Assembly (NCBI GenBank): GCA_002256205.1
Contig: NKIW01000003.1
Location: forward strand, 62,001 to 126,000
From: Rhizobiales bacterium PAR1
GTDB taxonomy: Bacteria; Pseudomonadota; Alphaproteobacteria; Rhizobiales; Beijerinckiaceae
Length of the DNA stretch: 64,000 bases
Direction of reading: 5' to 3'
Within the stretch, counting starts at the first letter, position 1, and every line of letters begins with the position of its first letter. Position numbers and translations under genes: made by a program. Below the pieces are notes generated by a model. That model was not told where the DNA came from. It saw only the letters and a list, made by a program, of their open reading frames with translations, and searched no databases. This document shows positions 1 through 64,000 of the stretch, one piece after another.

Positions 1-936
1 GAGTGGCCGAACGGTGCGCTGGCGCAGGGATTTTCGGCGGAAGACCCGGAGAGCCTGCGTGGACCACAATTCGAGGCGGCGTGGTGTGACGAACTCGCCA
101 AGTGGCAATATGCCGATCAGGCGTTCGACATGTTGCAATTCGGTTTGCGGCTCGGGGACAACCCGAAGCAGGTGATCACCACGACCCCGCGTCCCACGCC
201 TTTGCTCAAACGTTTGGTCGCGGACCCGAGGACCGCGCTCAGCCATGCGCCGACGCGGGCAAATGCGGCAAACCTCGCGCCGAACTTCCTTGCGCGGATC
301 GTCTCCCGTTATGCCGGGACGCAGCTGGGTCGGCAGGAACTCGACGGCATCATGATCGAGGACAATCCGGATGCGTTATTCCGGCGCGAGATGTTCGAAG
401 CGAGCCGGATCGACCGGGCACCGCACCTCGTGCGCATCGTGGTGGCGGTGGACCCGCCAGCCGGGGGCAAACGCGGTGGTCGCTGCGGAATTGTCGTCGC
501 CGGCAAGGACGAGAACGGCGCGGTGTTCATCCTCGAGGATGCCTCGCTGGAAGTCGCGCGCCCGGAGGTCTGGGCGGCGAAAGCCATCGACGCCTATCAG
601 CGCCATGCGGCGGATGCACTGGTTGCCGAGATCAATCAGGGCGGTGAAATGGTCTCGAGCGTGCTCGGCGCCATCGATGCCAGCGTGCCGGTAACAACGG
701 TGCGGGCCAAGCGCGGCAAGCACACCCGCGCCGAGCCGGTCGCGGCGCTCTATGCGCAAGGGCGGGTGAAGCATGTCGGTCCTTTCCCGGCGCTGGAAGA
801 TGAAATGGCGGCCTTCGGGGCCGATGGTCTCGCCGATGGGCGCTCGCCCGACCGGCTCGATGCGCTGGTCTGGGCGGTGACCCATCTGGTGCTCGAAGGT
901 GAGGCGGGCGCGCCAAGAGTGCGACGGCTGGGCTGA
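1..936 (+). CDS. GTA/phage terminase large subunit (5' truncated by window edge)
   Basis: Frame 1 is open from base 1 (EWPNGALAQGFSAEDPESLRGPQFEAAWCDELAKW...); TTTPRPTPLLKRLV and the nuclease-domain region VAVDPPAGGKRGG...; first gene of an RcGTA-ordered cluster. Confidence 0.9.
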   Translation, partial: EWPNGALAQGFSAEDPESLRGPQFEAAWCDELAKWQYADQAFDMLQFGLRLGDNPKQVITTTPRPTPLLKRLVADPRTALSHAPTRANAANLAPNFLARIVSRYAGTQLGRQELDGIMIEDNPDALFRREMFEASRIDRAPHLVRIVVAVDPPAGGKRGGRCGIVVAGKDENGAVFILEDASLEVARPEVWAAKAIDAYQRHAADALVAEINQGGEMVSSVLGAIDASVPVTTVRAKRGKHTRAEPVAALYAQGRVKHVGPFPALEDEMAAFGADGLADGRSPDRLDALVWAVTHLVLEGEAGAPRVRRLG

Positions 937-956
937 GCCTGTTTTTGGATGTTTCG

Positions 957-981
957 AGGCCGCCCGCGAGGCGGCCTTTTT
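957..981 (+). terminator. Intrinsic-terminator-like hairpin between terminase and portal genes
   Basis: AGGCCGCC-CGCGA-GGCGGCCT followed by a T5 run (perfect 7-8 bp stem). Confidence 0.6.
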
Positions 982-1025
982 GTTGGGCCAAGGTCTGGTC
1001 CCTAAACCTCGTCATGGAGAGACGC

Positions 1026-2234
1026 ATGGTCAATCTTCTCGAACGCCTCTTCGGGGGCGAGGCAAGCCGCACGAAAGCGGTGCGGCAGGCGCCGATGGTG
1101 GCCTTCCATCAACCCGGCTCCGGGTTCTTCTCGGACAGATCGGGGCCGGGGCTGGTGCATGCGGGTTTTCATCGCAACGCCATCGTCTACCGCTGCGTGA
1201 GGCTCATTTCCGAAGCCGCGGCGCAGATCGCCTGGACGGTGCTGATCAACGGGTCCGAACAGAAGGACCACCCGGTTGAGGCACTGCTGACACGCCCCAA
1301 TGCCCGCGAAAGCGGCACGGACATGCTCGAAGCACTCTACGGTCACCTCCTTGTTTCCGGGAATGCCTATTGCGAAGTGATCGCGGCCAGCGGCAAGCCC
1401 GCGGAACTCCATGTGCTGAGGCCGGATCGCGTCAGCCTCGTGCCGGGACCAGATGGCTGGCCGTTGGCCTATGACTATGCCGTGGGCACGGGGCTGACGC
1501 GGTTTCCGATTCCGGAGAACGGGCCGTCGCCCATCCTGCATCTCCGGCTTTTTGATCCCCTGAATGATCACTATGGCTTCGCGCCACTTTCGGCGGCGCA
1601 GGTGGCGCTCGAAATGCACGATGCCGCAAGCCGCTGGAACAAGGCGCTGCTTGATAATTCCGCGAGGCCCTCCGGCGCGTTGGTCTATGGCTCGACAGAT
1701 CAGATGAGCGAAGATCAGTTCGAACGGCTCAAGGGTGAACTCGAAAGTGCCTTTCAGGGTTCGACCAATGCCGGACGCCCGATCCTCCTCGAGGGCGGGC
1801 TCGATTGGAAACCGCTATCGCTCACGCCGAAGGATATGGATTTTCTCGAAGCGCGCGCCGGGGCTGCGCGGGAAATCGCGCTGGCCTTTGGCGTGCCGCC
1901 GCTGCTGCTCGGCTTTCCGGGGGACAATACCCACGCCAACTATGCCGAGGCGAACCGGGCTTTCTGGCGCTCGACGGTGTTGCCGCTCGTGCAGCGGACG
2001 CAAGGTGCGCTTGCACATTGGCTCCAGCCCTACTTCAGCGAAGACATTCGCTTCAAGCCGGATCTCGATGGCATCGAGGCTCTTTCCAGTGAACGCGAGG
2101 CGCTCTGGCGCCGGGTTACTGCCGCAACCTTCCTCACCGAAGAAGAGAAGCGTGAGGCGATTGGCTACGGCAAGCGGACAGCGCCGCTGAACCCGGCCAA
2201 GCCTGTCAAGCCCGTCCTGCCTGCCAAGCCGTGA
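1026..2234 (+). CDS. GTA/phage portal protein (HK97 type)
   Basis: MVNLLERLFGG...; HRNAIVYRCVRLISEAAAQIAW, VSGNAYCEVI, FGVPPLLLGFPGDNTHANYAEANRAFW; start set at 1026 rather than the ORF-track 945. Confidence 0.92.
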   Translation: MVNLLERLFGGEASRTKAVRQAPMVAFHQPGSGFFSDRSGPGLVHAGFHRNAIVYRCVRLISEAAAQIAWTVLINGSEQKDHPVEALLTRPNARESGTDMLEALYGHLLVSGNAYCEVIAASGKPAELHVLRPDRVSLVPGPDGWPLAYDYAVGTGLTRFPIPENGPSPILHLRLFDPLNDHYGFAPLSAAQVALEMHDAASRWNKALLDNSARPSGALVYGSTDQMSEDQFERLKGELESAFQGSTNAGRPILLEGGLDWKPLSLTPKDMDFLEARAGAAREIALAFGVPPLLLGFPGDNTHANYAEANRAFWRSTVLPLVQRTQGALAHWLQPYFSEDIRFKPDLDGIEALSSEREALWRRVTAATFLTEEEKREAIGYGKRTAPLNPAKPVKPVLPAKP

Positions 2235-2240
2235 TCCCGC

Positions 2241-2432
2241 ATGGGTTCGATCACGGAGTCGATCCTCACGCGGGGAGATCTCGCGCATCTCGCACTTTTT
2301 CTCTGGGCGAGCGGCGCCTCGGCGCTGCTCTACCAGGCCTTTCGTGAAATCACCGCTGCCAACCGGCGGTTCGATGCCTTCGTGCGTGAACTCGCGCGCT
2401 TCAACAACCGTCACGGAGAAACACCGCCATGA
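2241..2432 (+). CDS. Small membrane-type protein in GTA cluster (position of g3.5)
   Basis: 63 aa ORF tightly packed after portal gene; one hydrophobic segment. Confidence 0.6.
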   Translation: MGSITESILTRGDLAHLALFLWASGASALLYQAFREITAANRRFDAFVRELARFNNRHGETPP

Positions 2433-2629
2433 ACCGCCTGCGCTTACCTCCGGCGCTGAGGAAGAAGGATGAACCCGCCGCGCCACGCGGGGTACGGGAT
2501 GTCTTCCAGCGCTTTTTCGATCTCATCGAGCGGCTCGAACGCCCGTTTCACCCCGGTGATAGCCGCCCTGCGCCGGAGGTGAAGGCGCGGATCACCCGTC
2601 TGGACGACAAGCCGCACCGCCCTTCCTGA
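2429..2629 (+). CDS. Hypothetical small protein in GTA cluster
   Basis: 66 aa ORF with 4-nt overlap with the preceding gene. Confidence 0.45.
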   Translation: MNRLRLPPALRKKDEPAAPRGVRDVFQRFFDLIERLERPFHPGDSRPAPEVKARITRLDDKPHRPS

Positions 2630-2685
2630 CGGCGGTGCTGCCCGTTTCCATCTGATCCGAGGTTTCCCAAAATCCGAGGTTTTCC

Positions 2686-3246
2686 ATGACCATTGGTTCG
2701 ATTTCCGGCCGGCTTCCCTCCCCACTGGCCGGAATAGGCGTCCGCGCGCCTGCCCCCTCACTGTGTAGCGCGGACGCCACCTTCTCCACTGATCCGGTGC
2801 GCGGCGAATTCGAGGGCTATGCCTCGCTGTTCGGCGTGATGGATCTCGGCCGCGATGTCGTGATGCCCGGCGCCTTTCGGGATACGATCGAGCGGCGCGG
2901 CGCGCCGGGCGTGAAGCTTCTCTGGCAGCATGATCCGGGCCAGCCGCTTGGTGTCTGGACCTCCATCGAGGAGGATGGCCGGGGGCTTTATGTCCGCGGC
3001 GCGCTCGACCTTCAGCAGGGCAAATCCCGCGAGGCGCTAAGCCTGATGCAGAAGGGCGCGCTCGACGGATTGTCCATCGGCTATCGCACCGAGATTGAAC
3101 GCAAGGACCCTTCCACGGGTCTGCGCCGGCTTGAGCGGATCGACCTGTGGGAAATCTCGCTGGTGACTTTTCCGCTGCTGCCGCAGGCGCGGGTGCGCTC
3201 GGTCAAAGCCGCGCCGCCGCCGGGTCGGAACCCCTATTTCATGTGA
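2686..3246 (+). CDS. GTA/phage prohead (HK97-family) maturation protease
   Basis: FEGYASLFGVMDLGRDVVMPGAF, LLWQHDPGQPLGVW, GLSIGYRT, LWEISLVTFPLLPQARV. Confidence 0.93.
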   Translation: MTIGSISGRLPSPLAGIGVRAPAPSLCSADATFSTDPVRGEFEGYASLFGVMDLGRDVVMPGAFRDTIERRGAPGVKLLWQHDPGQPLGVWTSIEEDGRGLYVRGALDLQQGKSREALSLMQKGALDGLSIGYRTEIERKDPSTGLRRLERIDLWEISLVTFPLLPQARVRSVKAAPPPGRNPYFM

Positions 3247-3326
3247 ACGGCCACCGATCCGATTTTCGCCAGCGATCGTGATCGCGGTGAGTTCAAGTCT
3301 ATCCGGCTCGCAAGGCCCGGATGTTC

Positions 3327-3348
3327 GCCGCCTTCGGGCGGCTTTTTT
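3327..3348 (+). terminator. Intrinsic-terminator-like hairpin upstream of the major capsid gene
   Basis: GCCGCC-TTCG-GGCGGC followed by T6 (UUCG tetraloop). Confidence 0.65.
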
Positions 3349-3369
3349 GCGTGAAAACAGAGGATACTG

Positions 3370-4602
3370 ATGATGGATCTCTCCAACAGCGGGCGCATGG
3401 CGCCCGAGACCAAGATTGATGACGCCCGCACGCATGAAGCGGCGGTGATGCAGACTTTCGAGGCGTTCAAGGCCGCAAATGACGAGCGTCTCGCCGAGAT
3501 CGAGCGCAAGCAGCGCGCCGATGTCCTGCTGGAAGAGAAGGTGGATCGCATCAACCGCGACATGGATCGGATGATCTCCAAGGCGGCCCGTCCGGCTCTT
3601 GGCGCCCCGGTGCGTCGCGACGAGGTGATTGCCATCGAGCACAAGGCGGCGTTCGAGTCCTATGCCCGTACGGGACAGGCCGATGCGATCCGCATGATCG
3701 AATCGAAGGCGCTGAACGGGGCCATCGCGCCGGATGGCGGCTACCTCCTGCCCCCGGATGCCGAAGCCTCCATCCTATCCCGCATGGCGGCGCTTTCGCC
3801 GATCCGTTCGGTGGCGATGGTGCGGACGCTTGCCAATTCGACCCTCAAGAAGGCCGTGTACCCGACAGGTTCGAATGGCGGCTGGTCGTCGCAGTCGACG
3901 GCCTCGAATACCGTGACGACGAACCAGTATTCCGAGCTGAGCTTCCCGACCATGGAGCTCTTCTCGCAGCCGGCGGCGACGCAGACCATGCTCGACGATG
4001 CGGCGGTGGATGTCGAATCCTGGATTTCGGATGAGATCGTCTACTCGTTTTCGGCGGCGGAAAGCACGGCCTTCATCAATGGTGACGGCATCAACAAGCC
4101 CAAAGGTCTCCTGAGTTACACCACGGTGGCCGATACCTCCTGGGCCTGGGGCAGCCTTGGAACTATCGCGACCGGCGTCTCCGCCGGTTTCTCCGCGACC
4201 AACCCGTCGGATATCCTGTTCGACTTCGCCCATGGCCTGAAAAGTGCCTACCGCCAGCATGGCACCTTTGTAATGAACCGGAAAACGCAAGGCGTGATCC
4301 GCAAGTTCAAGGATACGACCGGCAATTACATCTGGGCACCGCCGACCATGATCGGCGCCAAGGCAACCCTGATGAACTTCCCGGTCGTCGAAGCCGAGGA
4401 CATGCCGGATATCGCGGCAAATTCGCTCTCGGTGGCTTTCGGTGATTTCCGCCGCGGTTATCTCGTGATTGACCGCGTCGGCATCCGGGCGCTGCGCGAC
4501 CCGTATTCCGCCAAGCCCTATGTGCTGTTCTACACGACCAAGCGTGTCGGCGGCGGAGTGCAGGACTTCCAGGCGATCAAGCTATTGAAGTTCGGCGTTT
4601 AA
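3370..4602 (+). CDS. GTA/phage major capsid protein (HK97 fold)
   Basis: Coiled N-terminal region, then DGGYLLPPDAEASILSRMAALSPIRSVAMVR, ESTAFINGDGINKPKGLL, DYRRGYLVIDRVGI-like motif. Confidence 0.93.
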   Translation: MMDLSNSGRMAPETKIDDARTHEAAVMQTFEAFKAANDERLAEIERKQRADVLLEEKVDRINRDMDRMISKAARPALGAPVRRDEVIAIEHKAAFESYARTGQADAIRMIESKALNGAIAPDGGYLLPPDAEASILSRMAALSPIRSVAMVRTLANSTLKKAVYPTGSNGGWSSQSTASNTVTTNQYSELSFPTMELFSQPAATQTMLDDAAVDVESWISDEIVYSFSAAESTAFINGDGINKPKGLLSYTTVADTSWAWGSLGTIATGVSAGFSATNPSDILFDFAHGLKSAYRQHGTFVMNRKTQGVIRKFKDTTGNYIWAPPTMIGAKATLMNFPVVEAEDMPDIAANSLSVAFGDFRRGYLVIDRVGIRALRDPYSAKPYVLFYTTKRVGGGVQDFQAIKLLKFGV

Positions 4603-5405
4603 TCGCTCGATGAAATTGGGACAGCGCCTGCCACCCGGCTGCGGCTGCCCCAACGGATCAGCACACTATCGATCCATCCGCGTTGCGGGGCGATGCGCAC
4701 GGCCTGCGCTGTCGTCCCGCAATGCCGAGCGGTGCCGAATTTCTCTTTTCCGTAGATGACGCCGACCATCACGGAGCCATCGAAAACCGGGCCACCGGAA
4801 TCGCCGGTGCAGATGGCGAAATCGCCGAGGTCGGCATCAACGCGATAGCCGATCCGCATGAAGCGTGGGTAGATCTTCGGCAAGACGCTGGCCGAAGCGC
4901 TCCGCAACGTGCCGGAACTCGCTTCCTCGCGCTCGCCGATCAGACCGAAGCCCGCAATGGTTCTCCGGTCGCCAATGGCATGGGGATGCCCGTCCGCCTC
5001 AAGTTGAACCGGCACGAAACGATCCGGCAGGTTGGTCTCGAGCTTCAGCAGCGCCATGTCGATGGAGACATTGGACGCGCGGGAATAACCCGGATTGACC
5101 GCTTTGGTGGCGACACGCTGCACAATATGGGAGCCGTGCTCCTCGTAGGCGATGATCACCTGCTTCGCCTGCGCGACACAATGCGCGGCGGTGAGGATGA
5201 TATCCGGCGCGATGACGGTGCCGGTGCATGTGCCAAAACCGCGCGCGGCCGCCGATTCGACAATGACGACATGCGGCTTGAGGCCGGAATCAGCGCTGGT
5301 CGCCCTTCCGCCTAGGGAAAAGGCAGGAAAACTGGCGAAAGAACCGGTCAGAACGCCGGTGGCGAGGACGAGCGCAATGCGCCGGAAGCAAAAATCGTAG
5401 GTCAC
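4599..5405 (-). CDS. Secreted trypsin-like (S1) serine protease, antisense within the GTA cluster
   Basis: Signal-peptide-like N-terminus (GTG start); catalytic motifs TAAHC, SIDMALLKL, CTGDSGGPVF. Confidence 0.88.
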   Translation of the reverse strand: MTYDFCFRRIALVLATGVLTGSFASFPAFSLGGRATSADSGLKPHVVIVESAAARGFGTCTGTVIAPDIILTAAHCVAQAKQVIIAYEEHGSHIVQRVATKAVNPGYSRASNVSIDMALLKLETNLPDRFVPVQLEADGHPHAIGDRRTIAGFGLIGEREEASSGTLRSASASVLPKIYPRFMRIGYRVDADLGDFAICTGDSGGPVFDGSVMVGVIYGKEKFGTARHCGTTAQAVRIAPQRGWIDSVLIRWGSRSRVAGAVPISSSD

Positions 5406-5436
5406 GGACGGACCATTACACCGGTCACGGGACCGC

Positions 5437-5499
5437 GCAAGTCATCTGTCTACCCCAGCAAGTCATCTGTCTACCCGCCAAGCCATCTGATCCGCCAGG
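5437..5499. repeat. Three head-to-tail ~21-bp direct repeats (two near-identical, one degenerate)
   Basis: gcaagtcatctgtctacccca / gcaagtcatctgtctacccgc / caagccatctgatccgccagg. Confidence 0.8.
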
Positions 5500-5539
5500 C
5501 TCCACCCATGCTGCATCGGGGGGGGCTTTGGACAGATCT

Positions 5540-5560
5540 GCCGCCCGAGCGGCCCTTTTT
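5540..5560 (+). terminator. Terminator-like hairpin upstream of the head-tail connector gene
   Basis: GCCGC-CCGA-GCGGC, then CC and T5; weaker than the other two. Confidence 0.45.
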
Positions 5561-5583
5561 CAAAACAGAGATTGGATAGCCCC

Positions 5584-6147
5584 ATGATCCCCGTGCTGCT
5601 GGACGGCCCGACCGTCGAACCGATTTCCCTTGCCGAAGCCAAACTGTGGTTGCGCCTTGATACAACCGACGAGGATGATCTCGTGCGCGCGCTGATTGTT
5701 GCTGCGCGGCTGATGGTCGAGGCCGAAATCGGGCAGGTGCTGATCGGCCAGAACTGGCGCCTCGTCGGGGATGCCTGGCCGGCTGGAGAACTGATCCCGG
5801 TGCGGATCGGCCGCATCCGCAGTGTTTCCGGAGGCCGGGTGTATTCGGTGGACGGTGTCGCGACAGCCATTGCTGCAAACCGATTCACGGTGTTTGCCAA
5901 CAGCGAGCCGCCGGCGATCCTCGCGCTCGATCGGCTGATTCCAGGGCGGGCTTATGCCGGCATCGAGATCGATATCCGCCTCGGCTTTGGCGAGGCCGCG
6001 AGCGATGTGCCGGAGACGATCCGGCTCGCGATCCGTCGCCTTGTGACGCTTTGGTACGAAAATCGTGGCGATACGCATGATCCGCAGGCGGGAATACCGC
6101 CGCAGATCCGCGCCTTGCTGCGTCCCTTCCGTCGTATCCGGCTGTGA
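5584..6147 (+). CDS. GTA/phage head-tail connector protein (gp6-like)
   Basis: MIPVLLDGPTVEPISLAEAKLWLRLDTTDEDDLVRALIVAARLMVE...; typical QLRL/DD connector N-terminus. Confidence 0.88.
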   Translation: MIPVLLDGPTVEPISLAEAKLWLRLDTTDEDDLVRALIVAARLMVEAEIGQVLIGQNWRLVGDAWPAGELIPVRIGRIRSVSGGRVYSVDGVATAIAANRFTVFANSEPPAILALDRLIPGRAYAGIEIDIRLGFGEAASDVPETIRLAIRRLVTLWYENRGDTHDPQAGIPPQIRALLRPFRRIRL

Positions 6148-6154
6148 GGGTGCC

Positions 6155-6514
6155 ATGACAATAACAGGACGCATGGCAACGGCAGAACGACATCCCACCA
6201 TTGAAACCCGCCGCTCCCGCGTCTCGCTGGAGGCGCCGCAGGAAACCGCCAACGCGCTCGGCGGCGCAGCGATTCAGTATCAACCACTCGTGACGCTTTG
6301 GGCACGGCTCGAAGCGCGCGGTGGCGCCGAGAAGCTCCGGGGCGGACGGCTGGAAGGCACCAGCGATACCCGCATTACCCTGCGTTGGCGCGGCGGAGTG
6401 GATACCCGGCACCGGCTTCGCCTCGGCAGTCGGATTTTCGCGATCCGCGCCGCCTTCGATCCTGATGGACGCAAGCGCGATCTCGTCTGCCTTTGCGAGG
6501 AGATTTCGGCATGA
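6155..6514 (+). CDS. GTA/phage head-closure (head-tail adaptor) protein (gp7-like)
   Basis: LVTLWARLEARGG...RITLRWRGGVDTRHRLRLGSRIFAIRAAFDPDGRKRDLVCLCEE; start set at 6155. Confidence 0.82.
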   Translation: MTITGRMATAERHPTIETRRSRVSLEAPQETANALGGAAIQYQPLVTLWARLEARGGAEKLRGGRLEGTSDTRITLRWRGGVDTRHRLRLGSRIFAIRAAFDPDGRKRDLVCLCEEISA

Positions 6515-6924
6515 GCCTCACCGCGCACCCCATTGCCGCATTGAAGGCGGCGCTTCGGACAAGGCTTCTGGCGGATGTCGATCTCGCAGCACTGATTGGA
6601 GCGTCGATCTACGACGCCCCGCCGCGCGGCGCCGCCCCGCCCTACCTCGTGCTTGGCGAGGCAGATGCGCAAGAGAGCGGCACGAGCGAGCGCGACGGTC
6701 TCAAGATCGAGCTGGAGTTGGTCTCGGTGACTTCCGAACGCGGCACCTCGGCCGCCCTGGCAATGGCTTCGGCCGTCGCCGCAGCAATCGCCGCGCCGCT
6801 GCCGAGCGCTGATGGCCAACGCCTGATCGTGCTCGGTCTACGCCAGATGTCGACCCGCTACGACGCAACGAATGAACTGGCGCGTGTCACCCAGCGGCTC
6901 AGCGCCTTCACCGAACCCCTTTAA
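6514..6924 (+). CDS. GTA tail terminator-like protein (DUF3168, gp8-like)
   Basis: HPIAALKAALRTRLLADVDLAALIGASIYDAPPRGAAPPYLVLGEA; likely start is the Met of MSLTAHP, about 6511-6514. Confidence 0.82.
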   Translation, partial: SLTAHPIAALKAALRTRLLADVDLAALIGASIYDAPPRGAAPPYLVLGEADAQESGTSERDGLKIELELVSVTSERGTSAALAMASAVAAAIAAPLPSADGQRLIVLGLRQMSTRYDATNELARVTQRLSAFTEPL

Positions 6925-6939
6925 TCTCTGGAGAGCTCC

Positions 6940-7350
6940 ATGGCAGCACAACGCGGCAAGGATATTCTGCTCAAGGTCGATGATGGCACGACGCAATTCG
7001 TGACCGTGGCGGGCCTGCGCACCAAGCGTTTCGCGCTCAACGCCGAAACAGTGGATATTACCCACGCCGAATCCGCCGGGCGCTGGCGCGAATTGCTGGA
7101 TGGTGCTGGCGTCAAACGCGCCAGCGTGTCGGGCAACGGCATTTTCAAGGACGCGACCTCCGATGTGCTGGCAAGGCAGATCTTCTTCGACGGGCTGATC
7201 CGGAACTGGCAGGTGATCCTGCCGGATTTCGGCACGATCACCGGTGCCTTCCAGATTACCAGCCTTGATTACAAGGGCGAGCATGCTGGTGAGATGACCT
7301 TCGATCTCACGCTCGAGAGCGCCGGCGCGCTCAGCTTCACCGCGCTGTGA
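6940..7350 (+). CDS. GTA major tail protein (gp9-like)
   Basis: MAAQRGKDILLKVDDGTTQFVTVAGLRTKRFALNAETVDITHAESAGRWRELLDGAGVKRASVSGNGIF. Confidence 0.92.
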   Translation: MAAQRGKDILLKVDDGTTQFVTVAGLRTKRFALNAETVDITHAESAGRWRELLDGAGVKRASVSGNGIFKDATSDVLARQIFFDGLIRNWQVILPDFGTITGAFQITSLDYKGEHAGEMTFDLTLESAGALSFTAL

Positions 7351-7357
7351 GGCCGCG

Positions 7358-7687
7358 ATGAGTAATCCCTTGAGGGCGGAGGCGAGCGTCGAACTCGCAG
7401 GGCAGCGCTATGTTTTGCGGTTGACGCTTCAGGCGTTGGCGGAAATCGAGGCCGCTTTTGCGGTCAAGGGGCTCGATGCCCTCGGCTCCCGGCTATCGGG
7501 CGGGAACCTCGGCGCGCAGGATTTGCTGGCGTTGCTCGGTGCGCTGATCCGGGGCGGCGGCGGGAGGATCGCCAATGCTGATCTTGCGAGCCGGATCGAG
7601 GCACGCGATCTTCCGATTCTAATCGAGGCCATCGGGGCAGTATTTACTACCAGTTTTGGCGAAAGCGAGGCAGCGGACCCTCGCTAG
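7358..7687 (+). CDS. GTA gp10-like gene transfer agent family protein
   Basis: LRAEASVELAGQRYVLRLTLQALAEIEAAFAVKGLDALGSRL...; position between major tail protein and chaperone. Confidence 0.85.
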   Translation: MSNPLRAEASVELAGQRYVLRLTLQALAEIEAAFAVKGLDALGSRLSGGNLGAQDLLALLGALIRGGGGRIANADLASRIEARDLPILIEAIGAVFTTSFGESEAADPR

Positions 7688-7740
7688 CCGCAGCGCGCCC
7701 GAAGCCTGCTGTCAGCAGTCCTGGCCTGCCCTGGGCAGAG

Positions 7741-7926
7741 ATGATGGCATTTGGCCTCGGTGTTCTGCGGCTTTCATCGATCGATTTCTGGCACCTCACC
7801 ATTCCCGAATTCCGGGCCGCCGCAAGGGGCGTGCGTGGTGAATTCGACCTCGCCGAGCCGCTGCCACGCGGCGCTTTCGCGGCGCTGATGCAGCGCTTTC
7901 CTGACCAGACACCTCAAGGAGCCTGA
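7741..7926 (+). CDS. GTA phage tail assembly chaperone-like small protein (gp10.1-like)
   Basis: MMAFGLGVLRLSSIDFWHLTIPEFRAAARG; the frame is open upstream, so the true start may be earlier or non-ATG. Confidence 0.7.
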   Translation: MMAFGLGVLRLSSIDFWHLTIPEFRAAARGVRGEFDLAEPLPRGAFAALMQRFPDQTPQGA

Positions 7927-7929
7927 TCC

Positions 7930-8427
7930 ATGGCAACCGATCTCTTCGGCGGCACCGATACCGTCGGCACACTGACCGGCCAGATGGCACGGCTCGATAC
8001 GCTCACCAACCAGTTTGGTCGCTCGCTCTCGAAAGCGCTCTCGACCGGCATCATTCAGGGCAAGAGTTTTGACGACATCCTGCGTTCGCTCGGTCAGAGA
8101 TTGATCGATATCTCGCTTCGGGCGGCGTTCAAACCACTCGAAACCGGCATCAACAGCCTGCTCGGCGGGCTCACCAACAGTCTGAGCGGAGTGCTCTCGG
8201 GCGGGCTGTCCGGTGGTGGCTCGCTGGTTTCCGGGCTGACGGGAGAAGGGGCGAGCGGTGGCTTTGCGGGGTTCACCAGCAGTTTTGCCAATGCCGCGGC
8301 ACCGAAGGCCGGCGTGACCGTCAACATGGCGGTTTCAACGCCGGACGCCGCGAGTTTTTCCCGCTCCGAAGCGCAGATCAGCGCCGCACTGGCGCGGGCC
8401 GTGTCGCGCGGCCAGCGCAGTCTTTGA
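7930..8427 (+). CDS. GTA tail tape measure protein (short, gp11-like)
   Basis: DTLTNQFGRSLSKALSTGIIQGKSFDDILRSLGQRLIDISLRAAFKPLETGINSLLGG, Gly/Ser-rich C-terminal half. Confidence 0.88.
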   Translation: MATDLFGGTDTVGTLTGQMARLDTLTNQFGRSLSKALSTGIIQGKSFDDILRSLGQRLIDISLRAAFKPLETGINSLLGGLTNSLSGVLSGGLSGGGSLVSGLTGEGASGGFAGFTSSFANAAAPKAGVTVNMAVSTPDAASFSRSEAQISAALARAVSRGQRSL

Positions 8428-8439
8428 CAGGAGAAGCCG

Positions 8440-9087
8440 ATGCCGATCACCGGATTTCATGATGTGCGCTTTCCGCTGGACATTGCGCTCGGTGCGCGCG
8501 GAGGACCGGAGCGTCAGACCGATATTGTCACGACGGCATCCGGGCGTGAGGAGCGCAACGCGCGCTGGGCGCATTCACGCCGCAAGTATGACGCGGGCTA
8601 TGGTGTTAGAACGATCACGCGGCTTGCCGAGGTGATTGCGTTCTTCGAGGAGCGCCGTGGGCGACTTTACGGTTTTCGCTTTCGCGACCGGCTCGACTGG
8701 ACCTCGGCTGTCGGCAATGCCACCCCGACCGCGCTCGACCAGCAGATCGGTACCGGAACCGGAACGCTTGCAAGTTTCAACCTGACAAAGACTTACGGCA
8801 ACGCCTTTGCGCCTTACGCCCGCCCGATCTCCAAACCTGTCGCAGGCTCCATCAAGCTGGCGGTGAATGGCGTAGAGAAGGTGATCGGGACGGATTTCAC
8901 GGTGGATACAGCGACCGGAACCATCACGTTTCTCGCCGGGAAAATTCCCGGCAGCGGGGCGGCGGTGACGGCGGGCTTCCTGTTCGATGTGCCGGTGCGT
9001 TTCGATACTGATTACCTCGAATTCGACCTCTCCGCCTTCGAGGCCGGGGCCATACCGGCGATTCCGCTGGTCGAGCTGAGGAGTTAA
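8440..9087 (+). CDS. GTA distal tail protein, DUF2460 family (gp12-like)
   Basis: FHDVRFPLDIALGARGGPERQTDIVTTASGREERNARWAHSRRKYDAGYGVR. Confidence 0.93.
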   Translation: MPITGFHDVRFPLDIALGARGGPERQTDIVTTASGREERNARWAHSRRKYDAGYGVRTITRLAEVIAFFEERRGRLYGFRFRDRLDWTSAVGNATPTALDQQIGTGTGTLASFNLTKTYGNAFAPYARPISKPVAGSIKLAVNGVEKVIGTDFTVDTATGTITFLAGKIPGSGAAVTAGFLFDVPVRFDTDYLEFDLSAFEAGAIPAIPLVELRS

Positions 9088-9090
9088 GCC

Positions 9091-9975
9091 ATGCGCAAAA
9101 TCCCTGCCGCGCTCGCCGGTGCGCTTCAAACCGGCGCGACGACGCTCTGCCGCTGCTGGCGGCTCACCCGCCAGGATGGCGTTGTGCTCGGTATCACCGA
9201 TCATGACATCGATCTCGTGATCGAGTGCACGGCCTTCGAGGCCAATGGTGGCTTCGAGGCGAGCGCTCGCGAGGCGGAAGCGGGTCTGGCGACGCTGGGT
9301 GGCGAGGTCAACGGCGCCCTGACATCGGACCGCATCCGCGTCGAGGATATCGAGGCGGGGCTTTATGACGGCGCGGAATTGCGCTGCTATCTTGTCAACT
9401 GGCAGGCGCCGGCGCTCAATTTCCTGACCGATGTATCGACGCTCGGCGAAATCCGTCGCATCGACGGGCGCTTCGTTGCGGAGACCCGCAACGCCTTCCA
9501 TACCTATGATCAGGAGCGCGGGCGGCTTTTTACCGCGAGTTGCAGCGCGGAACTTGGTGATAACCGCTGCGGCGTGGTGCTCGCCGCACCACCGTTTCGC
9601 ATGACCGGGACGGTTGCGAGTACAGATGGTCGGCACAAATTGACCGCGACGGCCGTGGCCAATTCGGTGACCGGGCTATTCACGCGCGGAACCGTTACTT
9701 TCACGTCCGGCGCGAATGCGGGGTTTTCCACCATCATCAAGGATCACCGGGCAGGGGGAGAACTCGTCCTTTGGCAGGGGTTGGTGCGCGAGCTTGCGCC
9801 CGGCGATGGTTTCTCCGTCACGGCAGGCTGCGACAAGCGCTTTGCCACTTGCCGCGACCGCTTCGCCAATGCGGCGAATTTTCGCGGTTTCCCGTTCATG
9901 CCGGCACCCGAATTCGTGATGACCTACGCCCGACCGGGCGAGGGGCATCACCAGGGTCGTCCGCTGGTTCGATAG
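9091..9975 (+). CDS. GTA hub protein, DUF2163 family (gp13-like)
   Basis: TTLCRCWRLTRQDGVVLGITDHDIDLVIECTAFEANGGFEASA; C-terminal CDKRFATCRDRFANAANFRGFPFMP. Confidence 0.93.
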   Translation: MRKIPAALAGALQTGATTLCRCWRLTRQDGVVLGITDHDIDLVIECTAFEANGGFEASAREAEAGLATLGGEVNGALTSDRIRVEDIEAGLYDGAELRCYLVNWQAPALNFLTDVSTLGEIRRIDGRFVAETRNAFHTYDQERGRLFTASCSAELGDNRCGVVLAAPPFRMTGTVASTDGRHKLTATAVANSVTGLFTRGTVTFTSGANAGFSTIIKDHRAGGELVLWQGLVRELAPGDGFSVTAGCDKRFATCRDRFANAANFRGFPFMPAPEFVMTYARPGEGHHQGRPLVR

Positions 9976-9985
9976 GAGAGAGGAC

Positions 9986-10441
9986 ATGGCAGAAATCGAT
10001 ATGCCGTCCTCCGGTCGCCCGGAGGTCGTGGCTGCCGCACGCGCCTGGGTCGGCACGCCCTATCGGCATCAGGCATCGTTGCGCGGGGTCGGCTGTGATT
10101 GCCTCGGGTTGCTGCGCGGCGTCTGGCGCGACCTTTTCGGCGATGAACCGGAGACGCCGGAGCCCTATTCACCCGCCTGGGCGGAACTTGCCGAGGGTGA
10201 CCCCCTGCTGGCCGCGGCGATGCGCCATCTCGTGCATTCCACGGATGGCATCATCCGGCCCGGCTCGGTGCTGGTGTTCCGCTGGCGTGCCCATGTCGCG
10301 GCCAAGCATTGCGGCATCGCGACGGACGATACGCATTTCCTGCATGCCCATGACGGCGCCTCGGTCGCGGAAGTCGCGATTGTGTCGGGCTGGCGACGTC
10401 GGATCGTGGGCATTTTTGATTTTCCGGATCGGATGAGCTGA
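9986..10441 (+). CDS. GTA NlpC/P60-family peptidase (gp14-like)
   Basis: ARAWVGTPYRHQASLRGVGCDCLGLLRGVWRDLFG (catalytic Cys context); AKHCGIATDDTHFLHAH. Confidence 0.9.
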   Translation: MAEIDMPSSGRPEVVAAARAWVGTPYRHQASLRGVGCDCLGLLRGVWRDLFGDEPETPEPYSPAWAELAEGDPLLAAAMRHLVHSTDGIIRPGSVLVFRWRAHVAAKHCGIATDDTHFLHAHDGASVAEVAIVSGWRRRIVGIFDFPDRMS

Positions 10442-13400
10442 TGGCGACCATTGCACTCCAGATTGCCGGCACGGCGCTCGGCACCTTTCTTGGCGGCCCG
10501 ATTGGTGGGGCGCTCGGCTCCGCCCTGGGGGGCACGCTTGGCGCGATGGTCGACCGCTCACTGCTCGGCGGCGGCAAGGCGATCGAAGGGCCGCGCCTCT
10601 CCAATATCAACGGGATCACCGCGACAGAAGGGGCGCCGATCCCGCGTGCCTATGGCCGCGTGCGGCTTGGCGGACAGGTGATCTGGGCCACGGAATTCGA
10701 AGAGCAAAGGGTTGTCGAAAAGAACGGGACCAGCGGCGGCAAGTCCACCGGCGCAACGGCGACCAAAACCGTCCGCTACACCTATTTTGCCAATGTCGCG
10801 ATCGGCTTATGCGAAGGGCCGATCCATTTCGTGCGCCGCATCTGGGCCGATGGCGAGGAACTCGATCTCGCAGCGCTGACCTTCCGCACCTATACCGGCA
10901 GCGAGACGCAGGAAGCTGATCCGTTGATCGTCGCCAAGCAGGAGACGAGCGCTGTGCCGGCGTTTCGTGGGTTGGCTTACGTTGTATTCGAGCGCTTGCC
11001 GCTTGCGAACTACGGAAATCGCTTGCCACAGTTCAGCTTCGAGGTGGTGCGCGCCGCGCCCGGACTGCCGGAGCAGCTTCGGGCTATCAATCTCATGCCT
11101 GGCTCCACTGAATTCGGCTATGCCACCACCGAAGTTCGCGAAGACTTCGGGCTGGGCTCCTCGCAGCCGATCAACCGGTCGCAATGGACCCATGCCACCG
11201 ATTGGGAAGCGGGGCTCGATGCCTTGATGGCGGTTGCACCCAATCTCGAACGTGCGACGCTGATCAGTGCCTGGTTCGGCGACGATTTGCGGGCGGCATC
11301 CTGCACCTTCCGGCCCAAGGTCGAGAAGAATGCGAAGGCGACAACCGGCCAGCAATGGCAGGCGGCGGGCTTGACCCGTGCGAGTGCTCAAGCGGTCTCT
11401 GAAAGCGACGGACGCCCGAGCTTTGGCGGTTCGCCCTCTGACCAGAGTGTGGTCGAAGCGATCCGCGATCTCAAGGCGCGCGGGCTGAAGGTTGCGCTCC
11501 ACCCTTTCGTGTTGATGGATATTCCGGCGAGCAATGTCAGGCCTGACCCCTGGACCGGCGCCGCGTCGCAGCCTGCCTATCCCTGGCGGGGGCGGATCAC
11601 CTGTGACCCCGCGCCGGGACGCGCTGGAAGTCCTGAAAGCTCCACGGCGGTTTCCGCTCAGATCAATACTTTGATGGGAACCGCGACGGCTGCGCATTTT
11701 GCTCTTACGGGCGATACAGTTGTCTATTCGGGGCCGAACGAATGGTCGTTCCGGCGAATGGTGCTGCACCATGCCATGCTCGCCAAGGCGGCGGGCGGAG
11801 TGGAGACCTTCATCCTCTCCTCTGAATTGATCGGCTTGACGCGCTTGTCATCCGGCAACGGGAATTACCCCTTCGTGCAGGCGATGATCGGGCTGCTGGC
11901 GAACCTGCGCAGCATTCTCGGACCCTCGACCGTGATCACCTATGCGGCGGACTGGAGCGAATATGGCGCGGATACCCGCAATGGCGGGCAGGAGGTGCGC
12001 TTCCCGCTCGATCCGCTTTGGGCACATGCCGAGATCGGAGCGATCGGGATCGATTTTTACCCGCCACTCACGGATTGGCGCGATGGGCGCGACCATCTCG
12101 ATGCGGCGGAGGCGAAGAGCGCCGTTGATGCGGGGTACATTGCGGATCGCATCACGGCCGGCGAAGCCTTCGATTGGTATTACGCGAGCGAGGCTGGCCG
12201 GAAGGCGCAGCAGCGTCTGTCGATCAGCGATGGCGCTTATGGCAAGCCGTGGGTGTTCCGCCAGAAAGACCTGAAGAACTGGTGGAGCCAGCCGCATGTC
12301 GAGCGCGTCGGTGGGGTGGAGTTGGCGCAGCCGACGGCCTTTGTGCCGGGCGCCAAGCCGATTTACCTCACCGAGATCGGCTGCCCGGCTGTCGACAAGG
12401 GCGCAAACCAACCAAACGTCTTTCCCGATCCGAAGTCGACCGAAAATGCGTTGCCGTATTTTTCGAATGGCAGCCGCGACGATCTCGTCCAATGCCGCGT
12501 GCTGGAAGCCTATCTCCGGCGCTTTGATCCGGCTGTGTCGGGATTTGATCCTGCGGATAATCCGGCAGCGAGCCTCTATGCCGGTCGTATGATCGATCCC
12601 TCGTTCATCGCGCCATGGGCCTATGATGTCCGGCCTTATCCGGCTTTTCCTTTGCAGCGCAGCCTCTGGGCAGATGGGACGAATTGGCTGCACGGGCATT
12701 GGCTAAATGGCCGGCTTGAGGCCCTGCCCGTCGATGCGCTGCTCACGATGATCGCCGAGGATATGGAGGTTCAGGCACCCGCTTTCGAGCACGCCGACGG
12801 TTTTGTCGATGGCTATGTAATCGATCGTCCGATGAGTGCACGAGCGGCGGTTGAGCCTGTCGCGGCCACTTTTGGCCTTGTTGCAACGACGACCGGCGAT
12901 GTGATCCGGTTCGGCGGGAGGCCGGTGACTGTCGATGTCACGCTCATTGAGGAAGATCTCGTTCCGGCCAAGGATGGCAAGCTGGTCGAGATCACCCGCA
13001 AGCAGGAGAGCGAACTGCCCCGGCAATTGAGCTTCGGGTACATCGATGGCGAGAACGGCTTTCGGCAGGCGGTGGCTTTAGCGGAAACCTCGGTGGTGGA
13101 ATCTAGCCGCGAGCAAACGCTTTCGGCGGCGCTTCATTTGCCGCGCGGGTTGGCGCGGCGACTGGCTGAAACCCGACTTCAGGATATCTGGAGCGGACGC
13201 GAGACCTTTTCCTTCCGCCTGCGCCCAAACCTTCAGACGCTGGAGCCGGGCGATCTTGTCTCGCTGCCCACCGCTTCCGGCGCTCGGCTGGTGCAGATCA
13301 CGCGGATCACCGATGGGGCCTATCGCGAGTGCGAGGCGCGGGCCTATGATCCGCAATTCGCGGAAACCAGCCCAACGCTTGACGAACTGCCTCCCGAAAC

Positions 13401-14346
13401 GGGTATTCCTGCTCTGCCGGGGGCGGCCTTCGTCCGGTTGATGGAACTGCCGCTGGATCGGGGAGGAGGACTGTTATCGGCGGTGGTGCGGGCCGATCCC
13501 TGGCGCGGGCCGTATTCCGTTCTGCTCAACGCCGGTGGAATACCGACCTTGGCAGGCACAGTGCCGACAACAGCACTGGTCGGAAAGACACTGACGCCGC
13601 TTTCCGCGGGACCGCTCTGGCGCTGGGATGAGGCGGCGAGCCTTGAAGTTCAGGTTGAAGGCGGAGCGCTTGGAAGCCTTGGTGCCGAAGCAACGCTTGC
13701 GGGCGGAAATGCGCTCGCCCTGATCGCGCCTTCGGGCGAGATCGAGGTGATCCTGTTCCGGCGTGCGGAGCTTGTGGGTGAGAAGCGTTACCGCGTTTCG
13801 GGTCTGTTGCGCGGAATAGGCGGATCGGAAGCCGCAGCGACGCGCGTTCTCGCACCCGGCGCAGATGTCATCGTGCTCGACGATGCCGTGACGGATATTG
13901 GCATGGGCAGCGAGGCCATTGGCGCGGCCAAGAACCATATCATCCTCCCGGCGGGCCGCGATCTTGGCGATCCGACAGCGGTGAATGCGAGTGCGACGCC
14001 CTCAGGTGTCGCTCTGATGCCGCTTGCACCGGTACACCCCAAGGCGCGGCGCGAGGCGGGCGGAGTTCGCTTTTCCTTCATCCGGCGCACCCGAAAGGAT
14101 GGCGACTCCTTCGATCTCTTCGAGGTCCCCTTGGGGGAGGAAGTCGAGGAATACCGCTTCGAGGTGATGAACGGGGCCGCCGTGGTTCGAACGGTTGTCC
14201 TCTCGACTCCAGACTATCTCTACCCGACAGCGAGCGAGTTGGCGGATTTTGGTGCCGGCCAATCGAACATCGCCGTTCGCGTTCGGCAGGTGAGCCGAAC
14301 CGTGGGGCCCGGTGCCGCGCTCATCGCGACCATTCCGGCTTTGTAA
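10441..14346 (+). CDS. GTA baseplate multidomain / host-specificity protein (gp15-like)
   Basis: 1301 aa; GGPIGGALGSALGGTLGAMVDR, GTA TIM-barrel region (FILSSELIGLT, YAADWSEY, IGIDFYPPLTDWRDG), PIYLTEIGCPAVDKGANQPNVF. Confidence 0.95.
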   Translation: MATIALQIAGTALGTFLGGPIGGALGSALGGTLGAMVDRSLLGGGKAIEGPRLSNINGITATEGAPIPRAYGRVRLGGQVIWATEFEEQRVVEKNGTSGGKSTGATATKTVRYTYFANVAIGLCEGPIHFVRRIWADGEELDLAALTFRTYTGSETQEADPLIVAKQETSAVPAFRGLAYVVFERLPLANYGNRLPQFSFEVVRAAPGLPEQLRAINLMPGSTEFGYATTEVREDFGLGSSQPINRSQWTHATDWEAGLDALMAVAPNLERATLISAWFGDDLRAASCTFRPKVEKNAKATTGQQWQAAGLTRASAQAVSESDGRPSFGGSPSDQSVVEAIRDLKARGLKVALHPFVLMDIPASNVRPDPWTGAASQPAYPWRGRITCDPAPGRAGSPESSTAVSAQINTLMGTATAAHFALTGDTVVYSGPNEWSFRRMVLHHAMLAKAAGGVETFILSSELIGLTRLSSGNGNYPFVQAMIGLLANLRSILGPSTVITYAADWSEYGADTRNGGQEVRFPLDPLWAHAEIGAIGIDFYPPLTDWRDGRDHLDAAEAKSAVDAGYIADRITAGEAFDWYYASEAGRKAQQRLSISDGAYGKPWVFRQKDLKNWWSQPHVERVGGVELAQPTAFVPGAKPIYLTEIGCPAVDKGANQPNVFPDPKSTENALPYFSNGSRDDLVQCRVLEAYLRRFDPAVSGFDPADNPAASLYAGRMIDPSFIAPWAYDVRPYPAFPLQRSLWADGTNWLHGHWLNGRLEALPVDALLTMIAEDMEVQAPAFEHADGFVDGYVIDRPMSARAAVEPVAATFGLVATTTGDVIRFGGRPVTVDVTLIEEDLVPAKDGKLVEITRKQESELPRQLSFGYIDGENGFRQAVALAETSVVESSREQTLSAALHLPRGLARRLAETRLQDIWSGRETFSFRLRPNLQTLEPGDLVSLPTASGARLVQITRITDGAYRECEARAYDPQFAETSPTLDELPPETGIPALPGAAFVRLMELPLDRGGGLLSAVVRADPWRGPYSVLLNAGGIPTLAGTVPTTALVGKTLTPLSAGPLWRWDEAASLEVQVEGGALGSLGAEATLAGGNALALIAPSGEIEVILFRRAELVGEKRYRVSGLLRGIGGSEAAATRVLAPGADVIVLDDAVTDIGMGSEAIGAAKNHIILPAGRDLGDPTAVNASATPSGVALMPLAPVHPKARREAGGVRFSFIRRTRKDGDSFDLFEVPLGEEVEEYRFEVMNGAAVVRTVVLSTPDYLYPTASELADFGAGQSNIAVRVRQVSRTVGPGAALIATIPAL

Positions 14347-14371
14347 ATCGACCGACAATCAGGAGACCTTG

Positions 14372-15262
14372 ATGGCAAGCGAAAGCTTCGAGCCAGCGCT
14401 GACCTGCGTCCTTGCGCAGGAGGGTGGCTACTCCGACCACCCCGCTGATCCCGGCGGTGCGACCATGATGGGCATCACGCAAGGAACGCTCGCGGAATGG
14501 CGTGGGAATGCGGTGACGAAAGCCGATGTCCGGGCGTTGAGCCGGACGGAAGTCGCCGAGATCTATCGTAAACGCTACTGGGATTCCGTGCATGGTGATC
14601 AGTTGCCGGCCGGACTCGATCTGGCCGTGTTTGATTTTGCGGTCAACTCCGGCGTCTCGCGGGCGGTCCGGAGCCTCCAACGCGTGCTCGGGGTTGCCGC
14701 GGATGGACGCGTCGGGCCGGAGACGCTTCAAGCGGTGGCCATCTGCGATCCGGGCGAGATGGTCACGCGATTGTCTGCGCTGCGGCTCGCGTTTCTTGAA
14801 GCGCTTTCGACCTTCCCGGTCTTCGGTCGCGGCTGGACGCGGCGCGTACGCGAGGTCGAGGCCGAGGCCCGCAAGCTGGTGTCAGCTTTATCCGTCACCC
14901 CCGCTCGACTTCCCTCTACCACAAAGGAGCTTGCCCCCATGGACATCACCAAAGGAATTCTGACCAGCCGCACCGTTTGGGCAAATGCGATTGGCATAGG
15001 CGCGCTCGCGCTCTCCTGGCTTGGCTTTGATACAAGCGGTCTCGACAAGGGCGCGCTGACCGATAGCCTGTTACAGGCTCTCGCCGGGGTCAGTTTTGTC
15101 GCTTCGACGATGTTCCGCATTCTCGCGACGAAACGTCTGGATTCTCGCGACGAAACGTCTGGCCTGATCGGAGAGCCCCGTTTGACCGTTTTGTATGCAA
15201 GCGGGGTGGATCACGGATTTTCTGTCGAAACGCCGGCGAGTTGGTATATGTGTGCGCGATAG
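14372..15262 (+). CDS. GH108 endolysin fused in frame to a holin-like TM segment, with a frameshift-extended C-terminus
   Basis: LAQEGGYSDHPADPGGATMMGIT (GH108 EGGY motif), VFDFAVNSGVSRAVRSLQRVLGVAADGRVG; then MDITKGILTSRTVWANAIGIGALALSWLGF...ATKRL. Confidence 0.88.
   Translation: MASESFEPALTCVLAQEGGYSDHPADPGGATMMGITQGTLAEWRGNAVTKADVRALSRTEVAEIYRKRYWDSVHGDQLPAGLDLAVFDFAVNSGVSRAVRSLQRVLGVAADGRVGPETLQAVAICDPGEMVTRLSALRLAFLEALSTFPVFGRGWTRRVREVEAEARKLVSALSVTPARLPSTTKELAPMDITKGILTSRTVWANAIGIGALALSWLGFDTSGLDKGALTDSLLQALAGVSFVASTMFRILATKRLDSRDETSGLIGEPRLTVLYASGVDHGFSVETPASWYMCAR
14923..14941 (+). promoter_or_regulatory. Internal Shine-Dalgarno plus ATG for a possible stand-alone holin-like product
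   Basis: AAAGGAG (14923-14929), 9-nt spacer, ATG at 14939 in frame with the endolysin. Confidence 0.55.
15119..15162 (+). repeat. Exact 22-bp tandem duplication
   Basis: attctcgcgacgaaacgtctgg repeated twice head-to-tail (15119-15140, 15141-15162). Confidence 0.97.
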
Positions 15263-15311
15263 CCGGGCGCGTCGGTGCGCCCGGATTCGGCTGGACGAAC
15301 CGGAGTTTGAA

Positions 15312-15989
15312 ATGCGCCTTCTCGTGATTGAGGATGATCGGGACCTGAACCGCCAACTTGTGGCGGCACTGGAAGACGCAGGATATGCCGTCGACAAGGC
15401 GTTCGACGGCGAAGAAGGGCATTTTCTCGGCGATACCGAACCTTATGATGGTGTGATCCTCGATATGGGTCTTCCGCTGATGGACGGTATTCGCGTGCTC
15501 GAAAAATGGCGTCGGGGCGGCCGGACCATGCCAGTGCTGATCCTTACCGCGCGCGATCGCTGGAGCGAAAAGGTGCAGGGCTTCGATGCCGGCGCCGACG
15601 ATTACGTCACCAAACCGTTTCATATGGAAGAAGTACTCGCGCGGCTGCGGGCACTGCTGCGCCGCGCAGCGGGCCATGCCACAAGCGAGTTGATGTGCGG
15701 GCCCGTGTTGCTCGATACGCGCTCAAGTCGCGTGGTGGTGGACGGCAGTGCGGTGCGGCTCACCAGCCATGAATACCGCCTGCTGGCCTATCTGATGCAC
15801 CATCAGGGGCGGGTGGTTTCGCGGACCGAGTTGGTCGAGCACCTTTACGATCAGGATTTTGATCGCGATTCCAACACGATTGAAGTCTTCGTTGGCCGTT
15901 TGCGCAAGAAACTCGGCGTCGACATCATCCAGACCGTGCGTGGCCTCGGATATATTGCTGCCCCGCCGGAACCGCCGGCCAAGCGCTAA
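15312..15989 (+). CDS. OmpR/PhoP-family response regulator (FeuP-like)
   Basis: MRLLVIEDDRDLNRQLVAALEDAGYAVD, ILDMGLPLMDG, ADDYVTKPF, winged-helix C-terminus; followed by an HK and ccmI. Confidence 0.9.
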   Translation: MRLLVIEDDRDLNRQLVAALEDAGYAVDKAFDGEEGHFLGDTEPYDGVILDMGLPLMDGIRVLEKWRRGGRTMPVLILTARDRWSEKVQGFDAGADDYVTKPFHMEEVLARLRALLRRAAGHATSELMCGPVLLDTRSSRVVVDGSAVRLTSHEYRLLAYLMHHQGRVVSRTELVEHLYDQDFDRDSNTIEVFVGRLRKKLGVDIIQTVRGLGYIAAPPEPPAKR

Positions 15990-15995
15990 GCTGCC

Positions 15996-17393
15996 ATGCC
16001 TCTGGCGTTCCGCAGCCCCATCACTCCGAAATCGCTGGCGGGCCGCCTGTTCTTCTCGGCGGTGGTGCTGTCTGTTCTTGTTCTGGTAACGGCGGGCACC
16101 ATTCTCTCCGCGATTAACCGACGGACGGTCGAGGCGGCCTTCGACGAGCGCCTGAAACTTTATCTCAAGGTGCTGGTGGCGGACGTCGCAGCCTTGAGCG
16201 ATGGCGGCAATGTCGAGCCGGGCAATCTCGGTGAGCCGCAATTCCAGATCCCGCTCTCCGGCTGGTACTGGCAAATTATTCGCGTGGACCGCGAAAGCGC
16301 GGCCTCCAGTATCCTCAGAACCTCCCGATCCCTGTTTTCAAGCCGACTGCCGGCTTTGGTCGAGCCGGGCCTTCCCTCCGCGCGTGGCGATTTTCGTGAT
16401 GGCTACCTGACCGGACCGGAAGGGCGGCGCATCCGCATCGTCGAGCAGGAAATCGATCTTGGCGAGCAGAACCGGTTTGTCATTTCCGTTGCTGGCAATG
16501 CAGAGGAAATCGCCGAGGAAAGCCGCCGGTTCGAATTCACCCTCGCCATTACGCTGACTTTGCTCGCCTCGGCGCTCGCGGTCTCTGCTTTCTTGCAGGT
16601 GCGCTATGGCCTCACACCGCTGCGGCGGCTCTCGCAATCGCTGGCGGAAGTGCGCGCCGGCGAGAAGGATCACGTTGAGGGCGATTTTCCCGAAGAAGTC
16701 GCGCCGCTCGCACAGGAACTCAACCAGGTGCTGGATGTGAACCGCGAAATCGTGGCGCGGGCACGGGGGCAGGTAGGCAATCTCGCCCATGCACTCAAGA
16801 CGCCATTGAGCGTTCTGCTCAATGAGGCGGGCTCTGATTCAGGGCTGCTAGCCGAGAAGGTGCGCGAACAATCCGCTGTGATGCGCGATCAGGTCCAGTA
16901 TTATCTGGACCGTGCCCGTGCTGCGGCGCGCGCGGCAACAATCGGCAACATTACCGATATTGAGCCCGTCATTGCCTCCTTTGTTCGCGCCTTCGAGAAA
17001 ATTTACCGCGACCGGGATCTCGTTTTCGAGACGGAAATCGAACCCGGCTTGCGGTTCCGCGGCGAAAAGCAGGATTTCGAGGAAATGATCGGAAATCTGG
17101 CCGATAATGCAGGTAAGTGGGCCAACGGTCGTGTGATGATCCGTGCGACGCGCATGGAAGGCGGTGCGACTCCGATGCTGATCCTCACGGTCGATGATGA
17201 TGGGCCGGGGCTCGCGGAGGAAGCGCGCAAGGAAGCCACCAAACGCGGGCGTCGCCTCGATGAAACCAAACCGGGTTCCGGATTGGGGCTCTCGATCGTG
17301 GTCGATATGGCTTCCCTTTATGGTGGCTCGTTTCATCTCGACGATTCCCCGCTTGGCGGACTGAGAGCACGCCTTGTCCTGCCGACATTGTGA
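15996..17393 (+). CDS. Membrane sensor histidine kinase (FeuQ-like)
   Basis: Two TM segments; H-box GNLAHALKTPLSVLLNEA; LADNAGKWANGRV; DDDGPGLAEE; GSGLGLSIVVDMASLYGG. Confidence 0.9.
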   Translation: MPLAFRSPITPKSLAGRLFFSAVVLSVLVLVTAGTILSAINRRTVEAAFDERLKLYLKVLVADVAALSDGGNVEPGNLGEPQFQIPLSGWYWQIIRVDRESAASSILRTSRSLFSSRLPALVEPGLPSARGDFRDGYLTGPEGRRIRIVEQEIDLGEQNRFVISVAGNAEEIAEESRRFEFTLAITLTLLASALAVSAFLQVRYGLTPLRRLSQSLAEVRAGEKDHVEGDFPEEVAPLAQELNQVLDVNREIVARARGQVGNLAHALKTPLSVLLNEAGSDSGLLAEKVREQSAVMRDQVQYYLDRARAAARAATIGNITDIEPVIASFVRAFEKIYRDRDLVFETEIEPGLRFRGEKQDFEEMIGNLADNAGKWANGRVMIRATRMEGGATPMLILTVDDDGPGLAEEARKEATKRGRRLDETKPGSGLGLSIVVDMASLYGGSFHLDDSPLGGLRARLVLPTL

Positions 17394-17553
17394 CCTACCT
17401 CATGGTTTGATTTGGCGTGCTCACGGCACTCTGGTATGCGGGCGCCATGGTTTGGCTCACTGAACAAAATTTCCGCGCCAATTTGCGTATGATCATGGGC
17501 GGGGGCGAAGGCCTGTGCTCGAGATCGGCGCCATTTGCCTTCAGGACTGCACC

Positions 17554-18666
17554 ATGATCCTCTGGTTCTCCATTGCTGCTTTGATTGTCGGCGCGAGCCT
17601 GTTCGTGCTTTGGCCGCTGATCCGTGGTGGTGTCGGCGAGAATCGGCTGGCGCGCGAAGTCGCGATGTACGAGGCGCGCAAGGCAGAGTTGATCCGGCAG
17701 CGGGATGCTGGCGAGATTTCGACGGGCGAATGCGACGCCGCACTTGCCGAACAAGGGCGTGCGCTATTGGTTTTGAGCCGGGGCAGGGCTGCCGCCGCAG
17801 GTGAGGATGCCGGCAAGAGCGGCGCGCGCCGCAAGCTGGCAGCCTTGATGATGCTGATTGGTGTGCCGGTTCTTGCGCTCCCGATTTATCTGCGCGTCGG
17901 CGTACCAAGCTTGCCAGATGCCCCGCTCGCCTCGCGCGAGCGCTCTCAGCAACCGTTTGATGTCGAGACAGCGCTTCAGAAAATCGAGGCACATCTCGCG
18001 CAGAACCCCGGCGATGTCCGCGGGTTTGAGGTTGTCGCGCCGGTTTATCTGAAGGCGGGGCGCTATGCCGACGCCGCGCGCGCTTATGCCCGCGTGATTG
18101 AGCTTTCCGGCGAAACCCCGGAGCGGCTGGCTGATCTTGGCGAGAGCCTTGTCGCTGATAAGGATGGCCTCATCAGCGCCGAAGCGCGGCAAGCCTTCGA
18201 GCGTGCGTTGAAGCTGGATGGGCGCTTTGCAAAACCCAAATTCTATCTCGCCCTTGCCCGGGAACAGGACGGCGATATCGCCGGGGCGCTTGCTGAACTC
18301 GAAAAAATCGCCGCAGAACTGCCGGAGAGCCCGGCAAAATCGCGTGTAAATGGCGAGATCGAACGGTTTCGGGCGCAAAACAAGATGCCATCAAATCCTG
18401 CGGGACAAGCCATCGCGAACCTTCCTCCGGCAGAACGCGAGGCGATGATTCGCTCAATGGTGGAAGGGCTGGATGCGCGCCTATCCGAAAAGGGCGGCAC
18501 CCTGGCGGAATGGCGCCAGCTTGTTCAGGCGCGACTCGTGCTGCGCCAGCGCGATGCAGCAGAAGCGGCTCTGGCCAAAGCACGCGCGGCGCTGGCCGCC
18601 GATATGTCTGCCGTATCCGAACTTGACGCGCTTGCTGCCGCGATCAAAGCCCAACCGACGCCGTGA
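17554..18666 (+). CDS. ccmI: c-type cytochrome biogenesis protein CcmI (CycH)
   Basis: [50 protein letters not shown]-like C-terminus; followed by ccmE/F/H. Confidence 0.9.
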
Positions 18667-18676
18667 GGAACGAGAG

Positions 18677-19135
18677 ATGACCCGCAAGCAGAAGCGTTTG
18701 GCGTTGATCGGTGGCATTGGGGTCGTTCTGGCATTGGCGGTTGGCCTGATCCTGACGGCCCTGCGCGATCAGATCGTCTTTTTCCGCTCCCCGACCGAAG
18801 TGGTTCAGGGGAAAGTAAAGCCCGGCGATTCATTCCGGCTGGGTGGTCTTGTTGAAAAGGGAAGCGTCAACAAGGAATCGGGACAGATTGTCCGCTTCGT
18901 TGTGACCGATGGCGCAAATGCTGTGAAAGTGACCTTTACGGGTCTGTTGCCGGACCTTTTCCGAGAGGGGCAAGGTGTCGTCGCCGAGGGCAAGCTTGAT
19001 CCTGCCGGACAATTCACAGCCTCGAACGTGCTCGCCAAACACGACGAGAATTATATGCCGCGCGAAGTGGCAGATTCGCTCAAGAAGCAGGGCGTTTGGC
19101 GTGATGATGCCGGAAGCAAAGGAGCCAAGCCATGA
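18677..19135 (+). CDS. ccmE: Cytochrome c maturation heme chaperone CcmE
   Basis: [54 protein letters not shown] heme-binding His motif. Confidence 0.95.
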
Positions 19136-21105
19136 TCGTCGAGCTTGGTCATTTCGCGCTGGTCATGGCGCTGGTTGTCGCCTTGTTTCAGGCCAGCGTG
19201 CCCCTCTGGGGGGCACTGAGGCAAGATGACGTTCTGCTCCGCCTTGCGCCGCGCGCAGCTATTCTGCAATTCATTCTCGTTGCGATGGCGTTCAGCGCGC
19301 TAACCTGGGCGTTCCTGACGTCCGATTTTTCTGTCGCGAACGTTTTCCAGAATTCCCATTCGCTCAAGCCGCTGATCTACAAGTGGAGCGGCGTCTGGGG
19401 CAATCACGAAGGCTCGATGCTGCTCTGGGTGTTGATTCTGGCGCTTTTTGGGGCAGCTGTGGCGGTTTCCTCCGGTCATTTACCAGAGGATATGCTAGGT
19501 GTGACGCTGGCCGTTCAGGCCATGGTGGCAGCGGCGTTTATCGCCTTTCTGGTGTTTGCCTCCAACCCTTTCCTGCGGATCCTTGCTGCGCCCTTCGAGG
19601 GACAGGGGCTGAACCCGGTGTTGCAGGACCCCGGTCTCGCGATCCATCCGCCTCTGCTTTACCTTGGCTATGTCGGGTTTTCGATTGTGTTTTCGTTCGC
19701 GGCGGCCGCGCTCATTCTGGGCCGAGTCGATGCGGCATTTGCGCGGATGGTGCGTCCCTGGACGCTTGCGGCCTGGATTGTGCTGACACTTGGAATCGCG
19801 ATGGGCTCCTATTGGGCCTATTATGAGCTTGGCTGGGGCGGTTACTGGTTCTGGGATCCGGTGGAAAACGCCTCGCTGATGCCGTGGCTCACCGGCACGG
19901 CGCTGCTTCATTCCGCCATTGTGATGGAAAAGCGCGAGGCGCTCAAAACCTGGACGATCTTGCTCGCGATTGTCACGTTTTCGCTCTCACTGCTTGGAAC
20001 TTTCCTTGTCCGTTCCGGGGTCCTGACATCGGTTCATGCGTTTGCGGTCGACCCCGAACGCGGGTTGTTCATTCTGGCGATCCTGATCGCGTTTATCGGC
20101 GGAAGCTTGTTCCTTTTCGCCATGCGGGCCAGTGCGATGGATGGTGGCGGCCTGTTTGCGCCAATCAGCCGGGAAGGCGCGCTGGTCTTCAACAACCTGT
20201 TTCTGTCAGTTGCCGCACTGGCGGTCTTTATCGGCACGCTTTACCCGCTGTTGCTGGAAGCGTTGACCGGTGCCAAGATCTCGGTGGGGGCACCGTTCTT
20301 CAATCTGACGGCCGTGCCTTTGATGATCCCGCTCTTCATTGCGATCCCGATCGGTCAGAAGCTGGCGTGGAAGCGGGGAAATCTTGCTGGTGCCGTGCAG
20401 CGCATCTGGTGGGCTCTGGCGTTGGCTCTGACGCTGACGGCGGGTGTAAACTTCATGATCGGCGGTGGCCCCGTGCTGGCGCTGGCGGCTATCGCGCTTG
20501 GGCTCTATCTTGTGTTTGGCGCACTTGATGAACTGGTGGACCGGGCATCGCGAGGGGGGGCGTCCATGGTTTCGGCCCGTCTACGAGCGATCCCTCGATC
20601 CGTCTACGCGATGGTGATTGCCCATGCCGGCGCTGGAATCATGGTGCTGGGGTTGGCTGGAACGGCCTTCGAGCAGGAACGGATCGTGGCGGTCAAACCA
20701 GGCCAGACCATCACGCTCGGTGGTTATCTCCTGACATTCAAGGGCATTAGCAATCAGCCGGGACCGAATTACTTGGCGACGGCAGCCCGTTTTGAACTTC
20801 GGGATGGCGCGACACTGGTCGCCGAACTGGTACCGGCCAAACGGGTTTATATCGGGCGTCAAATGCCAACCTCCGAAACAGCACGATATCGTCATGGCTT
20901 CAGCGAAGTGTATCTCGCGATCGGTGAGGTTCAGGACGATACCAGTGTGGACCTCCGCGCCTATAACAAACCCTTCGTGCTCTTTATCTGGCTTGGTCCT
21001 TTGATCATGGGGATCGGCGGAATGCTCTCGCTCTCGGATCGCCGGTTGCGGGTGGGCGCACCACGACAGGCACAGCGCGCTAAACCACAGGGAGCGGCGG
21101 CATGA
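19132..21105 (+). CDS. ccmF: Heme lyase CcmF (CycK)
   Basis: [71 protein letters not shown]. Confidence 0.96.
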
Positions 21106-21602
21106 GATTGCGTGCGATTTGCCTCGCCCTTCTGGTGAGCTTGAGCGCGGCAGCCCCGGCTTTCGCGGTCCGGCCCGGTGAGCAACTGCCCGATGCGACG
21201 CAGGAAGCGCGCGCGCGACGTATTTCTGCTGAGTTGCGGTGCCTCGTCTGCCAGAACCAGTCGATCGATGACTCGGACGCCTCACTGGCGACAGACCTGC
21301 GTCGTCTCGTCCGGGAGAGGATTGCCGCAGGCGATTCTGATCAGTCGGTGCTCGATTTTATTGTTGCCCGCTACGGCGAATTTGTCCTGCTGAAACCGTC
21401 CTTTTCCACGCAAACACTGATCCTTTGGGGGCTCCCTGTCGTTGCCCTGCTGTTGGGCGGTATGGCGGCATTCAGGCTCTTTCGTCGCGTGAGGGCTGGC
21501 GAAGAACCTTCCGGCGATGAAGCTGGCAAGTCGGTTGCCGGGCTGTCGGAGACCGAACAGCAGGAACTGGCAAAACTGATTGCACAGAAATCCCTGCGCT
21601 GA
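21102..21602 (+). CDS. ccmH: Cytochrome c maturation protein CcmH (CycL)
   Basis: Signal peptide, ELRCLVCQNQSIDDSDASLATDLRRLVRERIAAG (LRCxxCQ motif). Confidence 0.96.
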   Translation: MRLRAICLALLVSLSAAAPAFAVRPGEQLPDATQEARARRISAELRCLVCQNQSIDDSDASLATDLRRLVRERIAAGDSDQSVLDFIVARYGEFVLLKPSFSTQTLILWGLPVVALLLGGMAAFRLFRRVRAGEEPSGDEAGKSVAGLSETEQQELAKLIAQKSLR

Positions 21603-21858
21603 ACTTTTCGAGCAGCGCCGAAGATTACGAAGTTTTCATACTGCCGACAGGTGGGTGACATCAGCCAGACGTTAGACCGTACTGGTGTCTCGCGGCGAGG
21701 CTTTCTGGTCACCCCCGTCGCCCCCCGCTCCGGAATTCCCGCCGCGAGACCGCCCGATTTTCAGGCGAGGCGCCAGCCGCTTGACGCATACCCCTAGGGA
21801 TGGCGATGGTGCGTGGAGCTGCGCGGCAAGAGGCGTTTCGAGAGGAAGAGTCCCCTGC

Positions 21859-22539
21859 ATGAAAATTCTGGTGGTTGAAGACGACGCCGAGGCGGGGCGC
21901 TACCTCACCCGCGCGCTCAACGAGTCCGGACATGTCGCGGATCTTGCTGCTGATGGTGAAATTGGTCTCGAAATGGCGCTCTCCGGCACCTATGATGTGC
22001 TCGTTGTTGACCGGATGCTGCCGAAGCGTGACGGCCTTTCACTGATCATGGCGCTCAGATCGGAAAAGCGATCCACGCCAGTGCTGATCCTCTCCGCACT
22101 CGGGCAGGTTGATGACCGCGTGCTCGGCCTCCGGGCCGGCGGCGATGATTATCTCACCAAGCCCTATGCCTTCACGGAGTGCCTCGCGCGGATCGAGGCG
22201 CTGGCCCGTCGGCAAAACCCGCAGAGCGCGCAACTGACGTATCGCGTCGGCGATCTGGAGCTTGATCGGCTCGCGCATCGGGTCACGCGTGGCGATGAGG
22301 AAATCCTGCTTCAGCCGCGTGAATTCCGGCTGCTCGAATATCTGATGCGCCATGCCGGACAGGTCGTGACCCGCACGATGCTGCTCGAAAACGTCTGGGA
22401 TTATCATTTTGATCCCCAAACCAATGTCATCGACGTCCATATCTCACGGCTGCGCGGCAAGATCGACAAGGGGCAGGGTGCTTCGTTGCTTCATACTGTG
22501 CGCGGCGCCGGCTACATGATTCGCGACAATGCCCGCTGA
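21859..22539 (+). CDS. OmpR-family response regulator
   Basis: MKILVVEDDAEAGRYLTRALNESGH, LVVDRMLPKRDGLS, DDYLTKPYAF, DVHISRLRGKID. Confidence 0.9.
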   Translation: MKILVVEDDAEAGRYLTRALNESGHVADLAADGEIGLEMALSGTYDVLVVDRMLPKRDGLSLIMALRSEKRSTPVLILSALGQVDDRVLGLRAGGDDYLTKPYAFTECLARIEALARRQNPQSAQLTYRVGDLELDRLAHRVTRGDEEILLQPREFRLLEYLMRHAGQVVTRTMLLENVWDYHFDPQTNVIDVHISRLRGKIDKGQGASLLHTVRGAGYMIRDNAR

Positions 22540-23965
22540 GGGAACCGGTTTTATCGCATCGGTAGGGCGCATCGTCCGCACGACGGCCTTCAAGCTGTCG
22601 GCGGTCTATCTAATGATGTTCGTCTTTTTCGCGGTGTTTGTGCTCGGCTACCTCGCCTGGAATACCCGCCGCTTGCTCGATGCGCAGATTACCGAAACCA
22701 TTGAAACCGAGATCAATTCGTTGGCCGCGCAATCCCGGCAGGGCGATATCCGTCGGCTCACGGCCATCATTGAACGGCGGGGCCGACAGCTCGGCTCGTT
22801 CATCTACCTGTTGGTGGATAACAAGGGTGATTCCGTCACCGGCAATGCCATTCTTCACGTCCCGGCGCTTGACCAGCGTCCCGGCTGGATCGAAGCCGAG
22901 TTCAATTGGCCCGACGAGGCGGATGACCGGAAGCGGCTCGCGAAGATCCGGGTCTTCCTGCTCCAGTCTGGTCTACGCCTCTTCGTCGGGCGAGACCTTG
23001 AAGAGCGCGCGCGGCTCGAACTTTCCATCCGCCGGGCACGCGGCTGGTCGCTCCTGATGGTGCTGCTGCTCGGTGGCTTTGGTGCGTGGTTTGTGACCAA
23101 GCGCGTGCTCGGGCGCGTCGATGCCATTGCAGCCTCCAGCGCTCGCATCATGGATGGCAACCTTTCCGAGCGACTCCCGGTTTCAAATACCAACGATGAG
23201 TTTGACCGCTTGGCTGGCCATCTCAACCAGATGCTGGATCGCATCGGCGAGTTGATGGACGGGTTGCGCGAACTCTCCGACAATGTCGCGCATGATCTCC
23301 GCACGCCGCTGACCCGGCTGCGCAACGGTGCGGAAGAAACGCTTCGAAAGGCAACAAGCCTTGAAGAAAGCCGCGAGGGGCTTGAGCGCGCCATCGCCGA
23401 ATCCGATGGTCTGATCCGCGTCTTCGAGGCGATCCTGATGATCGCGCGGGCCGAGACCGGCAATCTCGCGACATCCCTGAAGGATGTCTCACTGGAGGAA
23501 ATCGCCTCCAGCATCGCCGAGCTTTATGAGCCGTTGGCGGAGGAGGCTGGCATGCCCTTGCGTCTCGCGCTGGAGCCCGGCCTTTGCGTCCGGGCCAACC
23601 GCGAGCTGTTGGGGCGCGCGCTGGCGAACCTCGTCGATAACGCGCTGAAATATGGAGCTTCGACGGCTGTCGGTGCGTCGGAGATCATGATTACAGGTCG
23701 GAAAATTGACGGCATGATCGAGCTTTCCGTTTCGGATCGCGGGGCGGGCATCCCTGAAGATGACCGTGAGCGCGTGATGGAGCGGTTTGTGCGGCTTGAT
23801 CGCAGCCGCGCCAAGCCCGGCTTTGGCCTTGGCCTCAGCCTCGTTGCCGCCATTGCAAAGCTGCATGGCGGCCAGATGCGACTAGAAGATAACGCGCCGG
23901 GTCTTCGCGCTGTGCTTGTCTTGCCGGCTGCGAGCGGCAATGATCCGGGCGATGAAAAAGCCTGA
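22529..23965 (+). CDS. Membrane sensor histidine kinase with HAMP domain
   Basis: HAMP-like region, NVAHDLRTPLTRLRNGAEE, LVDNALKYG, DRGAGIPEDDRERV, GFGLGLSLVAAIAKLHGG. Confidence 0.92.
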   Translation: MPAEGTGFIASVGRIVRTTAFKLSAVYLMMFVFFAVFVLGYLAWNTRRLLDAQITETIETEINSLAAQSRQGDIRRLTAIIERRGRQLGSFIYLLVDNKGDSVTGNAILHVPALDQRPGWIEAEFNWPDEADDRKRLAKIRVFLLQSGLRLFVGRDLEERARLELSIRRARGWSLLMVLLLGGFGAWFVTKRVLGRVDAIAASSARIMDGNLSERLPVSNTNDEFDRLAGHLNQMLDRIGELMDGLRELSDNVAHDLRTPLTRLRNGAEETLRKATSLEESREGLERAIAESDGLIRVFEAILMIARAETGNLATSLKDVSLEEIASSIAELYEPLAEEAGMPLRLALEPGLCVRANRELLGRALANLVDNALKYGASTAVGASEIMITGRKIDGMIELSVSDRGAGIPEDDRERVMERFVRLDRSRAKPGFGLGLSLVAAIAKLHGGQMRLEDNAPGLRAVLVLPAASGNDPGDEKA

Positions 23966-26885
23966 CTCGTCCGCTTCCCTGATTTCCCGTTTGACCAGAA
24001 CGCCCAAGGCAGGCCGGGCCGGCGCCCGAAGCGTCGCTGACCTGCTGGAATCGGAAGAGGCGGCTGATCTGCGCGCTCTTCTGGCGGAGGCGCCGCAGGC
24101 GGTCGATCTGCTCGCGGGCATCGCTGAAGGCGCGCCCTACCTCTGGCGGCTGATTTCTCGCTGGCCCGAGCGCGTTGCGCCCTTCTTGTCGCAGTCGCCG
24201 GAAACCTCCCTTGAAGCGATTTTTGCCGAGACACGCGCCGCCGGTGACCTCACCGATGCCTTGGCTGCGATGCGCATTCTGCGTCACGGCAAGGCGAAAG
24301 CCGCGTTGCTGATCGCGCTCGCCGATCTAGGCGGCGCCTTCGATACTGTCGAGGTGACCACCGCGCTCTCGGATTTCGCCGATGCCTCGGTTCAGGGCGC
24401 CTTGCGCTTTGGCCTCAACGAGGCGATGCGCGCCAAGCAAATCTCCCCGCCCGATCCTGAGCAACCCGAGCTTGCCTTCGGCCTTTTCGTGCTGGCACTT
24501 GGCAAGCACGGCGCGCGCGAACTCAACTATTCCTCCGATATCGATCTTGCGGTCTTCTACGATCCCGAGCAGCCCGGAATCGCCTCCGCCAGCGATCCGC
24601 AAAAGATAGCAATCAGCCTCGTCAAGACCATCGTGAAGCTGCTCAACGAGCGCAACGCCGATGGCTATGTCCAGCGTGTTGACCTGCGTCTCCGGCCCGA
24701 TCCGGGGCTCACGCCGATCGCGATGCCGGTGCAGGCAGCCCTGGGTTACTATGAGACGGTGGGTCAGAACTGGGAGCGCGCTGCCAACATCAAGGCGCGG
24801 CCCGTGGCGGGCGATATCGAAGCCGGAAAGGCCTTTATCCGCGAACTCGCGCCCTTCATCTGGCGCAAATACTTCGATTATGCCACCATCGCCGATATTC
24901 ACGCGATGAAGCGCCAGATCTATGCCGTACGCGGACATGACCAGATCACCGTGCCGGGACATGATTTGAAGGTCGGGCGCGGCGGCATCCGCGAGATTGA
25001 ATTCTTCGTTCAGACCCAGCAGTTGGTTTACGGCGGGCGCCGCCCCAGTCTCAGAGGCGCGCGCACGCTCGATATGCTCGATGAACTTGCGCGCGAAGGC
25101 TGGGTGACGCCGGAGGCCGCAGCCGAACTGGCCACAGCCTACCGCTTCCTGCGCGATCTTGAGCATCGCGTCCAGATGGTCAACGACGAGCAGACCCAGA
25201 AACTCCCCAAATCCGAAGATGACCTTGCCGCTCTCGCGCGTCTCGCCGGTTTCACGCGCGCGGGTCTCGATAAGGCGCTGCTCAAGGAAATGCGCATCGT
25301 CGAGCGGCACTATGCACGCCTGTTCGAGGCAGTGCCGGGCCTCGCGTCAGAGGCAGGAAGCCTCGTTTTTACCGGCGTAGAGGATGACCCCGAAACCCTC
25401 AAAACTCTCCGCCGCCTCGGCTTCCAGCGTCCCGAGTTGGTGGCGGAAACCGTGCGCGGTTGGCACTTCGGACGCCGCCCGGCGGTGACAACGCCGCGCG
25501 CGCGCGAAATCGTCACGGAACTCGTGCCAGGCCTGCTCGAAGCCTTCGGCAATTCCTCCGACCCCGATGGCGCGCTGATGACGTTCGACAACGCGCTCCA
25601 GCGCATGCCTGCGGCGATCGAGCTGTTTTCCATCCTCAAGAATAATGACGAATTGCGTCGCCTCTTCGCCGAAATTCTCGGCACTGCGCCGCGCCTCTCG
25701 GATATTGTTGCGCAGAACCCTCATGTGCTCGATGTGCTTGTCGACCCCGAGTTTACGCGGGGCCTGACGGTGGAGGCGACGCGCGAACGCATCGCACCGC
25801 GCCTCGAACGCGAAACGGATTTCGAGCTGTTCCTCGACCGCGCCCGCGAGCTCGCCCGCGCCGAGCGCTTTCTGCTGGGCACCCGCGTTCTTTCCCGCGT
25901 GCTCCCACTTTCGGAAGCCGGGCATGCCCATACGGCGATTGCCGAAACCTTCCTCGATATGGTCTTGAAGCGCACCCGCGCCGAATTCGCGCGCCAGTAC
26001 GGCGTGATCGAAGGCGCGAGCATGGTGCTGCTCGGCTATGGCAAGGCCGGCTCACGCGAGATGACCGCCAATTCCGATCTCGATCTCGTGGTCATCTACG
26101 ATGCGCCGCCCGATGGCATGTCGGACGGCAATCGCAGCCTGATGCCGGCAGAGTATTTCGCCAAGCTGACCCAACGTCTGATCTCGGCACTTTCGGCCCA
26201 GATGCGCACCGGTACGCTCTACGAGATCGACCTGCGCCTGCGCCCTTCCGGCCGCAAAGGCACGGTCGCGACTTCGCTGGCCGGCTTCCGCGATTACCAG
26301 ACCACCGAGGCCGAGACCTGGGAGCACATGGCGCTCACCCGTGCCCGCGTGCTGGCCGGCGATAGCGATCTCGCCAATCGTCTCAAGGTGACCATCGGCG
26401 AAATCCTCTCGCGGCCACGCGAGGACAAGCCCACCCGCGCCGATGTCTCTTCCATGCGCGGCTTGATGGGGGGGGGAAAGCCGGGCCGCAACGCTTTTGA
26501 CGTCAAGGATTGGCCGGGCGGACTCGTCGATTGCGAGTTTATCGCCCAGATCGTGGTGATCCTGCACGCGGGGCGGTACCCGGATCTGATCGGTCTTGGT
26601 ACCCTCTGCGCTTTGCAGAGGGCAGGTGAACTGGGACTGATCCCGATGGAGGACAGCGAGACGCTTGGCGCGGCATGGCAACTCCAGAGCGCGCTGACGC
26701 AGGCGACGCGTCTCTGCATCTCAGGGCCGTTTGCCGAGGCGCAGGCGACGCCGGTTTACAAGCGGCGGCTCGCGAGCCTGATGGATATGCCGGATTTCGC
26801 CTTCCTGATCGCCGAACTCACCACGAGCCAGAAAAAGGTGCGCGCCATCTTCGAACGCCTGATCGGCAAGGTGAAGGTGGGATAA
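23952..26885 (+). CDS. glnE: Bifunctional glutamine synthetase adenylyltransferase/deadenylase GlnE
   Basis: Two nucleotidyltransferase domains (LGKHGARELNYSSDIDLAVFYD; LGYGKAGSREMTANSDLDLVVIYD), RVDLRLRPDPG, GGIREIEFFVQTQQL. Confidence 0.96.
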   Translation: MKKPDSSASLISRLTRTPKAGRAGARSVADLLESEEAADLRALLAEAPQAVDLLAGIAEGAPYLWRLISRWPERVAPFLSQSPETSLEAIFAETRAAGDLTDALAAMRILRHGKAKAALLIALADLGGAFDTVEVTTALSDFADASVQGALRFGLNEAMRAKQISPPDPEQPELAFGLFVLALGKHGARELNYSSDIDLAVFYDPEQPGIASASDPQKIAISLVKTIVKLLNERNADGYVQRVDLRLRPDPGLTPIAMPVQAALGYYETVGQNWERAANIKARPVAGDIEAGKAFIRELAPFIWRKYFDYATIADIHAMKRQIYAVRGHDQITVPGHDLKVGRGGIREIEFFVQTQQLVYGGRRPSLRGARTLDMLDELAREGWVTPEAAAELATAYRFLRDLEHRVQMVNDEQTQKLPKSEDDLAALARLAGFTRAGLDKALLKEMRIVERHYARLFEAVPGLASEAGSLVFTGVEDDPETLKTLRRLGFQRPELVAETVRGWHFGRRPAVTTPRAREIVTELVPGLLEAFGNSSDPDGALMTFDNALQRMPAAIELFSILKNNDELRRLFAEILGTAPRLSDIVAQNPHVLDVLVDPEFTRGLTVEATRERIAPRLERETDFELFLDRARELARAERFLLGTRVLSRVLPLSEAGHAHTAIAETFLDMVLKRTRAEFARQYGVIEGASMVLLGYGKAGSREMTANSDLDLVVIYDAPPDGMSDGNRSLMPAEYFAKLTQRLISALSAQMRTGTLYEIDLRLRPSGRKGTVATSLAGFRDYQTTEAETWEHMALTRARVLAGDSDLANRLKVTIGEILSRPREDKPTRADVSSMRGLMGGGKPGRNAFDVKDWPGGLVDCEFIAQIVVILHAGRYPDLIGLGTLCALQRAGELGLIPMEDSETLGAAWQLQSALTQATRLCISGPFAEAQATPVYKRRLASLMDMPDFAFLIAELTTSQKKVRAIFERLIGKVKVG

Positions 26886-26896
26886 TTCTCTATATC

Positions 26897-29188
26897 TCAA
26901 CCGTTCATCGGCAGGTCGAGTTGCACCGGCTGCACGGTGACCGGCAGGTGGATCATCACAAGAGAACCGATCTGCTGCGAGGAACGCAGGCGCATTGTGC
27001 CGCCGTGAAGCTCAATCAGCGAGCGGGCGATGGAAACGCCGAGGCCCGAGCCCTTGCAGCCGTCTTGTAGCATCCCGTCGATATGCCCGAAGGGATCCAC
27101 CATTTTCCCGAGATCGCCCGCCGAGAGCATATAGCCACGATCCGCGACGAAGATGTTGACGTGGTCGCCGTTCATCCGGGCACGGATCGAAACCTTGCCC
27201 CCTGCCGGCGAAAGACGAATGCCATTGCGCAGGAGGTGGGCGAGTGCCTGGCTGATAGCATTGGCATCGACGTGGATGAGGCGTTGTGCGGCCTTGTCGG
27301 TCGGGTCGGGCTCGATTTCAAGCGTAATGCCCTTGGCCTCCGCAGCAGGGATGACTTCCGCCGTTGCCTTTTCGAGGAGGGCTCCGAGCGCGGTAGGCGC
27401 ACGGTCGAGTGAGACGCGTCCGGCTTCGATGCGGGCCATGTCGAGAATATCGGAGATCAGCGCGAGCAGGTTGATGCCGCTTTCGCGAATATCGCGGGCG
27501 TATTCGATGTAGCGCGGTGACCCGCAGGTGCCGAAAACTTCCGTTTCGATGATCTCCGAGAAGCCGATGATGTGGTTCAGCGGCGTGCGGATCTCGTGAT
27601 TCATGTTGGCGAGGAATTCGGCTTTCGCCTTGTTGGCGCTGATCGCCTCAGCCTTCTGCTCAAGGTAGCGATCGGCAAGCTCGGCGAGCTGCCCGGCTTG
27701 ACGGCGGAAGGCTTCGCGGGAGTTGCCGAGGTCAGTCACGGTCATCCGGAGCTGGCGCTCGTTCTCGACAAGGCGCTCTTCCTGAAGCTTGCGGGCAGTA
27801 ATGTCTGTACCGACCGAAACGTAGCCGCGATCATTGGTGTGGCGTTCGCTGATCAGCAACCAGCGGCCATCCTGGAATTGTGCTTCATAGGAGCGCGCGC
27901 CGCTCTCGGGTTCCGAGCCGCGATCGATCTCGATCAGAACGCGCGGCTCGCGCGCCTCCGCCATCAGCACCTTGTAGGCCACGCCGCGGCGGACGTGGTC
28001 GGGGTTCAGGCCGTGGAAGGTCTGGTATTTCGAATTGCACATCACGAGGCGGTTGTTTTCGTCCCAGAGCACGAAGGCTTCGGAGATCGATTCAATCGCG
28101 TCGCGCAGGCGAGCGTCGGCCCTATGGCTCTCTTCCTCGACAGCGCGTTCGCGGGTCACATCCATCACGATGCCAAGAAGGCGCGGCGAGGCGGTCTGGG
28201 TCGTGGCGTCGATCACAGCGCGCATCCGGAGCCAGACCCACTCGCCCGCCTCATTCATCATGCGGAAGAGATAATCGAACTCGCAGTGACCAAGGCGCGC
28301 GCCCTGCTCGATACGGGTGAACAGGTCCGCGTCATCCTCATGCAGGCGCGAGAGAATTTCAGCCCGGGTGAGGTGCACCTGATTGGTCAGTCCGAGCATG
28401 CGGAACATCGATTCCGACCAGATCAGCGCATTCGCCGAGAGCGACCATTCCCAAAGACCGCAACGGCCATGGTCGAGCGCAACCTCGAATTGTGAGCGCA
28501 CCTGTCGTCCTGCGCTCACCGTGCGTTGGCGCTGCGCATAGTAGACCAACGTGAAAGCAATGGTCACCGCGCCGAAACAGGCGAGGATCGCCCCGATGAT
28601 CCCGACATGCTGACGCCAGAATCGCAACTCGTCCTCAATGGGCTGCATCACCACCAGCGAACCGGCAAAGCCCTCGGGCTGATGCGCGACGAGGCTGACC
28701 ATGCGACCATCCGCCAGTTGGACGCGCGCAAGTTTATGCTCGTCCAGCATCGATTTCATTCGATAAGGCTCTGCGAGAACCCGGCTCGCTTCCTGATTGA
28801 TGCCTACAAGTCCGGCATGGCCGCCACGGATCATGCCATTCTGATCGAGCAGGAGAAACTGTCGGCCAGGCTGGTATGCAAGTTGGGGGAGTTGCGGCAG
28901 ATCGTAGCCTGTGGCGCCGTTTTCCCGCGTCTGGCGGGCGATCTCGTTGGTGGCGATATGCGCGGCAAGCGCTAGGCTGGCCTCGCCGCTTTCCAGATGT
29001 TCCTGCCGCGAAGAGGTAAACTGGAGCGTGATGCTGACAGCCGTCACGGCAAGAAAAATAACCACGAGCAGCGGAACTGCATGGTCGAGCATGGAGCGGG
29101 CCTGCGCGATCTCGCTGCGCGGAGGAAGGCCGGTCTGGCTCTTGCTATTGCCCACGCCAATAGCGTTGGCCGCGAATGCTCGCACCAT
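26897..29188 (-). CDS. PAS-domain membrane histidine kinase
   Basis: N-terminal TM region, PAS motifs (ALIWSESMFRMLGL; DENNRLVMCNSKYQ), FLANMNHEIRTPLNHIIGFSE, GSGLGVSIARSLIELHGG. Confidence 0.9.
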   Translation of the reverse strand: MVRAFAANAIGVGNSKSQTGLPPRSEIAQARSMLDHAVPLLVVIFLAVTAVSITLQFTSSRQEHLESGEASLALAAHIATNEIARQTRENGATGYDLPQLPQLAYQPGRQFLLLDQNGMIRGGHAGLVGINQEASRVLAEPYRMKSMLDEHKLARVQLADGRMVSLVAHQPEGFAGSLVVMQPIEDELRFWRQHVGIIGAILACFGAVTIAFTLVYYAQRQRTVSAGRQVRSQFEVALDHGRCGLWEWSLSANALIWSESMFRMLGLTNQVHLTRAEILSRLHEDDADLFTRIEQGARLGHCEFDYLFRMMNEAGEWVWLRMRAVIDATTQTASPRLLGIVMDVTRERAVEEESHRADARLRDAIESISEAFVLWDENNRLVMCNSKYQTFHGLNPDHVRRGVAYKVLMAEAREPRVLIEIDRGSEPESGARSYEAQFQDGRWLLISERHTNDRGYVSVGTDITARKLQEERLVENERQLRMTVTDLGNSREAFRRQAGQLAELADRYLEQKAEAISANKAKAEFLANMNHEIRTPLNHIIGFSEIIETEVFGTCGSPRYIEYARDIRESGINLLALISDILDMARIEAGRVSLDRAPTALGALLEKATAEVIPAAEAKGITLEIEPDPTDKAAQRLIHVDANAISQALAHLLRNGIRLSPAGGKVSIRARMNGDHVNIFVADRGYMLSAGDLGKMVDPFGHIDGMLQDGCKGSGLGVSIARSLIELHGGTMRLRSSQQIGSLVMIHLPVTVQPVQLDLPMNG

Positions 29189-29488
29189 GATTGCCCCCTC
29201 GGTAGTCCCCCAAATTGACCCGAGGAATGTGCCGCATCGCCCCGAATCACCCCTAGTTGAATCGACGGGAATCAGGCTGACAAGAGGGTTTTTACGATTG
29301 ATTCATCTTCTACCGGAGGCTGCAATGCTTGCCTCCGGGGCAAAGGAATCCTTGCCTTGAACTGGATTCTCTTTGCCCTCTATTTGTTCGCGTTTGTTCT
29401 CATTTCATTGCATGAATTATTTTGCATGAACGAGAAGTACGGGTGCTGAAAAACACCCGCATAGAGGGACGGCTTGAAGATAATCAAC

Positions 29489-32104
29489 CTATGAGAGTGT
29501 TCGTTCCAGAATATCCGTGAGATCACGCGAACGGCTCTTGCCCTCCGCCAGCCCGCGCAAGGCCTTCTCGGCCAGGGCGCGACGCCCCGCCTCAAGGCTT
29601 CGCCAGCTCCGGAAGGCGGTGGCGAGACGCGCCGCGATCTGCGGATTGCGTTCGTCGATCTGGCCGATGATCTCCGCGACGAGCGCGTAACCGCTCCCGT
29701 CAGCGGCGTGAAAGCCGCGCAGGTTGGTGTTCGCAAAGACCGCGATGAGCGACCGCGCACGGTTCGGGTTCGCTAGCGTGAACTTCGGATGCGTTGTGAG
29801 GGCTTTGACCCGAGAGACGCAATCCGGCCCCGGTACACGCACCTGTAACCCGAACCACATGTCGAGGATGAGGGCATCCTCGGAGTAGCGCGCGTAGAAC
29901 GCGTCGAGCGCTTTTTCACGTTCCGGTGTCTCGCAGACGAGCAAGGCAGAAACCGCCGTCATCCGGTCGGTCATATTGTCGGCAGCCTCAAACTGCGCGG
30001 AGGCGAGCTTCGCACCGGCTGCCATATCCGCAGCGATCAGGTAGCGCAGAATCTGCGCCCGCAAGGCGCGGCGGCCCGCGCTCGCGCCATCCGGGCTAAA
30101 CGGCAACGGTACCGACAGCGTTGCATAGACCTTCTCGGCGACGGGGCGCACCGCGCGCCCAATTTCGGCCCTGAGATGGTCAATCGCCTGTCCGATGGCT
30201 TCGGGATCAATCTCCGTGCCGATGTCGCGGGCCAGATCACCTTCTGTCGGCAGGCCAATCGCCAGTGCGGCGAAGGCGGGGTCAGTAGCGCTGGTTTCGA
30301 TGAGCTTGCCGATGGCCGCGGAAAGTCGCGGATCGCTCAGCGGTGCCTTGCCTTGGCGGATCGCCGCCACGGATTGTCTGAGCAGCGCCGTCTCGGCATC
30401 CTGCAAGGCCTGCCAGCGGTTGAACGGGTCACTGTCATGCTGGGCAAGCACAAGGAGATCACCGTCCTCCCGGCTGATCACCGGCTTCACGGGGGCCGAG
30501 AAGCCGCGGAACAGCGAGGGCAGGGGGCGTTGCGTGAGGCCAGCATAAACCCTGCTGGTGCTCTCCGTGTCGAGCACGATGAGATCATCTTTCACAAGTT
30601 CGGTGCCGTCCTGTCCGATCAGGCCGAGGCGGATCGGAATCACCTGTGGTCCCTTGTCAGGCTGGCCCGGCGTCGGCGCGGTTTCCTGTCGCGCGGTGAG
30701 GCTGAAGGTGCCCTTGGCCGCGTCATACGCCTGCTCGATGGTGACAACCGGCGTGCCGGCCTGATCATACCAGCGCATGAAGGGCTTGAGATCCCGGCCT
30801 GAAACATCCGCGAAGCACTGGATGAATTGCTCGACGATCGCGGCCTCGCCATCGTGACGCTCGAAGTAGAGATCCATGCCCTCGCGGAATTTCTCCGGGC
30901 CGATCAGGATGCGCAGCATCTGGATCAGCTCGGAGCCCTTGTTGTAGACGGTTGCCGTGTAGAAGTTGTTGATTTCCTTATAGGTCTGCGGGCGTACCGG
31001 ATGCGCGAGCGGGCCGGAATCCTCAACGAACTGCGCCGCACGCAGGGTCTGCACATTGGCGATCCGCTCCACCGGACGGGAGCGCATGTCGGAGGAGAAC
31101 TCCTGATCGCGGAAAACTGTCAGCCCTTCCTTGAGGCAGAGCTGGAACCAGTCGCGGCAGGTGATGCGATTGCCGGTCCAGTTGTGAAAATACTCATGTG
31201 CCACAATGGCTTCGATGTTGTGGTAGTCCTGATCCGTCGCGGTTTCCGGCGTCGCCAGAATATAGCGATCGTTGAACACATTCAGGCCCTTGTTCTCCAT
31301 CGCGCCCATGTTGAAATCCGACACGGCGACAATGTTGAACAGATCGAGATCGTACTCGCGGCCGAACTTTTCCTCGTCCCATTTCATCGAGCGGATCAGC
31401 GCATCCATGGCATAGGTTGCGCGCGCGCCCTTGCCCTTCTCGACATAGACGTTGAGCTCAACCTTCCGGCCCGAGGGCGTAGTGTGATGGTCAGTCACCG
31501 CATCAAGATCGCCCGCGACCAGCGCGAAGAGGTAGCAGGGCTTCTTGTGCGGATCATCCCAGACAACGAAATGCCGATCGGTGCCGGGCACGTCGCCCCG
31601 TTCCACCGGATTGCCGTTGGAGAGCAGCAGCGGGATCGCCTTCGCGGCTTCGATCCGCACTTTCCATGTCGCCATGACATCGGGGCGGTCAAGATAATAG
31701 GAGATGCGGCGGAAGCCGTCGGCCTCGCACTGGGTGCAATAGACGCCGTTCGAGCGATAAAGCCCCATCAGCTTGGTGTTTGCCGCCGGGTTGACCAGCG
31801 TTTCGATCACCAGCGTGAAAGCATCCTTCGGCGCGGCAGGAATGATCAATTTCTCCGGCGAGGCGATGAACTCGGATGGAGCCAGTTTGCGCCCGTCAAT
31901 CGCCACCGCGACAAGGCTCAACTCATCGCCATCGAGTTCCAGCGCGGCGCCCGGTATCCCTTTCGGATTGCGTCGCATCGAGAGCGTGGAAACAACGCGC
32001 GTCGCCTCCGGTTCGAGCGAGAAGTCGAGTGCCACGTGGTCGATCAGGAAATCGGGAACCCGATACTCGGACAGGCGGATGACGGGCGGATTTTCAGAGC
32101 GCAT
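29489..32104 (-). CDS. pepN: Aminopeptidase N (M1 family)
   Basis: GAMENKGLNVFN, VAHEYFHNWTGNRITCRDWFQLCLKEGLTVFRDQEFSSDM. Confidence 0.97.
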   Translation of the reverse strand: MRSENPPVIRLSEYRVPDFLIDHVALDFSLEPEATRVVSTLSMRRNPKGIPGAALELDGDELSLVAVAIDGRKLAPSEFIASPEKLIIPAAPKDAFTLVIETLVNPAANTKLMGLYRSNGVYCTQCEADGFRRISYYLDRPDVMATWKVRIEAAKAIPLLLSNGNPVERGDVPGTDRHFVVWDDPHKKPCYLFALVAGDLDAVTDHHTTPSGRKVELNVYVEKGKGARATYAMDALIRSMKWDEEKFGREYDLDLFNIVAVSDFNMGAMENKGLNVFNDRYILATPETATDQDYHNIEAIVAHEYFHNWTGNRITCRDWFQLCLKEGLTVFRDQEFSSDMRSRPVERIANVQTLRAAQFVEDSGPLAHPVRPQTYKEINNFYTATVYNKGSELIQMLRILIGPEKFREGMDLYFERHDGEAAIVEQFIQCFADVSGRDLKPFMRWYDQAGTPVVTIEQAYDAAKGTFSLTARQETAPTPGQPDKGPQVIPIRLGLIGQDGTELVKDDLIVLDTESTSRVYAGLTQRPLPSLFRGFSAPVKPVISREDGDLLVLAQHDSDPFNRWQALQDAETALLRQSVAAIRQGKAPLSDPRLSAAIGKLIETSATDPAFAALAIGLPTEGDLARDIGTEIDPEAIGQAIDHLRAEIGRAVRPVAEKVYATLSVPLPFSPDGASAGRRALRAQILRYLIAADMAAGAKLASAQFEAADNMTDRMTAVSALLVCETPEREKALDAFYARYSEDALILDMWFGLQVRVPGPDCVSRVKALTTHPKFTLANPNRARSLIAVFANTNLRGFHAADGSGYALVAEIIGQIDERNPQIAARLATAFRSWRSLEAGRRALAEKALRGLAEGKSRSRDLTDILERTLS

Positions 32105-32214
32105 GGGAAACCTGATCGCGGGAGTTGGCGTGTTCAAATCGAAGGACAGTCGCGACCAGCCTTACACGCGCCGGTGGCTCGGCGCAAAGGTCTGGCGCCT
32201 ACTGATGTCGTTCT

Positions 32215-33429
32215 TCAGTGGAGACCGTTCCGGGCACAATGCCGATGCAGGACGAGCAGCAGAGCGAGCCCCAGGGCGGAAATCCCGAGCATGATATCGA
32301 GCACCGTATTGGCACCGACACTATCGAGCATATAACCGCCCGCTACTGGGGCCAGTGCACCGGCAATATTCTGCGCCACAGTGATCTTGTTAATCTGCTC
32401 GCCATAGCCGCGTGCGCCGAAGATCGCGAGCACCATGCCACCGCGCGCGATGGTGAGCAGGCCATTCGAAATTCCGTAGAAGGCTGCAAACGCGCTGCCG
32501 ATCACAACATTCCCGCCCGCGTTCAGCAGGATCGTGAAGGCGATCGGCAAGAAGCCGACGGCGACAAGGCCGGTCCAGAAAATCGAGAGCCGCCGCGCCA
32601 GTAGCATCTCGCCCATGCGGCCGACAACCTGCCAGATGCCGACGATAGAGCCGACAAACACCGCGACCCCTGAGGTGAAGCCGATGCCGATAAGCACTGG
32701 GAAAACCAGCAGCGACCAGCTGTTCACAATCGCACCGGTCAATGCCAGCATTGCCGAAAGCAGAATAAATGCCAAAGGTTGCGCCTCGCGCGGAATCCCC
32801 GCCTCGATAACCTCGGCAGCTTCGGCCCCGTTCTCATCAATTGTCCTGCGACCCAGGCAGGTAAGATGGATCGGGATGCAAATCGCGAGATTTAATCCTG
32901 CAAACATCAGCGCGATCGTGCGCCAGTCGAGAAACCCCATCAGCCACGCTGTTGCTGGCCATGACAATGTCGAGGCAAGACCGCCCATGAAGGTGAGGTA
33001 AGAGATTGCCCGCCGTGATGATCGCCCGGCAATCTGCGTCAGGGCGGTAAAAGAGGCGGAGTAGAGTGCCATCGGTGAGCCGATGCCGATAATGATCCAG
33101 CAGAGGTAGTAGGTGATCCAGTTCTGCGCCAGGGAGAGCAGCGCAAGGCCGGCGGCAATGATGACCGATCCCGTCGTCATCACAACACGAGAGCCGGCTC
33201 TGTCCTGCCATCGCCCGACCTGGGGGCCAATGACTGCGGCGCACCCAAGTGTAATCGAAACGCCTGCCAGGATAAGCCCGTTGGACAGTCCAAGATCGCT
33301 GCCGATCCGGGACCCCAAAAGTGATAGCAGGTAATAGGTCGTGCCCCAGCCGACAATCTGGCTGAGGCCAAGACCCAAGATGGCGCGCCGCACTTCAAAA
33401 GGAAGCGGGGTCACCGCAGGCGCGTGCAT
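32215..33429 (-). CDS. MFS transporter
   Basis: About 12 hydrophobic segments; FEVRRAILGLGLSQIVGWGTTYYLLSLLG, GPQVGRWQDRAGSRVVM. Confidence 0.85.
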   Translation of the reverse strand: MHAPAVTPLPFEVRRAILGLGLSQIVGWGTTYYLLSLLGSRIGSDLGLSNGLILAGVSITLGCAAVIGPQVGRWQDRAGSRVVMTTGSVIIAAGLALLSLAQNWITYYLCWIIIGIGSPMALYSASFTALTQIAGRSSRRAISYLTFMGGLASTLSWPATAWLMGFLDWRTIALMFAGLNLAICIPIHLTCLGRRTIDENGAEAAEVIEAGIPREAQPLAFILLSAMLALTGAIVNSWSLLVFPVLIGIGFTSGVAVFVGSIVGIWQVVGRMGEMLLARRLSIFWTGLVAVGFLPIAFTILLNAGGNVVIGSAFAAFYGISNGLLTIARGGMVLAIFGARGYGEQINKITVAQNIAGALAPVAGGYMLDSVGANTVLDIMLGISALGLALLLVLHRHCARNGLH

Positions 33430-33711
33430 CGATTGCCCCGCAAAATCATGTCTGCCCGGAATCGAGCAAGCGTTGCCTAAAAGAATGGCGCTGAATGGCC
33501 AGAGCATTCAAGCGTGTTCTGCCGCCTGTTAGAAAAATTTTCTGCCGTATTGGCGCTGGCGTCCGTGTGTGGGGTGGTATGTCATGCATAGGCGACATGC
33601 AGGGTACGCGCTGTGCAGCCTCTTGATTTGGATTGCCAATCTCCCCCTCCTCCTTTAGGCGGAGATGGCTTTGAGCGCTCAAGGCCTTCCTCCCGCGAGA
33701 GATTTTCCGCC

Positions 33712-34542
33712 ATGTTTGGAATTCCTGTTGCCGATCTCATCACGCTCGTGATCGCCCTTGTCGGCGCGGGGCTGATCACGGGCCTGCTCGCGGGCATGTT
33801 CGGGGTCGGCGGCGGCGCGGTGATCGTGCCGGTGCTCTACCAGATCTTCGGGTTTCTCAACGTACCGGAAGAGGTCCGGATGCACCTCTGCGTTGGCACC
33901 TCGCTGGCCATCATCATCCCGACTTCGGTGCAGTCCTTCCGCACCCATCATGCCAAGGGCAAGGTACTGATGGATGTGCTGAAGGTCTGGGCCGTGCCGG
34001 TCGTGGCCTCGGTGATCGCGGGCGCGGCGATTGCGGCCTATGCGCCGGGCCTTCTGCTCAAGCTCGTGTTCATCTTTGTCGCAACCTCGAACGCCATCAA
34101 GCTGCTCTCGGGCCGTGATGACTGGCGCCTTGCGGAAAAATTGCCGGGCGTGGTTGGCATGCGGGCTTATGGCGTCCTTATCGGCCTCGCCTCGGCGTTG
34201 ATGGGCATCGGCGGCGGCGCGATCTCGAACATGATCCTCTCACTCTATGGCGTCGCGATCCACAATGCGGTCGCGACTTCTTCTGGCCTGGGCATCCTCA
34301 TCTCGATCCCCGGTGCGATCGGCTACATCATCGCCGGCTGGCCGAAAATGGCGATGTTGCCGCCCCTTTCCATCGGCTTCGTCTCTATCCTCGGCTTTGC
34401 GCTCGTTGCACCGACCTCGACGCTGATCGCACCATTCGGTGCCAAGCTTGCGCATGCCATGCCGAAGCGCCGGCTGGAGGTGGCGTTCGGTCTGTTCCTG
34501 CTCACCGTCAGCGCCCGCTTCATCTGGGGCTTCATCGGGTAA
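33712..34542 (+). CDS. TauE/SafE-family sulfite exporter/anion permease
   Basis: GLITGLLAGMFGVGGGAVIVPVLYQIFGF, GTSLAIIIPTSVQSFRTHHAKG, GIGGGAISNMILSLYG. Confidence 0.9.
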   Translation: MFGIPVADLITLVIALVGAGLITGLLAGMFGVGGGAVIVPVLYQIFGFLNVPEEVRMHLCVGTSLAIIIPTSVQSFRTHHAKGKVLMDVLKVWAVPVVASVIAGAAIAAYAPGLLLKLVFIFVATSNAIKLLSGRDDWRLAEKLPGVVGMRAYGVLIGLASALMGIGGGAISNMILSLYGVAIHNAVATSSGLGILISIPGAIGYIIAGWPKMAMLPPLSIGFVSILGFALVAPTSTLIAPFGAKLAHAMPKRRLEVAFGLFLLTVSARFIWGFIG

Positions 34543-34614
34543 ATCCAGCGGCTGCCAATTGCATGGCATCCTCGAGGCGCTATGCTGCGCCCGTTACAGG
34601 GAGGTCGTGCGGCG

Positions 34615-35931
34615 ATGACGAAGGGTGAAGGAGCGGGTGGCCTTGCTGATGATGTCAGCCGGCTTTTCCAGCGCATCGACGCCGCCCGCGATGATCTCGT
34701 TCGCCTGACGCAAGATCTCATCCGCTTCCCTACCATCAATCCGCCCGGCGACGCCTACGAGGTATGTGCGCGTTTTCTCGGAAAGCGCCTCGCGGATCGC
34801 GGCGCGGCGGTGGAATATGTGCGCGGGCTTGGTGAGCCGGATGACACCGATCTCCACCCGCGCTTCAACGTCATCGGTCGCTTTTCTGGCGCAAGTCCCG
34901 GCCCCTGCATCCATTTCAATGGGCATATTGATGTCGTGGAGGCCGGACTGGGCTGGACCGTTCCGCCCTTCGAAGGCCTCGTGCGCGACGGCAAGGTTTA
35001 TGGGCGTGGCGCCTGTGACATGAAGGGCGGCATTGCTGCTGCGATCATCGCCATGGAGGCCATTCTTGATGAAGGGCTGCTGAGCGTCGGCGCACTCGAA
35101 TTTTCTGGCACGGTGGATGAGGAATCCGGTGGTTTCGGCGGCGCGGGGATGTTGGCTCGAAAGGGCTATTTTGCTCGTGACAGGGTCGACCACGTCATCA
35201 TTCCCGAGCCACTGAACCCGGATCGCGTCTGCCTCGGTCATCGCGGTGTATGGTGGGCGGAGGTCGAGATCACCGGCCAGATCGGTCATGGCGCGATGCC
35301 ATTCCTCGGTGTCTCGGCCATTCGCGGCATGGGCGATTTTCTGGGGCTTCTTGAAGCCGAATTGCTGCCCGCGCTCGGTACCCGCATCACGCGGATGCCT
35401 TGCGTTCCGGAAGGCGCGCGCGCCGCGACGCTCAACCTCAATTCCGTGCACGGCGGCCAGCCCGAGCCCTACAACGGTCGCCCCGCGCCGGTGGTGGCGG
35501 ATCGCTGCCGCCTCGTGCTCGACCGGCGCTACCTCATCGAAGAAGACCTCGATGGCGTCAAAGCCGAGATCGTCGCGCTGCTGGAGCGGGTGAAGGCGCG
35601 TCGCGCTGGGCTCGATTACTCGGTGCGCGAGATCATGACTTTCGAACCGACCATGACCGAACCGGAAGCACCGCTCGTGCAAACGCTCGATCACTGGATC
35701 GAGGCGCTGTTCGGCAAGCCTTCGACGCATGTCGCTTCACCCGGCACCTACGACCAGAAGCACATCACGCGCTTTGGGTCGGTGCGCGATTGTGTCGCCT
35801 ATGGTCCCGGCATTCTCGATCTCGCGCATCAGCCGGATGAGTGGGTCGGCATTGACGATATGATCCTTTCCGCCAAGGTGATGGCGGCAACGGCATTGAC
35901 CCTGTTGCGGCGGCGTTGCACGGCGGCATAG
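34615..35931 (+). CDS. M20 peptidase (ArgE/DapE-type deacetylase)
   Basis: INPPGDAYE, FNGHIDVVEAG, YGRGACDMKGGIAAAI, SGTVDEESGG, GHGAMPFLGVSAI. Confidence 0.9.
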   Translation: MTKGEGAGGLADDVSRLFQRIDAARDDLVRLTQDLIRFPTINPPGDAYEVCARFLGKRLADRGAAVEYVRGLGEPDDTDLHPRFNVIGRFSGASPGPCIHFNGHIDVVEAGLGWTVPPFEGLVRDGKVYGRGACDMKGGIAAAIIAMEAILDEGLLSVGALEFSGTVDEESGGFGGAGMLARKGYFARDRVDHVIIPEPLNPDRVCLGHRGVWWAEVEITGQIGHGAMPFLGVSAIRGMGDFLGLLEAELLPALGTRITRMPCVPEGARAATLNLNSVHGGQPEPYNGRPAPVVADRCRLVLDRRYLIEEDLDGVKAEIVALLERVKARRAGLDYSVREIMTFEPTMTEPEAPLVQTLDHWIEALFGKPSTHVASPGTYDQKHITRFGSVRDCVAYGPGILDLAHQPDEWVGIDDMILSAKVMAATALTLLRRRCTAA

Positions 35932-36002
35932 GATCGACGAATCGAAGCAGTCAATTCCTGTGATTGGATAGTGCTGCAACGCGTAAAACTGGAGTGGTAA
36001 CG

Positions 36003-37511
36003 ATGGCTGCAACGACCGGACGGGTTTTCGGGAAGCTTCTCGTGCGGAGCGTCGCGACGTTCGCGCTCATGGGCGCAGCCGCGATTCCGGCGCTCGCCCA
36101 GAACAAGGATACGGTCGTCATCTGCCAGACGCTGGAACCGCCGATCCTCGATCCCTCGGCCGGTGCCGCTGCCGCGATCCGCGAAGTCACCTACGCCAAT
36201 ATTTTCGAGGGTCTCGTTGGGCTTGACCGCACGTCGAAAATCATTCCGCGCCTCGCCGAAAGCTGGACCGTCAGCGACGACGGGCTGAAATTTCGCTTCA
36301 AACTCCGCAAGAACGCGACCTTTCATGATGGCAGCCCGCTGACCTCGGCGGATGTGAAATTCTCCCTTGAGCGCGCGGTCGCGCCCGATTCCAAGAACAC
36401 CCAGAAATGGATTTTCGAACCCATAGCCGCCATTGCGACGCCCGCGCCGGATGAGGTCGAGATTACGCTGAAGACTTTCTCAGCCGATTTCCTCGATGGT
36501 CTCGCCTGGGGCGATGCCGTGATCGTCTCGGAAAAAACCATCGCCAAAGCTGCAACCGAGCCGGTTGGCACTGGTCCATACAAGTTCGTGCGCTGGAACC
36601 GGGGTGACCGGCTGATGCTTGAGCGCAACGACACGTGGTGGGGTGGACAGGCTGCGATCAAGTTCGCGACCTTCCGCTTCATCACCGATGCGCAAGCGCA
36701 GGTCTCCGCGCTGTTGGCCGGAGATTGCGACGCCAACACCAACATCGGTGCGCAGGAAGCGGTGCCGCAGCTGATGTCGAACGCGAACCTCAAGGTTAAC
36801 GTGGGACGTACCGAAGGCGAAACTATCGTCGCGATGAACAATGCCAAGGCGCCGCTCAACGATGTCCGCGTGCGGAAGGCGCTGGCGATGGCGATTGACC
36901 GTCGTCTCGTCAATGAAGGCGCGGTCTCGGGTCTTGGCACGCCGATCGGCAGCCATTTCTCGCCCAATCACCCGGCCTATGTCGATCTGACGGGTGCAAT
37001 TCCCTACGATCCTGCAAAAGCAAAGGCCCTGCTCGCCGAAGCGGGCTTCCCGAATGGTCTGAACCTCACCCTGCGTCTGCCGCCGCCGGCCTATGCGCGG
37101 CGTGGCGGCGAGATCGTCGCTGCGATGCTCAAGGAAATCGGCGTCAACGCGACCATCGAGCCGCTCGAATGGCCGCAATGGCTGGAGCGCGTATTCCGCG
37201 GCAAGGATTTCGATCTCACCATCGTCAGCCACGTCGAGCCGATGGATCTGAACATCTACGCACGCGACAACTACTATTTCGGCTACACCAATCCGGCGTT
37301 CCGCGCGGCCCTTGCGCAGACAAAAACCGCTAAAACCGAGGCGGAACGTAACGCTGCCTTCGCTGCCGCGCAGCGCCAGATCGCGGAAGATCAGGTCAAC
37401 GTTTTCCTGTTCATGCTGCCCAAGGTGACGGTTGCGAAGAAGGGGCTGTCCGGCATGTGGGAAAACTGGCCGCTGCCGGCCAACCCGCTCGCCGAACTGA
37501 AGTGGAACTGA
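36003..37511 (+). CDS. Dipeptide/oligopeptide-type ABC transporter substrate-binding protein
   Basis: Signal peptide; family 5 SBP motifs YANIFEGLVGLDRTSKIIPRLAESWTVSDDGLKFRFKLRKNATFHDGSPLTSADVKFSLERA. Confidence 0.93.
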   Translation: MAATTGRVFGKLLVRSVATFALMGAAAIPALAQNKDTVVICQTLEPPILDPSAGAAAAIREVTYANIFEGLVGLDRTSKIIPRLAESWTVSDDGLKFRFKLRKNATFHDGSPLTSADVKFSLERAVAPDSKNTQKWIFEPIAAIATPAPDEVEITLKTFSADFLDGLAWGDAVIVSEKTIAKAATEPVGTGPYKFVRWNRGDRLMLERNDTWWGGQAAIKFATFRFITDAQAQVSALLAGDCDANTNIGAQEAVPQLMSNANLKVNVGRTEGETIVAMNNAKAPLNDVRVRKALAMAIDRRLVNEGAVSGLGTPIGSHFSPNHPAYVDLTGAIPYDPAKAKALLAEAGFPNGLNLTLRLPPPAYARRGGEIVAAMLKEIGVNATIEPLEWPQWLERVFRGKDFDLTIVSHVEPMDLNIYARDNYYFGYTNPAFRAALAQTKTAKTEAERNAAFAAAQRQIAEDQVNVFLFMLPKVTVAKKGLSGMWENWPLPANPLAELKWN

Positions 37512-37536
37512 TTTCGCGCGCGGCGAAGGCCGGGGC

Positions 37537-38487
37537 GTGGTCCGGTTTCTGATCAAACGACTGGCCGCGATGGGGCTCACGCTCTTCTTCGCGGCCCTTG
37601 TCGTTTTTGGCGTGCTCGAAGTGCTCCCCGGTGATCCCGCCGCGACGATGCTCGGCCTGAGCGCAACACCGGATACCATCGCGGCGCTGCGGCTTGAACT
37701 CGGGCTGGACGCCCCACCGCTGGCGCGCTTCTGGGGCTGGGTCGTCGGCTTTTTTTCCGGCAACCTTGGCATCTCCTACACCTACCGCGTGGCGGTGGGC
37801 GGCCTCATTGCCGAGCGCATGGCGGTGACCCTGCCGCTCGCGCTGATGGCGCTGGCACTGGCGGCGAGCCTCGGCATCGCGCTTGGCGCACTCGCTGCTG
37901 CCAAGGCGAATACGCGGATCGATGCGTTGGTGATGGGCCTTGCCCAGCTCGGTCTTGCGATCCCGAATTTCTGGTTCGGCATCCTCTTCGTGCTGCTGTT
38001 TTCGATCACACTCGGCTGGTTTCCTTCCGGCGGCTTTCCCGGCTGGCGCGAGGGTCTTTTCCCGGCCATTCAGGCACTGGTTCTGCCCGCCTTCGCGCTC
38101 GCGCTGCCGCAATCGGCGGTTCTCGCCCGCATCACCCGCTCCTCAATGCTGGAAACCCTCAGCGAGGATTATATCCGCACCGCCCGCGCCAAAGGGTTGA
38201 CGCGCGGACAGACGCTGCGTCGCCATGCCCTGCGCAACGCGCTGGTCCCGGTGCTGACCATGCTCGGCCTGCAATTTTCCTATCTCGTTGCCGGCACGAT
38301 TATCGTCGAGAACGTTTTTGCACTGCCGGGCCTCGGACGGCTCCTGGTGCAGGCGATTGGCGGGCATGATCTCATCCTGATCAAGAGCCTCGTGCTGTTC
38401 TTTGTTGCGGCGGCCGTGATCACCAATGCGCTGGTCGATATCGCTTATGGCTTTGCGGACCCACGCCTGAGGGTCGCGCGGACATGA
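37537..38487 (+). CDS. ABC transporter permease (DppB type; GTG start)
   Basis: MVRFLIKRLAAMGLTLFFAALVVFGVLEVLPGDPA; EDYIRTARAKGLTRGQTLRRHALRNALVPVLT. Confidence 0.92.
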   Translation: MVRFLIKRLAAMGLTLFFAALVVFGVLEVLPGDPAATMLGLSATPDTIAALRLELGLDAPPLARFWGWVVGFFSGNLGISYTYRVAVGGLIAERMAVTLPLALMALALAASLGIALGALAAAKANTRIDALVMGLAQLGLAIPNFWFGILFVLLFSITLGWFPSGGFPGWREGLFPAIQALVLPAFALALPQSAVLARITRSSMLETLSEDYIRTARAKGLTRGQTLRRHALRNALVPVLTMLGLQFSYLVAGTIIVENVFALPGLGRLLVQAIGGHDLILIKSLVLFFVAAAVITNALVDIAYGFADPRLRVART

Positions 38488-39308
38488 GGCGCGCGCTGTC
38501 TCACCCTTCCTTCATGATTGGCGTTGTGCTCAGTGCCGCGATCCTTGCCGTTGCGCTCATTTCACTGGTCTGGACACCCTATGACCCCGGTCAGATGCGC
38601 ATCATCATGCGCCTCAAGCCGCCCGGCGCTGATTTCTGGCTCGGAACAGACCAGTTCGGGCGCGATGTCGTCTCCATGCTGATGGTCGGCACGCGCAATG
38701 CCCTCATGGTCGGGCTGGTGGCGGTCGGCCTCGGGCTGACAGCAGGGTTGGTGCTCGGCATGCTCGCCGCGCGTTTCCAAGGCTCGTTCCTCGATGAAGC
38801 GCTGATGCGCAGCCTCGATTTTGTCTTCGCCTTCCCGGCGGTGCTGACGGCGATCCTGATCCTGACCTTCATGGGCCCCGGCCTTGCCAATGCGATGATC
38901 GCCATCGGCATTTTTAACATACCCGTCTTTGCCCGGCAGGCGCGTGGGGCGGCCTTGCAGGTGATGGCGCAGGATTATGTCCGGGCCGCGCGCCTTGCCG
39001 GCTGTGGCACCTTTTCGATCCTCCGCCGCCACGTGCTGCCGAATATCGCCGGGCTGATGATCGTTCAGGCGAGCACGCAATTTGCACTCGCCATTCTTGC
39101 AGAAGCCGGACTCTCGTATCTCGGCATCGGCACCCAGCCGCCGAACCCCTCATGGGGGCGGATGCTCAACGATGCGCAAACCTTCCTCTCCCGCGCGCCG
39201 CTGCTGGCGATCTTCCCCGGCGCGGCGATTGCGCTTTCGGTGCTGGCGTTCAACCTTCTGGGTGATGGCCTGCGCGATCTTCTTGATCCACGCCTGAAAG
39301 AGCGTTGA
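38484..39308 (+). CDS. ABC transporter permease (DppC type)
   Basis: WLGTDQFGRDVVSMLMVGTRNALMVGLVAV; MAQDYVRAARLAGCGTFSILRRHVLPN; NLLGDGLRDLLDPRL. Confidence 0.92.
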   Translation: MRRALSHPSFMIGVVLSAAILAVALISLVWTPYDPGQMRIIMRLKPPGADFWLGTDQFGRDVVSMLMVGTRNALMVGLVAVGLGLTAGLVLGMLAARFQGSFLDEALMRSLDFVFAFPAVLTAILILTFMGPGLANAMIAIGIFNIPVFARQARGAALQVMAQDYVRAARLAGCGTFSILRRHVLPNIAGLMIVQASTQFALAILAEAGLSYLGIGTQPPNPSWGRMLNDAQTFLSRAPLLAIFPGAAIALSVLAFNLLGDGLRDLLDPRLKER

Positions 39309-39310
39309 GC

Positions 39311-40279
39311 ATGCTCAAGGTCACCGATCTTTCAATCACGCTGGGGTCTATCACGGCGCTTCGCGGCCTGAACTTCGCGATCCGGCCCGGCGAAACGCTC
39401 GGCATTGTCGGCGAATCCGGCTCGGGAAAATCGATCACGGCGCTCGCGATCATGGGGCTTCTGCCGAAGGTGATGCGGGCCTCGGGCCGGATCGAACTCG
39501 AAGGAAATGACCTTCTCGCGCTCGATGAATCCGCGCTCTGCAGATCGCGCGGACGGCGCATGGCGATGATCTTTCAGGAGCCGATGACGGCGCTCAACCC
39601 GGTGATGCCTATCGGCGCGCAGATTGCCGAAGGGCTGGTGTTGCACGGAATCATGAGCCGGCATGAGGCGGCAGAGGAAGCCATCCGCCTCGTGGGTCGT
39701 GTTGGCCTGCCGGACCCCGCCGCACGCGCGCATTCCTATCCGCATGAACTTTCCGGCGGCCAGCGCCAGCGCGCGATGATTGCGATGGCGATCGCCTGTC
39801 GCCCGGCGTTGCTGATTGCCGATGAGCCGACCTCCGCTCTGGATGTTACGGTGCAGGCGGAAATTCTCGCGCTTCTGAAGGAGGTCCGTGAAGAAACCGG
39901 CATGGCGATGCTGTTCATCAGCCACGATCTCGCGGTGATCTCGAAGCTCGCGGAGAATACCCTTGTGCTATACGGCGGCGCAGCGATGGAAATGGGCGAA
40001 ACCCATGCGCTGCTGGCCGCGCCGCGCCACCCCTATACGCGCGGGCTGATCGCGGCGATTCCGAGCGGAAACGCCCATAATACGCGCCTCAACCCCATTC
40101 GCGGACATGTGCCGGAACTGGCAAAGCTGCCGCCGGGCTGTCCGTTTCATGGTCGCTGCCCGCTCGGCGACGAGCGTTGCCGTATCGAGCGCCCGGCACC
40201 GGATATCGCAGAAACAACCGCATGGTGCCATCACGCGGGTGCGCATGCGCCGCTTGCACCTCTTGGAGTGACCTCATGA
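39311..40279 (+). CDS. ABC transporter ATP-binding protein (DppD type)
   Basis: Walker A GESGSGKS, LSGGQRQRAMIAMA, LLIADEPTSALDVT, C-terminal CPFHGRCPLGDERC. Confidence 0.95.
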   Translation: MLKVTDLSITLGSITALRGLNFAIRPGETLGIVGESGSGKSITALAIMGLLPKVMRASGRIELEGNDLLALDESALCRSRGRRMAMIFQEPMTALNPVMPIGAQIAEGLVLHGIMSRHEAAEEAIRLVGRVGLPDPAARAHSYPHELSGGQRQRAMIAMAIACRPALLIADEPTSALDVTVQAEILALLKEVREETGMAMLFISHDLAVISKLAENTLVLYGGAAMEMGETHALLAAPRHPYTRGLIAAIPSGNAHNTRLNPIRGHVPELAKLPPGCPFHGRCPLGDERCRIERPAPDIAETTAWCHHAGAHAPLAPLGVTS

Positions 40280-41064
40280 GCGTGATCCTCGAAGCGGTTG
40301 ATCTTCACCGGCACTACCCCCTGCCGCGTGAGGGCATTTTCGCCCGTCGGCGTCATGTTTCAGCGGTGAACGGGGTCTCCTTCGCGCTGGAAGAGGGCAA
40401 AGTCCTGGGCATTGTTGGCGAATCCGGCTCCGGAAAGTCGACACTCGCGCGCCTGTTAGTCGGGCTTGAAGCGCCGGAGAAGGGCGAGGTCCGCTTTCTG
40501 GGACAACGCATTTCCGGCCTTGGCGATGCCGCGCTGCGCCCGGTTCGACACCAGATCCAGATGGTGTTTCAGGACCCCTTCGGCTCACTGGATCCGCGCA
40601 TGCGGGTTCTCGACAGCATCGGCGAGCCGCTGGATGTCGCCGAGCCGGGTCTCGCGCCTGAGGCTCGCCGGGAGCGCATCATCGGGATGCTGGAGCGCGT
40701 TGGCCTCGGGGAGGGCGCGCTGACGCGTTATCCGCACCAATTCTCCGGCGGTCAGCGCCAGCGCATCGCGATTGCCCGCGCGCTGATCACCCATCCGAAG
40801 CTGCTGATTGCGGATGAACCCGTTTCCGCACTCGATGTCTCGGTGCAGGCGCAAATCCTCAACTTGCTGCTCGATCTCAAGCTCGAATTCGGCCTCAGCC
40901 TCGTCTTCATCAGCCACGATCTCGGCATCGTGCGCTATCTGTCCGACCGCGTGATCGTGATGCAGAACGGTAAGATCGTCGAGGAGGGCGAGACGGAGGC
41001 GCTTTTTTCCGCCCCCGCCGAGGCCTACACACGCCAGCTGATCGCGGCGATGCCCAAGCTGTAG
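40276..41064 (+). CDS. ABC transporter ATP-binding protein (DppF type)
   Basis: GESGSGKSTLARLLVGLE, FSGGQRQRIAIARAL, LLIADEPVSALDVSVQAQILNLL. Confidence 0.95.
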   Translation: MSVILEAVDLHRHYPLPREGIFARRRHVSAVNGVSFALEEGKVLGIVGESGSGKSTLARLLVGLEAPEKGEVRFLGQRISGLGDAALRPVRHQIQMVFQDPFGSLDPRMRVLDSIGEPLDVAEPGLAPEARRERIIGMLERVGLGEGALTRYPHQFSGGQRQRIAIARALITHPKLLIADEPVSALDVSVQAQILNLLLDLKLEFGLSLVFISHDLGIVRYLSDRVIVMQNGKIVEEGETEALFSAPAEAYTRQLIAAMPKL

Positions 41065-41086
41065 AGCATTGAGCTTTTAGCGGGTC

Positions 41087-41830
41087 TCAGATGCACCGCC
41101 CGCCATCGACCTCGAGAACCGAGCCGGTCGTCATACTGGCTTCGTCGGAAGCCAGAAACAGCGCCGCGTTGGCAATGTCGGCAGGGGTCGAGAACCGCCC
41201 GAGCGGGATGGTCGAGATGAACTTCGCGCGGATCTCGGGCGTATCCTGGCCCATGAAGGTGGCGAGAAGCGGCGTCTCTCCCGCAACGGGAGCGATGGCG
41301 TTGACGCGGATCCGGAACGGCGCGAGTTCTACTGCCATCGATTTCGAGACGAGATTCACCGCACCCTTCGAGGCGTTGTACCAGGCGAGGCCGGGGCGCG
41401 GACGAATGCCGGCCGTCGAGCCGATATTGATGATCGCGCCGCCCTTTTCCTTCATGGCCGGCACGCCAGCGATGGCGAAGTTGTAGATCGATTTCACGTT
41501 GACCGCGAAGACCCGGTCAAATTCCTCTTCGCTTACCTCGGTCATCGGCTTGTTGCGATGAGAGATGCCGGCATTGTTGACGATGATATCGAGTTTGCCG
41601 AAAGCCTTGAGCGTCTCCGCGACGATGGCCTTCACATCAGCAAGTTTCGAGACATCACCGCCGATGCCGATGGCGCCGCCGGGCAGGCTGGCGGCCAGTT
41701 TCGCCGCGCCCTCGCCGTTGATATCGGTGACGACAACCTTCGCTCCCTCGCGCGCGAAGACCTCGGCGATGCCCGCACCGAACCCCTGCGCGCCGCCGGT
41801 AACGATGGCAACCTTGCCCTGAAGACGCAT
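41087..41830 (-). CDS. Short-chain dehydrogenase/reductase (SDR)
   Basis: MRLQGKVAIVTGGAQGFGAGIA, NNAGISHRN, INIGSTAGIRPRPGLAWYNASKGAVN, SMTTGSVLEVDGG. Confidence 0.93.
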   Translation of the reverse strand: MRLQGKVAIVTGGAQGFGAGIAEVFAREGAKVVVTDINGEGAAKLAASLPGGAIGIGGDVSKLADVKAIVAETLKAFGKLDIIVNNAGISHRNKPMTEVSEEEFDRVFAVNVKSIYNFAIAGVPAMKEKGGAIINIGSTAGIRPRPGLAWYNASKGAVNLVSKSMAVELAPFRIRVNAIAPVAGETPLLATFMGQDTPEIRAKFISTIPLGRFSTPADIANAALFLASDEASMTTGSVLEVDGGRCI

Positions 41831-41955
41831 ATTCCACCCCTGATGTGTTGTTGGCTTTGCCGCAGGATGCGCGGACTTGGCGCCGCGAGCAAGGTACCGC
41901 CACAGAAAATTCGCCTCCCGTTGGCAACTTGGAGAAAAGTCGGTAGGAGGCTCCC

Positions 41956-42984
41956 ATGTCGAGCGATGCGCCCCGCCTGAAACCCGTTGATCTGCGCTTT
42001 TCCGTCGCCCCGATGATGGATTGGACGGACAGGCATTGCCGTGTCTTCCACCGCCTGCTTTCTCGTCACGCACGGCTCTATTCCGAAATGGTGACGACCG
42101 GCGCGATCCTGCATGGCGACCGCGAACGCCTGCTCGGGTTTTCGGCGGTCGAGCAGCCGGTCGCGTTGCAACTCGGTGGTTCAGATCCGGATGATCTTGC
42201 CCGCGCGGCGAAAGTCGGCGCGGAGTTCGGCTATGTCGAGATCAATCTCAACTGCGGTTGCCCCTCCGACCGTGTACAGAACGGGCGCTTTGGTGCTTGC
42301 CTGATGCGTGAGCCTGCGCTCGTGGCGGACTGTGTGGCTGCGATGCGTGAGGCAGTTTCGCTGCCAGTCACCGTCAAGTGCCGCATCGGCGTCGATGAGC
42401 AGGAGCCGGATGAAGCACTGTTCAGGATGGCGGAAGCGGTTGTTGCCGCGAAGGTCGATGCGCTGGTCGTCCATGCGCGGAAGGCCTGGCTGAAAGGCCT
42501 GTCGCCAAAGGAAAATCGCGATATTCCGCCGCTGGATTATGGCATCGTGCGGCGTCTCAAGGCGGTTCACCCGGCGCTGCCCATCGCGATCAACGGCGGG
42601 ATCGCGACGGTTGAGGAGGCTCAGGCGCTCCTTGTTGCTTCTGAGGAAGGCCCAGCGCTCGACGGCGTGATGATTGGCCGCGCGGCCTACCAGAACCCCT
42701 CGATCCTGCTCGATGTCGATCCCGTTCTCTTTGGCGAGCCCGCTCCGCATGTGGATGCCTTCGAGGTGCTCGAAGCGCTGATCCCCTATCTCGATAGCCT
42801 CATTGCGACGGGGCATTCGCCGCATGCTCTCACGCGCCATGTGCTCGGGATTTTCCAGAGCGTACCCGGTGCGCGCGGCTTCCGCCGTCACCTTTCAACT
42901 GAGGCGGTCAAAACAGGTGCGGGGGCGGAAGTCCTGCGTGATGCCATGGCGCTGGTGCGACGAACCCCGAAAATCGCAGCCTGA
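41956..42984 (+). CDS. dusA: tRNA-dihydrouridine synthase A
   Basis: FSVAPMMDWTDRHCRVFHRLLS, LQLGGSDPDDLARAAK, EINLNCGCPSDRVQNGRFGACLM, VHARKAWLKGLSPKENRDIPPL. Confidence 0.95.
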   Translation: MSSDAPRLKPVDLRFSVAPMMDWTDRHCRVFHRLLSRHARLYSEMVTTGAILHGDRERLLGFSAVEQPVALQLGGSDPDDLARAAKVGAEFGYVEINLNCGCPSDRVQNGRFGACLMREPALVADCVAAMREAVSLPVTVKCRIGVDEQEPDEALFRMAEAVVAAKVDALVVHARKAWLKGLSPKENRDIPPLDYGIVRRLKAVHPALPIAINGGIATVEEAQALLVASEEGPALDGVMIGRAAYQNPSILLDVDPVLFGEPAPHVDAFEVLEALIPYLDSLIATGHSPHALTRHVLGIFQSVPGARGFRRHLSTEAVKTGAGAEVLRDAMALVRRTPKIAA

Positions 42985-42993
42985 GGAAGCCCG

Positions 42994-43431
42994 ATGAGCA
43001 ACGCCCTGTTTGACCGTATCGCCGAGAGCTTTGGCCGTCAGGGTCTGATGGGCACGCTTGGCGCGACGCTCGAAATCGTCGAGCCGGGCAGGGTGATGAT
43101 CCGCATGCCGTTCTCGAAAGCGATCTCGCAGCAACACGGCTTTGCCCATGCCGGCTCGATCTCGACCATTACCGACACCGCCTGCGGCTATGCCGCGCTG
43201 ACGCTGATGCCGGATGACAAGGCCGTGCTGACCAGCGAATTCAAAATCAACCTTCTTGCGCCCGCCATCGGTACGCATTTCGAGGCCGAGGGGCGCGTGC
43301 TGCGCGCTGGCAAGCGTGTCCATGTCGTGCAGGGAGAGGCTTACGCCGTTCAGGGCGAGAGCCGGAAGCAGGTCGCGGTCATGCTCGCAACGATGATGGT
43401 CATCGAGGGTGAGACGGGATTAAAAGCTTAA
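42994..43431 (+). CDS. PaaI-family hotdog thioesterase
   Basis: QQHGFAHAGSISTITDTACGYAALTLMP, LTSEFKINLLAPAIG. Confidence 0.88.
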   Translation: MSNALFDRIAESFGRQGLMGTLGATLEIVEPGRVMIRMPFSKAISQQHGFAHAGSISTITDTACGYAALTLMPDDKAVLTSEFKINLLAPAIGTHFEAEGRVLRAGKRVHVVQGEAYAVQGESRKQVAVMLATMMVIEGETGLKA

Positions 43432-43688
43432 AACCCGAAATGCGCCTTGTAGCTGTAGGCGAAGGCGACCACGGCGATGATCACGCCCCAGATCAGCAGG
43501 TTGCGCAGCGATTCCGAGAGGTTGCCGCGCATTTCCGCGAGTGTCCAGGAGCCAATGAGCGTGAGCACGAGGCCTGCATAAGCAAGGCGCCCGAGGGTGT
43601 CACCGGAAAGCGCGCCGCCAGCGAGGCCCGCCACCACCAGCGCGACCAGCAGCACGACAATCACCCCGATCAGGATCCTCTGTGACAT
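43428..43688 (-). CDS. Small 3-TM protein; resembles only the N-terminal membrane region of TIGR02281-type aspartic proteases
   Basis: MSQRILIGVIVVLLVALVVAGLAGGALSGDTLGRLAYAGLVLTLIGSW...LRNLLIWGVIIAVVAFAYSYKAHFGF. Confidence 0.6.
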   Translation of the reverse strand: MSQRILIGVIVVLLVALVVAGLAGGALSGDTLGRLAYAGLVLTLIGSWTLAEMRGNLSESLRNLLIWGVIIAVVAFAYSYKAHFGF

Positions 43689-43745
43689 GAGCAACGCCCT
43701 CCTTTGCACCCAGATGTGACGCTTGCTTCGTGCGTTTTCAAGCAC

Positions 43746-44585
43746 CTAGACCGGTCCATGTGCGCCCGCGACAGCGGAAAGGCCGATCAGCAAGGTGATC
43801 TCGACAAGCTGCTGGCAACCGCCGAGAACATCGCCCGTATAGCCCCCGATCTTGCGCTGAGCGATGGCCATGCCCAGCGCCAGCATGCCGAGTGCGGCAC
43901 CCAAGGTCAGAAAAACACCGGGCAGGAGATCGAGCGAAAAGGCGCCCCCGACGAGAGCGGCAAGGCCAAGTGCCACAGCAATTCCGAGGCCCGACGCGCC
44001 GGGCATCGGCACGCCTGCCGCAAGACCCGAGCCCTGCGCCGGTGAAAGCATCAGCACGGGCAGCAATGCGAGTGGACGCGAGAGCGCCGCGATGCCGATC
44101 ACGAGCACCAGCGCCATGGGACCGACGAGGCGGAAGAGTTCTGCTAGCGCGAAAATCCGCAAGGCGAGCGACAGCGCAACCGCCGCTGCGCCAAAGGTGC
44201 CGACGCGACTATCTTTCATGATCTCCAGCCGACGCTCGCGCGTGGCGCCGCCCCAGAACCCGTCGCAGCAATCTGCAAGACCATCCTCGTGGAAGGCACC
44301 GGTCGCCATCACCAGCGCGCCGATGGTCAGTGTCGCGGCGATCAGCATCGAAATGCCAGCAAGATAGGCAAGAATGCCAATGCCCGCGCCGGTGAGGCCG
44401 ATCAGCACCCCCGCCAGCGGGATCGCCCATGCCGCGCGGGTGAAATCCGGCAAGGCATGCGGATCACGCTCGAACCCCATCACAGGCGCGGGCAGACGCG
44501 AATAAAACCGCAGCACGGCAAGAAAATCGCTCGCCCAGCCGGAAAGGCCGGTTCGATATGAGGGAGGGTTCGGCGCTTGGGTCAT
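43746..44585 (-). CDS. cobS: Adenosylcobinamide-GDP ribazoletransferase
   Basis: FLAVLRFYSRLPAPVMGF, AFHEDGLADCCDGFWGGATRERRLEIMKDSRVGTFGA. Confidence 0.95.
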   Translation of the reverse strand: MTQAPNPPSYRTGLSGWASDFLAVLRFYSRLPAPVMGFERDPHALPDFTRAAWAIPLAGVLIGLTGAGIGILAYLAGISMLIAATLTIGALVMATGAFHEDGLADCCDGFWGGATRERRLEIMKDSRVGTFGAAAVALSLALRIFALAELFRLVGPMALVLVIGIAALSRPLALLPVLMLSPAQGSGLAAGVPMPGASGLGIAVALGLAALVGGAFSLDLLPGVFLTLGAALGMLALGMAIAQRKIGGYTGDVLGGCQQLVEITLLIGLSAVAGAHGPV

Positions 44586-44700
44586 CGGCGGCGGACTCCC
44601 GGTTTGTGATGCGAGCCTCACGCGGGTTGCGAAAGCCTTGGCGCGCATGATAGCGAGCCGGAGCACGGGCTGTCATCCCCGTGGCATCAAGGAACATCCC

Positions 44701-45720
44701 ATGTCCGCCTCTGGTCTGCCCTTTGACGATATCCGCGTGCTGATCCATTCCTGTCAGGGGCCGGATGAAGCCGCCTATGCTGCCGTCAAGGCGCGCGAAG
44801 ACCAGCTGATCAAGCCGCGTGGCGCTCTGGGGCGGCTCGAGAGTATCGCCGCGCATGTCGCAGCCTGGCAGGGCAAGGCGATGCCGCGGATCAACCGGCC
44901 GATGGTAGCGATCTTTGCCGGCTCGCATGGCGTAACGGCGAAGGGGGTCTCGGCTTTCCCAAGCGATGTGAACCGCGCGATGCTGGCGAGCTTCTCGGCG
45001 GGGCATGCGGCGATCAACCAGCTCTGCAAGAGCTTTGATCTCGGCCTCAAGGTATTCGATCTTGCAATCGACCTGCCGACCGGGGACATCACCGAAGGGC
45101 CAGCGCTGGAGGAGGCTGCCTGCGCGGCGACCATCGGTTTTGGCATGGAAGCCATTGCCAACGGCACGGATCTCCTTTGCCTCGGCGAAATGGGCATCGG
45201 CAACACGACGCCCGCCGCCGCGATCTATGCCGCGCTCTATGGCGGCAAGGCTGGCGAATGGGTCGGGCGTGGCACCGGCGTGGACGACAAAGGCTATGCC
45301 CGCAAGGTCGCGGCGGTAGAGGCCGCGCTGGCGCTCCACCGTGATCATCTCGGCGATCCGCTTGAGGTGCTACGCCGTCTCGGCGGACGCGAAATCGCGG
45401 CGATGGTTGGCGCAATTCTGGCAGCGCGGGTTGAGCGCGTGCCGGTGATCCTCGACGGCTATGTCGTCACCGCTGCTGCCGCCATTCTCCATGCCATCGA
45501 GCCGTCCTCCATTGCGCATTGCCTTGCCGGACATTGCTCGGCGGAAGGGGCGCATGCCCGGGTGCTCGAAAAGCTGGGGCTACAGCCGATCCTCGATCTC
45601 GGCTTGCGACTGGGCGAAGGCTCCGGCGCGGCGCTGGCGGCCTCGATCGTCAAGGCGGCGGTGGCGTGTCACACCGGCATGGCGACCTTCTCGGAAGCAG
45701 CAGTTCCGACGCTGAATTAA
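44701..45720 (+). CDS. cobT: Nicotinate-nucleotide--dimethylbenzimidazole phosphoribosyltransferase
   Basis: KPRGALGRLESIAAHVAAWQGKAMPRI, FAGSHGVTAKGVSAFP, CLGEMGIGNTTPAAAI, GTGVDDKGYARKVA. Confidence 0.96.
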   Translation: MSASGLPFDDIRVLIHSCQGPDEAAYAAVKAREDQLIKPRGALGRLESIAAHVAAWQGKAMPRINRPMVAIFAGSHGVTAKGVSAFPSDVNRAMLASFSAGHAAINQLCKSFDLGLKVFDLAIDLPTGDITEGPALEEAACAATIGFGMEAIANGTDLLCLGEMGIGNTTPAAAIYAALYGGKAGEWVGRGTGVDDKGYARKVAAVEAALALHRDHLGDPLEVLRRLGGREIAAMVGAILAARVERVPVILDGYVVTAAAAILHAIEPSSIAHCLAGHCSAEGAHARVLEKLGLQPILDLGLRLGEGSGAALAASIVKAAVACHTGMATFSEAAVPTLN

Positions 45721-45736
45721 GGCACTGATTTGGGCG

Positions 45737-47272
45737 TTACGCCGCGCGACCGCGCGCTGCAGGGCCTTTTTCCTGCACGGCCGCCATCGCGGTCATTACG
45801 CGGCTCGGCGGGAACATGGCGATGGCTTCGGTGCCTTCGCGCAGCTTCGAGCGCAAGCGGAAGGCTCCGCCATGCAGCTCGACGAGGCTCTTGACGATCG
45901 GCAGGCCAAGGCCGGAACCCTGCTCGGCGTTCTTGATCGCCTGGCTGCCGCGCCCGAAGGTTGAGAGTACAATCTCGATTTCTTCTTCCGGAATGCCCTG
46001 CCCATTGTCGCGGACGGAGAGATACTGCCCCCCGCTGGCGGTCCACCCGACATGGGTGACGACCTCGGAGCCCTGCGGTGTGAACTTGATCGCGTTGGAA
46101 AGAAGGTTCAGCACCACCTGCCGTACGGCGCGCTCGTCGGCCCAGAGGCGCGGCATACCATCGGTATAGCTGGTTTTTAGCTTGATGCTGCGGGCATTGG
46201 CCCGAAGCTCCAGCATATGGACGCAGGCATCGACGGTGGAGACGAGATCAATCGCTTCCTCGACAAGCTCGTGCTTGCCGGCCTCGATGCGCGAGAGATC
46301 CAGCACCTCGTTGATCAGCGCGAGCAGATGCCCGCCGCTCTGGTGGATATCCTCGACGTAGGATTTGTATTGCTCATTGCCGACAGGGCCAAAAAGTTCG
46401 TCCTTGATCACTTCGGAGAAGCCGAGGATGGCATTGAGCGGCGTGCGCAACTCGTGGCTCATGGTCGCCAGAAAGCGGGACTTTGCCGCGCTCGCCTCTT
46501 CCGCGCGTCGCGTTGCCTCGCGCAGACGCATGTTGGCCTGCTCAACCTCGGCGAAGAGATCATCCTTTTCCGCCCGTGCCTGAAGATTTTCGAGCGTCGT
46601 GAAATAGAGCCGGTTCGCAAGGCCGACGAACAGCAGCAGCGCCGTGAAGCACAGCCCCGCGATTGCCCAGCGTTCGGACGGCGTCCGGTCCACCACAAGC
46701 TGCGCGATCACCACTGCGAGCGGGATCGCTGCGCCATAGACCGCCGCCGGCAAGGTATGCGCCAGAACGGTGGAAACCGCGCCGATCACCAGCACCGAAA
46801 TCAGCAGGAAGAGGCGCAGCGCTTCATTGGCCGGAATGCCGACGATGGTCGGCAACAGAGCCCAGATCGATACAAAGGCGATTTCACTGATGATCAGCCG
46901 TTTGATCCAGCTCGAAAGATGAACTTCGACCTGATCAATCTGGAGAAAGTTGCGACACGAGAAGAACTGGAAAATGACGACCATGGTCGCCATCAGCAGC
47001 CAGATCGCCGAATGGATCGGTTTCGCCCAGGCCAGCGTCGTGCCGGCGATGATCATCGAGAACGGCACCAGCGCGATCGAGGCACTGACGTGATTCTGGG
47101 CAAATTCACGCGCGAGTTCGAGCTCGAACGCGCGGTTGAGCCCGGAGGAGGAATTGATCTTTTCCCGTGCTTCCTTGACAGCACGCTGCATCCCGCGACG
47201 ATGCCTCGTCGCGCGCTCATTGGCGGCCTGTTTCCGCTCGATTTCCGAGGCGGTGGGAATGTTCGGGTTCAT
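45737..47272 (-). CDS. Membrane sensor histidine kinase
   Basis: Multiple TM segments, FLATMSHELRTPLNAILGFSEVIKDELFGPVGNEQYKSYVEDIHQSG, RQVVLNLLSNAIKFTPQG, GSGLGLPIVKSLVELHGG. Confidence 0.92.
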   Translation of the reverse strand: MNPNIPTASEIERKQAANERATRHRRGMQRAVKEAREKINSSSGLNRAFELELAREFAQNHVSASIALVPFSMIIAGTTLAWAKPIHSAIWLLMATMVVIFQFFSCRNFLQIDQVEVHLSSWIKRLIISEIAFVSIWALLPTIVGIPANEALRLFLLISVLVIGAVSTVLAHTLPAAVYGAAIPLAVVIAQLVVDRTPSERWAIAGLCFTALLLFVGLANRLYFTTLENLQARAEKDDLFAEVEQANMRLREATRRAEEASAAKSRFLATMSHELRTPLNAILGFSEVIKDELFGPVGNEQYKSYVEDIHQSGGHLLALINEVLDLSRIEAGKHELVEEAIDLVSTVDACVHMLELRANARSIKLKTSYTDGMPRLWADERAVRQVVLNLLSNAIKFTPQGSEVVTHVGWTASGGQYLSVRDNGQGIPEEEIEIVLSTFGRGSQAIKNAEQGSGLGLPIVKSLVELHGGAFRLRSKLREGTEAIAMFPPSRVMTAMAAVQEKGPAARGRAA

Positions 47273-47407
47273 GCGATGATCGTGTTTGTCCACCCTGATC
47301 ATGCCTGACAAAGGGTTAATCGAAGACTGACGCGGTCCGCAAAATGCGGTTCAATGGCGTGGTCTTTTTTCGCGCCGGCCTCGGGCGGAATCGGATAGAA
47401 GGGCGCG

Positions 47408-47941
47408 ATGTTGACGCCCCGCTTCACCCTTGCCACGGCTATCATCGCGATGAGCTTGCTGATCCTCGCGATCATCGGCCGCGTGCCGGACGAGCTTGTC
47501 ACCGGCGCCGCCCGTGCCATCGACGGCGACAGCGTGGTCGTCAGCGGGCGGGAAATGCGCCTCAAGGGCATGGATGCGCCGGAATCACGCCAGACCTGCG
47601 AGGTTGCCGGCCAGCAGACGCCCTGTGGGCGGCAGGCGGCGATGGAGCTTCGGCGCTGGCTCGCGCGAGGCCCAGTGACCTGTACCGGCAATGAAACCGA
47701 CCGCTACAATCGCCTGCTCGTCGTTTGCCGCGTCAACGGGCAGGATATCGGCGCGGATATGGTCCGCAACGGCTTTGCCGTGGACTATGGCGCCTATCCC
47801 AAAGAGGAAAAGGCCGCTGCAGCGGAGTTTCGTGGCATCTGGGCCGGAACGTTCGAACGCCCCGAGGCGTATCGTCGCCGGATGCGCGAAACCGGGCAGG
47901 CCTATCATCATCCGCCCAGTAATCCGACGATGCGGCCTTGA
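47408..47941 (+). CDS. Thermonuclease (SNase)-like protein with N-terminal membrane anchor
   Basis: AIDGDSVVVSGREMRLKGMDAPESRQTC, NRLLVVCRVNGQDIGADMVRNGFAVDY. Confidence 0.88.
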   Translation: MLTPRFTLATAIIAMSLLILAIIGRVPDELVTGAARAIDGDSVVVSGREMRLKGMDAPESRQTCEVAGQQTPCGRQAAMELRRWLARGPVTCTGNETDRYNRLLVVCRVNGQDIGADMVRNGFAVDYGAYPKEEKAAAAEFRGIWAGTFERPEAYRRRMRETGQAYHHPPSNPTMRP

Positions 47942-47984
47942 CCCATCCACAATCCTCGTGTCCGCTTGGCACAAACAGGGAGGC

Positions 47985-48602
47985 ATGATCATGCGGCTTT
48001 TCGACGGGGGCAGGGTGCCCAATGCACGCCGGGTGCGGATTTATCTGAGCGAAAAGGGGCTTTCAGTTCCCATCGCGGCGGTCGATCTCAGTAAATCGGA
48101 GCACAGATCCGGCGAGTATCTCGCGAAAAACCCGCTTGGCCGCGTGCCGATGCTTGAACTTGACGATGGCACGGTGATCACCGAGTCCATCGCCATCTGC
48201 CGCTATTTTGAGGAGCTTCACCCCACGCCGCCCCTGTTCGGAACCGGTGCGCTCGGCAAGGCGCAGGTGGAAATGTGGAACCGCCGTGCTGAACTCGAGC
48301 TCTATTTCGCCATTCAGGCCGTCTTCCGCCACCTCCACCCCGGCATGGCGACTTCCGAAGTCCCGCAAGTTGCTGCCTGGGGCGAGGTGAACAAGGAGAA
48401 GGCCAACGCGGCCATGGCGCTCCTCGCCAGCCAGCTCGCCAACAACCGTTTTCTCGCGGGTGAAGCTTATTCTGTGGCGGACATCACGGCACTGGTATCC
48501 GTGGATTTCCTCAAGGCCAGCAAGCTTGCGATGCCGGCCCATCTGACCAACCTTGCCCGCTGGCATGCCGAGGTTTCCGCGCGGCCAAGTGCCAAGGCGT
48601 GA
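47985..48602 (+). CDS. Glutathione S-transferase family protein
   Basis: LFDGGRVPNARRVRIYLSEKGL, YLAKNPLGRVPMLELDDGTVITESIAICRYFEELHP, FLAGEAYSVADITALV. Confidence 0.93.
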   Translation: MIMRLFDGGRVPNARRVRIYLSEKGLSVPIAAVDLSKSEHRSGEYLAKNPLGRVPMLELDDGTVITESIAICRYFEELHPTPPLFGTGALGKAQVEMWNRRAELELYFAIQAVFRHLHPGMATSEVPQVAAWGEVNKEKANAAMALLASQLANNRFLAGEAYSVADITALVSVDFLKASKLAMPAHLTNLARWHAEVSARPSAKA

Positions 48603-48607
48603 TTTTC

Positions 48608-49081
48608 ATGACAAACCGGCGTTTGTTCCAGGCGTTCCTGTTGGCGGCTTCGGCACTCGCCCTGAGCGGCAGTGCTCAGGCGCAGATGCTGACCGGGCCG
48701 GAGATCAAGGAGCTCTTCTCGGGCAATACGGTGGCCGGAATCTACGTCGCCGGAAATTTCTTCTCGGAGTTCCATTCGAGCGATGGGCGTGCGCTCGGTG
48801 ATAACGGCTACACGCTCAACGTCGATGCCTGCTGGAATACCGATGGCGACAAGGCGTGCTATCACTACGGCCAGCCGAAGGATCGGCGCACCTATTGCTT
48901 CACGGTCGAGAAAAACGGTGACAGTTACAGCCTGCGTACGTCGGATACGGGGCGCCTCAATGCCGTGGCGAGCATTGAAAAGGGCAATCCCCGCAACCAC
49001 ACGGACGGCGGAAAACGCTGGTCCTGTGACGATCTGATGTCGCGGCGCGGTGCCGTGCCGCACATGGCGCGCCTGAAATGA
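48608..49081 (+). CDS. Secreted hypothetical protein with conserved-looking Cys residues
   Basis: Signal peptide MTNRRLFQAFLLAASALALSGSAQAQ; CWNTDGDKACYHYG, TYCFTVEKNGDSYSLRTSDTG. Confidence 0.75.
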   Translation: MTNRRLFQAFLLAASALALSGSAQAQMLTGPEIKELFSGNTVAGIYVAGNFFSEFHSSDGRALGDNGYTLNVDACWNTDGDKACYHYGQPKDRRTYCFTVEKNGDSYSLRTSDTGRLNAVASIEKGNPRNHTDGGKRWSCDDLMSRRGAVPHMARLK

Positions 49082-49197
49082 CGTGCATTCAAATGATCCG
49101 TGTCATGGCGCAGGCCCTGATTTCGCCCTTCTCTGTTCATCTCGAGTCTAGGCGCGTGCTGCGAGGCTAGCGTACGGAAATTTCCAGGAGGAAAGCC

Positions 49198-51534
49198 ATG
49201 CAAACCGATGCAATGATGCGAACCGAGGGAAAAAGGACACCCGTCCTTCGCCTTTTGGCGCTCGCCTGTCTGACACTGCTGGTTGGCCTGTCCGCCGCCG
49301 AGGCGCAGGGTAAACGGCTGGGGCTTGTGATCGGCCTTGCGGATTACGGCGATGTCAAGCACCCTACCGCCTTGCAGGATGCCGGTCTTGTCGCGCAGAG
49401 CCTCAAGCAGGACGGTTTCGAGCTGATGGAGGCCGCCAACCTCACTCAAAGCGAATTCCGTGCGATGTTCCGCGATTTCACCGAACGCGCTGGCGCTGCA
49501 GGGCCGGATGCCGTGCTCGCGGTCTATATCTCGGGTGTCGCGCTTCAGGACGATGGCGAGAACATTTTGCTCCCGGTCGGCGCGCGCCTGCGCCAGCGGT
49601 CCGATTTGGCGCTGGAAGGCCTGCGCGTCGGTGATTTTCTCCGCTCGCTCTCCAGCCTCCCGGCTTCGGCGCGGATCGTGATGCTGGATGCGTCCTACAC
49701 TCACCCGCTTGGTCAGCTTGTGGCGGAAGGTGGCCAAGGCCTGGCCCCCGCCGAAAAGCGTGACGGGCTGCTTGTCTCCTACAACCAGAGCCCGGATCAG
49801 GTCGCGACCTTGCCGCGTACCAACTACGGTCATTACGCGATGGCGCTCGCCGAAGCACTGCGTGAACCGGGACTCGATACCAACGGCATCTTCGAGCGGG
49901 TTCGCCTGCGCGTTCATGATCTCAGTCAGGGCGCGGAAACGCCTTGGGCGGTTTCCGGTCTTTCGGCGCCGCTGATCCTTGTGCCCGGTGTGGCCGGTGC
50001 ACCGGTGGCCGCGCAAACACAGGAGTTCATCGAGGCCCGCCGCAAGCCGATCGGTCAGCTCGGCGCCGATGATGCCTATTCCCGCGCCATCGAACTCGAT
50101 ACGATTCCCGCTTACGAGGAGTTCCTGAAGGCCTATCCGAGCCACGTTCAGGCCAAACGCGTGCGCGCCATGATTGCCGCACGCCGCGAGGCCTACACAT
50201 GGCAGCGTGCCCGCCGGACGAATACCGATCGCGCCTACTGGACCTATCTCCGCCGCTACCCGAATGGCGCGCATGCCGCCGAAGCCGAATCCCGGCTTGC
50301 ACGCCTTGCCGCGCCGGTGGTGCCGCCGCCGCAGTTCGAGGAGGTGATCTATGATGACCTCCCGCCGCCCTTGCCCGAAGAGCTGGAAATCTACGAATCG
50401 GTGGTGATCGAAAATCGCTGGGGCATGTTGCCGCCGCCGACGGGCTATTCGGATCGCTTTCTGCCGCCGCCGCCGATCGAGATCATCGAACTGGCGCCGC
50501 CGCCGCCGAACCCGTCCTCGCGCCTGCTTCCGGCCGTCGTGATCGGCGCTGGCGTTGTCGGGGCCGCCATTCTGGCTAATCGCGCATGGAAGCGCCCGGC
50601 AGAGGTTCGCCCGGTTGTGGCCCCACCCGTCATGCGTCCTCCCCGTGTGCCTGGCCAGTTCGGCATTCAGCAGCCGGTTCGCCCGCCAATGGGGCAACCG
50701 CCTGTGGGCGCTGTCCAGCAGCCGGTTGCGCCTCTGGGAGGTATGCGCCCACCCATTGGCCAACCACCGGTTGGCGTGGTTCCGCCGGTCGGTGGCGTTC
50801 AGCAGCCGGTTGTGCCACCGGGGGGCGTTCGTCCGCCGGGTTCGCCGCCGGTAGGCGTGGTTCCGCCCGTTGGTCAACCGCCAGTCGGTCAGCCCGGTGC
50901 CATCCGCCCGCTTCAGCCGGGTGCTGTGCCGAATGCGCCGTCGGGCTTGCCGCGTCCCGGCGCGATTCCGCCGCAAGGGGGACTGCGTCCGCCGCAGGCG
51001 CCGAATGCCCCAGGTGCTCCGGTTCAGACCGCGCCTCCTCCTGCCACGTCGGGGCAGCCGGGCGCCTTGCCTCCGAGCGCCTTGCCTCCGGGTGCTGCGC
51101 CGCAGGGCCGCCCCTTGGTCGGTGCTCCGCCGTCGGTAAGTGGTGCCCCGTTGGGCGGTCCGCGTCCGCCACAGGCACCGACCGCGCCGGTTGCTGCCCC
51201 GCCGACAGGTCCGAGGCCGGTTCGGCAGGTGCCGCTGACGCAATCGCCGCAGATGCGTCCTTCACCGCCGCCGGCCAATGCACCGCGCTATATGCCGGTG
51301 CCGCAACGCCCCGCGCCGCAGGTTCGTCAAGGGCCCGTGCCGCAATATCGACAGGCCCCGCCGCCTCAGGTGCGTCAGGCACCGCCGCCGCAGGTCAGGC
51401 AAGCGCCTCCGCCGCAGCAGTTCCGGGCGCCTCCGCCGATGATGCGCCAGGCCCCGCCGCCGCAAGCCCGACCGGCTCCGCCGCCCGCGGCAAGGCCTTG
51501 CACACCGCAGATGCGTGCTGCCCGTCAGTGCTGA
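49198..51534 (+). CDS. Caspase-fold (peptidase C14-like) protein, apparently catalytically inactive, with proline-rich C-terminal repeats
   Basis: KRLGLVIGLADYGDVKHPTALQDAGLVAQSLKQDGFEL, AVYISGVALQDDGENILLPVGARL, IVMLDASYTHP, MALAEALREPGLDTNGIFERVRLRV; TM LLPAVVIGAGVVGAAILA. Confidence 0.82.
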   Translation: MQTDAMMRTEGKRTPVLRLLALACLTLLVGLSAAEAQGKRLGLVIGLADYGDVKHPTALQDAGLVAQSLKQDGFELMEAANLTQSEFRAMFRDFTERAGAAGPDAVLAVYISGVALQDDGENILLPVGARLRQRSDLALEGLRVGDFLRSLSSLPASARIVMLDASYTHPLGQLVAEGGQGLAPAEKRDGLLVSYNQSPDQVATLPRTNYGHYAMALAEALREPGLDTNGIFERVRLRVHDLSQGAETPWAVSGLSAPLILVPGVAGAPVAAQTQEFIEARRKPIGQLGADDAYSRAIELDTIPAYEEFLKAYPSHVQAKRVRAMIAARREAYTWQRARRTNTDRAYWTYLRRYPNGAHAAEAESRLARLAAPVVPPPQFEEVIYDDLPPPLPEELEIYESVVIENRWGMLPPPTGYSDRFLPPPPIEIIELAPPPPNPSSRLLPAVVIGAGVVGAAILANRAWKRPAEVRPVVAPPVMRPPRVPGQFGIQQPVRPPMGQPPVGAVQQPVAPLGGMRPPIGQPPVGVVPPVGGVQQPVVPPGGVRPPGSPPVGVVPPVGQPPVGQPGAIRPLQPGAVPNAPSGLPRPGAIPPQGGLRPPQAPNAPGAPVQTAPPPATSGQPGALPPSALPPGAAPQGRPLVGAPPSVSGAPLGGPRPPQAPTAPVAAPPTGPRPVRQVPLTQSPQMRPSPPPANAPRYMPVPQRPAPQVRQGPVPQYRQAPPPQVRQAPPPQVRQAPPPQQFRAPPPMMRQAPPPQARPAPPPAARPCTPQMRAARQC
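50660..51500 (+). repeat. Imperfect Pro/Gly/Val/Gln-rich coding repeats
   Basis: Recurrent PPVGVVPPVG / QQPV(V/A)PxGG(V/M)RPP units, then APPPQVRQ units. Confidence 0.8.
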
Positions 51535-51560
51535 ACCTCTCAAGAGGCTAAACCAACAAA

Positions 51561-51590
51561 AAAGGCCGGGTTTCCCCGGCCTTTTCTTTG
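51561..51590. terminator. Bidirectional intrinsic terminator between convergent genes
   Basis: aaaggccggg-tttc-cccggccttttctttg; A- and T-rich flanks on both sides. Confidence 0.85.
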
Positions 51591-51610
51591 TCTGAACGTT
51601 AGGCTCGTGA

Positions 51611-52480
51611 TCAGCGATCGAGGCGCGCGATCAGGCTGGAGGTGTCCCAGCGCTTGCCGCCCATCTTCTGGACTTCGGAATAGAACTGATCAACCAGCGC
51701 CGTGACCGGCAGGTTGGCGCCATTGCGGCGACCTTCCTCAAGCACAATGCCGAGATCCTTGCGCATCCAGTCGACGGCGAAGCCGAAGTCGAACTTGCCA
51801 GCATTCATCGTCTTGCCGCGATTTTCCATCTGCCATGAGCCGGCGGCACCCTTGGAAATCACGTCGAGCACGGCCTCAATATCGAGACCTGAGCGCTTGC
51901 CGAAGTGGATGGCCTCGGCGAGGCCCTGTACGAGGCCAGCGATGCAGATCTGGTTCATCATCTTGGTGAGCTGGCCTGAGCCCGAGGGGCCAAGCAGGCG
52001 GCAGGCACGCGCAAAGCCCATGATGACCGGCTCGGCCTTGGCATAAGGTTCGGCATCGCCACCGCACATCACGGTGAGGACACCGTTTTCAGCTCCGGCC
52101 TGACCACCCGAAACCGGTGCATCAACGAATTCGAAGCCGCGCTTTTTGGCTTCGGCGTGGAGTTCGCGTGCCACCTCGGCGCTTGCCGTAGTGTTGTCGA
52201 CGAAAATCGCGCCCCTCTTCATGCCGTGGAAGGCGCCGTCCGGCCCGATGGTCACGGCGCGGAGGTCATCGTCGTTGCCCACGCAACAGAACACGAAATC
52301 CTTGCCGGAGGCGGCTTCCTTCGGCGTCTTGGCGAAGGCACCGCCGTGCTGCTTCACCCAGGCCTCGGCCTTGGCGGTCGAGCGGTTATACACGGTGACG
52401 GCATGGCCACCCTTGTTCTTGAGGTGCCCTGCCATGGGATAGCCCATCACGCCAAGCCCGAGGAATGCGATTTCCGCCAT
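51611..52480 (-). CDS. NAD(P)-dependent beta-hydroxyacid dehydrogenase (3-hydroxyisobutyrate dehydrogenase / GarR type)
   Basis: MAEIAFLGLGVMGYPMAGHL, FVDAPVSGGQAGAENGVLTVMCGG, GSGQLTKMMNQICIAGLVQGLAEA. Confidence 0.93.
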   Translation of the reverse strand: MAEIAFLGLGVMGYPMAGHLKNKGGHAVTVYNRSTAKAEAWVKQHGGAFAKTPKEAASGKDFVFCCVGNDDDLRAVTIGPDGAFHGMKRGAIFVDNTTASAEVARELHAEAKKRGFEFVDAPVSGGQAGAENGVLTVMCGGDAEPYAKAEPVIMGFARACRLLGPSGSGQLTKMMNQICIAGLVQGLAEAIHFGKRSGLDIEAVLDVISKGAAGSWQMENRGKTMNAGKFDFGFAVDWMRKDLGIVLEEGRRNGANLPVTALVDQFYSEVQKMGGKRWDTSSLIARLDR

Positions 52481-52508
52481 GGTTCTCTCCGAAGGAATTT
52501 CTTGTTGA

Positions 52509-53222
52509 TTAGCGCAACACGAGATGCCGCGTCAGCCGATGCTCCATCCCATCCCACAATCGCCGGATGATTTCCACCAGACAGAGATAGATCAAAGCGG
52601 CGACAAGATAGATCGAGAGATCAAAACTGCGCGCGAAAGCAAAGCGTGTTGCGCCCATCAGGTCGAAAAGGGTCACAAGCGAGGCCAATGCACTCGCCTT
52701 GATCATGACGATGAGTTCATTCCCGAGCGGACGGAGCGCGACGATCATCGCCAGCGGTATCTCGATCTTGAGGAAGATCGGCAGCGGACGCATCCCGAGC
52801 GCGCGCGCCGCTTCCGCCTGCCCGGAAGGGAGTGAAGACAGCGCGCCGCGGAAAATCTCGGCCTGATACGCCGCCGTGTTCAACGTGAAGGCGAGCAGGC
52901 AACAATACGTCGGATCGCGGAAGAACCACCACAGGCCGACATCCTGCCAGAACAGACGGATCGATCCGAGGCCGTAGTAGATCAGGAACAGCTGCACCAG
53001 CAGCGGCGTGCCGCGAAAGAAGGTCGTGTAGCCATGAATGAGCGCGGCGGAGATGCGCCCGCCACGCAGTTTCGCCACCGCCAGCCCAAGCCCGATGAAA
53101 AGCCCGAGGCCGAAGGAGATCGCCACGAGGTACATCGTCAATCCGAAGCCGCTCGCCATGCGGCAGCCGTATTTCTCCAGAACCTCAAGGCCAATGAACG
53201 CGCCGGGCCATTCACACCACAT
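52509..53222 (-). CDS. Polar amino acid ABC transporter permease
   Basis: GLTMYLVAISFGLGLFIGLGLAVAKL, FFRGTPLLVQLFLIYYGLG, YQAEIFRGALSSLPSGQAEAARALGM. Confidence 0.9.
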   Translation of the reverse strand: MWCEWPGAFIGLEVLEKYGCRMASGFGLTMYLVAISFGLGLFIGLGLAVAKLRGGRISAALIHGYTTFFRGTPLLVQLFLIYYGLGSIRLFWQDVGLWWFFRDPTYCCLLAFTLNTAAYQAEIFRGALSSLPSGQAEAARALGMRPLPIFLKIEIPLAMIVALRPLGNELIVMIKASALASLVTLFDLMGATRFAFARSFDLSIYLVAALIYLCLVEIIRRLWDGMEHRLTRHLVLR

Positions 53223-53372
53223 CAGCGTGCACTCCCGATGTGATCGCGAGACCGAGGGCCGCTTTGGCCCTCGGCAAGCGCAATTGCGCGCCCGAGCTTA
53301 TGCAAGGAAGGTGAAGCCGGTGAGGCTTCACGCAAGAAGGACCAATCGCGGGAATTCTCTCGGCAAAACGGC

Positions 53373-54089
53373 TCATCGCGCCCTCACGTAACCGCGATTG
53401 GCGCGTTCTTCGAGTTTGCCGAAGCCCCAGGTCGAGAGCATCGAAAAGGTGAGGTAGATCATCGCCGCGACACCAAAGAACAGGAACGGCTCCTTGGTGA
53501 CGACGTTCGCGCGTGTCGCGATGAACATCGTGTCCTGCAACGTGATGACCGAGACGAGCGAGGTCTCTTTCAGGAGCACCATCCAGTTGTTGCCAAGGCC
53601 TGGCAGGGCGACGCGCATCAGTTGCGGAAACACCACCAGCCGGAATGCCTGAAATCGGGTGAGGCCCAGCGACGAAGCCGCCTCGCGCTGACCCTTCTGG
53701 ATCGCGTTCAGGGCGCCAAGCCAGACCTCAGCAGAAAACGCTGCGAGTACGACACCGAGCGCGACCATGCCTGCGAAGAAGGGGGACATCTCGATCGAAC
53801 TTTCGAAGCCCAAAAATTTCCAGAGCCGCTGCACCAGAAGCTGGATGCCGAAATAGATGACATACAGCGTCAGAAGCTCGGGCACGCCGCGAAAGATCGT
53901 CGTGTAGAGTGTCGAGATGAGCCTGATCGGGTAGGAGCGCGAGCGCTTGCCAAGCGCGACCAGTAGTCCCAGCGTCAACCCGAAGGGCACCGTCGCGAGT
54001 GCAATGGAAATCGTGATCCACGCGCCTTGCAAGAGCGCCAGACCCCAGCCTTCCGGGCCGAACGAGAGGAGGGTGAGGTATTTTTCCAT
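53373..54089 (-). CDS. Polar amino acid ABC transporter permease
   Basis: GAWITISIALATVPFGLTLGLLVALGKRS, IFRGVPELLTLYVIYFG, AFSAEVWLGALNAIQKGQREAASSLGL. Confidence 0.9.
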   Translation of the reverse strand: MEKYLTLLSFGPEGWGLALLQGAWITISIALATVPFGLTLGLLVALGKRSRSYPIRLISTLYTTIFRGVPELLTLYVIYFGIQLLVQRLWKFLGFESSIEMSPFFAGMVALGVVLAAFSAEVWLGALNAIQKGQREAASSLGLTRFQAFRLVVFPQLMRVALPGLGNNWMVLLKETSLVSVITLQDTMFIATRANVVTKEPFLFFGVAAMIYLTFSMLSTWGFGKLEERANRGYVRAR

Positions 54090-54103
54090 GGCGCGCAAAA
54101 AAG

Positions 54104-54127
54104 GCCGGCGGGAGTGCCGCCGGCCGT
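54104..54127 (-). terminator. Minus-strand intrinsic terminator between SBP and permease genes
   Basis: Minus strand: ggccggcggcactcccgccggcc followed by tttttt. Confidence 0.8.
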
Positions 54128-54139
54128 CATCGCTTCAAC

Positions 54140-54931
54140 TTACTGGATCGCCTTCTTGCCGAGCCACTTCATGGCGGGCTTATCGATCGAACCATCGGCC
54201 TTGGATTCGGCAATCGCCTTGTCGAGCATCGCCTTGAGGGCGGTATCTTCCTTGCGCATCGCCATGCCGACGCCCGGACCGTGCGTCTGCGGATCGCGCG
54301 GAACGTTCGCGATCATCTTGCAGCATTCCTTGCCCTTGCCGTTGAGGAAAGTATCGAGCGATTCCTGATCCGCAACGACGTAGTCGAGGCGACCGTTGAG
54401 GAGATCGAGGTTGGCTTCTTCCTGTGTCGGATAGGGACGCAGCACCGAATCCTTGTAGTTCGCTTCAAGGAAGTTGGTGTGGACCGTCGAACCCTGCGCA
54501 CCGATGGTCTTGCCCTTGAGAGCGGCTGGAGAAATATCGGTCGAGGTCACGGACTTCGCAGCGATGATCGCGATCGGGCTGCGGGTATAGACGTCCGTGA
54601 AGGCGACCTTCTTCTGGCGCTCCGGCGTCGCGTTCATGCCCGCAACGATGACGTCATACTTGTTCGAAAGCAGCGCCGGGATGATGCCATCCCAATCCTG
54701 CACGACCCAGGTGCACTTCACCTTCATACGTGCGCAGAGATCGTTCATGTAGTCGATCTCGAAGCCTTCAAGTTCCTTCTTGGCGTTCAGGTTGTTGAAG
54801 GGAGGATAGGCACCCTCGGTGCCGACGCGGATTTCTTTCCATTCCTTGGTCTGCGCCATTGCCGGGCCGGCAAGCGCCACGCCGAGCGTCACCGCAAAGG
54901 CCGAAGCCATCAACACGCGAAACGATTTCAT
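54140..54931 (-). CDS. Polar amino acid ABC transporter substrate-binding protein (family 3)
   Basis: Signal peptide; IRVGTEGAYPPFNNLNAKKELEGFEIDYMNDLCARM, WDGIIPALLSNKYDVIVAGMNATPERQKKVAFTDVY. Confidence 0.93.
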   Translation of the reverse strand: MKSFRVLMASAFAVTLGVALAGPAMAQTKEWKEIRVGTEGAYPPFNNLNAKKELEGFEIDYMNDLCARMKVKCTWVVQDWDGIIPALLSNKYDVIVAGMNATPERQKKVAFTDVYTRSPIAIIAAKSVTSTDISPAALKGKTIGAQGSTVHTNFLEANYKDSVLRPYPTQEEANLDLLNGRLDYVVADQESLDTFLNGKGKECCKMIANVPRDPQTHGPGVGMAMRKEDTALKAMLDKAIAESKADGSIDKPAMKWLGKKAIQ

Positions 54932-55237
54932 TTGATTGATCTCCCTGATGTCGTCCTGCCGCCGGATTGCTTCTTGATTTTTCCAAGGACGGCCTTGTCC
55001 GGAGGCAGCGAACTTGTACCAGTCTGCCAAGCAAAACGCAGATTTGGCAATGCGGTTCTTGGTTCAATGCAGAAGTTTTTTCTGGCGCATCCTCATCTTC
55101 TGCCGCGCCGCGCAGCAGGTTGCTGAAGGAATTTGCGCAGCTCCCATTGACCGCGCACCGCTGGCATTCATATCTGCCGGGGGGATGGGGTCGATTTGAA
55201 AATATCGCAGGCATCGACAAAGATCGGAAGTGACGGA

Positions 55238-56347
55238 ATGTCGGACAAGAATGCTATTCTCGCCGCGCTGGAGCGCCTGATGATGCCGGATGGCAAAACC
55301 AGTCTGGCGCGCTCCGGTGCCCTGTCCGAAATCGTGCTGCATCAGGGCAAGGCCTATTTCTCGATTTCCGTCCCTGCCAATGCTGTCGCGGCCTCCGAAA
55401 CCTTGCGAAAGGCAGCCGAAGAGGCTGCGCGCGCCGTGCCCGGCATTGTCTCGGCGCTGGTGACGCTGACTGCCGAGAAGGCACCCTCACCGCAGGCCGC
55501 GCAAGCCGCAAAACCCGCCGCACAGGGTGGCCCGGCAGGAGCCAAGGTTGCCGTGGCAGGCGTCAAGCACATCATTGCGGTGGCGAGCGGCAAGGGCGGC
55601 GTCGGTAAATCGACAACCGCTGCCAATCTGGCCCTGGCGCTCAGTTCGAAGGGCCTCAAGGTCGGTGTACTCGATGCCGATATCTACGGTCCTTCAATGC
55701 CCAAGCTTTTCGCCATTCACGGGAAGCCGACGCTGGCCGGCGGGCGTGTCCTCAACCCGATGGAGGGCTATGGCCTCAAGGTGATGTCGATTGGTTTCCT
55801 CGTCGATGAGGAGGCGGCGATGATCTGGCGCGGCCCGATGGTGATTTCCGCCATACAGCAGATGCTGCGTGAGGTCGCATGGGGCGAACTCGACGTCCTC
55901 GTCGTCGATATGCCGCCGGGCACCGGTGATGCCCAGCTTACCATGGCGCAGAACGTACCGCTCGCCGGAGCGGTGATCGTCTCGACGCCACAGGATCTCG
56001 CGCTGATCGATGCGCGGCGTGGGGTGGCGATGTTCCGCAAGGTCGAGGTGCCGATCCTCGGTGTGGTCGAGAATATGTCGACCTTCATCTGCCCGTCTTG
56101 CGGCACCCGGCACGATATTTTCGGACATGGCGGCGCGAAAACGGAGGCCGAGCGTATCGGTGTGCCGTTCCTCGGCGAAGTCCCGCTGGCTATGGCGATC
56201 CGTGAGCGTTCAGATGCTGGCCTGCCGATTGTCGTCACCGAGCCCGATGGTCCGCATGCCGCAGCCTATCGCGCAATTGCCGACAAGGTGTGGACGATTC
56301 TCGAAAGCGGCACGCAAAAGGCCGCGCCGAGGATTGTCTTCGATTGA
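55238..56347 (+). CDS. mrp: Mrp/NBP35-family Fe-S carrier P-loop ATPase (ApbC-like)
   Basis: IIAVASGKGGVGKSTTAANLALAL, VLDADIYGPSMPKLF, VVDMPPGTGDAQLTMAQ, GVVENMSTFICPSCG. Confidence 0.95.
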   Translation: MSDKNAILAALERLMMPDGKTSLARSGALSEIVLHQGKAYFSISVPANAVAASETLRKAAEEAARAVPGIVSALVTLTAEKAPSPQAAQAAKPAAQGGPAGAKVAVAGVKHIIAVASGKGGVGKSTTAANLALALSSKGLKVGVLDADIYGPSMPKLFAIHGKPTLAGGRVLNPMEGYGLKVMSIGFLVDEEAAMIWRGPMVISAIQQMLREVAWGELDVLVVDMPPGTGDAQLTMAQNVPLAGAVIVSTPQDLALIDARRGVAMFRKVEVPILGVVENMSTFICPSCGTRHDIFGHGGAKTEAERIGVPFLGEVPLAMAIRERSDAGLPIVVTEPDGPHAAAYRAIADKVWTILESGTQKAAPRIVFD

Positions 56348-56518
56348 AAAGCAGGCTGAAAGGCACCGCTGCTGATCAGAAAAGACCGCTTTTGATTGAG
56401 TGTCAGCGACATGGATCTATAAGGCATGTCTCTATCGCATATCTCGCATGCGTTAAAGTGAGAGATATTTGCCTGTTCCCTTCGGCAAATTGATTGATCT
56501 CATGCCGTTGCGATCTAA

Positions 56519-57697
<1,179 letters not shown>

Positions 57698-57728
57698 TTT
57701 CAGCTGTTCTGATCATGCATAATGAAAG

Positions 57729-57757
57729 CGCCGGCCTTTTTAGGTCGGCGTTTTTTG
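57729..57757 (+). terminator. Intrinsic terminator downstream of TRAP SBP copy 1
   Basis: cgccggcc-ttttta-ggtcggcg-tttttt (one G-T pair). Confidence 0.85.
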
Positions 57758-57951
57758 TTTCAGGCCGGCAGGCCACTTGCTGTAATTTCCGCAGTGTTCT
57801 ACCTATGCGAGAGGTGTATGGCAGCTATCAATTTTTCGCATAATGGTAGGACGTGATATGTCCTTCCCAAACTTCGAATTCGCTGGATGCCTGACCGGTA
57901 CAGAACCGGAGAGGGGATAACCCTCCCGGGAGTGCAAGGACACTTCATTGA

Positions 57952-59052
<1,101 letters not shown>

Positions 59053-59081
59053 GTGCCGATCAAGGTCGATCAGGAACAAGC

Positions 59082-59109
59082 AACCCCGGATGTAAATCCG
59101 GGGTTTTTC
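59082..59109 (+). terminator. Intrinsic terminator downstream of TRAP SBP copy 2
   Basis: aaccccgga-tgtaaa-tccggggtt-ttt. Confidence 0.85.
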
Positions 59110-59209
59110 TTTGCCTGGTTTCGTTCGCACAAAGTGTGGAGAAGGCCTACGGCAGGCTGCTAGGAATGCCTAGCCCGCAAGCGAGGCTGACGCTGGCGCA
59201 AAAGATAAG

Positions 59210-59234
59210 GCCGGGTTTTGCTCCCGGCCTTTCC
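59210..59234 (-). terminator. Terminator of the convergent TRAP permease operon
   Basis: Minus strand: ggccggg-agcaaaa-cccggcc followed by ttatctttt. Confidence 0.7.
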
Positions 59235-59256
59235 TGAATTGACGCCTCGTTGCGCT

Positions 59257-61128
59257 TTATGGCGCCTTGGGCGGCGGCGTAAGGCCCGGCAGGCTCGGCG
59301 GTGCGAGACCCGGCGGCGGGCTGAGGCCCGGAGGTGCACCAAGGCCCGGAGGAGCGAGCCCAGGAAGACCGCCACCCGGATTGTCGAAACCCGGAATGGT
59401 CAGGTTCTTGAGCTGCTGCTCGATCTTGGCCGGATCGATCACCGCCTGCGTGCCCTTATAGTGCATCACCATTTGCGGGAAGATAATCACCAACGCGACC
59501 ATGATGCACTGGATGATCACGAACGGCACCGCACCCCAGTAAATCTGGCCGGTGGTGACGGGTTCGGTCTCCTTGCCCGTGACCTTGTCGAAGTAGGGAT
59601 TTTTGGGCGCGACCGAGCGCAGGTAGAACAGCGCGAAGCCGAACGGCGGATGCATGAAGCTCGTCTGCATATTGACGCCGAGGATGACGCCGAACCAGAT
59701 GAGATCGATCCCGAGCTTCTCCGCCGGCGGCCCGAGCAGCGGCACCACGATGAATGCCAGCTCGAAGAAGTCGAGGAAGAACGCCAGCAGGAACACGAAG
59801 ACGTTGGTGAAGATCAGGAAGCCGATCTTGCCGCCCGGCAGCGAGACAAGCATCTCTTCCACCCAGATATGGCCGTTGACGCCATAGAAGGTGAGCGAGA
59901 ACACGCGCGCGCCAACCAGGATGAAAACCACGAAGGCCGAGAGCTTGGCAGTGGAGTCCAACGCCTGCCGCACGAGATCAAGGCTCAGGCGGCGCTTGGC
60001 GATGGCAATGATCATCGCGCCCGTTGCACCCATTGCACCGCCTTCGGTCGGCGTTGCAAGGCCGATAAAGATCGTGCCGAGCACGAGGAAGATCAGCCCC
60101 AGCGGGGGCATCAGCACCATGATGACTTCCTGCGAGAGGCGGGAAAGCAGCGGGAGTTTGAACACCTTGTTCGCCAGCGCGACGCAATAGGCGATGATCA
60201 TCGCGGCAAAGGCTGCGAGGATCGTCTCCGAGCCCGGCTCGACATGGCCGACAAATTTGCCTTGCAGCAGATATGTCAGGCCGCCGGCCAGCGCGAGCAT
60301 GACGATCAGCGACGTGATACCGCCACCGAGGGTGCGCGCTTCGATCGGCAGAGCCGGAACCCACTTCGGTCGAATGATCGACACGAGGAAGATGTAGCCG
60401 GCGTAGAGGATCGACAGCACGATGCCGGGGATGAAGGCGCCCTCGTACATATCGCCGACTGACTTGCCGAGCTGGTCAGCCATCACGATCAGCACGAGCG
60501 AGGGCGGGATGATCTGCGCCAGCGTGCCCGAAGCGGCGATGACGCCGGAGGCCACGCGACGATCATAGCCGTAGCGCAGCATGATCGGCAGCGAGATCAG
60601 GCCCATCGAGATTACCGAGGCGGCGACAACGCCGGTGGTTGCCGCAAGCAGCGCACCGACGAAAATCACCGCGTAGGCAAGACCGCCCCGGATTGGCCCG
60701 AAGAGCTGGCCAATGGTGTCGAGCAGATCTTCCGCCATGCCCGAACGTTCGAGAATAAGGCCCATGAAAGTAAAGAACGGGATCGCGAGCAACACGTCGT
60801 TGTTCATGATGCCGTAGATGCGTTCCGGCAGCGCCTGCAGGAAGTTCGGCACGAAGAGGCCAAGCTCGATGCCAAGCAAGGCATAGAGCAGGCCGCAGGC
60901 CGCAAGCGCGAAGGCGACAGGGTAGCCGAGCAGCAGCATCAGCACGAGCGATGCGAACATGATCGGTGCCATGTAATGCGTCAGGAACCCGGCGAGGCCC
61001 GGTTTCGCATCAGCGGCGAGGGCCGGGTCAGCGCTGAAGAGCACCAGCACGGCAAGGGCAAGAAATGCGCTGAAGAGGGAACCGCCCAGCGATTTGCCAC
61101 CCAGCAATTGGAAAAGACGCGATTGCAT
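59257..61128 (-). CDS. dctM: TRAP transporter large permease (DctM) with Pro/Gly-rich C-terminal tail
   Basis: VLMLLLGYPVAFALAACGLLYALLG, GLILERSGMAEDLLDTIGQLFGPIRGGLAYAVIFVGALLAATTGVVAASV; tail PGFDNPGGGLPGLAPPGLGAPPGLSPPPGLAPPSLPGLTPPPKAP. Confidence 0.93.
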   Translation of the reverse strand: MQSRLFQLLGGKSLGGSLFSAFLALAVLVLFSADPALAADAKPGLAGFLTHYMAPIMFASLVLMLLLGYPVAFALAACGLLYALLGIELGLFVPNFLQALPERIYGIMNNDVLLAIPFFTFMGLILERSGMAEDLLDTIGQLFGPIRGGLAYAVIFVGALLAATTGVVAASVISMGLISLPIMLRYGYDRRVASGVIAASGTLAQIIPPSLVLIVMADQLGKSVGDMYEGAFIPGIVLSILYAGYIFLVSIIRPKWVPALPIEARTLGGGITSLIVMLALAGGLTYLLQGKFVGHVEPGSETILAAFAAMIIAYCVALANKVFKLPLLSRLSQEVIMVLMPPLGLIFLVLGTIFIGLATPTEGGAMGATGAMIIAIAKRRLSLDLVRQALDSTAKLSAFVVFILVGARVFSLTFYGVNGHIWVEEMLVSLPGGKIGFLIFTNVFVFLLAFFLDFFELAFIVVPLLGPPAEKLGIDLIWFGVILGVNMQTSFMHPPFGFALFYLRSVAPKNPYFDKVTGKETEPVTTGQIYWGAVPFVIIQCIMVALVIIFPQMVMHYKGTQAVIDPAKIEQQLKNLTIPGFDNPGGGLPGLAPPGLGAPPGLSPPPGLAPPSLPGLTPPPKAP

Positions 61129-61160
61129 CGGTTTGACCTTGGAAAAAAAGCGTGGGGGGA

Positions 61161-61763
61161 TCAGTTGCGGCCGGGAATGTCAGCCTGCGCGGCCTGAAGC
61201 AGGCGCTCGGCTTCGGCTTCGGCTGCACCGTGATGGCCAACGAAGACATGAGGATCTTCCATGTCGCCGCGCATGATCGCGATACGCTTGATGAGTTCGG
61301 AAATGCCCTGAATGAGCAGCAGGATGAAGCCCAGCGGGAGCAGTGCCTTCGCCGGCCAGACCGTAAGGCCGCCTGCATTCATCGAGGATTCGCCAATGGC
61401 GAACGAGCGGTAGAAGAACGGAAGGCCATGATAGATCATGATCCACGTGAAGGGGACCAGGAAGAAAATATGGCCGAACACGTCAATCCGGTCGCGGGTG
61501 CGCTTCGTGAAGTTCGAGGTCACGATGTCAATGCGGATATGCTCGTTCTTGAGGAAGGTATAGGCGGCTCCGAGCATGAATACGGCGCCGAAAAGATACC
61601 ACTGCAACTCAAGCCACGAATTCGAGCTGACGTTGAAGAGTTTGCGGATAATGGCGTTGACGGTCGACACGAGCACCGCTGCCAGAATGAACCATTTGAC
61701 GACCTGGCCAACGCGCTCGTTGATCGCATCGATCACGGCACTGATTTTGAGTAAATTCTGCAC
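61161..61763 (-). CDS. dctQ: TRAP transporter small permease (DctQ)
   Basis: Four TM segments; SWLELQWYLFGAVFMLGAAYTFLKNEHIRIDIV. Confidence 0.92.
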   Translation of the reverse strand: MQNLLKISAVIDAINERVGQVVKWFILAAVLVSTVNAIIRKLFNVSSNSWLELQWYLFGAVFMLGAAYTFLKNEHIRIDIVTSNFTKRTRDRIDVFGHIFFLVPFTWIMIYHGLPFFYRSFAIGESSMNAGGLTVWPAKALLPLGFILLLIQGISELIKRIAIMRGDMEDPHVFVGHHGAAEAEAERLLQAAQADIPGRN

Positions 61764-62016
61764 GCCGCCCTCCCTGTGGGCATTGCGAGACTGGCGAGAG
61801 CCAGAGTCGCTTCGACAAGACTACTTTTCGTTACGAACCCGGTTTCGTACGTCTTATAATTGACGCCTGCCCGAATTCCGCCACCGCTTTGACACAAGGG
61901 TTGATCCCGAACAACGCGATCACCCATCACCAACCCGCATGGATGCCATGCGAAATTGTGATGCACTCTGATGGTGCTGCACGCAAATTGGCGGGATTTG
62001 AGCGAAAAGCAACCCT

Positions 62017-62931
62017 TTATTCAGACTTTCGCCTGACGCGCTCTCGGTGCAGGGTGTAAAGGCCGCTCGCGCCAATTAAGGCAATGCCGAGAATCGCCAG
62101 CGACGTCGGCCATTCGCCGAAAACGAAGATCCCGAGCGCCACGGCCCAGACCAGCACGATATAGCGGAACGGCGAGATCACCGAGAGTTCGGTGTCGCGG
62201 CATGCTTCAATCATGGCGTAATTCCCGAGAACCACAAAAGCCGCCGCACCGCCGGTCAACCAGAGGAAATCGCTGGTCATGGTGTGCCAGGCTGGTCCTG
62301 TCGCGGAAAGCGCGGTTCCCGCAAGCAAGGTACCGGTTGAACTCGTGATCGCGACGATGACGCTGGGAATGCCTGCCGGGATTTGTCGGGTCAGAATGTC
62401 GCGAAAACCGACGCCGATCACCGAAATCACCGCCAGCATCACGGCAAATAACGGCACCGAACCACCGGGGCGGACTACGAGCAGCATGCCGCAGAAGCCG
62501 ACGACAACAGCGCTCCAGCGGCGCCAGCCCACCTTTTCACCGAAGATGACCGTCGACAGCGCCGTGATGATCAGCGGCGCCAGCATCAGGATAGCGGTAA
62601 TGTCGGCGAGAGGAATGTCGCTGATTGCGGAAATGAAGCAGCCGGCAATGCAGCCTTCGATCACGCCGCGCAGCACAAGCTTAGGGTGAAACAACATCCG
62701 CGCTTTGTCTCTCAGGCCGGCGAGAAAAAGCCATAACGTGAGGAGACCCAGCGAAAACACGCCCCGGATCACGAGGACCTGGCCGGTCTCGAAATGCTCG
62801 CGTGCCAGTTTGACGCAGGTGTCGTTCAGCACAAACAGCGCCATGGCCAGCGTCATCGCGACAATGCCGCGAAGGTTCTTTTGGGCTTGGGACACGATGC
62901 GCGCTCGGCAAATCCGGCGGGGCGCCGGCAA
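62017..62931 (-). CDS. EamA/DMT-family transporter
   Basis: About 10 TM; AMALFVLNDTCVKLAREHFETGQVLVIRGVFSLGLL, APLIITALSTVIFGEKVGWRRWSAVVVGFCGMLLVVRPG. Confidence 0.88.
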   Translation of the reverse strand: MPAPRRICRARIVSQAQKNLRGIVAMTLAMALFVLNDTCVKLAREHFETGQVLVIRGVFSLGLLTLWLFLAGLRDKARMLFHPKLVLRGVIEGCIAGCFISAISDIPLADITAILMLAPLIITALSTVIFGEKVGWRRWSAVVVGFCGMLLVVRPGGSVPLFAVMLAVISVIGVGFRDILTRQIPAGIPSVIVAITSSTGTLLAGTALSATGPAWHTMTSDFLWLTGGAAAFVVLGNYAMIEACRDTELSVISPFRYIVLVWAVALGIFVFGEWPTSLAILGIALIGASGLYTLHRERVRRKSE

Positions 62932-63042
62932 CGATTTATCTTAGACGATTGGATGAAGGCATGGCCAGAAATCTCTTCTTTCTGTCCCCACCCCAATAAG
63001 TTGCAAAACTGCAAAGTAGACTTTGAAAGAAAATCATCAGGC

Positions 63043-63057
63043 TTAATAGTTGCTTAA
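63043..63057 (+). promoter_or_regulatory. CtrA-like box TTAA-N7-TTAA
   Basis: TTAA-TAGTTGC-TTAA, about 50 bp upstream of the chemoreceptor start. Confidence 0.5.
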
Positions 63058-63107
63058 GGGCAATTTGATCTAATTTATAGGACAAAGCCAACGGACTCAA
63101 AATCAAC

Positions 63108-64000
63108 ATGATGCGCAACTTGAAATTGAAATTGTTTTCAAGCGCTACAAAAAGCGCACCCGAGGAGTCTGAAAAATTGGCAGTCTCGGCTGAGAGCGCA
63201 TCAAATTCGGCCCATTCTCCCGAATCGGACAATTCGGCAGTCGGCGCCGCGCTCGATCTTTTCGAGCAGGATGTCACCCGGATCGTCAAAGGCCTAAGCT
63301 TGGATATCCTGGAGGCTCGGGATCGTTCGAACTCGGCCTGCGATCGCCTCTCAAATGTTAAAGGCGCAATGCAGACGCTCGTTGCCTCCAGCGAGCAGAT
63401 CAATGCCGAAATCGCCGGCATTGCCCATTCCACCGATGAGCTGAGCGCCGCCGCCAACGAGATTTCCGCGACAGTGTCCACCGTGCAGGAACGTGCCGCC
63501 GCGACGCTGCATTCGGCGGATGCCTCAGCCTCGGAGATCGAGAGCCTTGGCGCGGCGGTCAACGAGATCGGCGCGCTCCTCAATTCCATCGCCGAGATCG
63601 CGACGCGCACCAATCTGCTGGCCCTCAATGCGACCATCGAGGCCGCGCGCGCGGGCGAGGCTGGACGCGGGTTCGCCGTGGTTGCTGGAGAAGTGAAGGC
63701 GCTTTCCGTCGCAGCCGCACAGTCGGTGGGTGCCATCCGCACCCGCATGGAAGCGCTTCAGCGCGCGAGCGTTGTCTCAATCGAGAACATGCATCGCATT
63801 CGCCATGAGATCGGCGGGCTGACCCCGATTTGCGGCACAATTGCCGATGCCGCGCAGGAGCAGCGCGAAACGATTGCCGATCTGGCCGCGCGTATGCAGG
63901 TGGCGCAGGGGGCGGTCTCGCAGGTGACTTCTGCCGTCCGGACGGTCGATACGATGACCGAGGAGGCCGTCGCTGTCAGTCTTGAGGCAGGGGAACTCAG
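63108..64000 (+). CDS. Methyl-accepting chemotaxis protein-like signalling protein (3' truncated by window edge)
   Basis: Open to the window end; [54 protein letters not shown] hairpin tip; no obvious TM segment in the visible N-terminus. Confidence 0.88.

Follow-up and report, generated by a model that had tools for sequence, protein, structure and literature searches.

What does the lysis gene behind the gene transfer agent (GTA) cluster of Rhizobiales bacterium PAR1 encode, and what has an exact 22-bp tandem duplication near its 3′ end done to its products? The gene lies within a 64,000-nucleotide stretch of contig NKIW01000003.1 (here, the window), directly 3′ of a complete RcGTA-like cluster that is colinear, with genes open from terminase to g15, in the order terminase, portal, protease, capsid, adaptors, tail tube, GTA-gp10, a tape-measure-like gene, NlpC/P60, and g15. 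This gene content places the cluster, as far as can be judged from sequence, among the RcGTA-like (alphaproteobacterial type I) agents, a kind of domesticated phage. The g15 homologue (10441 to 14346; GTA_TIM, Phage-tail_3, and Rcc01698_C) is its last structural gene, and an OmpR-type response regulator (15312 to 15989), which serves as a marker of synteny because related GTA loci also have it 3′ of the lysis gene, stands on the other side; these and all features below are on the forward strand unless noted. Antisense in the cluster, in the interval between capsid and head-tail adaptor, lies a gene named from its sequence as a trypsin-like serine protease (4599 to 5405, reverse strand). The intergenic segment between it and the head-tail adaptor gene holds an imperfect 21-bp repeat of about 2.7 copies with one exact 40-bp stretch (5433 to 5489), a second short tandem repeat in the GTA cluster.

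As it now reads, the lysis gene (14372 to 15262) opens with the ATG at 14372 and closes with TAG (15260 to 15262), giving 296 aa that comprise a GH108 endolysin with PG_binding_3, a linker, a two-helix membrane domain, and a 40-aa new tail. The assignment of residues 1 to 166 (14372 to 14869) as a GH108 muramidase is one on which Pfam (PF05838), PHROG, and fold agree. The structure model superposes on Brucella SagA (7dnp) with a TMt of 0.86, and E17-G-G and its surrounding residues are invariant among aligned relatives, so that family match, fold, and the conserved EGG glutamate all point to a GH108 endolysin. The membrane domain (residues 190 to 256, 67 residues) has hydrophobic helices at about residues 200 to 216 and 226 to 256 (14969 to 15139), for which AlphaFold confidence is only about 60. 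It matched no Pfam or PHROG family, holin families included, at E ≤ 0.1, and a PDB sequence search returned nothing, but it has the traits of a holin-like protein: small size, two hydrophobic helices, a charged C-terminus, and an adjacent endolysin. A class-wide search finds it largely confined to Hyphomicrobiales. Both domains are under purifying selection: against the nearest relative, dS exceeds 1 but dN is about 0.23. The earlier note, which called the product a lysis protein from the letters and their translations, was right in this respect.

The linker between the two domains (residues 167 to 189; 14870 to 14938) shows no constraint at the protein level, with dN at 1.0 or above in all comparisons made against the window gene. 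However, it carries a Shine-Dalgarno (SD) sequence, AAGGAG (14924 to 14929), 9 nt before an in-frame ATG at 14939, from which a second product (14939 to 15262) is predicted, ancestrally of 68 aa and now of 107 aa. All 16 genus members have an SD (AAGGAG in most, with a match length of 4 to 6 bases) 6 to 10 nt before an in-frame ATG, compared with 5/57 other in-frame Met codons and 9/80 out-of-frame ATGs. The difference between 16/16 and 5/57 gives a Fisher P of 4e-12, a value that overstates independence because the orthologues are related and because the linker Met was chosen for having the highest score, 0 being the score of the remaining Mets in the linker. We infer that translation would also start at ATG 14939 and that the gene probably makes two proteins from one frame, a full-length endolysin that its C-terminus anchors in the membrane and a short two-helix protein. 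The short form is predicted to act as a holin-like protein or as a lysis-timing partner of the long form.

In several other Hyphomicrobiales families, the membrane domain has a gene to itself, equipped with an SD and flanked directly by g15 on one side and this response regulator on the other, and such a gene is also present in MW091529. That record, MW091529.1, is titled “Bacteriophage sp. 103231” but has the look of a GTA locus from an alphaproteobacterium; the CDS at 3157 to 3849, annotated as an “antibiotic efflux protein,” is a response regulator by Pfam. Enterovirga has the same GH108 fusion as the window, again between g15 and the response regulator. In a further family, the membrane domain is fused in frame in 5/5 genomes, directly behind g15, to a GH19 plus PG_binding_1 endolysin (two proteins examined), and the SD and ATG are kept in all four of the loci examined. 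Eleven Devosia-type GTA loci combine GH108 with a different-looking membrane segment and have an SD and start at the same point, the start being ATG in all except one. The exception is the GTA locus of Devosia indica (L038, about 3000 to 3200), where the nested start is GTG with a strong AAGGAG, while its relatives have ATG. A single fusion cannot, by simple descent, account for the GH108 version as well as the GH19 one.

The standalone genes suggest another origin for the internal SD and ATG: fusion of such a gene to an endolysin would bring its SD along, and the signals would then be leftovers of an old gene fusion in a gene whose sole product is the full-length membrane-anchored endolysin. 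We consider this unlikely, since linker sequence and length diverge among the 16 genus members and yet the SD, its spacing, and the start codon are kept in every one. They are also kept in separate lineages, and the ATG-to-GTG exchange in one Devosia locus likewise argues for two products.

The 22-bp unit ATTCTCGCGACGAAACGTCTGG is present near the end of this gene as two identical head-to-tail copies (15119 to 15140 and 15141 to 15162), as the earlier note had reported, and these are its only two matches in the 4.2-Mb genome. The exact pair is far beyond chance and is the only perfect tandem pair with a period of 12 to 150 in the window. Among same-genus orthologues (53 to 66% identity; the genus includes Rhabdaerophilum calidifontis), 15/15 have a single copy, and in each the motif ...F-R-x-x-A-(T/S)-(K/R)-(K/R)-L has only one or two further residues behind it before TGA, at the position of the window's TGA at 15165 to 15167, which now lies out of frame. 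The ...ATKRLA end and the frameshifted stop that had been proposed from the sequence thus agree with the orthologues, and their single copies and shared TGA indicate that the two-copy state is derived. A long C-terminus in the orthologues would have contradicted this order of events and was looked for; none of the relatives has one. Of 48 further homologues of this C-terminal domain, one stops 3 residues short of the end of the profile and the remaining 47 run 0 to 7 residues beyond it (in one case by extrapolation from a partial hit), compared with +40 in the window.

That a single genome represents the species and every relative has one copy could also mean that the second copy is an assembly or consensus error and that the cell carries only one. 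A perfect 22-bp tandem is shorter than ordinary sequencing reads, and misassembly that adds a copy is rare. Moreover, the assembly, in 25 contigs, reaches 99.3% completeness, and the window gene shows normal constraint elsewhere, so we regard an artifact as quite improbable.

Short tandem-duplication frameshifts are a known kind of mutation in bacteria, and the window case resembles them in being an exact short tandem duplication that shifts the frame; what sets it apart is only its position, along with a junction microhomology of zero. In sampled stretches of the rest of the genome (723 kb), there are nine exact tandem pairs with a period of at least 12, one of them with a period of at least 20 (27 bp) and six with 0 to 1 bp extra. 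This corresponds to about 1 per 80 kb, both in and out of frame, and indicates that the 22-bp duplication belongs to an ordinary class of mutation in this genome; by itself, it is a minor strain-level mutation. The same genome has exact tandem duplications of 17 and 19 bp, neither a multiple of 3, inside or ending long open frames (L120:12002-12036 and L124:1597-1635).

The earlier note had attributed the pair to slippage and suggested that it was recent and possibly reversible. Microhomology at the junction is 0 bp on both sides of the duplication, which does not favor classical slippage between direct repeats and leaves that part of the proposal unsupported. Within each copy, a 4-bp hairpin (GACG-AAA-CGTC) is possible, and this might stall replication. 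Two other sources were considered and rejected: Ku-dependent nonhomologous end joining, as a route to a homology-free duplication, because the genome lacks Ku, and a transposon target-site duplication, because the copies are neither separated nor flanked by an insert or footprint and such duplications are not usually 22 bp long. Recency fares better. The copies do not differ at any of 22 aligned positions, which gives, as a rough and simple Poisson bound, an age below about 0.07 substitutions per site, compared with a dS above 1 between the window gene and that of the nearest species; the duplication would therefore be much younger than the species split. We conclude with good confidence that this allele arose by a recent tandem duplication of 22 bp, confined to its lineage, in the 3′ end of a GTA lysis gene that normally gives two products.

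A reversible phase-variation switch that tunes lysis, the use suggested by the earlier note, seems very doubtful. A perfect 22-bp tandem repeat could contract in principle, and gain or loss of 22 bp would toggle the reading frame. However, there are only two copies rather than an array, the junction lacks microhomology, no relative has a repeat at this site (15/15 orthologues having one copy), and pairs of this kind recur at the background rate given above. A search of public viral contigs for one- and two-copy alleles returned no match and thus no second allele.

The extra copy shifts the frame by +1, and the ancestral TGA is skipped so that the last residue is replaced by 40 residues from the intergenic leader. 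The resulting tail, DSRDETSGLIGEPRLTVLYASGVDHGFSVETPASWYMCAR (residues 257 to 296; 15140 to 15259), is a net gain of 39 residues over the ancestral ...KRL-A end, where 37 added residues had been counted at first. The claim that the frame runs into the leader of the response regulator stands in so far as only the leader and promoter region is entered; there is no gene overlap, the present stop being separated by 49 nt from the response-regulator ATG at 15312, and the coding region and SD of that gene are intact despite the duplication. The element TGGTATAT (15242 to 15249), extended -10-like and 5′ of the response regulator, is now translated within the tail; exact or near equivalents are present in many relatives, though not in all. 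Directly 3′ of the present stop, within the same leader, is a perfect hairpin with an 8-bp stem, CCGGGCGC-GTCGGT-GCGCCCGG (15263 to 15284), without a T run.

The tail has a pLDDT of about 28, is predicted to be disordered, and contains no hydrophobic segment. That it is an adaptive new domain under selection is hardly credible, since its 40 codons do remain open in an otherwise conserved gene but derive from a former noncoding leader that includes the extended -10-like element, have a lower GC3 (0.55 against 0.67 to 0.74), and encode a disordered stretch found in no relative. The tail is more plausibly neutral to mildly harmful, with lysis weaker or mistimed. Because the long and short products share a C-terminus, the duplication would extend both and would place the tail beside the basic (K/R)(K/R)L terminus of each. 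The length of the C-terminus is otherwise so constant that the tail appears more likely to impair lysis, slightly or severely, than to improve it.

Taken together, we propose, at a probability of about 0.7, that Hyphomicrobiales GTAs carry a nested lysis gene that pairs an anchored endolysin with a holin-like partner from an internal start, built from various endolysin domains (GH108 and GH19) and membrane segments in one recurring position behind g15, and that the window holds a C-terminal-extension allele of both products. Single genes that yield two-polypeptide endolysins are known from phages (Pinto et al. 2022, PMC9430671; CTP1L, PMC4777826; phi2638A, PMC12203907). The likeness lies in one gene giving two in-frame products with a common stop, of which the shorter begins inside the gene, and a conserved in-frame internal start with an SD is found here as well. 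However, those are Gram-positive systems in which the C-terminal domains bind the cell wall, whereas the window represents a GTA in a Gram-negative host, and its short product is predicted to be no wall-binding domain but a two-helix, holin-like membrane protein whose counterparts in relatives have genes of their own. Gram-negative phages were omitted from the survey of PMC9430671 as unlikely to carry internal starts.

Among GTAs, RcGTA of Rhodobacter capsulatus has an endolysin (rcc00555) and a holin (rcc00556) (PMC3423380), and holin-endolysin lysis for GTA release is cited in PMC13236601. The locus described here resembles it in the predicted use of an endolysin and a holin-like protein for particle release; unlike the two separate genes of RcGTA, it has one gene directly behind g15 with predicted nested products. 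The related GTA of Caulobacter crescentus depends for the same function on the LypABC lysis hub and was found to lack canonical genes for an endolysin or holin (PMC13236601), whereas here an endolysin gene sits within the GTA locus. On the subject of holin genes in GTAs of Hyphomicrobiales, the literature search yielded one marginal paper.

Many Hyphomicrobiales GTA loci thus appear to come with their own lysis module, in which a small membrane gene either stands alone or is nested behind an endolysin, and this bears on host lysis by RcGTA-like agents other than those of Rhodobacter. The nested gene would make lysis by these GTAs open to experiment and would add a Gram-negative example to the two-product endolysin genes. 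If the reading is true, the strain from which the window derives would be a natural variant for probing the function of the C-terminus.
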